From Erythrobacter mangrovi (GTDB taxonomy: Bacteria; Pseudomonadota; Alphaproteobacteria; Sphingomonadales; Sphingomonadaceae), in NCBI RefSeq assembly GCF_013260645.1, contig NZ_CP053921.1:1743763-1807762 (forward strand): 64,000 bases of DNA, written 5' to 3'. The translations under genes were made by a program, and so were the position numbers. Below the pieces are notes generated by a model that was not told where the DNA came from, did no database searches, and saw nothing but the letters and a program-made list of their open reading frames with translations. Below are positions 1-64,000 of this stretch, piece by piece (position 1 is the first letter of the stretch; every line of letters starts with the position of its first letter).

Positions 1-37
1 CGACTTCGGGGGTGATCTGGGACTCGACGGTAGCCAT
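1..37 (-). CDS. purL: 5' end of a CDS, probable PurL (partial)
   Basis: Only the first twelve codons lie in the window, running off the left edge. They read MATVESQITPEV from an ATG at 37. An AAGGG Shine-Dalgarno element stands 6-7 bases upstream, and the stop codon of the preceding same-strand gene is 10 bases away, so this is a real operon member. The ITPEV start resembles the N-terminus of sphingomonad phosphoribosylformylglycinamidine synthase (PurL, de novo purine synthesis). That identity is from memory and rests on very few residues. The coding start is much better supported than the name. Confidence 0.5.
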   Translation of the reverse strand, partial: MATVESQITPEV

Positions 38-47
38 GCGCGCGCCC

Positions 48-728
48 TTAGCGGCGCGCGCTGGCGACCGCCAGCCCTACGAGGCTCTTATGCCACCGGG
101 TTTCGTCGAGCCAGTAGGCGAGGGCGGTCAGTATGCCGTAGCTGACGAGCGCCAGCACATACATGCCGATACCCGCTTCAACCGGCTGCGGACCGAACCA
201 GTTGATCGCCTGGAATACCAGCATCGTCCCGATCAAGACCAGAGGGGGGACGATTGGGCCCTTGGTTCGGCGCCAGTACCACCAGAAAGCGAGCAGGGTG
301 ATGCCGAGTTCGAGCGGGATCGCGATCTGCGGAGCGTTCCACAGTCCAAGCCCGATCTTGTGATCGCCCCCGGCGAGCGTCAGGTCTGGGCGGTGAACGA
401 GCAGGTCGAGGAACCAATGCGATACAACGACGACTGCTGCCCAGGTAGCGGCGGATACGTTGCGCGACATGGCGAAGACCAGAACGCCGAAACCGATGGC
501 GAAGACAAGCGAGCCCAACAGGCTGTGCGTGAAGGGCATGTGATAGAGATCCAGCGGGTTCATCGCGGTGATACCCGGCACGATCCGCATGTGCTCGACC
601 CCGAAGATCGCGAAGGTGAAGAATGCCCAGTCGATGAGCTGCGCGGCGATGAACAGCGTGCCGAGACGAGGGGCCTCGTCGGTTACCGCACGAGCAACGA
701 AAGCGGGGGCGAAATGGCCGATAAACAT
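48..728 (-). CDS. YdjM-like multipass membrane protein
   Basis: A 226-residue integral membrane protein with about six hydrophobic helices. Polar residues lie in or beside the helices: H5, H68, H104, D108 and H112, the last three in an HWFLDLLVHRPD stretch. This pattern recalls the YdjM-type 'membrane-bound metal-dependent hydrolase' family, so metal binding is plausible but unproven. The ATG at 728 has a GAGG element about 6 bases upstream. It lies 28 bases after the enoyl-CoA hydratase gene and 10 bases before the probable purL start, so it probably belongs to one operon starting at 1952. The substrate is unknown. Confidence 0.75.
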   Translation of the reverse strand: MFIGHFAPAFVARAVTDEAPRLGTLFIAAQLIDWAFFTFAIFGVEHMRIVPGITAMNPLDLYHMPFTHSLLGSLVFAIGFGVLVFAMSRNVSAATWAAVVVVSHWFLDLLVHRPDLTLAGGDHKIGLGLWNAPQIAIPLELGITLLAFWWYWRRTKGPIVPPLVLIGTMLVFQAINWFGPQPVEAGIGMYVLALVSYGILTALAYWLDETRWHKSLVGLAVASARR

Positions 729-756
729 GTGGTGTCCTCTTGCGACCTTATGGGAC

Positions 757-1557
757 TTACTGGCTCAGAATATTCTCACCTTCGGCGAGGAATCGGCGCA
801 TACGCGCCATCGCCTCATCATCTGCCGTCAGCGTGTGGGCGAAATCGCCCGCAGTTGCGGCGATCCCTTCCTGCAATGTTTCACCGCTTGCGATTCGAGC
901 GGCCATCCCTTTGACAGTAGCAACTGCGACGGGCGAAAGGGTCGCGAGATCGCGGGCGATCTCCACCGCTGCGGCAACAGCGTCTTCGGCGATGAAATCG
1001 ACAAGACCAATTCGTTGCGCTTCGTCTGGACCGACAACGCGCCCGCGCATGACCATCTCGGTTGCGCGAGCGAGGCCGACCTTGCGCGCCAACATCTGCA
1101 TTCCGCCTAGACCGGGGATGATGCCGAGCCGCGTTTCGGGCAGGCCGATGGTGTAGCCCCCCGTTGCCGCAATGCGCATGTCGCAGGCCAGGGCGAATTC
1201 GCAGCCTCCGCCCATGCAAATCCCGTTGATTGCGGCGATGGTCGGCTTGGGATTGTCGAGTAACAAGTCTGCCAGCGCGTAGATCGGCGTTGCAGAGCGT
1301 GGTGCAGCTTCTCCCGACGGCGCGCTGCGCATTGCCTCGCCCACGGCGACAATTTCGCCGACATCGTAGTGACGAATGAAAACACCCGGGACGCCACCGG
1401 TGAAGACAATCGCCCGGACAGCATCTTCGGCCAGCGCGGCGCGCAAATGCTCAAGTATTTCCTCGGATAGCGCGGCGTTGAGATATCCGCGTGGGGGATT
1501 GCTGATCGTCAACAGCCTGACGCCGCTATCGTCCAAGGCGCTGACCGTACCAGTCAT
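757..1557 (-). CDS. Enoyl-CoA hydratase/isomerase family protein
   Basis: A 266-residue crotonase-fold protein that would act on acyl-CoA thioesters in the cytoplasm. The oxyanion-hole region NGICMGGGCE ends in E120, and LPETRLGIIPG supplies E141. These are the two acids of true hydratases, so hydratase activity is likelier than isomerase or hydrolase. The ATG at 1557 overlaps the stop of the upstream DUF2177 gene (ATGA), giving translational coupling and fixing the start against longer readings. A somewhat longer loop at residues 70-92 is rich in Ala, Ser and Pro. The acyl-chain specificity cannot be told from sequence. Confidence 0.88.
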   Translation of the reverse strand: MTGTVSALDDSGVRLLTISNPPRGYLNAALSEEILEHLRAALAEDAVRAIVFTGGVPGVFIRHYDVGEIVAVGEAMRSAPSGEAAPRSATPIYALADLLLDNPKPTIAAINGICMGGGCEFALACDMRIAATGGYTIGLPETRLGIIPGLGGMQMLARKVGLARATEMVMRGRVVGPDEAQRIGLVDFIAEDAVAAAVEIARDLATLSPVAVATVKGMAARIASGETLQEGIAATAGDFAHTLTADDEAMARMRRFLAEGENILSQ

Positions 1558-1952
1558 CCGCTGACCCTTTGGGCCGCTAGCGTGGCGACACTGGCGGCCA
1601 GGGCTGTGGCAAATGCCCCCCAGATGATGTCGACCACCGTGATCGTTGTCGACCATTGCCGAAGCGTCGCCTGGTTGGTGAGGTCATAGGTGGCGTAGCA
1701 TAAGGCGCCGAGCAGGGCGCCGTTGAGCGCTGCGGTCCCGACACCACCCGTCAAACCGGGGCGGACGGCAAACCACACCATCCCTGCGATGTAGGCAGCG
1801 TAGAATACCAGTGCTGGCCCCATGCGAAAATTCGTGGCGAGGAGTTCGCCAAGCTGAGGGCGGTAGAAATTTGGGCCTGCCCAGCCGAGCCATAGCGCGT
1901 CGAGCACGCCAAAGGCGGTGGCGGCAGCAATGTAGGCGACAATCCACGTCAT
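1554..1952 (-). CDS. DUF2177 family membrane protein
   Basis: A 132-residue protein with four predicted transmembrane helices. It has the features of DUF2177: an N-terminal helix with LDALWLGW, a central GPALVFYAAY helix and a C-terminal helix around DIIWG. The function of the family is not known to me. It appears to be the first gene of a minus-strand operon running through the enoyl-CoA hydratase and YdjM-like genes into the probable purL. The start MTWIVAYIAA is chosen because the helix begins there; upstream codons overlap the leader of the divergent xseB gene. Confidence 0.8.
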   Translation of the reverse strand: MTWIVAYIAAATAFGVLDALWLGWAGPNFYRPQLGELLATNFRMGPALVFYAAYIAGMVWFAVRPGLTGGVGTAALNGALLGALCYATYDLTNQATLRQWSTTITVVDIIWGAFATALAASVATLAAQRVSG

Positions 1953-2017
1953 AAGTCGGCCCCCGAACTGCGCGCTTACTTGACCGGCTCGGCACGCGCG
2001 GTCAATGCTCGGCAGCG

Positions 2018-2275
2018 ATGGATGAGGAACAACCCAAGATCGCAGAAATGACGTTCGAGGAAGCGCTCCGCGCACTCGAGGGCGTGGTCAGGCGGCTCGA
2101 GAGCGGCGAAGTGCCGCTCGATGAGAGCATCGACCTTTACGAACGTGGCGAGGCGCTGCGCAAGGCGTGCCAGGCACGGCTTGATACGGCGCAGGCGCGG
2201 ATCGAAAAGATCGTGCAAGGAGCCGACGGCAAGCCGGCGGGAACGGTGCCGTTCGATGGGGACGGGGCTGCGTGA
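2018..2275 (+). CDS. xseB: Exodeoxyribonuclease VII small subunit
   Basis: An 85-residue protein with the XseB signature: MTFEEALRALEGVVRRLESG followed by PLDESIDLYERG and a basic amphipathic helix. The small subunit joins XseA to form exonuclease VII, which degrades single-stranded DNA processively from both ends in recombination and mismatch repair. Residues 10-70 form the usual helical hairpin; the Gly/Asp-rich tail is unstructured. Its stop overlaps the GTG start of ispA (GTGA at 2272-2275). The xseB-ispA pairing is common in bacteria. The large subunit xseA is not in this window. Confidence 0.95.
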   Translation: MDEEQPKIAEMTFEEALRALEGVVRRLESGEVPLDESIDLYERGEALRKACQARLDTAQARIEKIVQGADGKPAGTVPFDGDGAA

Positions 2276-3180
2276 CCATCATGGCGGCGATGCCCGATAT
2301 CCTCGGCAACGCGTTCGAGCGCGTCCAGACCGAGGTGGACAGCGCCTTCGATGCCTTCCTCCCGGTCCCGCAGGATTCGCGCGCACGTCTGGTCGAGGCC
2401 ATGCGTTACGCGGCGATCGGCGGGGGCAAGCGCGTTCGCCCCTTGTTGGTCGTGGCAAGCGCCGAGCTGTTTGGGGTCAATCGCAGCGCTGCGATCAATG
2501 CCGGATGCGCCGTAGAGGCGATCCACGCCTATTCGCTGATTCACGATGACCTGCCGTGCATGGACAATGACGACCTGCGCCACGGCAAGCCTACGCTCCA
2601 CAAGGCCTTCGATGAGGCGACCGCGGTCCTCGCCGGCGACTGCCTTCATGCGTTGGCCTTCGATATCCTCACGCAACCCGACACCAGCACCGATCCATTC
2701 GTGCAATCCGAACTGGTGCTGACGCTCGCCCGGGCGAGCGGGCATGAGGGCATGGCTGGCGGGCAGATGATGGATATCATGTCCGAAGAAGAGGACTATG
2801 ACCTGCGGCAGGTGACGCGATTGCAGCAGTTGAAGACCGGCGCATTGCTTGCGGCAAGTGTCGAGATGGGTGCGATCCTGGGTCGCGTGCCGCCTGAGGG
2901 CCGGGGGCATCTTCGCGCCTATGCGCGCGACATCGGCCTGGCCTTCCAGATCGCCGACGACCTGCTCGATGTTGAGGGTGACGAAGCCAAGGCTGGAAAG
3001 GCGCTGCGCAAGGACGAGGAACAGGGCAAGCAGACCTTCGTGACACTGATGGGTGTGGCGCAGGCTCGGGCGCAGGCCGAGATGCTGGTTGAGCAAGCCG
3101 GCCGACACCTCGCCGGTCACGGCGAAGATGCGCGACTGCTGGTCGAGCTTGCGCGGTTTATTGTGAGGAGAGACCATTGA
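2272..3180 (+). CDS. ispA: Farnesyl diphosphate synthase (polyprenyl synthetase)
   Basis: A 302-residue all-helical prenyltransferase that condenses IPP with DMAPP/GPP to FPP, the precursor of quinones, undecaprenyl phosphate, hopanoids and carotenoids. The first Asp-rich motif is DDLPCMDND (D92-D98, the bacterial DDx4D form), the second is DDLLD (D229-D233), and GGKRVRP at 51-57 binds diphosphate. The start is the GTG overlapping the xseB stop; in-frame ATGs at codons 4 and 7 are possible alternatives. Its stop overlaps coaD by one base. Geranylgeranyl specificity cannot be excluded, but the context and the FARM favour FPP. Confidence 0.92.
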   Translation: MTIMAAMPDILGNAFERVQTEVDSAFDAFLPVPQDSRARLVEAMRYAAIGGGKRVRPLLVVASAELFGVNRSAAINAGCAVEAIHAYSLIHDDLPCMDNDDLRHGKPTLHKAFDEATAVLAGDCLHALAFDILTQPDTSTDPFVQSELVLTLARASGHEGMAGGQMMDIMSEEEDYDLRQVTRLQQLKTGALLAASVEMGAILGRVPPEGRGHLRAYARDIGLAFQIADDLLDVEGDEAKAGKALRKDEEQGKQTFVTLMGVAQARAQAEMLVEQAGRHLAGHGEDARLLVELARFIVRRDH

Positions 3181-3689
3181 TGGCCAAGCGTATCGGGGTC
3201 TATCCCGGCACCTTCGACCCGATCACGCTCGGGCACATGGACATTATCGAGCGTGGGGCGAAGCTGGTCGACGAGCTGATCATTGGTGTCACCACCAATA
3301 TCGCCAAGTCGCCGATGTTCGACGATGACGAACGCATTGCCATGGTGGAACGTGAAGTGGCGGCGGTCGGATGCGGGAATTGCCGCGTGGTCGGTTTCAA
3401 CTCGCTTCTGGTCGATTTCGCCAAGGAGCAGGGTGCGGCGACCATAGTGCGCGGGATCCGCGGCGTTACCGACTTCGAATATGAATACCAGCTCACCGGC
3501 ATGAACCGGCAACTCAACCACGATATCGAAACGGTCTTCCTGATGGCCGATGTCGCGTTGCAACCGATCGCCAGCCGTCTGGTCAAGGAAATCGCCATCT
3601 ATGGCGGCGAGATTGGCAAGTTCGTAACCCCGAAGGTGCGGGCCGACGTGATGGCCCGGGTCGCCGAACGCGGTCCGCGCAGCGGTTAG
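3180..3689 (+). CDS. coaD: Pantetheine-phosphate adenylyltransferase
   Basis: A 169-residue protein catalysing the penultimate step of coenzyme A synthesis: ATP plus 4'-phosphopantetheine gives dephospho-CoA and diphosphate. The nucleotidyltransferase motif TLGH lies at residues 16-19 after VYPGTFDP. A GIRGVTDFEYE block binds phosphopantetheine, and IASRLVKEIA is the ISSTxVRE-type motif. The ATG at 3180 overlaps the ispA stop (TGATG), with GAGGAGAG 9-16 bases upstream. A TTG three bases earlier is less likely. Length is typical for the family. Confidence 0.96.
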   Translation: MAKRIGVYPGTFDPITLGHMDIIERGAKLVDELIIGVTTNIAKSPMFDDDERIAMVEREVAAVGCGNCRVVGFNSLLVDFAKEQGAATIVRGIRGVTDFEYEYQLTGMNRQLNHDIETVFLMADVALQPIASRLVKEIAIYGGEIGKFVTPKVRADVMARVAERGPRSG

Positions 3690-3769
3690 CAGCCGTTCTG
3701 ACCAAACCATTCATTGAACGGACAGAAGCCTCCCGCTAGAGGCACCCCAATCCAGGACCCTGCCACGGA

Positions 3770-4450
3770 ATGATGATGTTCAAGACTACGCTTGCCTTTG
3801 CCGCTGCCGCGCTCGCCGTGCTGTCTCCGCTCGCAGTTGCGGCGCAGGAAGCTGAAGCCGAGCCCAAGGTGCAGCGCACCTATGATGCCATCAATTTCGA
3901 CATGACGGTTGATCCGGAGAATATCCTCCTGCTCGACCTGTCGAACGGCCAGCGGGTCGCCATCCGTCTGATGCCTGGTTGGGCTCCGAGCCATGTGGAG
4001 AGGGTGAAGACGCTCGCTCGCCAGGGGTTCTACAATGGAATCATCTTCCACCGCGTTATCGACGGTTTCATGGCCCAGACCGGTGACCCGACGGGTACCG
4101 GTACGGGCGGGTCGGAGCTGCCCGACCTCGAGGCCGAATTCAATCCGATGCCGCATGTCCGCGGCTCGGTTGCCATGGCCCGGGCAGCGAGCGAAGACAG
4201 TGCGAACAGCCAGTTCTTCATCGTCTTCTACCCGCGCTTCAGCCTCGATCAGCGCTACACCAATTTCGGGCGTGTGATCTCGAACATGGCGGCAGTCGAT
4301 GCGATCCACCGTGGTGAGCCGCCGCAGGATCCGACGCGTATCCTCCAGGCATCGATCGCGGCTGACAATCTTCCGCCACCGCCGCCGCCCGCAGAGGTAG
4401 TGGAAGCGCCGATCTCCATCGATGATCTGAACGCGCCGCTCGGCAACTGA
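3770..4450 (+). CDS. Exported peptidyl-prolyl cis-trans isomerase (cyclophilin)
   Basis: A 226-residue cyclophilin that would assist folding in the periplasm. Residues 1-25 form a Sec signal peptide ending in AVAAQ. The cyclophilin core shows [29 protein letters not shown], with R and F of the FHR...FMAQ motif, then ANSQFFI and TNFGRV. The C-terminus has an unusual Pro-rich stretch (PPPPPPA) and an acidic tail, possibly a linker or surface tether. Three consecutive ATGs open the gene; the first is used here. It follows coaD after an 80-base gap and precedes queA, and its own promoter is not obvious. Confidence 0.92.
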
Positions 4451-4463
4451 CTTCCCTTCACGG

Positions 4464-4485
4464 GCGGGCCGCTTTAAGCGCCCGC
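4464..4485 (+). other. Hairpin immediately upstream of queA
   Basis: GCGGGC (4464-4469), a bulged C and GC pair with GC-GCCCGC (4478-4485) around a TTTAA loop. The hairpin ends two bases before the queA ATG and follows the cyclophilin stop. It could be a weak terminator without a T-run, or a structure limiting queA translation; no Shine-Dalgarno sequence is visible there. Confidence 0.4.
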
Positions 4486-4487
4486 GC

Positions 4488-5516
4488 ATGAAAGTCGACC
4501 TCTTCGATTTCGAGCTTCCGCCCGAACGGATTGCTCTGCGCCCGGTACGTCCACGGGATGCCGCGCGCTTGCTGGTTGTGCGGCATGACGGTCCATTTGA
4601 GGATCGTGGCGTGCGCGATCTGCCGGCGCTGCTGCGCAAGGGTGACGTGCTGGTGTTCAACGACACGCGCGTTATCCCCGCACAGCTCGAAGGGCGACGG
4701 GGCGAAGCGAAGATTGGTGCAACCCTCCACAAGCGCGTCGACCTGAGGAGATGGCAGGCCTTCATTCGCAACGCCAAGCGGCTGCGTGAGGGGGACGCGA
4801 TCGAATTCGGCGGCGGGGTCGGCGCCATTGCAGAACAGCGCTTGCCGGATGGCAGCTTCGTGCTGGCCTTTGCCGGTGATGAACCCGTCGAAGTGCTGTT
4901 GGAACGGGCAGGTCGGATGCCCCTGCCACCCTACATCGCTGGCAAGCGTCCCACGGACGCGCAAGATCGTGAAGACTACCAGACGATGTTCGCGGAAGAA
5001 GACGGCGCGGTGGCGGCGCCCACCGCAGCATTGCACTTCACGCCTGGGTTGATCGCGGCGCTCGATGTTGCGGGTATCGGACGTGAAACACTCACCCTGC
5101 ACGTTGGCGCCGGGACCTTCCTCCCCGTCAAGGCGGAGGATACCGAGGATCACGCCATGCATTCGGAATGGGGACGCATCGAACCCGATGTTGCCGCCCG
5201 GCTCAATGCGGTTCGATCTGGCGGTGGACGGGTAATCGCGGTTGGGACGACGAGCCTGCGCCTGCTCGAAAGCGCGACGGGGGAGGATGGAATTATCCAA
5301 CCCTTCGCAGGCGATACGGATATTTTCATCACGCCCGGCTATCGCTTTCGCGCGGTCGACGGGCTGATGACGAACTTTCACCTGCCCAAATCGACCTTGG
5401 TAATGTTGGTCAGCGCATTGATGGGCCGCGACCGGATGATGGCCGCCTACTCCCATGCCATCGAGCAAGAGTACCGCTTCTACAGCTACGGGGACGCTTC
5501 GCTGCTATTGCCCTAG
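4488..5516 (+). CDS. queA: tRNA preQ1(34) S-adenosylmethionine ribosyltransferase-isomerase
   Basis: A 342-residue QueA. It transfers and isomerises the ribosyl moiety of SAM onto preQ1 at tRNA position 34, giving epoxyqueuosine. Family blocks are [72 protein letters not shown] and [10 protein letters not shown]. Length matches the family. The tgt gene, encoding the enzyme that inserts preQ1 into tRNA, lies about 4.5 kb downstream on the same strand, so the queuosine genes are near each other but not adjacent. Its stop overlaps the convergent TetR gene's stop (CTAG at 5513-5516). Confidence 0.96.
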
Positions 5517-6091
5517 CAATTTTCGCTGGGAAACAGGCTCTTCTGGTCGATCAGGCGATCGATCAACGCGTCATCGGCGGGGATCCGGCCGTCGAGCATC
5601 AACATGGCGATGCCGTGGGCGATTGCCCAGGCCTGGAGGGCCAGGCGTTCGGCTTTCTCCTTATCGCCGGTGATCTTGAGCGTGTTCGCGGCCAGCAAAG
5701 CCTGCGCCTGGTCGTTCTCGGGTCGGTTCAGGATGGGGTCGCCCAGCGTGAACATGAAGCGGAACAGGGCGGGATGCGCGAGCGCAAAGCGAACATAGGC
5801 GCGGCCCGTTGCGGCGAAGGCGCCGGGGCCATCGCCTGCCGCATCCGATGCGGCCTTTTGCGCGTCATAGAGCATTTTCAGGCCCTCGGTCGCGAGCGCA
5901 TCGGCTAGGGCTTTCTTGTCCGGGAAGTGACGATAGACCGCTGTTGGTGAAACGCCCACTGTTCTGGCGAGCTCACGCAAGGAGACGTCCTTCCCCTCAC
6001 GGCCCTCCAGTGCCGCCATTCCGGCGGCCACCAAGGCTTCGCGCAGGCTGCCGTGGTGGTAGGCTTCATTCGATGTTGACACTGTTATCAT
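5513..6091 (-). CDS. TetR/AcrR family transcriptional regulator
   Basis: A 192-residue one-component repressor. The N-terminal HTH spans about residues 37-58 ([20 protein letters not shown]), followed by FPDKKAL, the typical TetR helix 4 entry. The C-terminal ligand domain is of the TetR_C33/WHG-like type, with an [10 protein letters not shown] segment. The start [15 protein letters not shown] is chosen because HTH-proximal [10 protein letters not shown] is the usual beginning in this subfamily and because upstream codons run through the intergenic promoter. The gene is divergent from the carotenoid oxygenase; an imperfect palindrome at 6093-6131 is a candidate operator. The ligand is unknown; a carotenoid breakdown product is only a guess. 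Confidence 0.88.
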
Positions 6092-6103
6092 CACTCGTAT
6101 GTT
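6076..6103 (+). promoter_or_regulatory. Putative sigma-70 promoter of the carotenoid oxygenase
   Basis: TTGACA (6076-6081), a 16-base spacer and TATGTT (6098-6103), pointing toward the ATG at 6137. The -35 box is a perfect match and lies inside the first codons of the divergent TetR gene. Confidence 0.6.
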
Positions 6104-6131
6104 TACGCCGTTCACTTTAAACGGAGCGAGT
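6093..6131. promoter_or_regulatory. Candidate TetR operator (imperfect inverted repeat)
   Basis: The arms ACTCG-TAT-GTTTA (6093-6105) and TAAAC-GGAG-CGAGT (6118-6131) are complementary except for the 3/4-base middle segments. They cover the -10 box and the oxygenase leader and abut the TetR start codon, the expected place for an operator controlling both divergent genes. Confidence 0.5.
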
Positions 6132-6136
6132 CGGTC

Positions 6137-7561
6137 ATGGCAAGCGTCATCGAGAAAACTATCCGCAAGGCAGTCACTCCTGCGATCCAGGCCGTGGCCG
6201 GGATCAATCGCGCGCGACTTGAGGATGCGTCTGAAAACCCCTTTCTCAAGGGGCTCCACACCCCAATGGTGGAGGAGAAGACGCTCACCGATCTAGCGGT
6301 GACCGGCACCATCCCGGCCGAACTCGACGGGCGCTATGTGCGGATCGGCCCCAATCCCTTCGGTGAAGCTGGCAAGGGCCATCACTGGTTCATCGGAGAT
6401 GGCATGGTTCACGGTGTGCGCCTCAAGGGAGGCAGGGCTGAGTGGTATCGCAATCGCTACATCCGCTCGAAGGAACTTGAGTCGAAGGGTGGGCCGCAAG
6501 CCGTCGGCGGTCCGCGCCGCGGGATGAGTGATACGGTCAACACCAATGTCATGGGTGTCGGCGACAAGATCATGGCCCTGGTAGAGGCCGGTTCCTATCC
6601 GGTCGAACTCGACGGCAACCTTGAAAGCGTGGCCTACAGCAACTTTGGCGGCGGGCTTGCCGGATCGTTTACCGCGCACCCCCACCAGTGTCCGATGACC
6701 GGCGAACATCACGCAATCTGCTATCAGGCCGACCAACCCGATCGCATCCGACACGTTGCGCTTACGCGCGATGGCGAGGTTCTCCGCGAGGTCGAGATTC
6801 CCGTGGCCAACGGTCCCTCGATCCACGATTGCGCGCTCACCCCGAACTACGTGATCGTTCTCGACCTGCCGGTGACCTTCTCGATGAAGGCATTGCTGGC
6901 GGGCTTCCGTTTCCCTTATCGCTGGAACCCCGACCACCAGGCCCGAGTGGGCTTGATCCCGCGCAACGGCGATGCGGGGGATGTCATCTGGTGCCATGTT
7001 GATCCGTGCTACGTCTTCCACGTCGGCAACAGCTTCGAGGACGAAGCCGGTCGGGTGGTGATCGACCTTTGCGCCTATGAGACCATTTTCGACGGTGACA
7101 TGCCTGGGCCGTATGGCAAGGCGCTGGGACTTGAGCGCTGGACGGTCGACCCCAAGGCGGGTTCGGTAGAGCGGGTGACTCTCGATCGGGCAGGTCAGGA
7201 ATTCCCTCGCCCCGACGAACGGTTCTTCACCAAGCCCTATCGATATCTGTGGTGCGATAGTCTCGACGGAGATCTCGAATTCTTCTCTTCGGTACCGCTC
7301 TATCGCCACGACCTGCAGACCGGCGAACGGATTGCGCATGATTTCGGCGAGGGCAGGGTGCCGGGCGAGTTCGTCTTCGTACCGCGCAGCGCGGATGCCT
7401 CGGAAGGCGATGGGTGGGTGATGGGTTATGTGATCGACCGCAATTCGGGCACAACCAACCTCGAGGTTCTTGAGGCGATCTCGCTCGAACCCGTCGCCGC
7501 GATCCATATCCCCCACATTGTCCCACCGGGCTTTCACGGCAACTGGATCGAGGCTAGCTGA
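6137..7561 (+). CDS. Carotenoid oxygenase family protein
   Basis: A 474-residue non-haem iron dioxygenase of the RPE65/CCD/lignostilbene oxygenase family, which cleaves a C=C bond of carotenoids or stilbene-like compounds. The four Fe-binding histidines are visible: H181 (FTAHPHQ), H230 (PSIHDCA), H295 ([10 protein letters not shown]) and H467 (PGFHGNW). YVRIGPNPF near residue 70 is the N-terminal blade signature. ERIAHDFG and PGEFVFVPR are typical C-terminal blocks. An ABC exporter begins 5 bases after the stop, so the three genes are probably cotranscribed under the TetR regulator. The substrate is not determinable; lignostilbene-type cleavage is the main alternative. Confidence 0.9.
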
Positions 7562-7566
7562 ACCAT

Positions 7567-8502
7567 GTGGAGCCGATTCTCGAACTCAAGGGCCTGACCA
7601 AGGTCTATCCCGGCGGGCTGAAAGCGCTCGATTCCGTCGACCTTTCGATCCGCCGGGGAGAGATTTTCGCGCTGCTCGGGCCCAACGGCGCGGGCAAAAC
7701 GACACTGATAGGTGCGGTCTGTGGCCTCGTGCGTTCGAGCGGTGGCAGCATGCATGCCTTCGGCCACGATCTCGCAATCGACTGGCGCAAGGCGCGGTCG
7801 CGCATTGGCCTGGTACCCCAGGAAATGGCGACCGACATGTTCGAAACCGTGTGGCGCGCGGTTTCCTATTCTCGGGGGCTCTTTGGCCTGGCGCCCGACA
7901 AGGGGCGGATCGAGGAAATCCTCAAGAGCCTCTCGCTGTGGGACAAGCGGGACGAGCAGATACGGGCGCTGTCGGGCGGAATGAAACGTCGAGTGCTGAT
8001 CGCCAAGGCATTGGCGCATGAGCCCGATCTGCTATTTCTCGACGAACCCACCGCCGGCGTCGATGTCGAACTGCGCAAGGGCATGTGGACGATCATCGAC
8101 CAGATGCGCGCCCGCGGCGTGACGATCATCTTGACCACCCACTACATCGAAGAAGCGGAGGAGATGGCCGACCGTGTCGGGATCATCTCCAAGGGTCGGC
8201 TGATCATGGTCGAAGAAAAGGAAGCGATGATGGCCAAGCTCGGGCGTACTGAAGCGCACATCGCCTTGGCGGAACCTCTGACAGAGCTGCCGCCCACGCT
8301 GACGGGCTATCCCGTCGAGCTGGAGAATGATGGTACGTCACTGCGCTATCGTGGCGGTGATGGGACGGGCAAGGGCAAGGCCGAAGTGGCCGAGATAACC
8401 AAGGCCCTGACCCGGTCGGGCATCGACTATACCGGCATCGATACGCGCGAAAGCAGCCTTGAGGATATCTTCGTTTCGTTGCTTGGGGAGGACGCGGCGT
8501 GA
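7567..8502 (+). CDS. ABC transporter ATP-binding protein (ABC-2 type)
   Basis: A 311-residue ATPase subunit. Walker A is GPNGAGKT (about residues 38-45), the signature is LSGGMKRR, Walker B is LLFLDEPTAGVD, and the switch His is in TTHYIEEAEE. The roughly 90-residue C-terminal extension, ending SLEDIFVSLLGED, is usual for CcmA/DrrA-type exporters. The start is GTG 7567, since the nearby ATG at 7565 is out of frame and soon closed. The stop overlaps the permease start (GTGA). The substrate is unknown; position after a carotenoid oxygenase suggests a lipid-like or apocarotenoid cargo, but this is inference. Confidence 0.92.
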   Translation: MEPILELKGLTKVYPGGLKALDSVDLSIRRGEIFALLGPNGAGKTTLIGAVCGLVRSSGGSMHAFGHDLAIDWRKARSRIGLVPQEMATDMFETVWRAVSYSRGLFGLAPDKGRIEEILKSLSLWDKRDEQIRALSGGMKRRVLIAKALAHEPDLLFLDEPTAGVDVELRKGMWTIIDQMRARGVTIILTTHYIEEAEEMADRVGIISKGRLIMVEEKEAMMAKLGRTEAHIALAEPLTELPPTLTGYPVELENDGTSLRYRGGDGTGKGKAEVAEITKALTRSGIDYTGIDTRESSLEDIFVSLLGEDAA

Positions 8503-9263
8503 TTGCGTGGCGCTCGACCTGGTCGATTTACAAGCGCGAGTTGTTCCGCTTTCTGCGCACGGCCTTCCAGTCGGTGCTGGCACCGGTGCTCACGACTTCG
8601 CTCTATTTCATTGTCTTCGGTGCGGCCATCGGCGCGCGCATGCCCGACCTGGGTGGGGTGAATTACGGTGCCTTCATCATTCCCGGTTTGCTGATGCTCA
8701 CGCTCTTGGGTGAGACCACCAGCAATTCGAGTTTCGGCATCTACATGCCCAAGTTCACCGGGACGATCTACGAGTTGCTAAGCGCACCGGTGGGCGTAGC
8801 CGAGACACTGATCGGCTTTGTCGGTGCAGCAGCAACCAAAAGCCTGATCCTGGCGACGATCATCCTCGTCACGGCGCGCCTGTTCGTCGACTATTCGATT
8901 GCTCACCCACTGCTGGCTGTGATTTACATCATGCTGGTCGCCGCGGCATTCAGCCTGTTCGGTTTCATCCTCGGCATTTGGGCGGACAATTTCGAGAAGC
9001 TCGGGATTATCCCGATGCTCTTCCTGACGCCGCTGACCTTCCTTGGTGGGACATTCTACTCGATCGACATGCTGCCAAAGCCATGGGACACGATCGCGCT
9101 GGCAAACCCGATCGTATACCTTGTCAGCGGGCTGCGCTGGACCTTCTACGGTACGGCTGACGTCGATATCCGCGTGAGCTTCGCAATCACGCTCGGCTTC
9201 CTTGCGCTTTGCGTGGGCATCATCGCCTACATTTTCAGGACAGGTTGGCGCCTGCGCGCCTGA
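8499..9263 (+). CDS. ABC-2 type transporter permease
   Basis: A 254-residue membrane subunit with six predicted helices. It has the ABC-2 signature region LGIWADNFEKLGIIPMLFLT followed by PLTFLGGTFYSIDMLP, typical of NodJ/DrrB/YadH-type exporters. Two such subunits would pair with two copies of the preceding ATPase. The GTG start overlaps the ATPase stop by four bases. The carotenoid oxygenase lies upstream. A gap of 117 bases then separates it from the next plus-strand gene, so this looks like the operon end, although no strong terminator is visible. Confidence 0.92.
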   Translation: MIAWRSTWSIYKRELFRFLRTAFQSVLAPVLTTSLYFIVFGAAIGARMPDLGGVNYGAFIIPGLLMLTLLGETTSNSSFGIYMPKFTGTIYELLSAPVGVAETLIGFVGAAATKSLILATIILVTARLFVDYSIAHPLLAVIYIMLVAAAFSLFGFILGIWADNFEKLGIIPMLFLTPLTFLGGTFYSIDMLPKPWDTIALANPIVYLVSGLRWTFYGTADVDIRVSFAITLGFLALCVGIIAYIFRTGWRLRA

Positions 9264-9380
9264 ATTCACGAAAACTGCAGATGACTGAGCGTGCCATTCA
9301 GGGTACGGACAGGCGCGGCTGCGCAATTGGCAGCTCGCCGACACGTTCGGCATCCCCCCAAATCAAGGATAAGATAAGAC

Positions 9381-9935
9381 ATGAGAAAAGTAGCCTTCAC
9401 CGCCGTTGCGCTGGCAGCTGCAGTCGCCTTCCCGACTGCTGTCCAGGCACAGGATGCCGTCCCCGGGAACGGTTTCGTCGGCGTATCGGCAGGTTACCAC
9501 GACCTGGGTTTTTCTGATGAGATTGACGACGTTGCGCCTGGAGCCAACGTTGACGATTCGAGCCCGATTCTCGGGGTCTTCGCGGGCTACGATGTCCCGA
9601 TCGGATCGAACCTCTTCATCGGCGCCGAAGCCAACTACAGCTTTGGGACCGATGCGCTTGACGGTGAGTACGGTGCTTCGGCCCGCCTCGGCTTCCGCGT
9701 TCCCGGTGGCACAAAGGTCTATGCACGCGCCGGCTACCAGGAAATCAACGTCGACTATAACGAGATCATCAACGACGACAGCATCGACTTCAGCGGTATC
9801 GATGACACCGATGGCGACTACCTCGTGGGTCTCGGCATTGATATCCCGTTTGGCAAGGCGTTCATCCGCGGCAACGTTGATACGATCGCGTTCGACACCA
9901 CGCGTGCAACCGTAGGCGTCGGCCTGCGTTTCTGA
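9381..9935 (+). CDS. Outer-membrane beta-barrel (porin-like) protein
   Basis: A 184-residue exported protein. Residues 1-24 form a signal peptide ending in AVQAQ. The mature part has alternating hydrophobic residues typical of a small eight-stranded barrel: FVGVSAGYHDLGF, LFIGAEANYSFG and a final TRATVGVGLRF, whose terminal Phe is the usual BAM recognition residue. It resembles the OmpA-like/OprF-type 'opacity' or outer-membrane beta-barrel family. The sequence is acidic and Asp-rich in the loops. It is followed by a strong terminator at 9954-9988, so it forms a single-gene unit. The role is unknown; a structural or small-pore function is likely. Confidence 0.82.
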   Translation: MRKVAFTAVALAAAVAFPTAVQAQDAVPGNGFVGVSAGYHDLGFSDEIDDVAPGANVDDSSPILGVFAGYDVPIGSNLFIGAEANYSFGTDALDGEYGASARLGFRVPGGTKVYARAGYQEINVDYNEIINDDSIDFSGIDDTDGDYLVGLGIDIPFGKAFIRGNVDTIAFDTTRATVGVGLRF

Positions 9936-11168
<1,233 letters not shown>

Positions 11169-11226
11169 AAGCTTGCCGTTTCCCTGTGAGGCGTAACCTC
11201 GCGGCCATTCGCAACGTAAGCAATGC

Positions 11227-11541
11227 ATGCTGCGTGCAATCCTTGCCCTGCTTGCTGTGGTTCTTTCGCTGGGCAGTGCGCAGCCCGGTTCTGCGGCATC
11301 CCTGTCAAGCAAGGTTGCCGCCGATTGCGTCCAGTTCTGCGATCATGCCTGTTGCAGTGATCAGTCCCATTGCGCCGATCCGTTAGCCTGCCGCACGACT
11401 AGCCCGACAATTCTTTCCGCCGGTGTAGACCTGACCAATTGGTTGCCCCGCAAAGATGTGGCGCACGAGGAAGTGCTCCATCGGTTGACATCGATGTCGC
11501 GAGGACCGCCTGTGCCGCCGCCGCGTAACGACGCTCCATGA
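11227..11541 (+). CDS. Small exported Cys-rich protein of unknown function
   Basis: A 104-residue protein I do not recognise. Residues 1-23 form a signal peptide (MLRAILALLAVVLSLGSA, cleavage probably near GSAA). The mature N-terminus carries five cysteines in a short span, DCVQFCDHACCSDQSHC, with a sixth in LACR. The C-terminus is Pro-rich (RGPPVPPPR). The cysteines suggest disulfides or metal binding in the periplasm. No strong Shine-Dalgarno is seen before the ATG at 11227, so the start is moderate. It is 37 bases upstream of another tiny Cys-rich exported protein, and the two probably form one transcript ending at the terminator at 11724-11752. Confidence 0.6.
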   Translation: MLRAILALLAVVLSLGSAQPGSAASLSSKVAADCVQFCDHACCSDQSHCADPLACRTTSPTILSAGVDLTNWLPRKDVAHEEVLHRLTSMSRGPPVPPPRNDAP

Positions 11542-11578
11542 AACTGGAAAACCTACTAAGTTCAATTGGAGATATCTT

Positions 11579-11710
11579 ATGAAAATCGTTACGAAAATCG
11601 TCTCACTCACAGCCTTCGTCAGTTCGGGCGCGGCCTTCGCCGCGGATCCGGCCGGCGTGGTCAAGGCGTGCTGTGAGCTCGCAATTTGCTGCGGTCTGGC
11701 GTGCTGCTGA
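11579..11710 (+). CDS. 43-residue exported peptide with three CC pairs
   Basis: A very short gene. The signal-peptide-like N-terminus is MKIVTKIVSLTAFVSSGAAF, cleavable after AFA, leaving a mature peptide of about 22 residues. It begins ADPAGVVKACCELAICCGLA and ends in CC. The three CC pairs are spaced CC-x4-CC-x3-CC. A TGGAGA Shine-Dalgarno element (11567-11572) stands 6 bases before the ATG, and a strong terminator begins 13 bases after the TGA, so the reading is well framed. Function is unknown; metal or haem binding, disulfide exchange or a peptide signal are possibilities, none shown. The upstream 104-residue protein is also exported and Cys-rich. Confidence 0.65.
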   Translation: MKIVTKIVSLTAFVSSGAAFAADPAGVVKACCELAICCGLACC

Positions 11711-11723
11711 CGGAGTAATTGAG

Positions 11724-11752
11724 GTGGGGCCGGTAAATACCGGTCCCACTTT
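11724..11752 (+). terminator. Strong Rho-independent terminator
   Basis: A 12-bp stem, GTGGGGCCGGTA (11724-11735) with TACCGGTCCCAC (11738-11749), containing a single G-U pair. It is closed by a 2-base loop (realistically 4-6 bases) and followed by TTTCTC. It ends the small Cys-rich gene pair. Confidence 0.8.
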
Positions 11753-11915
11753 CTCGCCCTACCAGGCGCTGGCGACCGAGCCACTAACGGACCCCGCTCC
11801 AAGATCTATACTCGCGAAGTTCAGATCGCGGGTCGAATCTTTAGTAAATTATAGACTTTCCTGAAATCAAATCACTCGATAGTCGTTATCGCATCGATTT
11901 GGGGAGTCGCATTTC

Positions 11916-13925
11916 TTGAAAAACTATTTCCGCGCCGCAGCCGCTGCATCGCTTGGCTTTGTCTTCATTGCACCGGTGAGTCCTGTTTCAGCGGAAACAG
12001 CGGAAGAGACTGCTGCGACTTTTGGCGTCAGGCAATCGATCCTCGATATCTCCCTCTCACCTTCTGGCAGGCGGATCGCATTCGTCGGGTCAGGTCCTGC
12101 TCACACCGAAACCCTCAATATCATCGATCTCGACGGCGACTTGACAGTCAAACCGATTTTCAACGTTACAGAGATCAATAGTGACCTAGTCTCTTGTGAA
12201 TGGGCCACCGACGAGCGGCTCGTGTGCCGCCTGCACTTTATCGACAACTCGCAAGGTCAGTTGCTGGGTTTCACGCGCGTTATTGCGCTTGATGCGGACG
12301 GCAATAACCCGGTGCTGCTTACGTCTCGTTCGAGTTCCCGCTCGCTCGTGCTACGCCAGAACGGAGGCAGCATTGTCGCCCTCGATTCCCCAGACGGGAA
12401 AGGGCGAATTCTAATGACGAAGCAGGCCGTTGAAGAGCGATCGGTTGGTACACGCTTCGCCAACACGAAGAACGGTCTCGGCGTTGATTCGATCGACGTC
12501 GAGAGCGGCAAGAGCCGAACAGTTGAGGCGCCAGACCCTGCCGCAGCAGGATATCTCGCGGATGAGAACGGACGTATTCGCATGTTGGTCCGTCAACCGG
12601 ATGAGGGGAGCACCGGCTATGTCGGCAATCGTCTGATATTCTTCTATCGTGGTTTGGCAAACGATGAGTGGCACAAATTGTCCGACATTGAGGTCAACTC
12701 TCAAAAGAGGACAGGGCTTTATCCGCTGGCGGTAGATTCCGGCCTCAACGTGGCATATGCGTTCGATGACATTGGCGGCTTTGATGCGCTTGTCGAAGTC
12801 CCGCTTGACGGTTCTAGCGACGGACGGGTGCTCCTTGCCCGCGACGACGTAGACGTCGATCACCTTGTGCGGATCGGCCGCCAACGGCGGGTAATTGGCG
12901 CTAGTTACGCAACGGAAAAGCGGGCGGTCGAGTATTTCGACTCGGACATTGCCGCGTTGGCGAGGGGGCTCAGCAAGGCTCTGCCGGGGACGCCCCTGAT
13001 CGATATTGTTGGGGCCAGCACCGATGAATCCCGTCTACTAATCATCGCATCCAGCGATACCGATGCGGGTACCGTCTATCTGCTGGACAGGAAAACCAAC
13101 GAGCTGAATGAGATCCTTCCCGTGCGCCGCTTCCTTGAAGGGAGGGCCATGGGCAAGGTTGTTCCAATTTCCTATCCGGCGCGCGATGGAACCGAAATTC
13201 CCGGCTACCTTACCCTACCGCCCGGCTCGGATGGAAAGGGCCTACCGGGAATTGTACTGCCACACGGTGGGCCGAGCGCACGCGACGAATGGGGCTTTGA
13301 CTGGCTTGTGCAATTCTTCGTGGCTCGGGGCTATGCGGTCCTGCAGCCAAACTACCGTGGCTCGGCGGGTTATGGCGAAGCATGGTTCGGCAAGAACGGC
13401 TTCCAAGCCTGGCCGACCGCGATTGGCGATGTAAACGACGCAGGTCGCTGGTTGGTTTCGCAAGGGATCGTGCGGGCCGACCAGCTGGCGATCGTTGGCT
13501 GGTCCTACGGTGGATACGCCGCTTTGCAGGCGCAGGTATTGGACCCCGAACTATTTCATGCAGTGGTAGCGATTGCTCCGGTCACAGATCTGCCGGAAAT
13601 GCGGGAGTATGCGCGCGGCTATACCAATGCGCGGCTTGTCTCGGCTTTTCTTGGAGAAGGTCCGCATTTGACTGAAGGAAGCCCCGCGCGCCACGCCGAA
13701 GCATTCCGTGCTCCGGTCCTGCTATTCCACGGCACTCTCGACCAGAACGTGAATGTTCAGCAATCGCGGATCATGGCAAATCGCCTGAGGGCGGCGGCAA
13801 AGTCGGTCGAGTATGTTGAATACGAGGATCTCGCTCACTCCCTTTCGGACAGCAAAGCACGTACCAATATGCTTCAGAGGATCGACGAGTTCCTCGGATC
13901 GGAACTCGGCTCCTCGGCGAACTGA
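11916..13925 (+). CDS. S9 family prolyl oligopeptidase-like serine peptidase
   Basis: A 669-residue exported peptidase. Residues 1-27 form a signal peptide (ends PVSA). Residues about 40-400 form a beta-propeller that gates access. The alpha/beta-hydrolase domain from about 410 carries the triad S530 (GWSYGGY), D609 (HGTLDQN) and H641 (DLAHSLS), with HGGPSARDEWGFD before it. This fits the acylaminoacyl-peptidase (S9C)-like branch, hydrolysing short peptides in the periplasm. The start is a TTG with GGGGAG (11901-11906) nine bases upstream; no ATG in frame precedes the signal peptide. An AT-rich leader of about 160 bases holds the promoter region. A membrane peptidase gene follows 58 bases later. 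Confidence 0.88.
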   Translation: MKNYFRAAAAASLGFVFIAPVSPVSAETAEETAATFGVRQSILDISLSPSGRRIAFVGSGPAHTETLNIIDLDGDLTVKPIFNVTEINSDLVSCEWATDERLVCRLHFIDNSQGQLLGFTRVIALDADGNNPVLLTSRSSSRSLVLRQNGGSIVALDSPDGKGRILMTKQAVEERSVGTRFANTKNGLGVDSIDVESGKSRTVEAPDPAAAGYLADENGRIRMLVRQPDEGSTGYVGNRLIFFYRGLANDEWHKLSDIEVNSQKRTGLYPLAVDSGLNVAYAFDDIGGFDALVEVPLDGSSDGRVLLARDDVDVDHLVRIGRQRRVIGASYATEKRAVEYFDSDIAALARGLSKALPGTPLIDIVGASTDESRLLIIASSDTDAGTVYLLDRKTNELNEILPVRRFLEGRAMGKVVPISYPARDGTEIPGYLTLPPGSDGKGLPGIVLPHGGPSARDEWGFDWLVQFFVARGYAVLQPNYRGSAGYGEAWFGKNGFQAWPTAIGDVNDAGRWLVSQGIVRADQLAIVGWSYGGYAALQAQVLDPELFHAVVAIAPVTDLPEMREYARGYTNARLVSAFLGEGPHLTEGSPARHAEAFRAPVLLFHGTLDQNVNVQQSRIMANRLRAAAKSVEYVEYEDLAHSLSDSKARTNMLQRIDEFLGSELGSSAN

Positions 13926-13983
13926 TCGATCCGTTCGGCCGATGTGGTTTGTAGGAGCGTGCAGTTGAGGTAACAGACTGACC

Positions 13984-14745
13984 ATGAGCGAAAACCGGAA
14001 TCCGATCGTGGCTCCCGCCAGATGGGGTCTTCCTTATTCCGAGGACCAGTCGAATGCCGTGATCAAGCGCGAACAGACCTATATCCTTGCCTTCGCAGTG
14101 CTGACCATCCTTGCATGGCAAACCGAGTTCGGCACCTTGGCGCTGATGCCCTTTACGTTGCTTTCGACATGGTGGCACGAAATGGCTCACGGCCTGACCG
14201 CGGCCGCGCTCGGTGCCGATTTTGAGCGGCTTGTGATCTTTGCCAACGGGTCGGGCTATGCCGAAAGTTCCGGCAGGCTATGGGCAGTTGGACAGGCGAT
14301 CGTTTCTGCGGCGGGCTTGCTGGGGCCGAGCCTCGCAGGATCGTTGATGATCATCGCTTCGCGTTCGCGCAGGGCCACGCGCCTGGTCTTGCTGGGCCTT
14401 GGAGCCGCGCTTCTGATCAGCACATTGATTTGGGTACGGTCATTGACCGGTTGGATCGTGCTGCCGATCTTCGGTCTTGCCGCATTTGCCATTGCGCTTC
14501 GCGGTACCGAGAAATGGCAGCGCATTGCCGTCGAATTCCTGGGCGTGCAGGGCGCGATCAGCGTCTATCAGCACATCGGGTATCTGTTCAGTCCCGGCGG
14601 GGTTGTGGATGGACAGATCGTCCGTTCCGACACCGGACAGATCGCCGATGCATTGTTTTTGCCCTACTGGGTGTGGGGCGGCCTGATCACCGCAGCGATC
14701 CTCGCCATGGTGTGGAAGGCGTTGCAGATCGCGGCACGTATCTGA
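13984..14745 (+). CDS. M50B-like zinc membrane peptidase
   Basis: A 253-residue integral membrane protein. HEMAH at residues 65-69, inside or beside the second hydrophobic helix, is an HExxH zinc motif as in site-2-type (M50B-like) proteases. FANGSGYAESSGR follows, and about six hydrophobic helices continue to the C-terminus. A second metal ligand may be in the helix near LLGPSLAG, though the classical NxxPxxxxD motif is not clear, so activity is uncertain. It follows the S9 peptidase by 58 bases and converges on rpsD across a shared terminator. It may cleave membrane proteins; the substrate is unknown. Confidence 0.8.
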   Translation: MSENRNPIVAPARWGLPYSEDQSNAVIKREQTYILAFAVLTILAWQTEFGTLALMPFTLLSTWWHEMAHGLTAAALGADFERLVIFANGSGYAESSGRLWAVGQAIVSAAGLLGPSLAGSLMIIASRSRRATRLVLLGLGAALLISTLIWVRSLTGWIVLPIFGLAAFAIALRGTEKWQRIAVEFLGVQGAISVYQHIGYLFSPGGVVDGQIVRSDTGQIADALFLPYWVWGGLITAAILAMVWKALQIAARI

Positions 14746-14756
14746 AGCGCAAACGA

Positions 14757-14784
14757 AAAGGGCGGCCCCACGGGACCGCCCTCT
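14757..14784. terminator. Bidirectional terminator between M50-like gene and rpsD
   Basis: AAAAGGGCGG-CCCC/ACGGGA-CCGCCCTCTT: the GGGCGG and CCGCCC arms (14760-14781) have A-rich and T-rich flanks, so the structure can stop transcription from both sides. Confidence 0.7.
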
Positions 14785-14806
14785 TGCGTGACGATATCGT
14801 CGTGGA

Positions 14807-15421
14807 TCAGCGCGAGTAGAACTCGACGACCAGGTTCGGTTCCATGGTCACCGGGTAGGGTACTTCGTCGAGCTTCGGCACGCGGGTGAAGGTCACCTTG
14901 TCGTTGCCGTCGGGCGCCACGTAGTCGGGGATGTCGCGCTCGGGCAGGCTCTGCGCTTCGATGACCAGCGCCATTTCCTGCGCCTTCTTGCCGAGGCTGA
15001 TCACGTCACCAACCTTCACGCGGCGGCTCGCGATATTGCACTTCACGCCGTTGACGTAGATGTGGCCGTGCGAAACGACCTGGCGAGCCGAGAAGATGGT
15101 CGGCGCAAACTTGGCGCGATAGACGACCATGTCGAGGCGCTGCTCGAGCAGGCCGATCAGGTTCTGGCCGGTGTCGCCCTTCATGCGCGAGGCTTCGATG
15201 TAGGTGCGCTTGAACTGCTTCTCGGTCACGTCGCCGTAGTAGCCCTTGAGCTTCTGCTTGGCGCGCAGCTGGAGGCCGAAGTCGCTCATCTTGCCCTTGC
15301 GGCGCTGGCCGTGCTGGCCCGGGCCGTAGGAACGCTTGTTGACGGGCGAATTCGGGCGACCCCAGATGTTTTCGCCCATCCGGCGGTCGAGCTTGTACTT
15401 GGCGCTGGTGCGCTTCGTCAT
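14807..15421 (-). CDS. rpsD: 30S ribosomal protein S4
   Basis: A 204-residue S4, a primary 16S rRNA binder that nucleates the 30S body and helps decoding fidelity. The N-terminal segment is [18 protein letters not shown], and [20 protein letters not shown] is the alpha-proteobacterial form without zinc cysteines. The S4 RNA-binding domain runs from [20 protein letters not shown] to about residue 155. Length is normal. It is a single-gene unit here, ending at the shared terminator 14757-14784. A leader of about 200 bases upstream may hold control elements, but I see no recognisable S4 operator. Confidence 0.97.
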
Positions 15422-15618
15422 GTGACGTAGTCCTTCGATTTGCTGTCCTTACCCCACTGGCAAGGCTTCAACCCGGCATCGCACCGCTGAAGCTATTCTC
15501 CAGCGCGGCCACCGCTTCACCGGGATACGGGGCCAATTCGCGAGCGCGCGCCCTAGCAGTTTCGCCGCTTACGTCAAGCTTTGCGATAGGCGCTCGACAA
15601 AGTGCCAGGAGGAGGGCA

Positions 15619-15942
15619 GTGCGCCGCCCCATGGACGACACTTTCAAACTTCCCGATGATTGCACCGACATGCGCGAAGTCCGCACCGGTGTCGACAGGA
15701 CGGATCGCGAGTTGATGGACTTGCTCGATCGCCGCTTCGGCTACATGCGCGCCGCCGCGCGGATCAAGAGTGACCGAAACGTAGTACGTGACGAAGCCCG
15801 CAAGGCTGAGGTTGTGGCCAATGCGGCCAAGGATGCAACGATGCGGGGACTGCCGGGTGAACGGATTGCTCAGATCTGGGATATGCTGGTCGAATGTTCG
15901 ATTGATTTCGAACTAGACGAATGGGACCGCCTGCGTCCTTGA
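15619..15942 (+). CDS. Chorismate mutase (AroQ type)
   Basis: A 107-residue protein that converts chorismate to prephenate for Phe/Tyr synthesis. R22 is in EVRTGVDRTDREL, the helix supplies LLDRRFGYMRAAARIK, and RDEARKAEVV with LVECSIDFE completes the AroQ helical fold. A strong AGGAGGAG (15607-15614) stands 4-6 bases before a GTG at 15619, which therefore beats the ATG at 15631. Its TGA abuts the stop of the convergent 92-residue gene (TGATCA at 15940-15945). A salicylate-forming pyruvate lyase of the same fold is a less likely alternative. Confidence 0.88.
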   Translation: MRRPMDDTFKLPDDCTDMREVRTGVDRTDRELMDLLDRRFGYMRAAARIKSDRNVVRDEARKAEVVANAAKDATMRGLPGERIAQIWDMLVECSIDFELDEWDRLRP

Positions 15943-16221
15943 TCATCGACCGATTGTGCGGCCGGAGAAATTACCAGTCTTGATATCTAACTCTTCGCCA
16001 TTGATTGCTCGATCCTGAGCATCCCATTGCTCTTGGGTCTTGCATATCCGCGAAGCAGTTCGAAACCCGGTGTTTCGGATTTGGCGGCAGATCCGCTTCG
16101 GCTTTTCTTTCTTAGCTTCCGCTTCGGGTGCTTGGTCCTGCTCACCGTCCACTGCTGCAAAAGCAACGGTAGGCACAAGCGCAACTGCGGCAAAGGACAT
16201 TAGGACACGATTCAATCTCAT
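15943..16221 (-). CDS. Small exported protein of unknown function
   Basis: A 92-residue protein with a signal peptide (MRLNRVLMSFAAVALVPTVAFA, residues 1-22) and a short charged linker. The mature domain KRICRQIRNTGFRTASRICKTQEQWDAQD contains two cysteines. I recall similar short proteins with a RICR...TGSR...C-T-xEQW pattern in sphingomonads, always uncharacterised. The two cysteines probably form a disulfide in the periplasm. It sits alone between the convergent chorismate mutase gene and the trmJ end, with an AT-rich leader (16222-16265) that could carry its promoter. The function is unknown. Confidence 0.75.
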   Translation of the reverse strand: MRLNRVLMSFAAVALVPTVAFAAVDGEQDQAPEAEAKKEKPKRICRQIRNTGFRTASRICKTQEQWDAQDRAINGEELDIKTGNFSGRTIGR

Positions 16222-16292
16222 GGCGACCCCTACTCCTAGAAAAATAAGTAAATACGTCTGATTGAGAAGTTATCGGCAGGAATTGGACGTGT

Positions 16293-17021
16293 CTATCCTA
16301 ACTTCCGGGGCTCGCGTTCCAGCGAGCTCAGTACGCCGCGCAGCGTGCGCACCTCGAGGTGGTTCCAGCCCGGTTTGGTCAGCACTCCGCGCAGGGTTCG
16401 CCGGGTTGCGTCGGCCCGTGCCGAGGGCAGGAAATAGCCCTTAGGCACGAGCATTCGTTCGAGATGGTCGATGAGGCCCTCGAGTTCCTCTTGCGGTGCC
16501 GGGGGAAGCCGCTCTTCCTGCGTTGGCTGCACCAATTGCTGGTTCTTGGACCACTCGTAGGCGCACAGGATCACGGCTTGGGCGAGGTTTAGCGAGCCGA
16601 ACTCGGGATTGATCGGCACCGTCACTATGGCCCGAGCCAACGCCACGTCCTCCGTCTCCAGTCCAGATCTCTCAGGACCGAACAGGAAGGCGCTGCGCCC
16701 GGCGTTCCCAACTATCTCGCGCGAAGCCTCCTCGGGCGTGAGTACTGGTTTGGTCACGCCGCGCTTGCGAACCGTTGTGGCATAGACATGGGCGCAGTCT
16801 GCCACGGCTTCGGCGGTTGTCGAATAGACCCTGGCCTGTTCGAGCACGATATCCGCTCCGGCTGCCGCAGGTCCGGCAGACGGGTTGGGCCAGCCATCGC
16901 GCGGTTCGACCAGGCGCATCTCGGTTAGCCCGAAATTGAGCATCGCCCGCGCCGCCTTGCCGATATTCTCGCCAAGTTGCGGACGGATCAGGACGACGAC
17001 TGGCTTAAGCGTTTCAGCCAC
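16293..17021 (-). CDS. TrmH-family RNA methyltransferase (TrmJ-like)
   Basis: A 242-residue SPOUT methyltransferase that uses SAM to 2'-O-methylate RNA, probably tRNA position 32. The N-terminus [25 protein letters not shown] is the family's first motif. [11 protein letters not shown] is motif 2, and [22 protein letters not shown] is motif 3 of the trefoil knot. The C-terminal helical extension (about 165-242) is typical of TrmJ. The start is taken at GTG 17021, overlapping the nrdR stop by eight bases (GTGGCTGA). It is the last gene of the rpiB-glyA-nrdR operon. A rRNA target cannot be excluded. Confidence 0.86.
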
Positions 17022-17478
17022 TCTTCGCCGCTTCCTGCACGGTGCTGGCGAACTCTTCGAAGTCACGCGCCTCGCTGAAGTCGCGATAGACGCTGGCAAA
17101 ACGAATATAGGCGACGCTGTCGAGCTGTCGCAGCCCGTTCATGACCATTTCGCCTATGCGCTGCGATGAGACTTCCGCTTCGCCTGCGGTTTCGACCTGC
17201 CGCTGGATTCCCGAGACGAGTTGGTCGATGCGCTCTTGCGGAATATCACGCTTGCGGCAAGCGAGAGTGATCGACTGCTCCAGTTTACCCCGATCGAAGG
17301 GCTCGCGACGGTCGCCGCTCTTGACCACGGTCACCTCGCGCAATTGTACGCGTTCGAATGTCGTGAAGCGTCCGCCGCAGCTTGAGCACTGGCGCCGGCG
17401 GCGGATCGAGGTGTTGTCCTCGGTCGGCCGACTGTCCTTTACCTGGCTGTCGTCATGCGCACAGAAGGGACAGCGCAT
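17014..17478 (-). CDS. nrdR: Transcriptional repressor NrdR
   Basis: A 154-residue Zn-ribbon/ATP-cone repressor of ribonucleotide reductase genes that senses ATP/dATP. The zinc ligands are C3, C6, C31 and C34 (CPFC, CSSC), with [15 protein letters not shown] between them. The ATP-cone runs from about residue 49 ([16 protein letters not shown]) to about 139 ([11 protein letters not shown]). It lies directly after a 74-residue membrane protein gene (stop and start adjacent) in an operon with rpiB and glyA, as is common in alphaproteobacteria. No NrdR box was recognised near it, and its target nrd genes are not in the window. Confidence 0.97.
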
Positions 17479-17703
17479 CTACGGTCGGATACGCTTGTAC
17501 AACATGATGCCCGCACCGGCGACGAGTCCGATGGGCCAGGTCACCACTGGGAGGAGGCCAGCAGCAACGGCACCCACAACCGCTCCGGTCAGAACCGGCT
17601 TGGTCGAAGGGTGAGCCATGCCTTGCTTGGCCATGCCCTTCAGTTCGTTGGTGGCATCGGGAATGAGCTTGTGATCCTGGTGGTTCGGTTCGCGGTCATC
17701 CAT
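17479..17703 (-). CDS. Small membrane protein between glyA and nrdR
   Basis: A 74-residue protein with a charged N-terminal half (MDDREPNHQDHKLIPDATNE) and one or two C-terminal hydrophobic helices (TGAVVGAVAAGLLPVVTW, then PIGLVAGAGIMLYKRIRP). GAGGAGAG lies 5-12 bases before the ATG at 17703, which fixes the start. It ends immediately before the nrdR ATG and begins 11 bases after the glyA stop, so it is translated as part of this operon. I recall similar short proteins at this position in related genomes, but no function. It could anchor or modulate something at the inner membrane. Confidence 0.75.
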   Translation of the reverse strand: MDDREPNHQDHKLIPDATNELKGMAKQGMAHPSTKPVLTGAVVGAVAAGLLPVVTWPIGLVAGAGIMLYKRIRP

Positions 17704-17714
17704 CGCTTCTCTCC

Positions 17715-19028
17715 TCAGCGTCCCGGGTAAACCGGGAAAGCTGCGCACAATTCGGTAACCTTGCCGCGCACACGCTCCTCAACCTGGCCATCACCTTCGG
17801 GGCCGTTGCGCGACAGTCCATCTACCACTTCTGCAATGAGCGCGCCAACCTGCGTGAACTCCGCCGGGCCAAACCCCCGCGTCGTGCCTGCCGGAGTACC
17901 CAGCCGCACCCCGCTGGTCACGAATGGACTGCGCGTGTCGTAGGGGATGCCGTTCTTGTTGCAGGTCAGCCAGGCGCGATCGAGCCCCTTTTCGGCGTCC
18001 TTCCCAGTCACGTCCTTGGCGGTCAGGTCGACCAGCATCGAGTGGTTATCGGTGCCCCCGGACACAACGCGCAGTCCGTTGGCTTCGAGGCTGGCGGCAA
18101 GCGCGCGAGCGTTCTCTACCACGCGGTGTGCGTATTCCTTGAAATCGGGACGCAGCGCTTCACCAAAGGCAACCGCCTTTGCCGCGACAACGTGCATCAG
18201 CGGACCGCCCTGCAAGCCGGGGAATACGGCCATGTTGAGGGGCTTGGTCAGCGCTTCATCGTCCCACAGGATGACACCGGAACGGGGACCGCGGAGCGAC
18301 TTGTGCGTGGTGGTGGTGACAATATGGGCGTAGGGGAAGGGGGAAGGGTGCGCGCCACCAGCCACAAGGCCCGAGATATGGCTCATGTCGACCATAAGGT
18401 AAGCACCGACTTCGTCGGCAACCTTGCGGAAGCCGTCCCAATCCCAAACCCGCGAATAGGCGGTTCCACCGGCGATGATCAACTTGGGCATGTTCGCCTT
18501 GGCGATGGCCATGACCTCATCCATGTCGATCCGCTCGTCTTCCTTGCGAACACCGTAGCTGACCGGGTTGAACCACTTGCCGCTCATGTTGACGGGCGAT
18601 CCGTGCGTGAGGTGGCCGCCCGAATTGAGATCGAGCCCCATGAAGGTGTCGCCCGGCTGTAGCAGCGCCAGGAACACGGCCTGGTTCATCTGGCTGCCTG
18701 AGTTGGGCTGAACATTAGCAAAATTGCATCCAAACAGTTGCTTGGCGCGTTCAATTGCCAGCGTTTCGACCACATCGGCATAATGGCAGCCGCCATAGTA
18801 GCGCTTGCCCGGGTAGCCTTCGGCGTACTTGTTGGTGAAGACCGAGCCGGTTGCTTCAAGCACCGCAGTTGACGCGATGTTTTCGCTCGCGATCAATTCG
18901 ATCTTGTCCTGTTGGCGCTTCAATTCCTTGCGGACGGCGGCGTAGATTTCCGGATCGGCTTCGGCCAGCGTATCGTGCCAGAAGCGGTCCATCGGGTCGC
19001 GGGTGGTATTGGCGGGCTGGGTGGCCAA
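17715..19028 (-). CDS. glyA: Serine hydroxymethyltransferase
   Basis: A 437-residue PLP enzyme that interconverts serine and glycine while making 5,10-methylene-THF for purine, thymidylate and methionine synthesis. The N-terminal block is [12 protein letters not shown]. The PLP lysine is K243 in [14 protein letters not shown], and [14 protein letters not shown] is the cofactor-phosphate region. The start is a TTG at 19028 with GGAG seven bases upstream (inside the end of rpiB), only one base after the rpiB stop. An ATG 36 bases inside (MDRFW) is the alternative. It lies in the rpiB-glyA-nrdR-trmJ operon. Confidence 0.95.
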
Positions 19029-19029
19029 A

Positions 19030-19467
19030 TCAGGTCTCCGGGTTGGATAGCTTGTCGACACGGCGCTGGTGACGGCCGCCGGCGAATTCGGTTTCGAGGA
19101 ATGCGGCCAGGCAGGCCTTGGCCATGTCGCTGCCTGTCAGGCGCGCGCCCATCGCGATGCAGTTGGCATCATTGTGCTCGCGAGCAAGCGAGGCGGAAAG
19201 TGGTTCCGACACCAGCGCACAGCGCACGGCCGGGTTGCGGTTCACCGAGATGGAAATGCCGATTCCTGAACCGCACAAGGCCACGCCGCGCTCAGCAGTG
19301 CCGTCGGCCACGACCGATGCCAGCTTGTAGCCGTAATCGGGATAATCGACGCTGTCCTTCGTCTCCGGGCCCAGATCGGCAACCTGGTGGCCCTGTTCGA
19401 TCAGCCATTCGCGCAGCTCGTCCTTGAGGTCGACTGCGGCATGGTCAGAGGCAATGGCGATTCTCAT
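19030..19467 (-). CDS. rpiB: Ribose-5-phosphate isomerase B
   Basis: A 145-residue RpiB/LacAB-fold isomerase interconverting ribose-5-P and ribulose-5-P in the pentose phosphate pathway. The N-terminal ASDHA (D8, H9) contacts the sugar phosphate. C65 in [10 protein letters not shown] is the catalytic base, and [13 protein letters not shown] follows. The C-terminus RHQRRVDKL supplies phosphate-binding Arg residues. The ATG at 19467 gives the family N-terminus [10 protein letters not shown]. It is the first gene of the five-gene operon with glyA, a small membrane protein, nrdR and trmJ. Confidence 0.95.
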
Positions 19468-19606
19468 GGTCGCGCACATAGGGGCTGGAGGCGATTCCCG
19501 CCACCCCACTGGGGTGCTTTTGCTCTGTGTGGCCTGACGCCAGTTCAAGGGCCTTGACCCGCAACCCGGCTTACCGTCTTGCTGCTCCCATCAATGGGGA
19601 GTGCCA

Positions 19607-21310
19607 ATGCGAAACTGGGTCCATCTTATTGCCTCGATGCTGGTTGCCTTGGCGCTTGCCATTTTCGCGACCACTCCTCCCTCACCAACTTCGCCAAGCA
19701 ACGATCCTGCCGAAGCCTCGGCCGAGCGAACTTTCGAGCAGGTCGAGCGCATCGCGAGTGAGCCCCATCCAACGGGTTCTCCCGCCAATGACCGGGTACG
19801 GGCTTACCTAATTGCCCAACTCGAAAGCATGGGGCTCGAGGTAAAGACGACTTCCGGCTCGCTGGGTCCAGACGCGCTGAAGAAATTGGCGCACTGGCGT
19901 GGTGAACAGACGGCGGCACCGACCGAGTTCGTCAATGTCATCGGCGTGATGAAAGGTGCCGACCCAAACCTGCCCGCGATCGGCTTGATGGCGCATTATG
20001 ACAGTGTCTGGGGGTCGCCCGGGGCTGCCGACGACGCGGCAGGCGTGGCGTCCATCCTTGAAACTGTCAGGGCACTAGCTGCAGAAGGTAGTCCGCGCCG
20101 CGACGTCGTGGTTATCCTGACCGATGCGGAAGAGCTTGGGCTGGAAGGCGCATGGCACTTCTTCAAGACCGACCCGCTAGCCGAACGCATTGGCGCTCTG
20201 ATCAACCTTGAAGCCCGCGGCGGCGGCGGGATCGCGAGCATGTTCCAGACGGGCCCAGGCAATCGGGAGGGCGTTGAACTCTACGCGAACACAGTCGATC
20301 GCCCTGCAGCGTCGTCGCTTGCCGCCTTTCTCTACTCCGTGCTCCCGAATGACACCGATCTGACGGCGGCTCTCGAACGAGGCGGTTATACGGCCTACAA
20401 CATCGCCTTCATCGGGCGATCGGGCCTTTACCATTCACCGCTGGCGACACCCGGTAATCTCGATCGCGGCGCGCTCAATCATATGCTCGCCCAGACACAT
20501 TCGCTCGCACGCGCACTCGTCAATGCGGAGCAATTGCCGCAACCAACGACGGATGCAGTTTTCTTCGATGCGTTCGGGATTGTAACACTCGTTTACGCAC
20601 CGTGGCTTGGTTGGGTCGTGCTGGTACTTGCTGCCCTTGGCTATGCCTCTGGGTATCGCGCGACGAAGGCGAAAGACGGCAGCGTCCTTTGGGGTGCAGG
20701 GCGCACGATACTGCTGCTGCTCGGTGGCGGCGTCCTGCTCTATGGTCTCAACCTGCTATCAGGCGCGGGGGTTGGCGCCGGGTACTACGATCGCCTTGCC
20801 GCCATCCCGAAGCTCACGGGGATGGCTGCACTTGCTGTCTTGTCCGCCGCAGTCCTGATTTGGGGCGGGAAGAAGCACGGGCCGAAGGCGCGGCTAGGCG
20901 CGGCTGTACCCTTGCTGCTTATCGCCCTCGCAGGGCAATGGATCGCCCCGACGGCAGCCTATTTCATCGTGATCCCACTTATGCTGGCAGGGCTTGTCGA
21001 GGCGGTAATTGCCCGCGCAGGAGATCCTCTGGGCAGGTCGGCCGCAGGCGTAGTGACAGCGTTGGTGGTAGGTTACCTGCTCGCATTGGGGTGGCAGATC
21101 ATGCAGGGCGTGGGTCCAAGCATGCCGTTTGCCGTCGTGCTGCCAGCCGCTCTTGCGGTTGTCGCTCTATTGCCGTTGTGGCCCGCGCAAAAACGCCCGC
21201 GACTGGTCGCGGGCGTCTTGCTTGCTGCCGCCATCGGCTTGGCCTTGTGGGTGCGCTTCGACCCGGTGCCGCCGACGGTTGCAGTCTATTCGTCGCTCAA
21301 GCCGAGCTGA
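19607..21310 (+). CDS. M28 family metallopeptidase with multipass C-terminus
   Basis: A 567-residue membrane aminopeptidase. An N-terminal hydrophobic anchor (about residues 6-24) leads to an M28 zinc domain facing the periplasm. Metal ligands are H130 and D132 (HYDS), D142 (GAADDAAG), the E175/E176 pair (TDAEELGLEGAW) and an Asp/His further on. From about 325 there are seven to eight hydrophobic helices, the layout of the Fxna/ERMP1-like branch. GGGGAG ends five bases before the ATG at 19607, so that start is preferred to a GTG six bases earlier. It is convergent with rpoD and probably a single-gene unit; its substrate is unknown. Confidence 0.88.
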   Translation: MRNWVHLIASMLVALALAIFATTPPSPTSPSNDPAEASAERTFEQVERIASEPHPTGSPANDRVRAYLIAQLESMGLEVKTTSGSLGPDALKKLAHWRGEQTAAPTEFVNVIGVMKGADPNLPAIGLMAHYDSVWGSPGAADDAAGVASILETVRALAAEGSPRRDVVVILTDAEELGLEGAWHFFKTDPLAERIGALINLEARGGGGIASMFQTGPGNREGVELYANTVDRPAASSLAAFLYSVLPNDTDLTAALERGGYTAYNIAFIGRSGLYHSPLATPGNLDRGALNHMLAQTHSLARALVNAEQLPQPTTDAVFFDAFGIVTLVYAPWLGWVVLVLAALGYASGYRATKAKDGSVLWGAGRTILLLLGGGVLLYGLNLLSGAGVGAGYYDRLAAIPKLTGMAALAVLSAAVLIWGGKKHGPKARLGAAVPLLLIALAGQWIAPTAAYFIVIPLMLAGLVEAVIARAGDPLGRSAAGVVTALVVGYLLALGWQIMQGVGPSMPFAVVLPAALAVVALLPLWPAQKRPRLVAGVLLAAAIGLALWVRFDPVPPTVAVYSSLKPS

Positions 21311-21317
21311 TCGCTAC

Positions 21318-23372
<2,055 letters not shown>

Positions 23373-23424
23373 AAAGTAAGTCAACCCAATCTTGCGCCGC
23401 ACCCGGGCCCGACACCCACCGCGG

Positions 23425-25281
23425 TCATGAATCCGATTCGCCTGTCGCTGCAGCCTTTCGCCGCCCGAACTGTTTCAATCGCTCGTTAAGGGCCAGCAAG
23501 CGTTCGCGCAATCTGGCCTGTTCGGCGATGGAACCTTCCGGGTCGCGTTCGAAACGCGCGGTCGCCTCCGCCAAAGCGGATTCGAGCGCGGGCCTTTCGA
23601 CCAGCAGCGACACAGCCTCGGCCAGATCCTCGCGCGCATCACCCGGGTCGATGCCTTCATCAAGGAAGGCGAAATGAGCTTTCTCGGGTGGGGCAGGCAG
23701 GCCTTGAAGGTGCGATATGGGCGATTGCCCGCGCAAATCAAGCGCCTCGGCCGCTTCAAGCAACGAATCGATCGCAGGACCGACATTTTGGTCACGCCGG
23801 GCGAAGTCGGAGAGGGCGTGCTCATGACGGGCGATCTGATCTGGGTAGCGCATCAGTCCGGCAAGGACTGCGCGTCCCAGCGAATCGCGCGCACCGCCAG
23901 ACATGGCGCGTCGCAGGCGCTCTGCCGCGCGGGGATCGAGTGTTGGAGCCTGTTGTTTCCAACCATCCTTCTTCCACTCGCGATGAGGGGTGAACTCGCG
24001 CTGCAGGCGCGGTGGGAAGGCGAAGGCCGAGAAACGATCGGACAGTTCGCGCTTGTAGAGCGCGCGGATATCGGGGTGCTGGATCGCCTCGACATGGTCC
24101 ATCAGCCGCGCCTTGAGCCCGGCCTTGTCCTCTGGCGAGTTGAGCGGCCCGGCCGCTTTCTCAAACTCCCACAGCATGTCGAGCAGGCTGGCCGGCTCCG
24201 CCAGCAGTCGCTCCAGCGCCGCGACGCCCTGCTCGCGCAGGAGGTCGTCTGGATCGAGGCCTGCTGGCAGTCTGACGATCGCGAGCGAATGCCCGGGTCG
24301 CAGCAGAGGCAGCGCGCGCTGGATGGCGCGCATCGCGGCGCGCTGGCCGGCGTTGTCCCCATCGAGGCACAGGATCGGTCGTTCGACCTGGCGCCACAAC
24401 AGCTCGAGCTGGTTTTCCGTCAGCGCAGTGCCTAGCGGTGCGACCGCCTCGCGAATGCCGGCATTGGCGAGCGCAATAGCATCCATGTAGCCCTCGACTA
24501 CGATCAGCCGACCGCTCTGGCGCGCAGCGGGTGCGGCACGATGCAGATTGTAGAGCGTGCGCCCCTTGTCGAACAACGGCGTGTCCGGACTGTTGAGATA
24601 CTTAGGCGCGTTGGGATTGGCGTCTGCGTCGAGAATCCGCCCACCAAAGGCGATCACTCGACCGCGGGTGTCGTGGATCGGCAGCATCAGGCGATCGCGG
24701 AAGCGGTCGTATGGGTCCTTGTCCTCGACCGCGATCCGCATTCCGGTTTCGACCAGCATCGGTTCCTCGAACCGGGCGAGGGCGCGTTTGAGTGCTTGGC
24801 GGTCCTCCGGCGCGTAGCCGAAGCCGAACTCCCGAACGATTGCTTCGGAAAACCCCCGGCGGCCCAGATAGGCGCGGGCATGGGCCCCTTCGGCTGCGCG
24901 CAGGTTGTGTTCGAACCACTCCTGCGCGGCGGCGGTGACATCGTGCAGGCCCGCCCGCCGCTCGGCGCGTTCGGCCTCGCGCGGGTCTGCACGCGGAACT
25001 TCCATCCCGGCCTGCGCCGCCAGTTCCTTCACGGCGTCCATGAACGACATTCCGCGCTGGTCGGTCATCCAGCGGATCACGTCACCATGCGCCTCGCAGC
25101 CAAAGCAGTGGTAAAAACCCTTGGCGTCGTTGACGTAGAAGCTCGGGGTCTTCTCGTTATGGAACGGGCAGCAGGCCTTGAACTCATGCCCCGCCTTGGT
25201 CAGCCGCGTGGTACGACCGATCACCGCGGACAGGGTAGTCCGCGCGCGCAATTCGTCGAGCCATTGGGGTGAGAGAACCAT
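23425..25281 (-). CDS. dnaG: DNA primase
   Basis: A 618-residue primase that makes RNA primers at the replication fork. The CHC2 zinc finger is C38-H41-C59-C62 ([11 protein letters not shown] and HCFGC). The N-terminal core contains [17 protein letters not shown]. The TOPRIM fold has [11 protein letters not shown] and [14 protein letters not shown] with its metal-binding acids. The C-terminal 180 residues form the DnaB-binding helicase-interaction region, rich in helices and ending near [12 protein letters not shown]. The ATG at 25281 gives the typical [14 protein letters not shown] start. rpoD follows 52 bases downstream and yqeY lies 83 bases upstream on the same strand. Confidence 0.97.
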
Positions 25282-25364
25282 AAGGTCGCAGACCTTATAG
25301 GTCGGGCAGGGGTAGGGCTAGCGCGCGTTCGCGCCCTCCACAGGCTTGTCCGCAGGCGAAGCGT

Positions 25365-25817
25365 TCAGGAGAGCGCCTCTTTGACGAGCCCGCTGGCCTT
25401 GCTCATGTCGAGTGTGGCACCGTGACGGGCCTTTAGCTCGCCCATCACGCGACCCATATCCTTGATACCTTCCGCACCGATCTCTGCCTTGATCGCGGCG
25501 ATCGCGGCGCGAGTCTCGTCCTCGCCCATCTGCTTGGGCAGGAATTCCTCGATCACAGCCAGTTCGACCTTTTCCTTGTCGGCAAGCTCCTGCCGCCCAC
25601 CGGCCTCGTACATTTCGATCGATTCGCGGCGCTGCTTGGCCATCTTGAGCAGCACGTCAGTCACCAACTCGTCGTCTTCGGGCTTTCTCGAGGCCGTGCG
25701 TAGCTCGATATCGCGATCCTTGATCTTCGCACCGATCAGGCGGAGCGCGGCTGTGCGGTCCTTGTCCTTCGCCTTCATGGCAGTGACGGTTTCGGCCTGG
25801 ATTGTCTCGCGGAGCAT
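25365..25817 (-). CDS. GatB/YqeY domain-containing protein
   Basis: A 150-residue YqeY-like protein. The N-terminal helical half begins MLRETIQAETVTAMKAKDKDRTAALRLI, and the tRNA-amidase-like tail domain spans about 90-150 (LPKQMGEDETRAAIAAI, then GRVMGELKARHGATLDM). The tail resembles the tRNA-binding end of GatB, but the stand-alone protein's job is not settled. It lies upstream of dnaG-rpoD on the same strand, a common order, and diverges from carA. The start at 25817 is chosen because the conserved LRE motif begins there; the longer frame crosses the intergenic region. Confidence 0.9.
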   Translation of the reverse strand: MLRETIQAETVTAMKAKDKDRTAALRLIGAKIKDRDIELRTASRKPEDDELVTDVLLKMAKQRRESIEMYEAGGRQELADKEKVELAVIEEFLPKQMGEDETRAAIAAIKAEIGAEGIKDMGRVMGELKARHGATLDMSKASGLVKEALS

Positions 25818-25979
25818 GAGAATACCTGTATCGCTATAGGATGGAGTTGGTTCGCCCATGTAGGGCCATGGACGATAAAGCCAAGCCTTGTGGACAAAGG
25901 CGGGTTGACGGGACTCGTCGGCATCCCTAGCGGCAATGACTTAGCACACATCGCCGGAAACCCCTGACTCGGAGAGCCC

Positions 25980-27158
25980 ATGGCCCTGTCCGCATTTTCG
26001 CACGCGCAACCTAAAGGCGCGACTGGAGTCCTCGTATTTGCGGACGGGACGACCATTTGGGGGAAAGGCTTCGGCGCCACTGGATCCGCGGTGGGCGAAG
26101 TTTGCTTCAACACCGCGATGACGGGGTACCAGGAGGTGATGACCGATCCCTCCTACGACAGCCAGATCGTCACCTTCACCTTCCCGCACATCGGCAACGT
26201 CGGCGCGAACGAGGAAGACGTGGAGAGCCGCGGTCTCGGCGCGGTCGGGCTGGTGGTACGGCAGGAGATAACCCCGCAATCGAACTTCCGTGCGCAGCAG
26301 GAGTTTGTCGACTGGTGTGTGGCCCATGGCAAGATCGGCCTGTCGGGGATCGATACGCGCGCGCTGACGCGCCGTATTCGCCTCAATGGCGCACCCAATG
26401 CGGTCATCGCACACAGTCCGCGCGGCGAATTCGACCTCAAGGCGCTCAAGAAGCAGGCAGCCGGATGGAGCGGATTGGAAGGTCTCGACCTCGTTCCCAG
26501 CGTGACCCGTGAGAGCCAAGAAGACTGGCGCGGCGGACACTGGCAGCTTGGTTTCGGTTACACCGAAGGCGGGGCGGCACGTCCACATGTCGTTGCCATC
26601 GATTATGGCGCGAAGGACAACATCTTCCGCAACCTCGTGAAGGCGGGGGCGAAGGTCACCGTGGTGCCCGCGCGCACCTCGCTCGAGGATATACTTCGAC
26701 TACAGCCTGACGGCGTGTTCCTCTCGAATGGTCCGGGCGATCCGGCTGCGACGGGTGAATATGCGGTGCCTGTGATCCACGGTCTGCTTAAACGCGATAT
26801 CCCGCTATTCGGCATCTGCCTCGGCCACCAGATGCTCGGCCTCGCCGCCGGCGCCAAGACTGCCAAGATGCATCAGGGCCACCGCGGCGCAAACCACCCG
26901 GTCCAGCGCGTCGGCGGAGGCTGGAGCGAGAGCGAAGGTCTGGTGGAGATCACCAGCATGAACCACGGCTTCGCGATCGATGCCGATACGCTGCCGCCCG
27001 AAGTGGAGCAGACCCACGTCTCGCTGTTCGATGGCACCAATTGCGGCATTTCGATCAAGGGCAAGAAGGCCTTCGGCGTGCAATATCACCCCGAGGCGAG
27101 CCCCGGACCGCAGGACAGCTTCTACCTCTTTGAGAAGTTCGTGGGGATGCTGGGGTGA
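25980..27158 (+). CDS. carA: Carbamoyl-phosphate synthase small subunit
   Basis: A 392-residue glutaminase subunit. It hydrolyses glutamine and channels ammonia to CarB for carbamoyl phosphate, feeding arginine and pyrimidine synthesis. The N-terminal domain carries ATGVLVFADGTTIWGKGFG and FNTAMTGYQEV. The class I amidotransferase triad is C280 (GICLGHQM), H370 and E372 (QYHPEAS). CGGAGAG sits just upstream of the ATG at 25980. Unusually, its stop overlaps the GTG of a 191-residue unrelated gene rather than being followed by carB, which begins 570 bases later. Confidence 0.97.
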   Translation: MALSAFSHAQPKGATGVLVFADGTTIWGKGFGATGSAVGEVCFNTAMTGYQEVMTDPSYDSQIVTFTFPHIGNVGANEEDVESRGLGAVGLVVRQEITPQSNFRAQQEFVDWCVAHGKIGLSGIDTRALTRRIRLNGAPNAVIAHSPRGEFDLKALKKQAAGWSGLEGLDLVPSVTRESQEDWRGGHWQLGFGYTEGGAARPHVVAIDYGAKDNIFRNLVKAGAKVTVVPARTSLEDILRLQPDGVFLSNGPGDPAATGEYAVPVIHGLLKRDIPLFGICLGHQMLGLAAGAKTAKMHQGHRGANHPVQRVGGGWSESEGLVEITSMNHGFAIDADTLPPEVEQTHVSLFDGTNCGISIKGKKAFGVQYHPEASPGPQDSFYLFEKFVGMLG

Positions 27159-27729
27159 ACTCTGTTGAGCGCATCAGAGGACAGATGCAGGTCGCTCTCG
27201 TCATCGAGGGGCACAAACAAACGGGGGCAATTCCGAACTTACTCGAATTAGCCTCTGCCTATTCAATCAAGGGGGAGCCTGCCCTCATCAACTCTTCGAT
27301 CAAAGGTTGGGAGAATGAAAATCTTCTAATCGTGTCAAGAACCCTCGACGGCAAAGTGGCGGCCGCTCTCCGCCACGATTGTATCGCTGATGCGCTTTCC
27401 CACGTTCTAGATTCTTTGGGTGCAGAAACTTTCAAGGTGGACTGGTCCAAAGAAGAAATATTGACGGATGCCACCAATGAAGCGCTGATTGTCGCCCGCG
27501 ACGGTTGGAAGCTACTCACCTTTGAGCGTGAGTGTGCCGCGCCGGGAAAACAGCCTAGCGACTCCGCATCTCCCCTACCGTTTCAAATTACCAACAACTT
27601 CACTCCTGTGAACAATATCACCTCAGCAAATCCGCAACCTGCCAACTCAGTTTCTTGGGCTGGGTGGGTCGGCGCGATGATCGGGATCATCGCAATTGTT
27701 GTAGCACTCTGGATTGGCGGAAAAATTTA

Positions 27730-27730
<1 letters not shown>
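27155..27730 (+). CDS. Unknown tail-anchored protein inserted between carA and carB
   Basis: A 191-residue protein I do not recognise. Residues 1-130 look like a compact soluble domain ([29 protein letters not shown]). Residues 131-165 are a low-complexity Ser/Pro/Asn linker ([19 protein letters not shown]). Residues about 167-187 form one hydrophobic helix ([18 protein letters not shown]) at the very C-terminus. The gene starts at a GTG overlapping the carA stop (GTGA) and ends overlapping the carB ATG (TAATG). Base and codon use differ from the flanks: AGA, TTA, CTA and AAA codons are frequent and the GC content is clearly lower. This suggests recent acquisition. Confidence 0.7.
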
Positions 27731-31053
<3,323 letters not shown>

Positions 31054-31085
31054 CGAGAACACACGCGCGCTCCCCTCACATTTGG

Positions 31086-31117
31086 ACCCGCAAGGCTCCG
31101 CAAGCTGCGGACCGGGT
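31086..31117. other. Hairpin in the carB-greA gap
   Basis: Outer arms ACCCG (31086-31090) and CGGGT (31113-31117) enclose TCCGCA (31097-31102) and TGCGGA (31106-31111). It lies 33 bases after carB and 46 before greA. No T-run follows, so it is either a Rho-dependent stop aid or a greA leader structure. Confidence 0.4.
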
Positions 31118-31162
31118 TCGAATTGTCCCTGAGGGAGCCGGGAACAGGAAGGACGAAGGCCC

Positions 31163-31630
31163 ATGGAAAAGGTGCCGATGCTGGCAGAGGGCTATGAAAA
31201 GCTGACAGCGGACCTCAAGGTGCTGCGCGCCGAACGCCCGAAGATCGTCGATGCGATCGAGGAAGCGCGCGCGCATGGCGACCTCTCGGAGAACGCGGAA
31301 TATCACGCGGCCAAGGAACGCCAAGGCCAGGTCGAGGCGCAGATCGCCGATATCGAGGACAAGGTCAGCCGCGCGCAGATCATCGACCCGACGACGCTTT
31401 CGGGCGACAAGGTGATCTTTGGTGCGACCGTTACTTTGCTCGACGAGAACGACAAGCCGGTGCGATACCAGATCGTCGGCCAGACCGAAGCAGACGCGAA
31501 CAAGGGCCGAATCAGCTACAACTCGCCGATCGGTCGGGCGCTGATCGGCAAGCAGGTTGACGAAGAGGTCGAAGTGACGGTCCCTTCGGGCGACAAGTTT
31601 TACCTGGTCGAGAAGATCGAGTTCATCTGA
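31163..31630 (+). CDS. greA: Transcription elongation factor GreA
   Basis: A 155-residue factor that rescues backtracked RNA polymerase by stimulating transcript cleavage. The N-terminal coiled coil (about residues 1-75) carries the tip motif [18 protein letters not shown] with its acidic pair D41 and E44 (approximately). The C-terminal FKBP-like domain begins near [11 protein letters not shown] and ends in [15 protein letters not shown]. The ATG at 31163 begins [11 protein letters not shown], the usual alphaproteobacterial N-terminus. It follows carB by 109 bases and ends at a terminator whose loop contains the stop codon of the convergent acetyltransferase gene. Confidence 0.96.
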
Positions 31631-31639
31631 GCCGGAAAG

Positions 31640-31659
31640 CCGCTCTCAGAGCGGTTTTT
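31640..31659 (+). terminator. greA terminator, loop carries the convergent gene's stop
   Basis: CCGCTC (31640-31645), loop TCA (31646-31648), GAGCGG (31649-31654) and TTTTT (31655-31659). The TCA loop is the reverse complement of the TGA ending the minus-strand acetyltransferase gene, so the terminator stem overlaps that gene's last codons. Confidence 0.8.
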
Positions 31660-32119
31660 CCATCGCCCAGTTGTGGATCTGCACACCGTCGATCTCAAAT
31701 TCACGCTTGTGCATCATGACGTAGCCCGCGCGCTCGAACGCGGGTCGCGCAAGGTCGCTCGCTTCCGAGTAGAGTCTCGTTACGCCCCAACTGCGCGCCA
31801 ATGCCTCCGCCTCACCTAACAGGCGGGCAGCGAGGCCTTGGCGAGTGTGCCCCGGATGATTGTACAAGTGGTCGAGGTGGCCATCTTGCTCAAGCAAGGC
31901 ATAGGCGACGGGCCTGTCATCGGCGTCAACGGCGACGAGAATGATCGCACCATCCGCCACGCGACTGCGAAACTTTTCCGGCGTCGCTTGCCAACGTAAC
32001 CAGGCCGTCACCTGCTCCGGTGAATACTTGAGCGCCCCCACCCGAACTATCGCCTCTCGCCAGACAAGCGGGAGGACCTCGGCATCATCGTCGCGAAACG
32101 GCCTGATGGAGTAGGCCAT
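31646..32119 (-). CDS. GNAT family N-acetyltransferase
   Basis: A 157-residue acetyl-CoA-dependent transferase. It shows the GNAT order: MAYSIRPFRDDDAEVLPLVWREAI at the N-terminus, VAVDADDRPVAYALLEQDGHLDHLYNHP in the central strands, and HTRQGLAARLLGEAEALAR as motif A with a Q/R-x-x-G-x-G/A-like CoA loop. The C-terminal strands contain LYSEASDLARPAFERAGYVM. The acceptor substrate is unknown; amino-acid or small-amine acetylation is typical. The start ATG 32119 lies 7 bases after the DUF4170 stop, so the two are probably cotranscribed. Its stop codon is in the loop of the greA terminator. Confidence 0.87.
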   Translation of the reverse strand: MAYSIRPFRDDDAEVLPLVWREAIVRVGALKYSPEQVTAWLRWQATPEKFRSRVADGAIILVAVDADDRPVAYALLEQDGHLDHLYNHPGHTRQGLAARLLGEAEALARSWGVTRLYSEASDLARPAFERAGYVMMHKREFEIDGVQIHNWAMEKPL

Positions 32120-32126
32120 GGTGCGT

Positions 32127-32357
32127 TCAGGCGCCCGGGTCGAGCAGCTTGTGCAGGTGGACCACGACGTACTTCATTTCGGCGTCGTCGACCGTGCGTT
32201 GGGCATTGGCCCGCCAGGAGTCGACCGCCGCGTCATAGCTGCTGAACACGCCGGCAACGTGGATGCCCTCGGGATCGGCGAAAGTCACCGCGCGAGGATC
32301 TGTGACACGGCCGCCCATGACGAGATAGAGCGTCTGCTTGCTCTCTTTTTCTTCCAT
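32127..32357 (-). CDS. DUF4170 family small protein
   Basis: A 76-residue soluble protein matching my memory of DUF4170: KQTLYLVMGGRVTDPRAVTF, then GVFSSYDAAVDSWRANAQRTVDDA and KYVVVHLHKLLDP. The family is restricted to alphaproteobacteria as far as I know and has no established function. The start ATG 32357 is used because MEEKESKQTLY is the usual N-terminus; an AAGGAG lies 12-17 bases upstream, somewhat far. It lies after the hairpin at 32424-32455 that closes the upstream envelope operon, and 7 bases before the acetyltransferase. Confidence 0.8.
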   Translation of the reverse strand: MEEKESKQTLYLVMGGRVTDPRAVTFADPEGIHVAGVFSSYDAAVDSWRANAQRTVDDAEMKYVVVHLHKLLDPGA

Positions 32358-32423
32358 GACTATTGAAACTCCTTGGGGAGGGGAGGTTTGGCTGGTTTTC
32401 GGATTGGCTGGCCCCATAGCGAA

Positions 32424-32455
32424 AGCGGCGCGGCAGGCAACCCTGTCGCGCCGCT
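32424..32455 (-). terminator. Terminator-like hairpin after the envelope operon
   Basis: AGCGGCGCG (32424-32432) pairs with CGCGCCGCT (32447-32455), extended inward by a G-U and CAGG/CCTG, giving about 14 bp around a CAA-C loop. On the minus strand it is followed by TTTCGC, so it probably ends the 34383-32480 operon. Confidence 0.6.
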
Positions 32456-32479
32456 ACGGCATCGTATTCCCCGCGGGGA

Positions 32480-32989
32480 CTACCGCCCTGTGCGTTCCTT
32501 GAGCGAGCGGACTGCGCGTGAGCCCTTGCGTGCCACCTTACGCGACTTTGCCCGAACCGCATCGGTCGCAACGTCGAACTTGTAGGCCGCGTCCCGTCGC
32601 AGGCCGCGGGCAGTCGTGGCCGCGCTATCGCCGATATCTTCAAGCCTGTCCCCTGCATCACGCGCGGTCACCAAGGCTTCCTGGAGCATTCTCGCGCCAT
32701 ATGCGAAGGCCGATTCCAGCGCGAGGTTCACCAAAACGCTTCCGCGCTTGCCCACTTTGCGACCGCTCTTGGTCATGGCACCGATCGCGAAACCGGCGAA
32801 GATCACCCCGCCGACCACGGCAAGCGGATGCTTGCGGGTGAAAGCGATCGCCTCGTCCGCTGCCTGGCGAGCCTGTTCGGCCAAGGTGCGTTCGGAGTTG
32901 CGCTGTTGCGCGGCCTCGATCCGGGCGCGCAGGGCCTCACGCTTCTGCTCGTCCGTCTTGGGGGTGGTGAGGGTGTGGACTTCAGACAT
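32480..32989 (-). CDS. Membrane-associated helical protein, last gene of envelope operon
   Basis: A 169-residue protein I do not recognise by name. A Lys/Glu/Gln-rich coiled coil (KREALRARIEAAQQRNSERT, residues 15-50) leads to AFTRKHPLAVVGGVIFAGFAIGA, which has the RKHP-hydrophobic anchor seen in YqjD/ElaB (DUF883)-type proteins. A basic amphipathic tail follows (VRAKSRKVARKGSRAVRSLK). It is probably an inner-membrane protein with cytoplasmic helices. It begins 19 bases after the 103-residue gene and is the last of four genes running from 34383. The DUF883-like anchor repeats that of the first gene, so the two may be distant paralogues. Function is unknown. Confidence 0.72.
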   Translation of the reverse strand: MSEVHTLTTPKTDEQKREALRARIEAAQQRNSERTLAEQARQAADEAIAFTRKHPLAVVGGVIFAGFAIGAMTKSGRKVGKRGSVLVNLALESAFAYGARMLQEALVTARDAGDRLEDIGDSAATTARGLRRDAAYKFDVATDAVRAKSRKVARKGSRAVRSLKERTGR

Positions 32990-33008
32990 GGGGGCTCCGT
33001 TTTCGAGT

Positions 33009-33320
33009 TCAGCTGCCAGTGTCGTCGGGGGCAGGGTCAATATCCTCGCCCAGGCCGAACAATGACAATATGGGATTGCGCGCGAACCAGACCACGATGG
33101 CGGCAATCAATGCAGCCAGCGCACCGCGATTGTCGTCGGCGACTTCGACCGCTTCTTCGTAGATATCGACCGCTCCCTCGCGGACCATGTCCATGGCGCG
33201 GGCGGTAAGACCCTTCTGCGAGTAGGTCGTCTTGAGGTTCTCGACGTCAGCCTCGACAAGCGCGCGCGCAGAATCGCGCAGGTGGCGGTCGGAGATCATC
33301 CGGCAACGCAACTCGCTCAC
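33009..33320 (-). CDS. Small membrane protein of the envelope operon
   Basis: A 103-residue protein with a helical N-terminal half (RHLRDSARALVEADVENLKT) and one hydrophobic helix (NRGALAALIAAIVVWFARNPI, residues about 64-84), followed by an acidic tail (DIDPAPDDTGS). Its GTG start overlaps the stop of the upstream holin-like gene (GTGA at 33317-33320), giving translational coupling. No family is recognised. It lies in the four-gene operon with a DUF883-like and a holin-superfamily-like protein, suggesting a shared role in inner-membrane stress. An ATG eight codons inside is a possible alternative start. Confidence 0.7.
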   Translation of the reverse strand: MSELRCRMISDRHLRDSARALVEADVENLKTTYSQKGLTARAMDMVREGAVDIYEEAVEVADDNRGALAALIAAIVVWFARNPILSLFGLGEDIDPAPDDTGS

Positions 33321-33745
33321 TGCTTGTCCTCCCCGAAAGCGGAGGCGATCTCATCGATACGGGCCTTGACCAGGCGAAGCAGCACCGCCGCCCCGACCAG
33401 CAGCGCGATCGTGACGATCGCCGTAGCACCCCAGGCGCCAACGGTAGGGATCAATGCGAAGAGGATCCCTACCGTAGCGGCGATCAGTGCAAGGTGGAGA
33501 AAGCCCAGACCAAGTAGCGCAAATCCGGCTGCTCCCTTGGCGCGGTCTGCTGTGAAGGCGGCGCGGCTTTTCTGGAAGGCGAGTTCGGCTTCAGCGTAGG
33601 TCTTGCCATCCTCGATCAACGCCGAGATGTCGTCAGTCAGCGAGGGACCAGCCTGGGACTCTTCGTCTTCAGGGGCACCGTAATCGTCGGGCAGGTCGAG
33701 CGGTCCGGTATAGTCCTGGGTCCGCTCACCGTCATCATCCCGCAT
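33317..33745 (-). CDS. Phage-holin-superfamily (YqjE-like) membrane protein
   Basis: A 142-residue protein. An acidic N-terminus (RDDDGERTQDYTGPLDLPDD) is followed by an amphipathic stretch with AEAELAFQKSRAAFTADRAK. Two adjacent hydrophobic helices (residues about 70-96 and 100-122) and a charged tail complete it. This is the layout of the YqjE/'phage holin family' (PF07332-like) proteins, which in E. coli neighbour yqjD. Despite the family name it is not a sign of a prophage here: no phage genes are nearby. It lies 20 bases after the DUF883-like gene and is coupled to the next gene by GTGA. Confidence 0.75.
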   Translation of the reverse strand: MRDDDGERTQDYTGPLDLPDDYGAPEDEESQAGPSLTDDISALIEDGKTYAEAELAFQKSRAAFTADRAKGAAGFALLGLGFLHLALIAATVGILFALIPTVGAWGATAIVTIALLVGAAVLLRLVKARIDEIASAFGEDKQ

Positions 33746-33765
33746 TGCAGCCCCTCCTGTTCGCT

Positions 33766-34383
33766 TCAGCGCGAACGGCGAAATAGCCGCGAAAGGAGGA
33801 ACCCTGCAATCGCTGCGATACCGAGCGCCTTGCCAGGGCTCTTGCGGACGAATTCCCGACCGTCTTCGACCAGGTCGTCGACGCTCTTGGCGTCCAGCTT
33901 GGTGGCATATTCATCGAGCGACTTCGAGGCGGTGCGGGCATAGTCGCCGTATTTGGCACCAACCTTTTCGTCGACCTGATAGGCATTGTCGCTCACGAGG
34001 CGGCTCAGGGCGCGCAGGCCTTCGCCGGCCTTGGCCTTACCTTCGACAGCTAGTTCCTTGCTCTTGACCTTGGCTTCTTCGCCATAGGCCTTGGCTTCGG
34101 CTACCCAATCTTCGCCTTTACCCTTCGCTTGGTCGCGATAGGCTACCGCGCGATCACGGCCTTCCGCCTTCAACGCGGCGGCGCCTGCCTTTGCTTCCTC
34201 GAGCGCCGCGTTGAAGCGCGACTTTGCTTCGGTGCGATTGTCTGCGGTCTTGGTCACGGCAGTGGTCTCCTTGGTTGCGGGTTTCTTGACCGCGCTCTTG
34301 CGCGGCTTTGCGGATGTGGTGGTCTTCTTTGTGGCACTGGTCTTACGCTTCTTCGGCGCAGTGGTCTTGGTCGTTTCGGCCAT
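33766..34383 (-). CDS. YqjD/ElaB (DUF883)-like tail-anchored protein
   Basis: A 205-residue protein. The first 70 residues are a Lys/Thr/Ala-rich basic tail (PKKRKTSATKKTTTSAKPRK, KKPATKETTAVTK) resembling histone H1-like or ribosome-binding tails. Residues 70-175 form long helices with Ala/Lys/Glu repeats, and RKSPGKALGIAAIAGFLLSRLFRRSR is the DUF883 C-terminal anchor. E. coli YqjD binds ribosomes at the inner membrane in stationary phase; a similar role is inferred. The start MAETTKTT (ATG 34383) is preceded by a sigma-EcfG-type promoter at 34448-34472, about 57 bases upstream. It is the first gene of a four-gene operon. Confidence 0.8.
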   Translation of the reverse strand: MAETTKTTAPKKRKTSATKKTTTSAKPRKSAVKKPATKETTAVTKTADNRTEAKSRFNAALEEAKAGAAALKAEGRDRAVAYRDQAKGKGEDWVAEAKAYGEEAKVKSKELAVEGKAKAGEGLRALSRLVSDNAYQVDEKVGAKYGDYARTASKSLDEYATKLDAKSVDDLVEDGREFVRKSPGKALGIAAIAGFLLSRLFRRSR

Positions 34384-34447
34384 AACTCTCGTCCTTGCCC
34401 TCAATTCGTATTCATGCCGGATCAGCAGACTCCGGCCTTCCTTTTCC

Positions 34448-34472
34448 AACGCAACTTGCGCACCGAAGTTCC
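34448..34472 (-). promoter_or_regulatory. Putative sigma-EcfG (general stress) promoter
   Basis: On the minus strand GGAAC (34472-34468), 16 bases, then CGTT (34451-34448), an exact match to the alphaproteobacterial general-stress consensus GGAAC-N16/17-CGTT. The start site would be near 34440 and the first start codon is at 34383. Confidence 0.65.
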
Positions 34473-34504
34473 GGCGCATAGAGCGCGTCAAACCCCAATC
34501 TGGG

Positions 34505-35834
<1,330 letters not shown>

Positions 35835-35859
35835 CTCGACCGACCCCTGCGATGCCTCG

Positions 35860-35881
35860 ACGAGCGGCAATTGCCGCTCGT
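35860..35881. terminator. Perfect palindrome after eno (probable terminator)
   Basis: ACGAGCGGC (35860-35868), AATT loop and GCCGCTCGT (35873-35881) form a 9-bp stem 25 bases after the eno stop. No T-run follows; it may act with Rho or protect the 3' end. Confidence 0.5.
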
Positions 35882-35948
35882 GGGGTACGCGCATATCAAG
35901 CGAGCTTTCCAGACAAGGCGCGTCGCGCGCCGCAGGAGAGCTGTAATC

Positions 35949-38030
35949 ATGAAAAACCGTCTCGTTGCAGCGCTGCTGCTCGGTACCGCCGTTGCCACGC
36001 TTGGACCCGTCGCCTGCAGCCAAATCGGCGATGAGACAGAGGTCGCTTCAACAGGGACCGAACTTGGGATCGAGCAGAGCTGGATGGACAGCTCGATCAA
36101 ACCCGGTGACGACTTCTTCCGCTACGCAAACGGGAGCTGGTTCGATAGCACCGAGATACCGGCCGACCGTTCGAATGTCGGCGGTTTCTATATCGCCTTC
36201 CTCCAGACCGAGAAGAACCTGACGGCGCTGATCGACGGGATCGTGAAATCCGACCCGGCGCAGGGTACCGATGCCTGGCGAGTAATGACCTTTTACGAAT
36301 CCTTCCTCGACACCAAGGCAATCGATGCTGCGGGTATGAAGCCGATCGAAAGCGATCTGGCCAGGATCGATGCGATCACGGACAAGGCGCAGCTCGCCAG
36401 TGCGATCGGGGCAAGCATGCGCGCCGACGTCGATCCGCTAAACAGCACCGATTTCGAAACCGAGAACCTCTTCGGCGTCTTCGTCACGCAGGCACTCAAG
36501 GGTGGGGAAGTGGTTCCATACTTGCTGCAGGGCGGCCTCGGCATGCCCGAACGCGAGTACTACCTGTCTTCGGATCCCAAGATGGCGGGCCTGCGCACCG
36601 CGTATAAGGCATATATCGTCAACTTGCTGAAAGCCGCAGGTGTCGCAGATGCGGAGGCCAAGGCGCAACGCATCTACGATCTCGAAATCAAGATCGCCAG
36701 GGCGCATGTCAGCCGGGAAGAAAGCGACGACTGGACTACCGCAAGCTCGCTGTGGTCGCAGGCCGATTTCAAGGCCAAGGCCCCGGGAATGGACTGGGAT
36801 ACCTTCTTCAAGTCCGCACAGCTGGCGGGCTTCGAAACCTTCGACGCCTACCATCCCAGCGCGATTACCAAGCTGTCGGCACTCGTGGCGTCGGAACCGC
36901 TCGCGGCGTGGAAGGATTGGATGACCTTCCATCGGATCAACGCCAATACCGAGGTCTTGCCGACCAGGCTCGATGAGCTGCACTTCGCTTTCTATGGCAA
37001 GAAGCTGTTCGGGCAGGAGGAACAGCGCAGCCGCGACAAGCGCGCGCTTGGCGCCATCAATCAGCACATGGGCGACGAGTTGGGCAAGCTCTATGTCGAG
37101 AAGTACTTCCCCGCGCCCGACAAGGCTGCGATTGCAGGCATGGTCGACAACATCAAGGATGCCTTCGCCAAGCGGATCGATGCGCTTGATTGGATGGCGC
37201 CCGCAACCAAGGCCGAAGCTAAGAACAAGGTTGAAACCATGGCGGTAGGCGTCGGCTATCCCGACACCTGGACCGATTATTCCTCACTCAGGGTTGAACC
37301 GGGAAGCGCCTACGCCAACCTCCAGGCAGCCGATTTGCTGTACTATCGCCAGCAGCTGGCCAAGGTGGGCAAGCCACTCGACAAGAACGAATGGTGGATG
37401 AATGCGCAGCTGGTCAACGCGGTTAACCTGCCGGTGCAAAACGCGTTGAACTTCCCGGCCGCGATCCTCCAGCGTCCCTTCTTCGATCCCAAGGCCGACC
37501 CGGCGTTCAACTATGGCGCAATCGGCGCTGTGATCGGACACGAGATCAGCCACAGCTTCGACAACAATGGCGCGGCCTTCGATTCCTCGGGCGCGATGCG
37601 CAACTGGTGGACCGATGCCGACAAGGCCAAATTCAACCAGGCGGGTAAGGCGTTGGCGGACCAGTACGATCGGTACGAGCCGTTCCCGGGCCTGCATGTC
37701 CGCGGCGACCTGACCTTGGGTGAAAACATCGCCGATGTGGCGGGGCTTGCAGCCGCGTACGATGCCTATCGCGCCTCGCTCGGTGGCAAGGAGGCTCCGG
37801 TCATCGGTGGGTTCACCGGCGACCAGCGCTTCTTCATCGCCTATGCCCAGGCCTGGGCCAGCAAGTTCCGCGAAGAGGCCCTGCGGCAGCGCATCGCCAC
37901 AGACGGTCACGCCCCAGGGCAGTATCGCGCCCTGACGGTCCGCAATCTCGATGCCTGGTACAAGGCCTTCGACGTCAAGGAAGGTGACGCGCTCTACCTT
38001 GCTCCGGAAAAGCGCGTGAAGGTCTGGTAG
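35949..38030 (+). CDS. M13 family metallopeptidase (neprilysin/PepO-like)
   Basis: A 693-residue zinc endopeptidase acting on peptides outside the cytoplasm. Residues 1-23 are a signal sequence; the cysteine in GPVACSQ is only a poor lipobox, so lipidation is uncertain. The zinc motif is H531-E532-x2-H535 (HEISHSFD), with the third ligand E592 in ENIADVAGL and an adjacent D596. The N-terminal lid (DDFFRYANGSW at about 55-65) and QRFFIAYAQAW, RALTVRNLDAWYKAF and the terminal VKVW are family features. The ATG at 35949 is preceded by AGGAGAG. It lies 114 bases after eno and 110 before the phosphotransferase gene, with a hairpin after its stop. Confidence 0.93.
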   Translation: MKNRLVAALLLGTAVATLGPVACSQIGDETEVASTGTELGIEQSWMDSSIKPGDDFFRYANGSWFDSTEIPADRSNVGGFYIAFLQTEKNLTALIDGIVKSDPAQGTDAWRVMTFYESFLDTKAIDAAGMKPIESDLARIDAITDKAQLASAIGASMRADVDPLNSTDFETENLFGVFVTQALKGGEVVPYLLQGGLGMPEREYYLSSDPKMAGLRTAYKAYIVNLLKAAGVADAEAKAQRIYDLEIKIARAHVSREESDDWTTASSLWSQADFKAKAPGMDWDTFFKSAQLAGFETFDAYHPSAITKLSALVASEPLAAWKDWMTFHRINANTEVLPTRLDELHFAFYGKKLFGQEEQRSRDKRALGAINQHMGDELGKLYVEKYFPAPDKAAIAGMVDNIKDAFAKRIDALDWMAPATKAEAKNKVETMAVGVGYPDTWTDYSSLRVEPGSAYANLQAADLLYYRQQLAKVGKPLDKNEWWMNAQLVNAVNLPVQNALNFPAAILQRPFFDPKADPAFNYGAIGAVIGHEISHSFDNNGAAFDSSGAMRNWWTDADKAKFNQAGKALADQYDRYEPFPGLHVRGDLTLGENIADVAGLAAAYDAYRASLGGKEAPVIGGFTGDQRFFIAYAQAWASKFREEALRQRIATDGHAPGQYRALTVRNLDAWYKAFDVKEGDALYLAPEKRVKVW

Positions 38031-38040
38031 GCTCAGCGGG

Positions 38041-38064
38041 GAGGGCGCCTGCACGGGCGCCCTC
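38041..38064 (+). terminator. Hairpin after the M13 peptidase gene
   Basis: GAGGGCGCC (38041-38049) pairs perfectly with GGCGCCCTC (38056-38064) around TGCACG, 10 bases after the stop. The flank ACACAGG lacks a T-run, so strength as an intrinsic terminator is uncertain. Confidence 0.55.
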
Positions 38065-38140
38065 ACACAGGATTTGCGCCATTGTCATGCGATCCCACGA
38101 CAGGTAGCTATCAGCAACCGATATCGTGGGAGAGAGCGAT

Positions 38141-39190
38141 TTGGGCGAATTTCCGGTTCACCCGGCCGATGTCACACCGCAGTGGCTGACGGAAGTTCTG
38201 GGCGCGCGTGTTGATACCGTGCGATGGGAGCCGATCGGTACCGGGCAGGTGGGCGACAGCGCGCGCTTCCATCTCGAAGGACCTGACGCCCCTGCGACCC
38301 TTGCCGGAAAATTCGCTGCCGAAGACGCTGCCAGCCGCGGTACGGCAGTCATGTTTGGCCTCTATCGCAAAGAGGTCGAGTTCTACCGACAGGCAGCACC
38401 AAGGCTTGGCGTGCGCGTGCCCGGCGTCCACTTTGCGGCCGTAAGCGAGGACGGCGGCGAGTTCATCCTGTTGTTTGAGGACATGGGGCCGGCACGCCAG
38501 GGCGACCAGATCCGCGGATGCACCATTGATGATGCGCGCGCCGGCATCAGGCAGGCGGCGGCCATCCACGCGCCCAGTTGGGGCGTCACTGATCTCCTCG
38601 AAGCGGAATGGCATGCGCCACCAACCGATCTCGGGCAGACTCTCGGCGCTCTCTACCCGCAGGCACAGGCAGTCTGGCGTGAGCGCTACGCCGATAAGCT
38701 CGAACCGGAAATGATGCGGTTGTGCGAGGAACTGGCGGAGATGAGTGGCAGCTATTTCCAGCGCACCGATCCACCGCAGTGCTTGGTCCACGGGGATTTC
38801 CGTCTCGACAACATGCTGTTCGATATCTGCGGCGGAACCGAGCCCATTGCGATCCTCGATTGGCAGACGGTCACGGTCGGCAAGGCGATGACCGACGTCG
38901 GTTACTTCATGGGTACCGGTATCGGCGAGGCGCTGTGGCGCATACACGAAGACGAACTGCTCGACCTGTGGCTGGCTGAGATGGCCGCGCGGGGTAGGGG
39001 CCTAACCCGCGATGACATCTGGCACGACTACCTGCTTGGCATTCTCCACGGCGTCTCGACTGCAGTGTTCAGCGCAGCCTTTGTCGAACGCACCGAGCGA
39101 GGAGATGCAAATTTTCTATCCATGGCACGCGGGGGCTGTTCGCTTGCGCTCGCGCGTGACAGTCTCTCTGCCTTGAAGGAGACGCTCTGA
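38141..39190 (+). CDS. Phosphotransferase (aminoglycoside/choline kinase fold)
   Basis: A 349-residue small-molecule kinase-fold protein. The catalytic loop VHGDFRLDNM has H217, D219 and N224, and the metal-binding Asp is D240 in AILDWQT. LLFEDMGPARQGD is the hinge region of the EcdK/DUF1679-like and APH families. The start is taken as TTG 38141, because GGGAGAGAG (38128-38136) is correctly spaced for it; the GTG at 38126 has no Shine-Dalgarno sequence. Its stop overlaps the next gene's ATG (TGATG), so the two are coupled. The substrate is unknown; a lipid, sterol or hydroxylated metabolite is possible. The N-terminus resembles acyl-CoA-dehydrogenase-linked phosphotransferases in sphingomonads. 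Confidence 0.82.
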   Translation: MGEFPVHPADVTPQWLTEVLGARVDTVRWEPIGTGQVGDSARFHLEGPDAPATLAGKFAAEDAASRGTAVMFGLYRKEVEFYRQAAPRLGVRVPGVHFAAVSEDGGEFILLFEDMGPARQGDQIRGCTIDDARAGIRQAAAIHAPSWGVTDLLEAEWHAPPTDLGQTLGALYPQAQAVWRERYADKLEPEMMRLCEELAEMSGSYFQRTDPPQCLVHGDFRLDNMLFDICGGTEPIAILDWQTVTVGKAMTDVGYFMGTGIGEALWRIHEDELLDLWLAEMAARGRGLTRDDIWHDYLLGILHGVSTAVFSAAFVERTERGDANFLSMARGGCSLALARDSLSALKETL

Positions 39191-40281
39191 TGGTCCTGAC
39201 CCGCGGCGACGACTACCCGATCCACCAGACCCCCGAGCCGGTCGCCTATTCGGGCACCGATCGCAATTTCTACGACCGCTACTTCTTCAATGGCTATGCC
39301 CCCGATGGCAGCGGGTTCTTCGCCGTTGCCCTTGGTGTCTACCCGCACCTCGACGTGATCGATGCGCATTTCAACGTCATCCGCGGCGGGATCCAGCACT
39401 GCATCCATGCGAGCCGCGAGTTGAAGATGGAGCGTATGGACCTGCAGGTCGGACCCATTCGCATCGAGATCGTCGAACCGTTGCAGCGGCTGCGAGTAGC
39501 AATCGACGATTTCGAGGGGATCTCGGCCGACCTCTATTTCGAAGGGCGCGCCTTTCCGATCGAGGAGCCGCGCTTCATCCACCGTATCGGCCCGCGCGCT
39601 TTCATGGACTATACCAGACTGACCCAGAACGGCCGGTACGAGGGCTGGATCGAGGTCGATGGTGACCGGCGCCTGCTTGCCGAAGGGACCATGGGGACCC
39701 GTGATCGCAGCTGGGGCGTGCGACCAATCGGTGCGCGCGATCCGCAACCGACTCCCGGCCACACGCTTCCGGGCTTCTTCTGGCAATGGACCCCGATTAA
39801 TTTCCCGCAGGGTAGCCTGTTCTTCCACGTCAACAATGATGAGAAGGGCGAAGCGTGGAACACGCGCGCGGCATGGGCGGACGAGGGGGCCCAAGCAGCG
39901 GACCTCACAGAGGGGCATGGAAGCATGCGCACAAGGTTGGACCAGAGCACGCGCTGGCCTTCAGGCGGCACACTTTCCCTTGCAGTGCGTGGGGCACCCG
40001 AGCAGATCAGTTTCGAACCGCTAGGCCGTTTCCAGATGCGAGGCCTGGGCTACACCCACCCGGAATGGGGCCACGGCCACTACAAGGGGCCGCTGGTGGT
40101 AGAGCGCGAGGACATCGAGCTGGCCGATCTCGATCCCTTGCTACCTGAAAACCTCCACGTGCAAATGCCAGTCAGGGTGGTTGGCAGCGACGGCTCGGAA
40201 GGTATTGGGGTATTCGAGCAACTGATCATCGGGCCCTTTGCGCCGCTCGGGCTTGGCGAGTTTCTCGACGGCGCGCGCTAA
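39190..40281 (+). CDS. Unknown protein coupled to the phosphotransferase gene
   Basis: A 363-residue soluble protein with no signal peptide. Blocks such as NFYDRYFFNGYAPDGSGFF, DDFEGISADLYFEGRAFPIE, GTRDRSWGVRP and FFWQWTPINF suggest two beta-rich domains of the lipocalin-like/AttH-CrtC kind (DUF7064/DUF7065-like, from memory). The gene begins inside the phosphotransferase stop (TGATG at 39188-39192), and similar pairs occur in actinobacteria and sphingomonads, so the two proteins probably act on one compound. The conserved Trp, Arg and Asp residues in the second block could be a binding site. It ends in a stop overlapping the convergent transporter gene's stop (40278-40281). Confidence 0.75.
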   Translation: MVLTRGDDYPIHQTPEPVAYSGTDRNFYDRYFFNGYAPDGSGFFAVALGVYPHLDVIDAHFNVIRGGIQHCIHASRELKMERMDLQVGPIRIEIVEPLQRLRVAIDDFEGISADLYFEGRAFPIEEPRFIHRIGPRAFMDYTRLTQNGRYEGWIEVDGDRRLLAEGTMGTRDRSWGVRPIGARDPQPTPGHTLPGFFWQWTPINFPQGSLFFHVNNDEKGEAWNTRAAWADEGAQAADLTEGHGSMRTRLDQSTRWPSGGTLSLAVRGAPEQISFEPLGRFQMRGLGYTHPEWGHGHYKGPLVVEREDIELADLDPLLPENLHVQMPVRVVGSDGSEGIGVFEQLIIGPFAPLGLGEFLDGAR

Positions 40282-41108
40282 CGGGCTACCAAGAGGGTAA
40301 CGACCCCACCAAAGATCAGCGTACCACCAATGATTTTCAGCCGGTCGGCCCTTTCGCCAAGAAACAGGATGGCGATGACCAATGCAAACAGGATTGAACT
40401 CTCTCGCAAGGACGCGAGACGGGGCAGTTCCCCAACCGCATAGGCAGTGAGCGCAAGACCATAGGACAGCACGCCCAACGCCCCGGCAAGCACGCAGGCG
40501 CGCCAGTTTCGCTTGGCATAGTCGACAAAGCCCTGCCCGCGCCATGCGCCGAATGCAGCCCCGATCACGGCGCCAAGCACCAGGAAGGCCCAGGCGATGT
40601 AGGACATCTGGGTAGGTGCGCTCCGCACGCCGCCGGCATCGAGAACCGTGTAACAGGCGACCGCCAGCCCGGTCAGCAGGGAGTAGCCGAGTGCAGCCGG
40701 GGTTAGGTTTCGGCCAATTGCGCTCAGCAGGATGCCAGTGACGACTAGCCCCATTCCCGCTGCGACCGGCAGGGTAATTGCGTCGCCAAGGATGAACACG
40801 CCGCCCATTGCCGCGAAGACTGGTGCAGTTCCGCGCATGATCGGGTAGCTCGCGCTCATGTCCGCCACTTCGAAGGCACGGACCAGCGCGAGAAAATACA
40901 CCGCGTGAACCGCAAGTGACCCAGCAAGCCAGCCCCATGCCCCGTGGGGTAGGGGAACCAAGAAGACTGCAGGAAGGACCAGCAAGCCGCCGCTGAGGTC
41001 GATCAGCGCGCGGCTCGCCAGCTTGTCGTCACCCGATTTGAGAACAGCGTTGACCACGGCATGGATCGCCCCGGAGGCGACCATCATCATCGCGGCGGTT
41101 TCGATCAT
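40278..41108 (-). CDS. EamA/DMT family transporter
   Basis: A 276-residue membrane protein with ten predicted helices in two five-helix EamA repeats. SYPIMRGTAPVFAAMGGVFILGD in the first half and ASLRESSILFALVIAILFLGE in the second are the paired repeats, ending GTLIFGGVVTLLVAR. Such proteins export or import metabolites, often amino acids or nucleosides; the cargo is unknown here. It follows ribH by only 4 bases on the same strand, so it may belong to the riboflavin operon, and riboflavin-related transport is a speculative option. Its stop overlaps that of the convergent gene by four bases. Confidence 0.87.
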   Translation of the reverse strand: MIETAAMMMVASGAIHAVVNAVLKSGDDKLASRALIDLSGGLLVLPAVFLVPLPHGAWGWLAGSLAVHAVYFLALVRAFEVADMSASYPIMRGTAPVFAAMGGVFILGDAITLPVAAGMGLVVTGILLSAIGRNLTPAALGYSLLTGLAVACYTVLDAGGVRSAPTQMSYIAWAFLVLGAVIGAAFGAWRGQGFVDYAKRNWRACVLAGALGVLSYGLALTAYAVGELPRLASLRESSILFALVIAILFLGERADRLKIIGGTLIFGGVVTLLVAR

Positions 41109-41112
41109 GTAG

Positions 41113-41535
41113 TCAGGCAGCGAAGCGCGTCTGGAGGTCGAGCAGCGCCATCGCGGCTTTGGCCGCTTCGCCGCCCTTGTCCTTCTGCGACGGGTCGGCG
41201 CGGACCAGCGCCTGCTCTTCGTTTTCGACAGTCAGGATGCCGTTGCCGATTGCCATGCCATCCATGGTCAGTGCCATGATCCCACGCGCGCTTTCTCCGG
41301 CGACAATCTCGAAATGGTAGGTCTCGCCACGGATAACCACGCCGATCGCGACATAGCCGTCATACAGATCGCTCTCCGACGCGAGCGCGATGGCGCCGGG
41401 CACTTCCAGCGCGCCGGGGACGGTGAGGACGTCCACCTCATGTCCTGCATTGGCGAGCGCAGCACGCGCGCCTTCGACCAGCATGTCGTTGAGATGGTCG
41501 TAGAAACGGGCTTCGACGATAAGGAAACGGGCCAA
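41113..41535 (-). CDS. ribH: 6,7-dimethyl-8-ribityllumazine synthase
   Basis: A 140-residue lumazine synthase. It condenses 3,4-dihydroxy-2-butanone 4-phosphate with 5-amino-6-ribitylaminouracil, the penultimate riboflavin step. The core shows [30 protein letters not shown] (with the catalytic His) and [21 protein letters not shown]. The start is a TTG at 41535; GGAG seven bases upstream (at the end of the ribB-like gene) and the family start [12 protein letters not shown] support it. It lies four bases after the HTH-RibB-RibA-like gene, whose product makes the butanone substrate. The transporter gene follows at four bases. Confidence 0.95.
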
Positions 41536-41539
41536 GTGC

Positions 41540-42811
41540 TTACTCCGGAATCGGGCGTTCGCCCGTTACTGTGATGCCATAGCCCTCAAGGCCGACGACA
41601 TTGTGATGTGAATTGGTGAGCAGTTCCATTTCGTGGACGCCGAGATCGGCGAGGATTTGGGCACCGACGCCATACTCGCGCAGTTCACCGCCATCGGTCG
41701 GACGCACGCCGCCGACTTCATTCTGCAGGCTTTCGGGGCGGTTGGGCATCAACAGCACGACCACGCCGCTACCATTGTCGCCGATCGCCTTCATCGCGCG
41801 CTGGAGCGTACGCTTGCGCTGGCCCGGACGACCGAGCACGTCGTCGAAGATCGAGATACGATGCATGCGCACCAGGGTCGGCTTGCCCGGCTCAACGTGG
41901 CCCTTTTGCAAGGCGACATGCGTGCTGCCATCGACCGCATTGCGGTAAGTCATGGCCCGCCAGTCGCCGCCGTAGTCCGAAACGAACTCGCTTTCGCTCG
42001 CACGCTCGACGAGATGGTCGTGGCGCATGCGATATTCGATAAGGTCACGGATCGTGCCGATCTTGAGGCCGTGGCGGCGGGCGAATCCGATCAGGTCCTC
42101 GAGCCGTGCCATGCTGCCGTCCTCTTTCATGATCTCGCAGATCACGCCCGAGGGGTTGAGGCCGGCAAGCCGCGAGATGTCGACCGCCGCTTCGGTATGG
42201 CCAGCACGGACTAGAACACCGCCGTCGCGCGCGATCAGCGGGAATACGTGGCCCGGCGTGACAATGTCCTGCGCATTGCGTGTCGGATCGATTGCCACCG
42301 AAACGGTGCGCGCACGGTCGGCGGCCGAAATGCCGGTTGTCACCCCTTCACGTGCCTCTATCGAGACGGTGAAGGCCGTTTCATGCCGCGTTCCATTCGA
42401 ACGGCTCATCAGCTGCAAGCCAAGTTGTTCGGTCCGCTCGCGGGTCAGCGTAAGACAAATCAGGCCGCGGCCGTGCATTGCCATGAAGTTGATCGCATCG
42501 GGCGTCGCCATTTGCGCAGGGATGACCAGGTCGCCTTCGTTCTCGCGATCTTCGTCGTCGACCAGCACGAACATGCGGCCGTTGCGCGCTTCCTCGATGA
42601 TCTCTTCGATTCCGACGAGCACCGGTGTCTCGTCATTGGCTTCGAGGAAGCGTTCGAGCTTGCCCAGCGTGTCTGCGGTTGGATTCCAACCGTGGTCGCC
42701 GCAGTCGCGCAAGGTATTGGCGTGGAGGCCTGCAGCACGTGCGAGGCCGGCTCGAGTCATCTTGCCCTCTTCTACGAGGGTACGGACTCGGGTGATGATA
42801 TCAGTAGCCAT
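41540..42811 (-). CDS. ribB: HTH domain - DHBP synthase - degenerate GTP cyclohydrolase II fusion
   Basis: A 423-residue three-part protein. Residues about 1-58 look like an XRE-type HTH ([20 protein letters not shown], then [18 protein letters not shown]). Residues about 65-265 form RibB, converting ribulose-5-P to 3,4-dihydroxy-2-butanone 4-P, with [20 protein letters not shown] and [25 protein letters not shown] intact. Residues about 275-423 match the GTP cyclohydrolase II fold but lack the three zinc cysteines and the EGRGIGL motif (here MPNRPESLQ). This resembles reported RibB proteins with a non-catalytic RibA part, so a separate cyclohydrolase II gene must exist. The upstream region holds paired palindromes over a putative promoter. 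Confidence 0.92.
41598..41609. repeat. Third copy of the rib-operator-like 12-mer inside the ribB 3' end
   Basis: ACATTGTGATGT, the same 12 bases as the core of the palindrome at 42821-42842, occurs in the coding end of the same gene, where it encodes part of SHHNVV. It may be chance or a downstream regulator site. Confidence 0.35.
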
Positions 42812-42820
42812 GCGACTCAG

Positions 42821-42842
42821 ATATCACATTGTGATGTGATAT
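42821..42842. promoter_or_regulatory. Operator-like palindrome 1 (rib promoter)
   Basis: ATATCACAT (42821-42829), TGTG, ATGTGATAT (42834-42842): perfect 9-bp arms. It covers the putative -10 of the ribB-like gene and ends 10 bases upstream of its start codon. Confidence 0.65.
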
Positions 42843-42865
42843 CCAATTCCGCTACGACATTGCAA
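42836..42865 (-). promoter_or_regulatory. Putative promoter of the rib operon
   Basis: On the minus strand TTGCAA (42865-42860), 17 bases, ATATCA (42842-42837); TATCAC with an 18-base spacer is the alternative. Each hexamer lies inside one of the two palindromes. No FMN riboswitch is visible in this short leader. Confidence 0.45.
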
Positions 42866-42868
42866 TGT
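42857..42868. promoter_or_regulatory. Operator-like palindrome 2 (rib promoter)
   Basis: ACATTGCAATGT, a perfect 12-base palindrome, sharing ACAT-N4-ATGT with palindrome 1. Its centre is 31 bp from that of palindrome 1, three helical turns, so both sites face the same side of the DNA. It covers the putative -35. Confidence 0.6.
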
Positions 42869-42880
42869 GAGGCAGGAAAA

Positions 42881-42956
<76 letters not shown>

Positions 42957-42988
42957 ACACTGCGGCTTGCCGCGTACCCGTTTCCGGG

Positions 42989-43007
42989 CTCCCCCGACTC
43001 AGGGGAG
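42989..43007 (-). terminator. Weak hairpin between the winged-helix gene and tRNA-Lys
   Basis: CTCCCC (42989-42994) pairs with GGGGAG (43002-43007) around CGACTCA. It lies about 39 bases after the stop of the gene at 43046-43381 and 32 bases upstream of the tRNA. No T-run follows. Confidence 0.35.
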
Positions 43008-43045
43008 GCGCTCATATAGCGGGCCTCTCACGGATTAAAAGGGGT

Positions 43046-43381
43046 TTATTTCGCCGGGGTCGAACGCATCGCCGAAAGCCTGTGAACACCCGGCAATTCG
43101 ATCGAAACGACCGATGCAAAAGGGTCCGCCGGGTTATCGTAGATCCGGACGAAACGATTGAATTCGAGCGCACGCACGGCCGAGAATACGTCCTGCAAAG
43201 ATAGGCCGGTTAGCGTGGGCAAATCCCAGATTGTAGTGCTGCGCTCTCGCTTTCCGGCCTGGCAAAGTGCCAAGAGCACGGTGTCGAGTGCATCCGCGTC
43301 CAGCTTGTCGGTAAGATTTTCACAATCAATTTCAGTGAAGTGGTTGAAATCCTGGCCCGGGGCCGCCTTCGACCCACTCAC
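43046..43381 (-). CDS. Winged-helix-like hypothetical protein
   Basis: A 111-residue protein. Residues 25-95 have the helix-helix-strand pattern of a winged helix: DALDTVLLALCQAGKRERSTT, then LTGLSLQDVFSAVRALEFNRFVRIYD, with the second helix as possible recognition helix. The tail SIELPGVHRLSAMR is strand-like. I do not recognise a named family. The GTG start at 43381 lacks a convincing Shine-Dalgarno sequence, so the true start may be inside. It is divergent from the LuxR gene with a shared 108-base intergenic region, so a regulatory link between the two is possible but unproven. Confidence 0.6.
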   Translation of the reverse strand: MSGSKAAPGQDFNHFTEIDCENLTDKLDADALDTVLLALCQAGKRERSTTIWDLPTLTGLSLQDVFSAVRALEFNRFVRIYDNPADPFASVVSIELPGVHRLSAMRSTPAK

Positions 43382-43431
43382 TTAAGAAACACCACGAACA
43401 CTCAAACCCCCTGCGACCACGCGAACGTGTT

Positions 43432-43459
43432 TTGGCGGGTTTATACTTTCTGTTATGCT
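43432..43459 (+). promoter_or_regulatory. Putative sigma-70 promoter of the LuxR gene
   Basis: TTGGCG (43432-43437), 16 bases, TATGCT (43454-43459), 30 bases upstream of the ATG at 43490, with GGGGGA (43479-43484) as ribosome-binding site. Confidence 0.5.
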
Positions 43460-43489
43460 TAATTCCAGTCACTCGATCGGGGGACAGCC

Positions 43490-44200
43490 ATGCAGCGCTA
43501 CGCGGCGCATATGGATAGTTTGAAGCAGCCCAGCGAAGTGCTGCATTTCGTCAATCGCTTGGCGCGGCGGCTTGGCGCGGACAAGCAAAGTTATCATTGT
43601 ACCCCGGTTTTCGGTTCCCATACTTCCGATGAGGCCGTGATCTACCAGCAGGGCTTTCCCGCTGCCTTTACCGAGGAGTACAGATCCGCCGGGCTGCGGC
43701 AGATCGATCCGATGCCACGCCTGACCTTTTCTCATGGCCCCGTGCTGCCCTGGGGTCGGGCTTTCGAACTGGGTGCATCGATGAACATTGGTCAGCGTTA
43801 TGCAGAAGCATGCATCCGCCATGGCCTGACCAAGGGTGTTAGCCTTGCCTTGTTCGGACCCGCGCACAGGGATGCCTATGCTTCGTTCGGGTTTCCGGAG
43901 GACGCTGATCCGCTCGACGAAGGGGTCCAGACGATGCTGCATGTGCTGATGCAAGCCGCCCACCTAAGGATTTGTGCGCTGTTGGACGCGCGGGAACGGA
44001 AGATTTCACTGTCCGAGCGTGAAGCCGAAGTGCTCGAGTGGCTGAGTAAGGGTAAATCGAGCGCCGATATCGCCGCCATCCTCCACATCTCTCCAGAGAC
44101 GGTGCGCACCTATACGAAGCGGCTCTATGAAAAGCTCGGTACCAATGATCGGGTTGGGGCTACCGTCAGGGCGCTCCAATTGGGATTGATCGATGCCTAG
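43490..44200 (+). CDS. LuxR family regulator with autoinducer-binding-like domain
   Basis: A 236-residue transcription factor. Residues about 12-155 resemble the acyl-homoserine-lactone domain: Y64, D73 and W88 match ligand contacts of TraR/LuxR, but the position of the first conserved Trp seems to be F60, so the ligand may differ. Residues about 172-232 are the GerE-type HTH, LSEREAEVLEWLSKGKSSADIAAILHIS followed by TVRTYTKRLYEKLGT. No luxI synthase gene is in the window, so it is a candidate LuxR solo. It is divergent from the winged-helix-like gene, and its TAG overlaps the convergent rodA stop (CTAG). Confidence 0.87.
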   Translation: MQRYAAHMDSLKQPSEVLHFVNRLARRLGADKQSYHCTPVFGSHTSDEAVIYQQGFPAAFTEEYRSAGLRQIDPMPRLTFSHGPVLPWGRAFELGASMNIGQRYAEACIRHGLTKGVSLALFGPAHRDAYASFGFPEDADPLDEGVQTMLHVLMQAAHLRICALLDARERKISLSEREAEVLEWLSKGKSSADIAAILHISPETVRTYTKRLYEKLGTNDRVGATVRALQLGLIDA

Positions 44201-45315
44201 CGCGCCAATCCGCTCCGTGGTGCGTAACGGTTCCAGCGACTGACCATCATCAACGACCCAAGGCAGATCATGTTGGTCATCATGGAGCTGCCGCCGTGGC
44301 TCATGAAGGGCAGGGGGATGCCGACGACTGGTGCCAGCCCCATGACCATCATGAGATTGATCGCGACATAGAAGAAGACTGTCGCGGTCATGCCGGTTGC
44401 CAGCAGTTTTCCGAAACGGTCGTTGCTCTGTCGCGCGACACGCAATCCCCAGCTGAGGATCAAAGCGAAGCATACGAGTACGATCAGTCCGCCGAAAAAA
44501 CCCCATTCCTCTGCCATGGTCGCAAAGATGAAGTCCGTGTGTGGTTCGGGCAGGTAATTGAGGTGACTTTGCGATCCCTCATTGAATCCCTTGCCCCACA
44601 TTCCGCCAGACCCGATCGCGATCTTGGACTGGGTTATATGATAGCCATCGCCTAGCGGATCGCTTTCCGGATCGAGGAAGGTGAAAACGCGCTTCTGCTG
44701 GTATTCCTTCAGTCCGAAGAAGAAGGCGAGGGGGGCCAGCACCGCCCCGGCAGCGCCCGCACCGATGAACCAGCGCAGTGGTAGGCCAGCGACGAACATC
44801 ACCACGACGCCGCCAAATGCGATTGCGAGAGAGGTGCCCAAATCGGGCTGGAGGAGTACCAGGCCAACGGGCAGGCCCATCATGACTCCTGCGGGAACGA
44901 GCGATCGCCAGGTCGGGATCATCCCTATGGGGAGGATCGCGTAGAATCGCGCCAGGACCAGCACAATGGCCGGTTTCATCAGTTCGGACGGCTGCAATTG
45001 CATGAAGCCCAGATTGAGCCATCGCTGGCTGCCGCCGCCGACAAAGCCGATTGCCTCGACAAGGACGAGCAACAGAATGATCACACCGTAGATTGGGAAG
45101 GCGAAGAACATTGCCATTTCCTTGGTGAATCGGCTCATCACGAAGGCCATCACCAGGAAGACGAGGAACCGGACGATGTGGTTCTCGGCGTAGGTTGTCC
45201 ACGATCCACCGGCCGCGGAGTAAAGCACCAGTGAGCCGAAGCCGACGAGGATAAGCAACGGAAACAGCATCGACCATGGCTGGCGGGCGATCGGTGCCGG
45301 GACGATCCCGCTCAT
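44197..45315 (-). CDS. rodA: Rod-shape SEDS glycosyltransferase RodA
   Basis: A 372-residue SEDS protein with ten predicted membrane helices. It polymerises peptidoglycan glycan strands from lipid II in the elongasome, together with PBP2. Typical blocks are LGFMQLQPSELMKPAIVLVLARF, LLQPDLGTSLAIAFGGVVVMFVAG, GKGFNEGSQSHLNYLPEPHTDFIFATMAEEWGF (with the catalytic Asp region), and the end VVGIPLPFMSHGGSSMMTNMI. The ATG overlaps the PBP2 stop (ATGA), and it is the last gene of the mreBCD-mrdA-rodA operon. Its stop overlaps that of the convergent LuxR gene. Confidence 0.97.
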   Translation of the reverse strand: MSGIVPAPIARQPWSMLFPLLILVGFGSLVLYSAAGGSWTTYAENHIVRFLVFLVMAFVMSRFTKEMAMFFAFPIYGVIILLLVLVEAIGFVGGGSQRWLNLGFMQLQPSELMKPAIVLVLARFYAILPIGMIPTWRSLVPAGVMMGLPVGLVLLQPDLGTSLAIAFGGVVVMFVAGLPLRWFIGAGAAGAVLAPLAFFFGLKEYQQKRVFTFLDPESDPLGDGYHITQSKIAIGSGGMWGKGFNEGSQSHLNYLPEPHTDFIFATMAEEWGFFGGLIVLVCFALILSWGLRVARQSNDRFGKLLATGMTATVFFYVAINLMMVMGLAPVVGIPLPFMSHGGSSMMTNMICLGSLMMVSRWNRYAPRSGLAR

Positions 45316-47447
45316 GGTGTTGGCCCGCTGTCGGGTGTTACAGCCGCCGGCGCGGGTGAGGCCTGCACCTCGGGTTCGATGATCGCACCGGGCGGAGGCG
45401 GATTATCGCCCGGCAGTGTGTCGACCCGCGGTTGCAGCGTTTCTTCCGCGATGTTTTCATTCTGGCGGACAGCAACGCGCGCCTCGGCTTCAACCCGGTC
45501 GAAGATCTCTTCTTCGCGGGCAGGCACCGGTTTCACGGACTGGCCTGCTGCTGCTGCATAGGCGCGGTACTTCGCATCGAGCCTTTGCTGTGCGGTACCG
45601 CCCCACTGGGCCTCATAGCCGCGCAGTGCTTCCATTGCCTTTGCGGGATCGAACAGGAAGGTCATTACGTCTCGTGCGATGGGATAGGCGGCGCCGGAAC
45701 CGCCACCATGTTCGATCACCACTGCACCGGCGTACTTCGGCTTGTCGTAGGGGGCGAAGAACACGAACAGGCCGTGGTCGCGATACTTCCATGGTCCTGT
45801 CTTGCCGTTCGACAGGTTGAGGCCCACGACCTGCGCTGTACCGGTCTTTCCCGCCATCAGCACATCCTGGATGGGTAGGCGCGCACGTCCGGCCGTGCCC
45901 GGTCCGTTGACGACATCACTCATCGCCTGGCGCACGATATCGACGTGCTCCTGGCTGAAATCGGCCGGCGCGAAGGGCTGGCGAATCTTCGATTTCACCA
46001 GGTGCGGTTCAAGATGACGCCCCGATGCGATGCGTGCCGAATAGACCGCCAGCTGCAGCGGGTTGAACAGCATGTAGCCCTGGCCAATGGTGGCGTTGAC
46101 GGTATCGTAGGTCTGCCATTCACGGCCGTATTTATTCAGCTTCCAGGCCGGGTCAGGCACCGTACCGTAGAACTGGCTCGTCACCGGCAGGTCGAATTTC
46201 TGCCCCAGACCGACGCGGCGGGCCATGGCCGCGATTGGGTCCATGCCGATCTGCTGGGCGAAGTGATAGAAATAGACGTCGCAGGACTGGTAGATGCCCT
46301 TGGCCATGTCGACGTGGCCATGCCCGCGGCGGTTCCAGCAGTGAAACACACGGTTGCCTACCCGAAGCCCGCCGGCACAGTTCGTTGCTGCATCGGGCGA
46401 GAGTCCTTCGCGCAGGAAGCTCATGGCTACCATCGGCTTTACCGTCGAGCCTGGCGGATAGAGGCCTTTGAGGACCTTGTTGCGCAGCGGCACCCGCTCG
46501 TCTTCGCTGAGCATTGAATACTCGACGCGCCCGATCCCCTGGGAAAAGCTGTTGGGATCGAAACTAGGCATGGATGCCATGCACAGGATATCGCCCGTCT
46601 CGCAATCCAGGACGACCACCGAACCGCTTTCCAGCCCAATGCGCCGCGCTGCGTAATCCTGCAGTGGTCCGTCGATCGTGAGCTGGACAGGGTCGCCCTG
46701 GACATCCTCGCGCGTTTCCAGATCGCGTACGATCCTGCCTGACGCGGTAACCTCAACCCGGCGCGCGCCGGGCACACCTCTGATTTCCTGTTCGAAGACC
46801 TTTTCCAGCCCGTCCTTGCCGATCTTGTAGCCCGGAGTGATCAGCAATGGATTGCGATCCTGGGCATATTCCTCGGCATTGGCTGGCCCCACATAGCCGA
46901 TCAGGTGGCCGACCGATGGGCCCGTGGGATAAAAGCGTGAGAAGCCGCGTTGCGGGACGACGCCATGCAAGTCGGGCAGGCGGACGCTTACCGCTGCGAA
47001 CTGTTCGTATTTGAGGCCAGATGCGACTTCTACGGGCTGGAAGCCTCGCGAGTCCCTGACCCTTTTCTTCACGTCGGCCGCCTGGTTCGCGTCAAGTTCG
47101 AGGATCTTGGTGAGTTCATCGATCGTGCGCTCCGGATCGGGCGTCCTGTCGGGAATGATGTCGACGCGAAAGTCGGCACGGTTCGATGCAAGCGGGGCGC
47201 CGTTGCGGTCGAGGATCCATCCGCGGCGAGGCGGGATCAAGGAGAGGTTGACGCGGTTGCTCTCCGACTCGAGCTCGTATTTCTCGTTTTCCGCGATCGC
47301 GATGTAGGCTTGGCGCAATGCAAGGAGGATACCGACCCCGCCCATGACCGTACCGATGGTAAAAGTCCGCCGGTCGAAGGCATTTTCGAGCATGGTCTGG
47401 TTGACCACCTCCCGGCGCTTCGTCTTGCCTGTACCCAACCGCTTCAT
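45312..47447 (-). CDS. mrdA: Penicillin-binding protein 2 (elongasome transpeptidase)
   Basis: A 711-residue class B PBP that cross-links lateral-wall peptidoglycan with RodA. An N-terminal membrane helix (about residues 28-48) is followed by the dimerisation domain. The transpeptidase motifs are S334-T-V-K337 (PGSTVKP), the SxN-type SCD in YQSCDVYFYH, and K534-T-G (MAGKTGTAQ). The C-terminal 90 residues are an unusual long acidic, Pro/Ala-rich tail (EEEIFDRVEAEARVAVRQNE, ending SPAPAAVTPDSGPTP), beyond the E. coli length of 633. The ATG at 47447 overlaps the mreD stop. Confidence 0.97.
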   Translation of the reverse strand: MKRLGTGKTKRREVVNQTMLENAFDRRTFTIGTVMGGVGILLALRQAYIAIAENEKYELESESNRVNLSLIPPRRGWILDRNGAPLASNRADFRVDIIPDRTPDPERTIDELTKILELDANQAADVKKRVRDSRGFQPVEVASGLKYEQFAAVSVRLPDLHGVVPQRGFSRFYPTGPSVGHLIGYVGPANAEEYAQDRNPLLITPGYKIGKDGLEKVFEQEIRGVPGARRVEVTASGRIVRDLETREDVQGDPVQLTIDGPLQDYAARRIGLESGSVVVLDCETGDILCMASMPSFDPNSFSQGIGRVEYSMLSEDERVPLRNKVLKGLYPPGSTVKPMVAMSFLREGLSPDAATNCAGGLRVGNRVFHCWNRRGHGHVDMAKGIYQSCDVYFYHFAQQIGMDPIAAMARRVGLGQKFDLPVTSQFYGTVPDPAWKLNKYGREWQTYDTVNATIGQGYMLFNPLQLAVYSARIASGRHLEPHLVKSKIRQPFAPADFSQEHVDIVRQAMSDVVNGPGTAGRARLPIQDVLMAGKTGTAQVVGLNLSNGKTGPWKYRDHGLFVFFAPYDKPKYAGAVVIEHGGGSGAAYPIARDVMTFLFDPAKAMEALRGYEAQWGGTAQQRLDAKYRAYAAAAGQSVKPVPAREEEIFDRVEAEARVAVRQNENIAEETLQPRVDTLPGDNPPPPGAIIEPEVQASPAPAAVTPDSGPTP

Positions 47448-47998
47448 GCGATCCGCTTCCTGCGTGTCAGGCGGAACTGGTCAAGCCGCGCCACGAAGCG
47501 GGCGAAAAGTGGAAAGAGCAGGACCGTGAGCACGATTTGGGGACCGAGGGCGACGAGTGACGAGGCGGTTGGAGTGGCGCCCGACAGGAGCCACCCCGAC
47601 AACAGATAGGTGACAAGGAGTATACCTGCGGTGAACCAGTCCTGCCAGAAGCTCCGCCAGGGGAAGCGCAATTCGATCACTTCGATGGCAATCAGGGCCA
47701 GCGACCAGCCCAGGACTGCGAATCCAAATGGTTGGCCGTTGAAAAGGTCGTCGAACAGGCCCAGAGGAAGGCCGGCCCAAACAGGCAGAAGGCCGGGGCG
47801 CACAAGCCGCCATCCCAGCAGCAGCAGCAGTCCTGCGGGTGGCACCATGGGCATGGCGATCGCTAGCAGGAAGACGGGAAGTATCGACCCGAGTATGATC
47901 GAGGCCCAGGGTACCGAATAAGCCAGTATCGGCGAGTGCGAACGGTTGATGCGGCTGCCATAGGCGTCACTGCGCGAACGCGGGTTCATCCGCTCCAT
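47444..47998 (-). CDS. mreD: Rod-shape-determining protein MreD
   Basis: A 184-residue membrane protein with five to six hydrophobic helices, linking MreB and MreC to the wall-synthesis complex. Its N-terminus (MNPRSRSDAYGSRINRSHSP) is hydrophilic, helices start at VPWASIILGSILPVFLLAIA, and the MreD-type GLPLGLFDDLFNGQPFG motif lies in the middle. The ATG at 47998 overlaps the mreC stop by one base (TGATGG), with ATG 47989 as an alternative. It is coupled to mrdA (ATGA). Identity rests as much on operon position as on sequence, since MreD is poorly conserved. Confidence 0.92.
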   Translation of the reverse strand: MERMNPRSRSDAYGSRINRSHSPILAYSVPWASIILGSILPVFLLAIAMPMVPPAGLLLLLGWRLVRPGLLPVWAGLPLGLFDDLFNGQPFGFAVLGWSLALIAIEVIELRFPWRSFWQDWFTAGILLVTYLLSGWLLSGATPTASSLVALGPQIVLTVLLFPLFARFVARLDQFRLTRRKRIA

Positions 47999-48888
47999 CA
48001 GTTCCCAAGCTCCTGCTCGACAGGAGTTTGCACCGCTACCACGGCTTCGGGCTCGAAAATGGGATCGATCGCCACGAAATCCGTCGCCGCAGGATCGCTG
48101 ATCAACCGCGCCAGGCCGCCGTCATCGGTCTTTTCTGTGAGAATGGCGACTGCGGTTCCCGGCCTGTAGTAGCCGCCGGCGCCGCTCGTAACGAAGACGT
48201 CGCCAGGCTCGAGTGGATTGATGCCGAGATTGATCAGGCGGATGCGTAGCAGGCCGTCGCCGCGTCCCTCAGCAAAGGCCACGACCTCGTCCTTGGCCCG
48301 GCGCACGGGCAGGACGCTCTCACTGTCTGTCAGCAACAGGACCCGGGCGCTATCGGCGCCCACTTCGAGAATGCGCCCCACGACACCGCGCGGGCTGCGA
48401 ACTGGCATGCCGACCTTGACGCCATCGCGCCGCCCGACGCCGACATAGGCGAAGCGGCGCGTGCTGGATGCGGTAGAACCTATCAGGCGGGCCATTGCCA
48501 CGGGTTCCGCCGAAGTGTCCTGTAGGCCGATAAGCGCTTTGAGACGGCGATTTTCCTGTTCCACCGCCTTTGCTTCGACGAGCCGGATGCGCGCTATCTC
48601 CATTTCGCGTTCAAGCTCGGCGTTCTTCGATCCGGCGCGGTAATAGCCCGCGATCGATTCCCACAAAGTCCTCGTCCCCGTGCGAACCGTCGCAGCAGTC
48701 TCGGCAGCAGGGGCTACAGTGTCGCTGGCGCCGGACCTTGCCCAACCAAACAGGCTAGGCTGAAACAACGACACGCCCAGCAGCACCGCACCGACGAGCG
48801 CTCCCAGACCGGCCAGGATGTAGCCGGTAAAGACATTGTATTGCGCCCTGCGAGAGTAGCTCGAGCGCCGTTGGCTTGGCGGCGCCAT
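47998..48888 (-). CDS. mreC: Rod-shape-determining protein MreC
   Basis: A 296-residue bitopic protein. It has a cytoplasmic basic N-terminus (PPSQRRSSYSRR), one membrane helix (about 25-48), and a periplasmic coiled coil (NAELEREMEIARIRLVEAKAVEQENRRLK, about 95-125). Two beta domains contain GRILEVGADSARVLLLTDSESVLPVRR and GDVFVTSGAGGYYRPG. It contacts PBP2 and MreD in the elongasome. It starts 13 bases after the mreB stop. The C-terminus after about 255 is variable, as usual. Confidence 0.95.
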   Translation of the reverse strand: MAPPSQRRSSYSRRAQYNVFTGYILAGLGALVGAVLLGVSLFQPSLFGWARSGASDTVAPAAETAATVRTGTRTLWESIAGYYRAGSKNAELEREMEIARIRLVEAKAVEQENRRLKALIGLQDTSAEPVAMARLIGSTASSTRRFAYVGVGRRDGVKVGMPVRSPRGVVGRILEVGADSARVLLLTDSESVLPVRRAKDEVVAFAEGRGDGLLRIRLINLGINPLEPGDVFVTSGAGGYYRPGTAVAILTEKTDDGGLARLISDPAATDFVAIDPIFEPEAVVAVQTPVEQELGN

Positions 48889-48901
48889 CCCAGGTCCTTT
48901 C

Positions 48902-50125
<1,224 letters not shown>

Positions 50126-50140
50126 CTACCTTGCGCCCCG

Positions 50141-51943
50141 ATGGTACAAATCCGCCGCCTTCCCGAGAACTTGGTCAACCGCATCGCGGCGGGCGAGGTA
50201 GTCGAACGCCCATCTTCCGCGCTCAAGGAACTGGTCGAGAATGCGATCGATGCAGGGGCAAACCGGATCGCGGTGAAGCTGGTCGGCGGCGGGCTGACAA
50301 GCCTCGAAGTGACCGATGACGGCTGTGGTATGACGCCTGATGACATGGCTCTGGCGCTGGAACGGCACGCCACCTCCAAGTTGCCGGATGAAGCGATCGA
50401 GCAGGTGGTGACGCTGGGTTTTCGTGGCGAGGCGCTGCCCAGCATCGCAAGCGTTGCGCGCTTCACCCTAGAAAGCCGGCCGCACGGTGCTGAACAAGGA
50501 TGGCGGCGAACGGTCGATCACGGTGAACTGGTCGGGGAGGGGCCGGCAGCCCTGCCTCCCGGCACGCGGGTCCGGGTTGAAGACCTGTTCGGCAAGGTTC
50601 CCGCCCGACGCAAGTTCTTGCGTAGCGAGCGGAGTGAGTATGCCGCCTGCCTTGATGTCGTGCGGCGACTTGCCATGGCGCGGCCGGACGTCGCGATAAC
50701 GCTCGACCATGGTGATCGCAGGATCCTGGGTCTCCAGGGTGGCGAAGGGCTGGCGAACCGTGTGGCGCAGATCGTTGCGCGTGAACTCAAGGACAATGGC
50801 GTCGCGATAGAACTGGACCGGGGTCCTATGCGGCTGACGGGCATTGCCGGCCTGCCAACCTACAATCGCGGGGTAGCCGATCACCAGTATCTGTTCGTCA
50901 ATGGTCGCCCGGTGAAGGATCGGCTGCTCACCGGTGCCGTGCGTGGGGCCTATGCAGATATGCTGGCGCGGGACCGGCATGCGGTCCTGGCACTGTTCCT
51001 CGAACTGCCGCCCGAAGATGTGGATGTAAACGTCCATCCGGCCAAGACCGAAGTGCGGTTTCGTGATGCGCAGGCCGTGCGTGGATTCATCGTTTCGGGC
51101 CTCAGGCAGGCTCTTGCAACAGGGGACCAGCGCAGCGCCCAGGCACCGGACGCTGCGGCAATGGGACGATGGCAAGCCGAGCCCCTGCGTGAGGAGCCCG
51201 CTCCGGCTCTTCGATCGATCTTTGCCGGACGCGACTGGTCGCAGCCGCAGGCGCGGGTAGCCGAGGCCAACGCCGCGTGGCGCGGGGTCGAAGCCGAGGT
51301 AATGGCGTCACCGCGGGGAAGGGCGGAGGAGGCAACACCGATCTCCGAAGAGGATCAGGATTTCCCGCTCGGTATTGCACGAGGACAGGTTGCGAACACC
51401 TATATCGTTGCGGAAGCGAAGGACGGCTTGATCCTCGTCGACCAGCATGCGGCACACGAGAGGCTGGTGCTTGAACGCCTGCGTGCAGCGGGTGCGGACG
51501 AAGCTGTCAGGCGTGAACAGGCGCTGCTCATTCCCGATGTCGTCGAGATGGACGAACCTTCCTGCGATCGGCTTGAGGAAGCCGCACCCAAGTTGGCCGA
51601 ACTCGGTCTGGTAATTGAGCGCTTCGGTCCCGCCGCGATGCTCGTGCGTGCGCTCCCGCATGCCATCGCCAAGACCGATCCGGAAAAGCTGTTGCGCGAC
51701 ATTGATGACGATCTGGCGCTCAATGGCGAAGCGCTGCTGCTTGGGGAGAAGCTCGACCTCGTGCTTGCGACCATGGCCTGTCACGGTTCGGTCAGGGCGG
51801 GGCGCCCGCTGCGGGTCGACGAAATGAATGCGCTCCTGCGCGAGATGGAGCGAACCCCGCGTTCAGGCCAATGCAATCACGGGCGTCCGACATGGGTCAA
51901 GCTGTCGATGGACGATGTCGAGAAGCTGTTCGGGAGGCATTGA
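50141..51943 (+). CDS. mutL: DNA mismatch repair protein MutL
   Basis: A 600-residue mismatch-repair ATPase that links MutS to strand removal. The GHKL N-terminal domain has LVENAIDAGANRI (catalytic Glu), DDGCGM and GFRGEALPSIASV, and about residues 210-330 form the transducer. The C-terminal domain contains D434-Q-H-A-x2-E-x4-E (DQHAAHERLVLERL), the endonuclease signature of MutL proteins from bacteria without MutH. ACHGSVRAGRPL and CNHGRPTW complete it. The start is ATG 50141 (MVQIRRLPENLVNRIAAGEV). The stop overlaps the lipoprotein ATG (TGATG). Confidence 0.97.
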   Translation: MVQIRRLPENLVNRIAAGEVVERPSSALKELVENAIDAGANRIAVKLVGGGLTSLEVTDDGCGMTPDDMALALERHATSKLPDEAIEQVVTLGFRGEALPSIASVARFTLESRPHGAEQGWRRTVDHGELVGEGPAALPPGTRVRVEDLFGKVPARRKFLRSERSEYAACLDVVRRLAMARPDVAITLDHGDRRILGLQGGEGLANRVAQIVARELKDNGVAIELDRGPMRLTGIAGLPTYNRGVADHQYLFVNGRPVKDRLLTGAVRGAYADMLARDRHAVLALFLELPPEDVDVNVHPAKTEVRFRDAQAVRGFIVSGLRQALATGDQRSAQAPDAAAMGRWQAEPLREEPAPALRSIFAGRDWSQPQARVAEANAAWRGVEAEVMASPRGRAEEATPISEEDQDFPLGIARGQVANTYIVAEAKDGLILVDQHAAHERLVLERLRAAGADEAVRREQALLIPDVVEMDEPSCDRLEEAAPKLAELGLVIERFGPAAMLVRALPHAIAKTDPEKLLRDIDDDLALNGEALLLGEKLDLVLATMACHGSVRAGRPLRVDEMNALLREMERTPRSGQCNHGRPTWVKLSMDDVEKLFGRH

Positions 51944-52428
51944 TGCGCAGGTTCCTCTTTCTGTCTCTGCTGATCCTGGGTGCCTGCTCTGACAAGCCGA
52001 CGGAGGAAGAGCGCCGCGCTGCGGTAGCCGAAGTGGAGAAGGCACAGGAAGCGCCGGCCCAGGCATTCGGACCCCAAGCGATTCTCTATCCCGATATCGA
52101 GAAGAACAGCCTATACGGGGCGGGCTGCAGCTTTGTGCCCGATGGTGGTGGCCTGGGTGCGGTTGCGCTGGCCATGGCGGAAGAAGGCTACATGAAGCGT
52201 GATGGAGAGATCCTGCGCTTTGCCGCCGACAAGGGCAGCAAGGAATTGCCATATCTAGCGCACGCCCAATATGATGGCCGCGACTATGCCTTTGTGCTGA
52301 CGCTCAGCGAAGTGGATGGGGAAGTATCAGGCGAGGAAACGATCAACTTCCCCGCATCGCTGTCCGTCACCGACAGCAAGGAGCGCGTCGTGTATCAAGC
52401 GCAGGGCATTGCCCAATGCGGGGCCTAA
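51943..52428 (+). CDS. Predicted lipoprotein coupled to mutL
   Basis: A 161-residue protein with a lipoprotein signal: MRRFLFLSLLILGAC, lipobox LGAC with C15 as lipidation site. A charged Glu/Ala-rich linker (EEERRAAVAEVEKAQEAPAQ) follows. The rest is a beta-rich domain with two cysteines (GAGCSFVPDGG and the terminal AQCGA), which could form a disulfide. No named family is recognised; similar lipoproteins follow mutL in related genomes as far as I recall. It is translationally coupled to mutL, which does not imply a role in repair. It converges on the MaoC gene, 1 base apart. Confidence 0.8.
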   Translation: MRRFLFLSLLILGACSDKPTEEERRAAVAEVEKAQEAPAQAFGPQAILYPDIEKNSLYGAGCSFVPDGGGLGAVALAMAEEGYMKRDGEILRFAADKGSKELPYLAHAQYDGRDYAFVLTLSEVDGEVSGEETINFPASLSVTDSKERVVYQAQGIAQCGA

Positions 52429-52429
52429 C

Positions 52430-52894
52430 CTAGTCCTCGATCGGGGCCTCGGGTTTGCGGACACGGATCAGCCCGTTGCTGACCATGTCGAGAACCAGCT
52501 CGTCATTCTGGTTGAAAGTGCGGTGGCGGACCTTGAAGATGCCCATCTCGGGGCGCGAGCGACTGCGGCGCTTCTCCAGAACCTGGCTTTCACAACGCAG
52601 CGTATCGCCCGGATAGACCGGTTTTACCCAACGCAGGTTGTCGACGCCCGGCGAGCCCAGGCCGGCAGATTTCTCGACATTCATGTTCGCGACCATCATC
52701 GACATGGTCATCGCACAGGTGTGCCACCCGCTTGCCGACAGCCTCCCGAAATGGGTCTGAGCCGCTGCCTCGTCATCCAGATGGAACGGCTGCGGATCGT
52801 ATTTGCCTGCAAATTCCATCACTTCTTCGCGCGTCACCTCATAGTGACCGAAGGATTGCACCACACCAATCTCGATGTCTTCGAAGTACTTCAT
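52430..52894 (-). CDS. MaoC family dehydratase
   Basis: A 154-residue single-hotdog R-specific enoyl-CoA hydratase-like protein. The hydratase motif is Y-D-x2-P-F-H (KYDPQPFHLDDEAAAQTHFG), supplying the catalytic Asp and His, followed by ASGWHTCAM. VDNLRWVKPVYPGDTL and FKVRHRTFNQNDELVLD are usual family strands. It would hydrate trans-2-enoyl-CoA to (R)-3-hydroxyacyl-CoA. The start ATG 52894 gives MKYFEDIEIGVVQSFGHYEV, a typical N-terminus. It stands alone, convergent with the lipoprotein gene and downstream of the phosphodiesterase gene on the same strand by 46 bases. Confidence 0.9.
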   Translation of the reverse strand: MKYFEDIEIGVVQSFGHYEVTREEVMEFAGKYDPQPFHLDDEAAAQTHFGRLSASGWHTCAMTMSMMVANMNVEKSAGLGSPGVDNLRWVKPVYPGDTLRCESQVLEKRRSRSRPEMGIFKVRHRTFNQNDELVLDMVSNGLIRVRKPEAPIED

Positions 52895-52940
52895 GCAGGA
52901 TCGATGGCGCAGGCCTGAAAATCAGGCAATGGGCAAATCC

Positions 52941-54152
52941 TTAACCCCCGGCAAGCGCAGGCTGCACCGGGTCCAGCGTCCCGTCGAGGTTGGGGTTCTG
53001 CGGTAAACCGAGTACTTCGCGCAGTAGTGGCGCGATATCGACATTGTCGAAAACCGGAAGTTTCACGCCGCTGGAAAAGGCGGGACCACTGGCGATGAAC
53101 AGCGCCAGCATCTGTGGGTCGGCATTGTCATAGCCATGCGCGCCGCCTGCCACGGGGTAGCGCGGAGGGCCGGCCAGGATGGTCCAGCCATTCTCCGCTA
53201 TGCAGACGATGGCCGCAACGCGGGGGTTTGTGCCGTAGTGCAGCCGGGCAGGGAGGTCTTCCTTGCGCGCGCAATCCATATGCTCATGCGGGACGAGCAA
53301 GGCGTCGGCAACTCGGCTATCGGTCCCCGTGACCGGTTCGATCGCGGCGTAGGGCCCGACTTCTACCGCGATATAGCTCTCGCGATCGATGAAGTCGTCG
53401 AGCTGGATCACCCGCGATCCGTCGGTTTGGCGCATGCCATGGTCGGCAACGATCACGAAGTTTGGCGACAGGCCCAGCCCCGTCAGTTCGCTCACAAGAT
53501 CGCCGATCCGCGCATCGACTTCGGCAATGGCCGCGTTGACCTCATCGCTGTCGGGACCGAAGCGGTGGCCGGAGGTGTCGACGGTGTCGAAATAGAGAGT
53601 GACGAGAGCTGGCCGCGTTGCTTCTGGCCGACGCAACCAATCGATGACCGTCCTGACGCGTTGTGCATTGCTGATGTTCTGGTCGAAGCGCAGCCAGTCA
53701 CTCGGTCGGATCCCCTCGAAGGGCACTTCACTCCCGGGCCAGAACATCGTCGCCGTGCGGATTCCGGCGCGCTCTGCGGTTATCCAGATCGGCTCGGCCT
53801 GGCTCCACCAGAACGGGTCGAGCGCCTGCCGGGCGTCGCTGAGGCTGAACATCTGCCCCGGGCGTCGCGGGTCGATCATGTTGTTGCCGGAGATGCCGTT
53901 GCGGTCGGGCCGCAAGCCGGTCACCACGGTGTAGTGATTGGGGAATGTCTTGGTCGGGAAGCTCGGTCGCATCGGCCCGGTCGCCCCCTCGGCCGCAAGT
54001 GCGCTGAGGGTGGGAGTGATCCCCCTGTCGAGATAGTCGGCGCGGAAGCCGTCGATCGAGATCAGGATCGTGACTGGACGATCTGCTTCTTCGGCATGGG
54101 CCGGAACAGCAGACAGCCAAAGGGCCGTGAACAGGGCAATGAGATAACGCAT
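52941..54152 (-). CDS. Alkaline phosphatase-superfamily phosphodiesterase (NPP-like)
   Basis: A 403-residue exported metalloenzyme. Residues 1-20 form a signal peptide (LWLSAVPAHAEE). The NPP-type order is visible: ILISIDGFRADYLDRGITP has the first metal Asp, and PSFPTKTFPNHYTVVTGLRPDRNG has the nucleophilic Thr (FPTKTFPNH). FDTVDTSGHRFGPDS and VADHGM supply further Asp/His ligands, and GAHGYDNADPQM is the last His block. It should hydrolyse phosphodiester or pyrophosphate bonds of nucleotides or lipids in the periplasm. The start ATG 54152 fits the signal peptide. It may share a transcript with the MaoC gene, 46 bases downstream. Confidence 0.92.
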   Translation of the reverse strand: MRYLIALFTALWLSAVPAHAEEADRPVTILISIDGFRADYLDRGITPTLSALAAEGATGPMRPSFPTKTFPNHYTVVTGLRPDRNGISGNNMIDPRRPGQMFSLSDARQALDPFWWSQAEPIWITAERAGIRTATMFWPGSEVPFEGIRPSDWLRFDQNISNAQRVRTVIDWLRRPEATRPALVTLYFDTVDTSGHRFGPDSDEVNAAIAEVDARIGDLVSELTGLGLSPNFVIVADHGMRQTDGSRVIQLDDFIDRESYIAVEVGPYAAIEPVTGTDSRVADALLVPHEHMDCARKEDLPARLHYGTNPRVAAIVCIAENGWTILAGPPRYPVAGGAHGYDNADPQMLALFIASGPAFSSGVKLPVFDNVDIAPLLREVLGLPQNPNLDGTLDPVQPALAGG

Positions 54153-54430
54153 GGGAGCCCGTTAGTCCCGACGGGCTACAATGGCGAGACAGGAATCGGG
54201 AAATTTACGATGCCGTTCGACAAACGGCGAAACCTCTGTGGACCGGCCGTAGACGCCGCCTTCCAAAGTAAGCGGTCACCAAGACTGTAAAACTAGGTAG
54301 CGCTAATACAATCTCGACCTAAGTAATAACAAATAATCAAGACTTTCTGGTCATCGCAAATCGTTTCCGCTGGGCGCTTTCACTCGTTGATGCGCGAAGA
54401 GAGCGAAGTGACCGACAAAGGGAGTCGCCA
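54153..54430. other. Intergenic region, longest gene-free stretch (278 bases)
   Basis: Divergent leader between the phosphodiesterase and DUF2167 genes. The right half (54288-54370) is AT-rich with TAATAACAAATAATCAAGA, so promoters for one or both genes are likely there, but no clear -35/-10 pair, RNA gene or repeat is seen. A short AUG-led frame at 54210-54290 shows no coding character. Confidence 0.6.
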
Positions 54431-55444
54431 ATGCGAAGTCTGCTGAAGATATTGATGACCGTCGTTGCGGCGACGCTGGCGGTGCCCACATGGGCCCAAA
54501 GTCCCGTGGCAGACGACGAGCTGACACCTGAAATGGTCGCCTGGCTGGATGATCTCTCGCCACGTTCCGGGAGGGTCAAGATCGACGCCGCGAATGCACA
54601 GCTCGATCTTGGCGACGCCTACGTGTTCTACGGGGAAGACGATGCCTGGAAGATCCTGACCGAGGCCTGGGGGAATCCCCCTGAGACTGCAGAAGGCGTG
54701 CTCGGTCTCGTGATGCCAAAGTGGTCGACTCCGTTCTCCGATAGTTGGGGTGCAGTGATCACCTTCGAAGAGGTTGGCTATGTATCAGACGACGACGCCG
54801 CCAACGTCGATTATGACGAACTACTCGAAGAGCTGCAGGAGGCGACTGACGAGAATAATGAGGCCCGCATCGACGCGGGGTTCGAGTCGATCAAGCTGGT
54901 CGGTTGGGCCACGCGTCCTGTCTACGATTCCAAATCGCATTCGGTCGTCTGGGCCGAGGACCTGGTGTTCTCTAGCAGTCCGGGTGAGCACGCGCTCAAC
55001 TACGACTTGCGGACACTGGGTCGGTACGGCGTGCTGAGCATGAATCTCGTCTCGACTATGAAAGACCTGCCCACCGTGCAGATTGCTGCCAACGCTCTCG
55101 CAAAACGCGCGAGCTTCACTGCCGGCGCACGATATGAAGACTTCGATCCGGCGACCGACGAGGAAGCAGGCTTCGGCATCGGGGGCTTGATTGCGGCCGG
55201 GGCGGGCGTCGCGGCCGCAAAGAAGCTCGGCATCTTTGCCCTCTTGCTGAAGTTCCTCAAGCCTCTCCTTGTGGTGATCGTCGTGGCGTTCGGTGTCTTC
55301 CGCAAGCGGGTGATGGCTCTGTTCGGCAGGCAGCAAGGCGATGAGTACGTTGGCACGGCCGAGCCAAGCGGAGGAACGAAGCGGAGGCTTCGCACACCAG
55401 AAACCCTGGCGGCAGGTTCAGCAGAGGATCCGCCTGCCCGGTGA
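54431..55444 (+). CDS. DUF2167 family membrane-anchored protein
   Basis: A 337-residue protein with a signal peptide (residues 1-23, ending WAQS). The DUF2167 domain contains PRSGRVKIDAANAQLDLGDAYVFY, WSTPFSDSWGAVITFEEVGYVSDDDA, and SHSVVWAEDLVFSS with ALNYDLRTLGRYGVLSMNLV. A Gly/Ala-rich segment and a membrane helix (LLLKFLKPLLVVIVVAFGVF, about 275-300) are followed by a basic cytoplasmic tail. The family is widespread and uncharacterised. AAAGGGAG stands about 8 bases before the ATG at 54431. Convergent with ychF; no cotranscribed partner. Confidence 0.88.
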   Translation: MRSLLKILMTVVAATLAVPTWAQSPVADDELTPEMVAWLDDLSPRSGRVKIDAANAQLDLGDAYVFYGEDDAWKILTEAWGNPPETAEGVLGLVMPKWSTPFSDSWGAVITFEEVGYVSDDDAANVDYDELLEELQEATDENNEARIDAGFESIKLVGWATRPVYDSKSHSVVWAEDLVFSSSPGEHALNYDLRTLGRYGVLSMNLVSTMKDLPTVQIAANALAKRASFTAGARYEDFDPATDEEAGFGIGGLIAAGAGVAAAKKLGIFALLLKFLKPLLVVIVVAFGVFRKRVMALFGRQQGDEYVGTAEPSGGTKRRLRTPETLAAGSAEDPPAR

Positions 55445-55474
55445 AACGGAATCAGGCTGCGATCAGGACGGTGC

Positions 55475-56575
55475 CTAGACGTTGAACTTGAACAACATCA
55501 CGTCGCCGTCCTGGACGACATATTCCTTGCCTTCCTGGCGCAGCTTGCCGGCTTCCTTGGCACCACTCTCGCCGCCCAAGGTCACGTAGTCGTCATAGGC
55601 GATCGTCTCCGCGCGGATGAAGCCGCGTTCGAAGTCGGTATGGATTTCACCTGCCGCCTGCGGGGCCTTGGCACCTGAGGGGAAAGTCCAGGCGCGGGCT
55701 TCCTTGGGGCCGACAGTGAAGAACGTCTTGAGGCCGAGCAGCTTGTAGCCGGCGCGGATCACCCGGCTCAGGCCACTTTCGCTAAGACCCAGTTCGGCGA
55801 GGTATTCGGCACGATCTTCGGCCGGCATGGCGACAAGCTCGCTCTCGATCGCGGCAGAAACCACCACCGCCTCGGCACCTTCGGCAGCGGCCTTGGTGAA
55901 AACCAGCTCCGAAAGGGCATTGCCGTTGGCGGCGTCTTCTTCTGCGACGTTGCAGACATAGAGTACCGGCTTGGCCGTGAGCAGCTGCGCCTGGCGAAAG
56001 ACGCGCGCTTCCTCCTCATCCTTGGGTTCGGTGAGGCGGGCGGGCTTTCCTTCGCGCAACAGGTCGAGCGCCTGACCGAGTACCGACGCCATCAGCTTGG
56101 CTTCCTTGTCGCCGCCAGTGGCGCGCTTGGCCGCAGCAGGGACGCGCTTCTCGAGGCTTTCTAGGTCGGAGAGCATCAGCTCGGTCTCCACCACCTCGGC
56201 ATCAGCGATCGGATCGACCTTGTTGGCCACATGTTGGATGTCGTCATCCTCGAAGCAGCGCAACACGTGGACGATGGCATCAACCTCGCGGATATTGCCA
56301 AGGAACTGGTTGCCCAGGCCTTCGCCCTTGCTCGCACCTTTCACCAGCCCCGCGATATCGACGAAGGCGAGCTGCGTCGGCACGATCTTGGCCGACTTCC
56401 CGATCGCCGCGATCTTGTCGAGCCGCTCGTCGGGGACGGCGACCTGGCCCACGTTCGGCTCAATCGTGCAGAACGGATAGTTTGCGGCCTGCGCGGCCTG
56501 CGTCTCGGTCAGTGCATTGAACAGGGTGGACTTGCCGACATTCGGCAGGCCGACGATCCCGCAGCGGAAACCCAT
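55475..56575 (-). CDS. ychF: Redox-regulated ATPase YchF (Obg-family)
   Basis: A 366-residue ribosome-associated P-loop ATPase. G1 is GLPNVGKSTLFNALT, G3 is DIAGLV, and the G4 position reads NVAEED rather than NKxD, the change that gives YchF its ATP preference. The C-terminal TGS domain includes KTFFTVGPKEARAW, GEIHTDFERGFIRAETIAYDD and the end VMLFKFNV. Length is standard. It is the last gene of a minus-strand series starting with rplY and pth, but an SDR and a P-loop gene lie between pth and ychF, which are often adjacent in other bacteria. Confidence 0.97.
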   Translation of the reverse strand: MGFRCGIVGLPNVGKSTLFNALTETQAAQAANYPFCTIEPNVGQVAVPDERLDKIAAIGKSAKIVPTQLAFVDIAGLVKGASKGEGLGNQFLGNIREVDAIVHVLRCFEDDDIQHVANKVDPIADAEVVETELMLSDLESLEKRVPAAAKRATGGDKEAKLMASVLGQALDLLREGKPARLTEPKDEEEARVFRQAQLLTAKPVLYVCNVAEEDAANGNALSELVFTKAAAEGAEAVVVSAAIESELVAMPAEDRAEYLAELGLSESGLSRVIRAGYKLLGLKTFFTVGPKEARAWTFPSGAKAPQAAGEIHTDFERGFIRAETIAYDDYVTLGGESGAKEAGKLRQEGKEYVVQDGDVMLFKFNV

Positions 56576-56639
56576 CGATAACTCCGGAAATAAGGTGTGG
56601 CGGCGCCCTTAGCCGCGCCGTGCGCCAAATGCCAGCGTG

Positions 56640-57635
56640 TCAGACATTGTGCACTGCGCGGATCATTGGGCCGAACGGTGAACCACCTAACCAGTCGACC
56701 TGCGTTCGGGCGCAGACCTCGTTGATCGCGGCCTGCGGGATGCTTCCGCCGCTAACCGGGAGGCGCACGGGGCGCTGCCCTTTTGGCATAGCCAACACAT
56801 TGGCCATGGCGCGGGGGACATCCATCGGATCGGCACTGCGCCCTGAACCGTCCTCACGCCCCATCGCTGCGACTGCCTGCGGATAGCCGTCCTTGTGGAT
56901 CGGATCAGCTCGGTCCCTGAGCTGTCCGGAGTAGCGATTGCGGTTGACCCAGACCTTGGTCGGATAACCACCTGGTTCGATCACTGTCACACCGATATTG
57001 TGCGGAACGAGTTCGTAGGCGAGCTGCTCGAACATTGCCTCAAGCGCGAACTTGGTTGCCGAATAGTGCCCGGCATAGGGAATCATGACCCGTCCGAGCT
57101 GGCTCGAAATGGCGAATATGTGCCCTTGCTTGCGGGCGCGCATGCCCGGCAACACGGCACGTGCAAGGCGCTGGTAGCCGAAGACGTTGGTGTCGAAGGC
57201 CAGCTTTGTCGCCTCCATGTCCTGCACCTCGACCGGGCCGGTGATACCGATACCGGCATTGTTGACCAGCACGTCGAGCCCGCGCCCGGCAATCCGCTCC
57301 GCCTCGGCTACACCGGCAACGACCATGGCATCGTCTAGCACATCGATTTCGATCACGTGGAGATCGAGCTTTTCATCGCTTGCCAGCTGGCGAAGCTCAT
57401 CGGCTTCGGCACGTGGTACGTTGCGCATGGTCGCAAAGACCTTTGCTCCGCTGCGTGCAAAAAGCTCGGCAGAGAGGCGCCCGAAACCAGATGAGCATCC
57501 GGTGATCAGGATTGCCTTGCCAGACAGGTCCGCTGAAGCCTGCTCATCGCCAGCGAGAGCCGGTCGACCGGCGAGGGCAGCCGCCCCGCTGGCTGCGGCT
57601 GCGGCGAGGATTGCGCGGCGAGTAACTTTGGGCAT
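56640..57635 (-). CDS. SDR family oxidoreductase with Tat-like signal
   Basis: A 331-residue short-chain dehydrogenase. Its N-terminus MPKVTRRAILAAAAASGAAA is a twin-arginine-type signal, with likely cleavage at ALAGD near residue 30. The Rossmann motif is T45-G-C-S-S-G-F-G52, NNAGIGI is the structural motif, SSQLG carries the catalytic Ser, and Y191-x3-K195 (YSATK) completes the triad. The enzyme reduces or oxidises an unknown alcohol/ketone with NAD(P)H. Export of an NAD(P)-dependent SDR would be unusual. The ATG at 57635 follows GGAGAGACAGCC, supporting the Tat-containing start. It lies between ychF and the P-loop gene. Confidence 0.87.
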   Translation of the reverse strand: MPKVTRRAILAAAAASGAAALAGRPALAGDEQASADLSGKAILITGCSSGFGRLSAELFARSGAKVFATMRNVPRAEADELRQLASDEKLDLHVIEIDVLDDAMVVAGVAEAERIAGRGLDVLVNNAGIGITGPVEVQDMEATKLAFDTNVFGYQRLARAVLPGMRARKQGHIFAISSQLGRVMIPYAGHYSATKFALEAMFEQLAYELVPHNIGVTVIEPGGYPTKVWVNRNRYSGQLRDRADPIHKDGYPQAVAAMGREDGSGRSADPMDVPRAMANVLAMPKGQRPVRLPVSGGSIPQAAINEVCARTQVDWLGGSPFGPMIRAVHNV

Positions 57636-57722
57636 GGCTGTCTCTCCTTCCGGGTCATGATGACCTGAAAGCGCGCATTGCGCCAGCATCGGTGTGTCGC
57701 TGAGGTCGGTGACCTTGTCGCT

Positions 57723-58220
57723 CTAGAGAGCGCTTAGCCAACGGCGAGTTGCAGCCGGGCTTTTGAGGCGGATGACCTTGTTGGCGAAGGGCGCCAACCT
57801 TGCCTCGAGGCGCTTGCCCGGGCCCCAGCGCCAGCTCACTACGTAGAAGAAGAAGGCCAGGTTGAAGCGTTCTTCGCAGCCTTCGGTCATGTCGGGCCGC
57901 GAGCGCCCCCGCCAGTGCCAGATGCGCTTCACCAAGCGCCAAAGGCAGAGTGAGATAGGATAGTCGAGATAGACCACCGTATCCGCACGCGGCAGGCGCT
58001 GGGCGAGAGTACTCCCATAGGTTCCTTCGAGGAGCCAGCGCTCCGCCGAAATCACGCCCTCGATCCGCTCGACCAGTTCCTCACGCGGGGACTCGATCCA
58101 GCCCGGCTGCCAATTGAGCTTGTCGAGATGGAACAAGGGGAGGGCGAGCTTCTCCGCTAGCTCCATCGCGAGCGTCGATTTGCCTGCTCCGCATGGGCCG
58201 ACGACGAGGACCCTTTGCAT
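57723..58220 (-). CDS. P-loop NTPase, topology-modulation/FlaR-like kinase family
   Basis: A 165-residue small kinase-like protein. Walker A is GPCGAGKST (residues 8-16), followed by FHLDKLNWQPGW, with its conserved Asp, and WLLEGTYG with Glu. ADTVVYLDYPISLCLWRLVKRI is the lid-side strand and helix, and RPDMTEGCEERF is typical of 'DNA topology modulation protein'/FlaR-like adenylate-kinase relatives. The substrate is unknown. The ATG at 58220 lies 4 bases after the pth stop, so it is cotranscribed with pth. No evidence links it to DNA topology beyond the family name. Confidence 0.85.
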   Translation of the reverse strand: MQRVLVVGPCGAGKSTLAMELAEKLALPLFHLDKLNWQPGWIESPREELVERIEGVISAERWLLEGTYGSTLAQRLPRADTVVYLDYPISLCLWRLVKRIWHWRGRSRPDMTEGCEERFNLAFFFYVVSWRWGPGKRLEARLAPFANKVIRLKSPAATRRWLSAL

Positions 58221-58224
58221 GCGG

Positions 58225-58794
58225 CTAGTCCTGGAGACGCAGAGCCATATCGCTCATGAAGCGGGCGTCGTCACCCCTGGCGAGCCATTCGGCTTCTGCG
58301 GCGATGGCTCCGAGCATGGCGGCAAGATCGTCCATCTCCGCCTTGGCGTAGTTGCCCAGGACATGCCCGTGCACGCGGTCCTTGTGACCCGGATGGCCAA
58401 TGCCGATGCGCACCCGCCGAAAATCCGGGCCAAGGTGCTGGTTGATGCTCCTCAGCCCGTTGTGCCCAGCCAGCCCACCGCCGGTACGGACCTTGACCTT
58501 GAACGGCGCGAGGTCGAGCTCGTCGTGGAACACGGTCAGCGCCTCCACGTCCAGCTTGTAGAACCGCAGTGCTTCGGCGACCGATCGGCCACTCTCGTTC
58601 ATATAGGTTGCCGGTTTGAGCAGCAGGATCTTTTCATTGCCGATCCGCCCCTCCTGCACCCAGCCTGAGAATTTCTTCTGAATCGGGCCGAAACCGTGCA
58701 TCTCCGCAATCACGTCGCAGGCCATGAAGCCGACGTTGTGTCGGTGGAGCGCATATTGCGGTCCGGGATTTCCAAGGCCTGTCCAGATCTGCAT
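58225..58794 (-). CDS. pth: Peptidyl-tRNA hydrolase
   Basis: A 189-residue hydrolase that releases tRNA from peptidyl-tRNAs dropped by ribosomes. GLGNPGPQYALHRHNVGFM contains N and the catalytic His20. The central block is LLLKPATYMNESGRSV, FHDELDLAPFKVKVRTGGGLAGHNGLRSI carries Asp93-equivalent and Asn, and FRRVRIGIGHPGHK completes the pattern. The start is ATG 58794 (MQIWTGLGNPG). It follows rplY on the same strand, but a terminator lies between them, so pth may depend on read-through or its own weak promoter. Confidence 0.97.
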   Translation of the reverse strand: MQIWTGLGNPGPQYALHRHNVGFMACDVIAEMHGFGPIQKKFSGWVQEGRIGNEKILLLKPATYMNESGRSVAEALRFYKLDVEALTVFHDELDLAPFKVKVRTGGGLAGHNGLRSINQHLGPDFRRVRIGIGHPGHKDRVHGHVLGNYAKAEMDDLAAMLGAIAAEAEWLARGDDARFMSDMALRLQD

Positions 58795-58826
58795 GTGCGC
58801 CCTCTAGCTGCCGCTCGCATAAATGC

Positions 58827-58854
58827 AAAACGCCGGCCCCTTGCGGGACCGGCG
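58827..58854 (-). terminator. Terminator between rplY and pth
   Basis: On the minus strand CGCCGGTCCCGCAAGGGGCCGGCG forms a stem of about 9-10 bp with a GCAA loop (one mismatch) and is followed by TTTT (58830-58827). It lies about 28 bases after the rplY stop. Confidence 0.75.
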
Positions 58855-58881
58855 CTTCGTAACACCTGGATGGGTAGGGGA

Positions 58882-59568
58882 TTACTCCGCGCTGCCCTCT
58901 TCCTCGGTGGTTTCTTCTTCGGCGCTCTCTTCAGCGTCCTGCTCGCTCGCCGGAACTTCGGCAGCGTCGGCGCTCGAGGTGTCGCCTTCGGCTTTCTTCA
59001 GGGCCGAAGGTGCAACCAGCGTCGCGATGGTGAAATCGCGGTCGGTGATCGCGCTTTCCGAACCAGCGGGCAGCGTAACTTCGCTGATGTGGATCGAATC
59101 GCCAACGTCCTTGCCGGTCACGTCGATGACGATCTCGCTCGGGATCTTGTCGTTTTCGCAGACCAGGTCGAGTTCGTGGCGAACGATGTTGAGCACGCCG
59201 CCCTTCTTGAGGCCCGGGCTCATTTCTTCGTTGGCGAAGACCACCGGAACCTGCACTTCGATCTTCCCGCCCTTGGTCATGCGGAGAAAGTCGACGTGTT
59301 CGGGGCGGTCGGTCACGGGATGTACGGCGACGTCCTTGGGAAGCGCGCGGACGGACTTGCCACCGATCTCGATCGTGACGATCGAATTCATGAAGTGGCC
59401 GGAGCCGAGCTGGCGGATCAGCTCCTTGGCTTCCACGTGGATCAGTGTGGGTTCTTCCTTGCCGCCGTAGATCACGGCGGGGACACGGCCTTCACGGCGC
59501 AGTTGACGGGAGGCTCCCTTGCCAGCCCGTTCGCGCGCCTCGGCCGGCAGGGTCAGAGCGTCGCTCAT
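58882..59568 (-). CDS. rplY: 50S ribosomal protein L25/general stress protein Ctc
   Basis: A 228-residue long-form L25 (TL5/CTC type) that binds 5S rRNA. The L25 domain begins [20 protein letters not shown], then [13 protein letters not shown], and runs to about residue 95. The C-terminal TL5 beta domain spans about 100-190 ([43 protein letters not shown]). The last 40 residues are an acidic Glu/Ser/Ala tail. The start is ATG 59568. It precedes pth, the usual order. Long-form L25 is stress-linked in Bacillus; no sigma-EcfG site is seen upstream here. Confidence 0.96.
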
Positions 59569-59694
59569 GTCACATACCTTTCGAATGCATTTGGGTACTT
59601 CGGTCCGCCACGCCTCCAGGGATGACCATGACGCCGAAGGGCGCGCCTATAGCGGGCTTTCCGTGAAACGCAAGGTGCAAGGCCATTGCCGAGC

Positions 59695-60573
59695 CTATTC
59701 GATCCGGCGGACGACGTACCCGATCTTCTCCAGCTGCGCCGGCAAACCCTCTGGCCCCAATAGATGTCCGGCGCCCACCGCCACCAGCGGGCGCTCATTC
59801 GCCGAGAAGAGGTTTTCGAGCTGGGCGGTCCAGGCCGCGTTTCGGTCAACAAGCAGTGCCTGCTTGAGCTCCTTGTCGGAAAGAATGCCGCGCTGGGAAA
59901 CCCTGGTCAGCTCATCCAGATCGCCGCTGCTCCATACGCTCGCAAGGCGGGCGCTCTGATCTCCATACTCCGCTGCTTCGCTCAAGACTGCGTTGAGCAG
60001 GTCACGTTGTTCCTTCTCCGGCAAGCTATCGAAGATCGACAACTGCGCCTTGGCACCTTCCAGCTCAACAATCTCGCGGCCTTTGAAATCATCAATGAGC
60101 GCACGGTCGACGCCGTTCTCTGATTCTCCATCCTGCGCAACCTGGGCCAGAGCGAGCGCCGCCGCCCAGCTTTCCATCGGGTCGAAATAACTGCTTCTGA
60201 CACGCGCCTCGACAAGCAGCTTGTCGAACTCTTCGTGCAGATCGGGCACGATCCTCTGGCGGATAGGACCGCCTGGAGTGTCGAAGGCCATGTCCTCGAA
60301 CAGCTTGGATAGCGCTGCGCCATCGTCGAGGTTGGCCACTTCGACTACCAGCATATCGGCATCGCCCATCGCCTTTGTCAGCTTGGGCGATTGCCACTCG
60401 ACGTCGTCCGGCAGCGCGTGGATCGTGCCGAACAGCCATCCTTCCACCTGGCCATCCGGTCCGGTTATCTCCCACAGGGCCGGATATGTCTTGGGCCCCG
60501 CAGACTCGTCCGCGCGGGGTTGGCAGGCGGTCAGGGCAAGGGCGATCGCAAGACAGGAAAGGAGACGCTTCAT
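59695..60573 (-). CDS. TraB/GumN family lipoprotein (copy 1)
   Basis: A 292-residue putative TIKI/TraB-type protein. The lipoprotein signal MKRLLSCLAIALALTAC has lipobox LTAC with C17. The family marks are a paired GxxH: LFGTIHALPDDVEW near residue 50 and VAVGAGHLLGPEGL near 265, with an acidic VVEVANLDD between. TIKI relatives are metalloproteases with such H/E residues, so peptidase activity is possible but unproven. A second homologue lies immediately upstream (60646-61590), 72 bases away, and the two share about the same architecture, indicating tandem duplication. The start is ATG 60573 with GGAGACG just upstream. Confidence 0.87.
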   Translation of the reverse strand: MKRLLSCLAIALALTACQPRADESAGPKTYPALWEITGPDGQVEGWLFGTIHALPDDVEWQSPKLTKAMGDADMLVVEVANLDDGAALSKLFEDMAFDTPGGPIRQRIVPDLHEEFDKLLVEARVRSSYFDPMESWAAALALAQVAQDGESENGVDRALIDDFKGREIVELEGAKAQLSIFDSLPEKEQRDLLNAVLSEAAEYGDQSARLASVWSSGDLDELTRVSQRGILSDKELKQALLVDRNAAWTAQLENLFSANERPLVAVGAGHLLGPEGLPAQLEKIGYVVRRIE

Positions 60574-60645
60574 TGCGCGTCTCCCTGACGCAGCGGACGG
60601 CCATTGCAAGCATGCATCGTCAGATGGCCGACCAAGGGACAGCCG

Positions 60646-61590
60646 CTATTGCAGCCGCGTTACCGGGATCGAACGCGCTTCCAGGAAGTCCTGCACGCTC
60701 TTGTCGCCGGCAAGATGCCCGGCGCCAACCGCGATGAAGACGGTGCCGGGAGCGTCGAGGCGCTTCTCGATCCAATCGGCCCAATTGGCATTGCGATCGT
60801 ACAACAAGGTCTGCGCGAGCGTGGGATCGCTGAGGCTCTCGTTCATGAGCGTGGCGAGACCGTCGGCATCGCCAGCCATCCAGTAGGCGACCATCCGGTC
60901 CATCATCGGAACGATACCATCGATATTGGTGGCCGAAGCCATCAGGAAGGCGATCTGCGATTTGAGCGGCAGCTCGTCGAACAGGCCGATCTGGTAATCG
61001 ATCGTCTCCAGCGAAGCCCGCTGCTTCTCTTCCCCGGCCTTGACGTCGATCACGTGCTCGACACCGCTATCGGCGGTCCAGCCATTCTTCATCAACGGCA
61101 GGATCGACAGGGTCATGCCGGCGAACCAGGGTTCGAAGCGGTCGAAGGCGTTGACCGGCACGCCAATCGTGGTCAGCGCGCCCTCGTAAGCGACGCGGTC
61201 ATCCTGAGGCAGGATATCGCGCAGGGACTTCTCCGCGGGCAGCACGGCCTTGCTGACCACCATTTGCTGCGAGGCAGGGTCATTGGTCGCATCCGGCGGA
61301 ATCTCGGTCACCAGCGTGTCTGAGCTGGCAAGCGCAGTGGCAATGGATCCAGTGTACCATTCAACCGCGGTGGGAAGCGCGTGGACGGTCCCGAACAGGT
61401 AGATCGTCGTGTCCTCGTCGGCGACCTGCCACAGGGCCGGTCCCGAACGGGCTTCGGCTACTGGCGCAGCCGCCGCAGGCTGCAAGGCAGGCTCCGCATG
61501 CGCTGCGGTGCAACCCTGCAATGCCAGCGAAATGGGGGCCGCCAGGAAGAGGGAAAGTTTGGTTCTGAGGCTCATTGATGGCTTCTTCAT
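60646..61590 (-). CDS. TraB/GumN family lipoprotein (copy 2)
   Basis: A 314-residue paralogue of the downstream gene. Signal MKKPSMSLRTKLSLFLAAPI ends in the lipobox LQGC, giving an outer- or inner-membrane lipoprotein. The GxxH motifs are LFGTVHALPTAVEW and IAVGAGHLAGDKSVQDF, with VTEIPPDATND in the acidic position. A Pro/Ala/Glu linker (residues 31-48) separates lipid anchor and domain. The start at ATG 61590 is used; ATG 61575 (MSLRTKL) is a possible alternative. Divergent from glyQ with a 186-base gap that should hold both promoters. Function unknown, as for copy 1. Confidence 0.87.
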   Translation of the reverse strand: MKKPSMSLRTKLSLFLAAPISLALQGCTAAHAEPALQPAAAAPVAEARSGPALWQVADEDTTIYLFGTVHALPTAVEWYTGSIATALASSDTLVTEIPPDATNDPASQQMVVSKAVLPAEKSLRDILPQDDRVAYEGALTTIGVPVNAFDRFEPWFAGMTLSILPLMKNGWTADSGVEHVIDVKAGEEKQRASLETIDYQIGLFDELPLKSQIAFLMASATNIDGIVPMMDRMVAYWMAGDADGLATLMNESLSDPTLAQTLLYDRNANWADWIEKRLDAPGTVFIAVGAGHLAGDKSVQDFLEARSIPVTRLQ

Positions 61591-61776
61591 TGTGACACTT
61601 GGGCCGTGATGATTCCGGATCGTCTATACCAATTGTTGTCCCGTAGCCTGCAATCAAGCCCCCTGCTACTCCACAAGCGATTGGGGACGCCGGATGCCGC
61701 CGATGCGTGTCGAAGGCGTCGCTACACCGCTTTGCGGCATTGACGCTTTTTGGCTGCTAAGCCATGGCGCAGCGCC

Positions 61777-62712
61777 ATGAACCGTGACCCTTCGAAGTCA
61801 TTCCAGGACATGATCCTCGCACTCCACGATTTCTGGAGCGCGCAGGGCTGCCTTATCCTCCAGCCTTACGACATGCGCATGGGGGCGGGGACCTTCCACA
61901 CTGCGACCACGCTGCGCGCGCTGGGGCCGGAGCCGTGGAACGCGGCTTTCGTCCAGCCTTGCCGTCGCCCGACCGACGGTCGCTATGGCGAAAACCCCAA
62001 TCGCCTGCAGCACTATTACCAATACCAGGTGATCCTGAAACCGAGCCCGGCGGATATCCAGGACCTCTACCTGGAAAGCCTGCGGGTGATCGGCATCGAT
62101 CCGCTCAAGCACGATATCCGCTTCGTCGAGGATGACTGGGAAAGCCCGACGCTGGGCGCCTGGGGCCTGGGCTGGGAAGTCTGGTGCGACGGGATGGAAG
62201 TGACCCAGTTCACCTATTTCCAACAGATGGGCGGCTTCGACTGCAAGCCGGTGGCAGGCGAGCTGACCTACGGGCTCGAGCGCCTGGCGATGTACATCCA
62301 GGGCGTCGACAACGTCTATGACCTCAATTTCAACGGCGGCACGTCCTCAAGTAGCGAAGCGGTAGGACGCGAAAGACTCGTGACCTACGGCGACGTCTTC
62401 CTCGAAAACGAGAAGCAGATGTCGAAGTGGAACTTCGAAGTCGCCGAAACCGACGCTCTGTTCGACCTGTTCAACAAGGCCGAGGCCGAGTGCAAGAATG
62501 CGCTCGCGGCAGAGGTACCCATCGCCGCCTATGAGCAGGCGGTCGAGGCGAGCCACATCTTCAACCTGCTGCAGGCGCGCGGCGTGATCAGCGTGCAGGA
62601 ACGCGCCAGCTACATGGGCCGCGTCCGCGACCTCGCGCGCGGTAGCTGCGAAGCCTACATGGCCAAGGAAGCGCCCCAATGGGCCGAGAAATATCCGGAG
62701 TGGTCGAAATGA
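61777..62712 (+). CDS. glyQ: Glycyl-tRNA synthetase alpha subunit
   Basis: A 311-residue class IIc-type alpha subunit that activates glycine. The N-terminal motif [54 protein letters not shown] and [22 protein letters not shown] are diagnostic. Relative to E. coli there is a Ser-rich insertion at about residues 187-200 ([15 protein letters not shown]) before [10 protein letters not shown]. The start is ATG 61777; an upstream in-frame ATG at 61750 is less likely. Its stop overlaps the glyS ATG (ATGA), so the two subunits are made together. Confidence 0.97.
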
Positions 62713-64000
62713 GCGACTTCCTCCTCGAACTGCGCAGCGAAGAGATCCCGGCCCGGATGCAGGCGGGTGCGCGCGACGAACTCGAAAAGCTGTTCCGTCG
62801 CGAGATGGAAGCCGCCGGCGTTGCGGTTGGCGTGATTACGGTCTGGTCGACCCCGCGTCGTCTCGCATTGATTGCGCGCAGCCTGCCCGAAGCCACCGAG
62901 GCGGTCAGCGAAGAAGCCAAGGGCCCACCTGAAGGCGCGCCCGATGCCGCGATCGACGGATTCTGCCGCAAGAACGGCGTGACCCGCGACCAGCTTGAAT
63001 TGCGCGACATGAAGGGCCGCAACACCTGGTTCGCCGTAATCGAAAAGCCGGGCAGGGCGACCAGGGACGTCCTGGCCGGGGCGATCCCGGCCATCATTCG
63101 CGATTTCAGCTGGCCCAAGTCGATGCGCTGGGGAGCGGCCTCGCTCTCGACCGAGAGCCTGCGCTGGGTTCGCCCACTGTCGGGCATCGTCGCGCTGCTT
63201 GGCGATCATGTGATCGAATGCGAAGTGCACGGCGTTGCCAGCGGATCCGTGACCCACGGTCACCGTTTCCATCATTCGGGCGACATCACGATCGGCAATG
63301 CCGACGACTATGCGATGAAGCTGCGCGCAGGCCATGTGATCGTCGATCACAATGAGCGGCAGGACATGATCCGCGCCCGCGCCGCGCAGGTTGCATCCGA
63401 AGCCGGCCTCAAGCTGGTCGAGGACGAGGGCCTGGTGATCGAGAACGCCGGCCTCACCGAGTGGCCCGTGCCACTGCTCGGCCGTTTCGACGAGGCATTC
63501 CTCGACGTGCCGCCCGAGGTGATCCAGCTGACGGCGCGCGTGAACCAGAAGTATTTCGTCTGCGAGGATGCACAGGGCAAGCTCGCCAATGCCTTCGTCT
63601 GCACCGCCAATATCGCGGCGGCCGATGGCGGTACGGCGATCGTCGACGGCAACCGCAAGGTGCTTGCGGCGCGTCTCAGCGACGCGCGGTTCTTCTGGGA
63701 GCAGGATCGCAAGACTCCGCTTGCGCAGCAGGCCCGCAAGCTCTCGCGCATTACCTTCCATGAGAAGCTCGGGACGCTCGACGACAAGGTCGATCGTGTT
63801 GCCAAGTTGGCGGACTGGCTGGTCTTCGATGCCAAGGCTCCCAATGGCGACCACAAGTTGGCGCGTATGGCGGCTGAGCTGTCGAAGGCGGACCTCGTGA
63901 CTGAAATGGTTGGCGAGTTCCCTGAGCTCCAAGGCCTGATGGGCGGATATTACGCCCGCGCTGAAGGACTCCCCGACGAAGTCGCCGACGCAATCCGCGA
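62709..64000 (+). CDS. glyS: Glycyl-tRNA synthetase beta subunit (partial, 3' end outside window)
   Basis: The first 430 residues of GlyS; the gene continues past the right edge. The beta subunit binds tRNA-Gly and carries HD-like and anticodon-binding parts further on. The N-terminus [20 protein letters not shown] is the family start, and [58 protein letters not shown] and [13 protein letters not shown] are conserved blocks. It is coupled to glyQ by ATGA. Normal length is about 690 residues, so roughly 260 residues lie outside the window. Confidence 0.96.

What the first reader, a model, noticed from the sequence alone, without database searches (positions are those of the whole stretch)
41540..42880. 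HTH-fused RibB/RibA-like protein with tandem palindromes over its own promoter
The protein has an XRE-like HTH (residues 1-58), an intact RibB domain and a RibA-like domain lacking the zinc cysteines. Upstream, two palindromes (42821-42842 and 42857-42868) share ACAT-N4-ATGT, are centred 31 bp apart (three turns) and each covers one putative promoter hexamer. No FMN riboswitch is seen. The simplest reading is an enzyme-repressor that senses substrate or flavin in its degenerate cyclohydrolase domain and represses its own operon (with ribH).
Basis: partly seen in the sequence, partly recalled or inferred. Interest (0 to 1): 0.72.

Follow-up and report, generated by a model that had tools for sequence, protein, structure and literature searches.

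The report
Phage-derived self-repressing vitamin B2 enzyme
A vitamin B2 enzyme in this bacterium and its relatives carries a DNA-binding head, and in front of its gene a matching DNA switch, that both look taken from a bacterial virus, so the enzyme probably turns down its own production.

Summary
The gene encodes an XRE/Cro-type HTH (residues 1-62) fused to RibBX: an intact RibB domain plus a RibA-like X domain with no cysteines. The two palindromes form a tandem operator. The consensus TCACATTnnAATGTGA (score >=10 of 14) precedes 108 of 108 HTH-fused ribBX genes fetched and 2 of 80 HTH-less ones. Of 27 exact sites in 119 Sphingomonadaceae genomes, 26 are ribBX promoters. The proximal site fills the 17-bp spacer of a predicted leaderless promoter, so repression is likely. 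Small Cro-like ORFs in (pro)phages, 16 of 24 beside a divergent CI-like gene, share the HTH and the layout: 31-bp spacing 19 of 24, TTG at -7 21 of 24. One prophage carries a second tandem operator, as lambda has OL and OR. FMN riboswitches: 0 of 119 family genomes, 32 of 190 class genomes. Best reading: a domesticated phage Cro switch makes the enzyme its own repressor. Ligand control is untested; there is no experiment.

The parts
41540..42811 (-). HTH-RibBX gene (423 aa)
42626..42811 (-). Cro-like HTH domain, residues 1-62; recognition-helix region H30-A31-N32-T33-L34-R35 (placed by analogy)
42032..42607 (-). RibB (DHBP synthase) domain, residues 69-260, motifs aligned to solved RibB
41555..42004 (-). 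X domain: degenerate GTP cyclohydrolase II, residues 270-419, no cysteines
42824..42839 (-). proximal operator TCACATCACAATGTGA (13 of 14 to consensus); extends to a 24-bp gapped palindrome 42820-42843
42855..42870 (-). distal operator TCACATTGCAATGTCG (12 of 14), centre 31 bp from the proximal one
42841..42846 (-). predicted -35 TTGGAT
42818..42823 (-). predicted -10 TATCTG, 17 bp from -35; only 6 nt to ATG, so a leaderless mRNA is predicted
41113..41535 (-). ribH (lumazine synthase), 4 nt after ribBX; next gene of the operon
40278..41108 (-). EamA/DMT-like transporter ORF (label by eye, no family search), possible third gene of the operon; a relative lies near ribH in 6 of 99 HTH-bearing loci
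42881..42956 (-). tRNA-Lys(CTT), upstream neighbour, not part of the switch
41596..41611 (-). third operator-like 16-mer inside the gene (11 of 14); falls to 9 of 14 in the 95%-identical L003, so probably a coding coincidence

Best explanation
The gene encodes a self-repressing riboflavin enzyme. Its N-terminal 62 residues are a domesticated phage Cro repressor, and the 60 bp before its ATG are the matching phage-type operator-promoter (two NCAYAT-N4-ATRTGN sites 31 bp apart, -35 between them, proximal site in the spacer, leaderless start). Inferred action: the RibB homodimer pairs two HTHs, which bind the proximal palindrome; a second dimer binds the distal site on the same DNA face, probably cooperatively. 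RNA polymerase is excluded, so ribBX-ribH transcription falls as HTH-RibBX accumulates and rises when it is diluted. This holds the DHBP branch of riboflavin synthesis at a set point in a family where no FMN riboswitch was found. Shown by computation: domain make-up, operator conservation and its link to the HTH, promoter layout, kinship with phage Cro control regions. Inferred: DNA binding, sign of regulation, dimer arrangement, direction of transfer (phage to host), any ligand effect.
For: (1) Operator follows HTH: score >=10 of 14 within 360 nt before the RibB core in 108 of 108 HTH-bearing loci (>=11 in 105), against 2 of 80 HTH-less loci (>=11 in 1) and 176 of 3760 shuffles (>=11 in 21). 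The 20 named HTH-bearing loci, fetched after the consensus was set: 20 of 20 at >=11. (2) Specificity: 27 exact sites in 119 genomes, 26 at ribBX promoters (one search read against gene places). (3) Layout: proximal site starts 27-30 nt before the ATG in 65 of 88; a distal half-site at 30-33 bp in 60 of 88; T-T-G preferred 5-8 bp before the site and TA just after it, a 17-bp spacer. (4) Phage kinship: Cro-like ORFs in IMG/VR contigs, Pseudanabaena phage Pan3 and prophages are 34-59% identical to the window's HTH and share the layout: of 24 non-identical loci 31-bp spacing 19, TTG at -7 21, proximal site at -28 to -30 20, divergent CI-like ORF 16 by a motif test. Of four divergent proteins scanned three pass Pfam's S24 cut-off, the fourth is just under (22.1 v. 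23.3); their HTH matches are at or below cut-off. (5) A Tardibacter prophage has a second tandem operator away from cro. (6) In phages residue 35 and operator position 4/13 tend to vary together; 83 of 88 ribBX have Arg with C/G. (7) 63 ribBX HTHs and 16 close phage Cros lie on the two sides of one branch, support 98/98, so one transfer suffices. (8) FMN riboswitch in 0 of 119 family and 32 of 190 class genomes.
Confidence: 0.77

Rival explanations
1. Ligand-gated trigger enzyme: the RibB or X domain senses Ru5P, a flavin or GTP and this switches DNA binding. An addition to, not a replacement of, the best explanation.
For: Known trigger enzymes switch with substrate, e.g. PutA (PMC8249747, passages). 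The S. oneidensis X domain regulates RibB by an unknown mechanism (PMC10012899, passages). Solved RibB structures bind Ru5P (entry titles only).
Against: The X domain is no more conserved in HTH-bearing than in family HTH-less RibBX (median 51% identity to the window in both), so nothing points to it serving the HTH. Phage Cros act without small ligands (established knowledge).
Confidence: 0.35
2. The HTH activates rather than represses.
For: Some regulators activate from sites in the spacer (MerR type, recalled). Autoactivation cannot be excluded from sequence.
Against: The spacer is the ordinary 17 bp; a TTG 6-8 bp before the site was counted 53 times over 88 loci, i.e. a promoter that should work alone; Cro relatives with this layout are expected to repress (knowledge of lambdoid phages).
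Confidence: 0.06
3. Reverse or shared origin: phages took the HTH from the host gene, or both took it from a host XRE regulator.
For: The HTH tree is unrooted; ribBX and phage HTHs are simply two sides of one branch.
Against: The phage forms have two operator types and mostly a divergent CI-like partner. The fused form was seen only in this family: among 385 class genomes the four hits over 100 bits are ribBX ORFs of this family, and the next two are short ORFs elsewhere.
Confidence: 0.13
4. The palindromes are RNA hairpins: tRNA-Lys terminator or processing element.
For: They lie right behind tRNA-Lys.
Against: No U-run; ARAGORN finds a tRNA within 250 nt upstream in 7 of 108 HTH-bearing loci; the link is to the HTH.
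Confidence: 0.02
5. The HTH and operator are non-functional relics.
For: None found.
Against: Invariant residues in the HTH; operator positions C-A-C-A-T and T-G-T-G kept at 86-98% over 88 loci.
Confidence: 0.02

Closest known systems
RibBX (RibB plus X domain; A. baumannii 6mnz, S. oneidensis, A. salmonicida)
   Same: Domain order, intact RibB, cysteine-less RibA-like X domain; 46% identity to 6mnz in the Foldseek alignment; a protein with the RibA CDCG motif encoded elsewhere.
   Different: Extra N-terminal Cro-like HTH and its own operator.
Cro/CI lysogeny control regions (Pan3-like phages and sphingomonad prophages)
   Same: HTH sequence, paired sites 31 bp apart, TTG at -7, ATG about 29 nt after the start of the proximal site.
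   Different: No CI partner here; the HTH is fused to an enzyme.
Trigger enzymes PutA, BirA, NadR (PMC8249747, passages)
   Same: DNA-binding domain and metabolic enzyme in one protein; PutA binds a single target region, the putA-putP spacer.
   Different: Unrelated enzyme; phage-type HTH; ligand switch not shown.
Archaeal RbkR, HTH-riboflavin kinase (recalled, not read)
   Same: Regulator and riboflavin-pathway enzyme in one protein.
   Different: Different enzyme, domain of life, HTH and operator.
FMN riboswitch RF00050
   Same: Common bacterial control of rib genes.
   Different: Not found in the window or in 119 of 119 family genomes searched.
wBmxR1/2 regulators of ribA in Wolbachia (PMC3518464, passages)
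   Same: Transcription regulators that bind a riboflavin gene promoter in an alphaproteobacterium.
   Different: Free proteins, raised a ribA reporter rather than lowered it, other DNA site.

Membership tests
RibBX | RibB domain intact | tested here: met
   Pfam PF00926 282 bits, TIGR00506 over cut-off, alignment to solved RibB
RibBX | RibA-like domain without zinc cysteines, no GTP cyclohydrolase II equivalog | tested here: met
   no cysteine in the X domain; TIGR00505 43 bits against cut-off 205.85
RibBX | RibB activity present, RibA activity absent | not testable with these tools
   needs enzyme assay or complementation
Phage Cro-type repressor module | Cro/C1-type HTH | tested here: met
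   HTH_3 17 of 19, HTH_26 (Cro/C1) 11 of 19 members at E<=0.1; the window's own HTH is below Pfam cut-offs; model pLDDT 90
Phage Cro-type repressor module | paired operator sites over its own promoter | tested here: met
   by sequence:
Phage Cro-type repressor module | divergent CI partner | tested here: not met
   tRNA-Lys lies upstream here; so it may work like Cro but is not a lysogeny module
Trigger enzyme | enzyme and DNA-binding domain in one protein with its own promoter as target | tested here: met
   by sequence only
Trigger enzyme | DNA binding switched by substrate or product | not testable with these tools
   needs EMSA or reporter with ligands
FMN riboswitch control | RF00050 upstream of rib genes | tested here: not met
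   window 0 matches; own genome 0 and family 0 of 119, control genomes 7 of 14, strict filters

The most novel reading that the evidence does not exclude
Because it keeps a phage's operator code, HTH-RibBX may still act on phages: it could bind the cro promoter and the OL-like region of incoming phages of the TCACAT-N4-ATGTGA type and give its host immunity, while Cro or CI of such a prophage could shut down the host's riboflavin operon. The three unfused Cro relatives among the listed rows of a 377-genome search fit exclusion: the one TCACAT-type prophage sits in a host whose RibBX has no HTH (G017), and the two hosts with HTH-RibBX (G021, G036) carry GCATAT-type prophages. Three cases are a hint, not a test.
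Probability: 0.14. Interest if true: 0.9.

Novelty: new variant of a known kind. Interest (0 to 1): 0.74.

Why it matters
It would show how a large bacterial family in which no FMN riboswitch was found can control vitamin B2 synthesis: with a trigger enzyme made by capturing a whole phage regulatory cassette (repressor, operators, promoter), not only a DNA-binding domain. Related modules still exist in prophages, so the recognition code, its sign and possible cross-talk can be tested directly. It also gives a candidate autorepressed, leaderless promoter with essentially one genomic target.

Full report
WHAT WAS CLAIMED AND WHAT IS THERE. The ORF at 42811-41540(-) encodes 423 aa. Pfam gives DHBP synthase (RibB) at 69-260 and GTP cyclohydrolase II at 270-419, with a sub-threshold HTH at 8-60. 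The RibA-like part has no cysteine and falls far below the GTP cyclohydrolase II equivalog cut-off (TIGR00505, 43 v. 205.85 bits), while a protein with the RibA CDCG motif is encoded elsewhere in the 3.06-Mb one-contig genome. So the enzyme part is a RibBX protein, a known family with a crystal structure (6mnz, A. baumannii). In S. oneidensis the X domain lacks cyclohydrolase activity yet regulates RibB by an unknown mechanism (PMC10012899, passages seen; the primary paper PMC3889622 is not held). ribH follows 4 nt downstream.

THE OPERATOR IS REAL. Of 119 family genomes drawn, 117 have a match to the protein. I fetched 88 loci whose match includes the HTH and 20 without it, and later 80 loci of named organisms, 20 of them with HTH (Qipengyuania, Novosphingobium, Erythrobacter, Pontixanthobacter, Sphingobium and others). 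Against TCACATTnnAATGTGA, 108 of 108 HTH-bearing loci score >=10 of 14 in the 360 nt before the RibB core (105 at >=11); HTH-less loci 2 of 80 (1 at >=11); mononucleotide shuffles 176 of 3760 (21 at >=11). The consensus was read off the 88 unnamed loci; the 20 named HTH-bearing ones came later and all score >=11. In the own genome <=2-mismatch matches number three, two of them this pair. Exact matches occur in 27 of 119 genomes, one each; 26 lie directly before ribBX by comparison, the exception being G103.

PROMOTER ANATOMY. Aligning the 88 HTH-bearing loci on the proximal site shows a T-T-G preference 5-8 bp before it and TA just after it. In the window this is TTGGAT-17 bp-TATCTG, with the 16-bp site filling the spacer, and only 6 nt between -10 and ATG. 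Transcription should start at or next to the ATG, leaving no room for a leader or riboswitch. The distal half-site lies 30-33 bp away in 60 of 88 loci and was not found in 19. This layout argues for repression; that is inference. A tRNA lies within 250 nt upstream in only 7 of 108 HTH-bearing loci by ARAGORN.

PHAGE KINSHIP. Two short ORFs in family genomes matched only the HTH: G017 (88-aa frame) and G036 (67-aa frame). Each lies divergently from an ORF that looks like a CI repressor; the G017 one passes Pfam's S24 and, barely, HTH_26 cut-offs. The G017 Cro is identical to a protein of Tardibacter chloracetimidivorans and to one on an IMG/VR viral contig. Scans of viral contigs with HTH alignments gave 15 and 16 overlapping loci, the phage collection gave Pseudanabaena phage Pan3 at 48% identity to that Cro, and two more came from an operator-pattern scan. 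Over 24 non-identical loci (two of them, L160 and L161, from class-wide hits outside the family): 31-bp spacing 19, TTG exactly 7 bp before the proximal site 21, proximal start at -28 to -30 20, proximal score >=9 of 10 22, divergent CI-like ORF 16 by a motif test; L140 fails that motif test but matches S24 by Pfam. The window has spacing 31, TTG at -7 and the site at -28. Operators come in two main flavours, CACAT-N4-ATGTG and GCATAT-N4-ATATGC. The Tardibacter prophage carries a second tandem pair 2.8 kb away, CACATCATAATGTGA...TCACATCCTAATGTGA, as lambda has OL and OR (general knowledge). The match of HTH, operator, promoter and start-codon spacing is simplest if the cassette was captured as one piece. 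In HTH-less loci ribE lies directly before ribBX in 40 of 79, and in 27 of 108 HTH-bearing loci ribE is still there with the cassette in between, which fits insertion between ribE and ribBX. ribH lies directly downstream in 79 of 106 HTH-bearing and 71 of 79 HTH-less loci.

RECOGNITION. In phages residue 35 goes with operator position 4/13: Arg or Gln with C/G, Leu or Asn with T/A; Tyr is mixed (6 T/A, 2 C/G, 1 T/G) (the row printed I for L154 is Arg, as its NTLRH shows, and L160, Arg, has no proper site). In ribBX it is Arg in 88 of 88, with C/G in 83 of 88. Rows are related, so this is support, not proof, of direct contact.

HISTORY. A first tree of ribBX and 16 phage HTHs, distant ones included, needed 3 label changes, and rooted on a distant phage row gave no ribBX clade (support 21). 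Without six distant phage rows and with six new ones, 63 ribBX HTHs and 16 phage Cros fall on two sides of one branch with support 98/98. That tree is unrooted and rests on 58 columns, so it allows one transfer but does not give its direction. On the RibBX core tree the HTH label needs 13 changes, at least 6 forced by supported branches, against 60.9 for shuffled labels. One capture followed by several losses or gene transfers is my reading. Outside the family no fused form was seen: among 385 class genomes the four hits over 100 bits are ribBX ORFs of this family, and the next two are short ORFs in other families (G472, G392).

RIBOFLAVIN CONTROL. FMN riboswitches: 0 of 119 family genomes, 32 of 190 class genomes (31 over the cut-off), control genomes 7 of 14 (strict filters, weak ones may be lost). 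HTH-less members of the family lack it too, so the HTH is not a one-for-one replacement. The X domain is equally conserved with and without HTH in the family (median 51% identity to the window in 105 and 20 proteins).

MECHANISM COMMITTED TO. A concentration-sensing autorepressor: the RibB dimer pairs the HTHs, the proximal site blocks the promoter, the distal site adds cooperativity. About 0.85 that it binds these sites, 0.8 that the effect is repression, 0.8 that the cassette is phage-derived, 0.35 that a small ligand gates it.

NOVELTY. Enzyme-repressor fusions are known (trigger enzymes PutA, BirA, NadR; PMC8249747, passages; archaeal RbkR, recalled). A phage Cro plus its operator-promoter fused to a riboflavin enzyme was not seen in nine literature searches (listings), which cover only openly licensed PMC papers. 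I rate it a new variant of a known kind.

Noticed in passing
L347 9283-9304 (+), Tardibacter prophage: A second tandem TCACAT/ATGTGA operator pair 2.8 kb from the cro one and pointing the other way: an OL-like control region.
   Followed up: partly
window 41596-41611: Operator-like 16-mer inside the ribBX coding region (SHHNV codons); weak excess of such matches in HTH-bearing loci.
   Followed up: yes
L116 1501-1516 (G103): The only exact operator found outside a ribBX promoter, 1.5 kb downstream of ribBX and before a small membrane-protein-like ORF (by eye).
   Followed up: partly
G021, G032, G035, G070, G085, G088, G093, G114: These HTH-bearing genomes have a second RibBX copy (52-64% identity) whose match begins after the HTH; its control is unknown.
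   Followed up: no
L140 4001-4186, Pseudanabaena phage Pan3: The Cro-like ORF is not annotated in the GenBank record, which has ORFs on the opposite strand there; the divergent gene has an S24 domain.
   Followed up: yes
window 40278-41108: EamA/DMT-like transporter ORF (by eye) 4 nt after ribH; a relative is near ribH in 6 of 99 HTH-bearing loci.
   Followed up: partly
G025 and G067: Two family genomes with no match to the query at all, although 96% and 98% complete.
   Followed up: no
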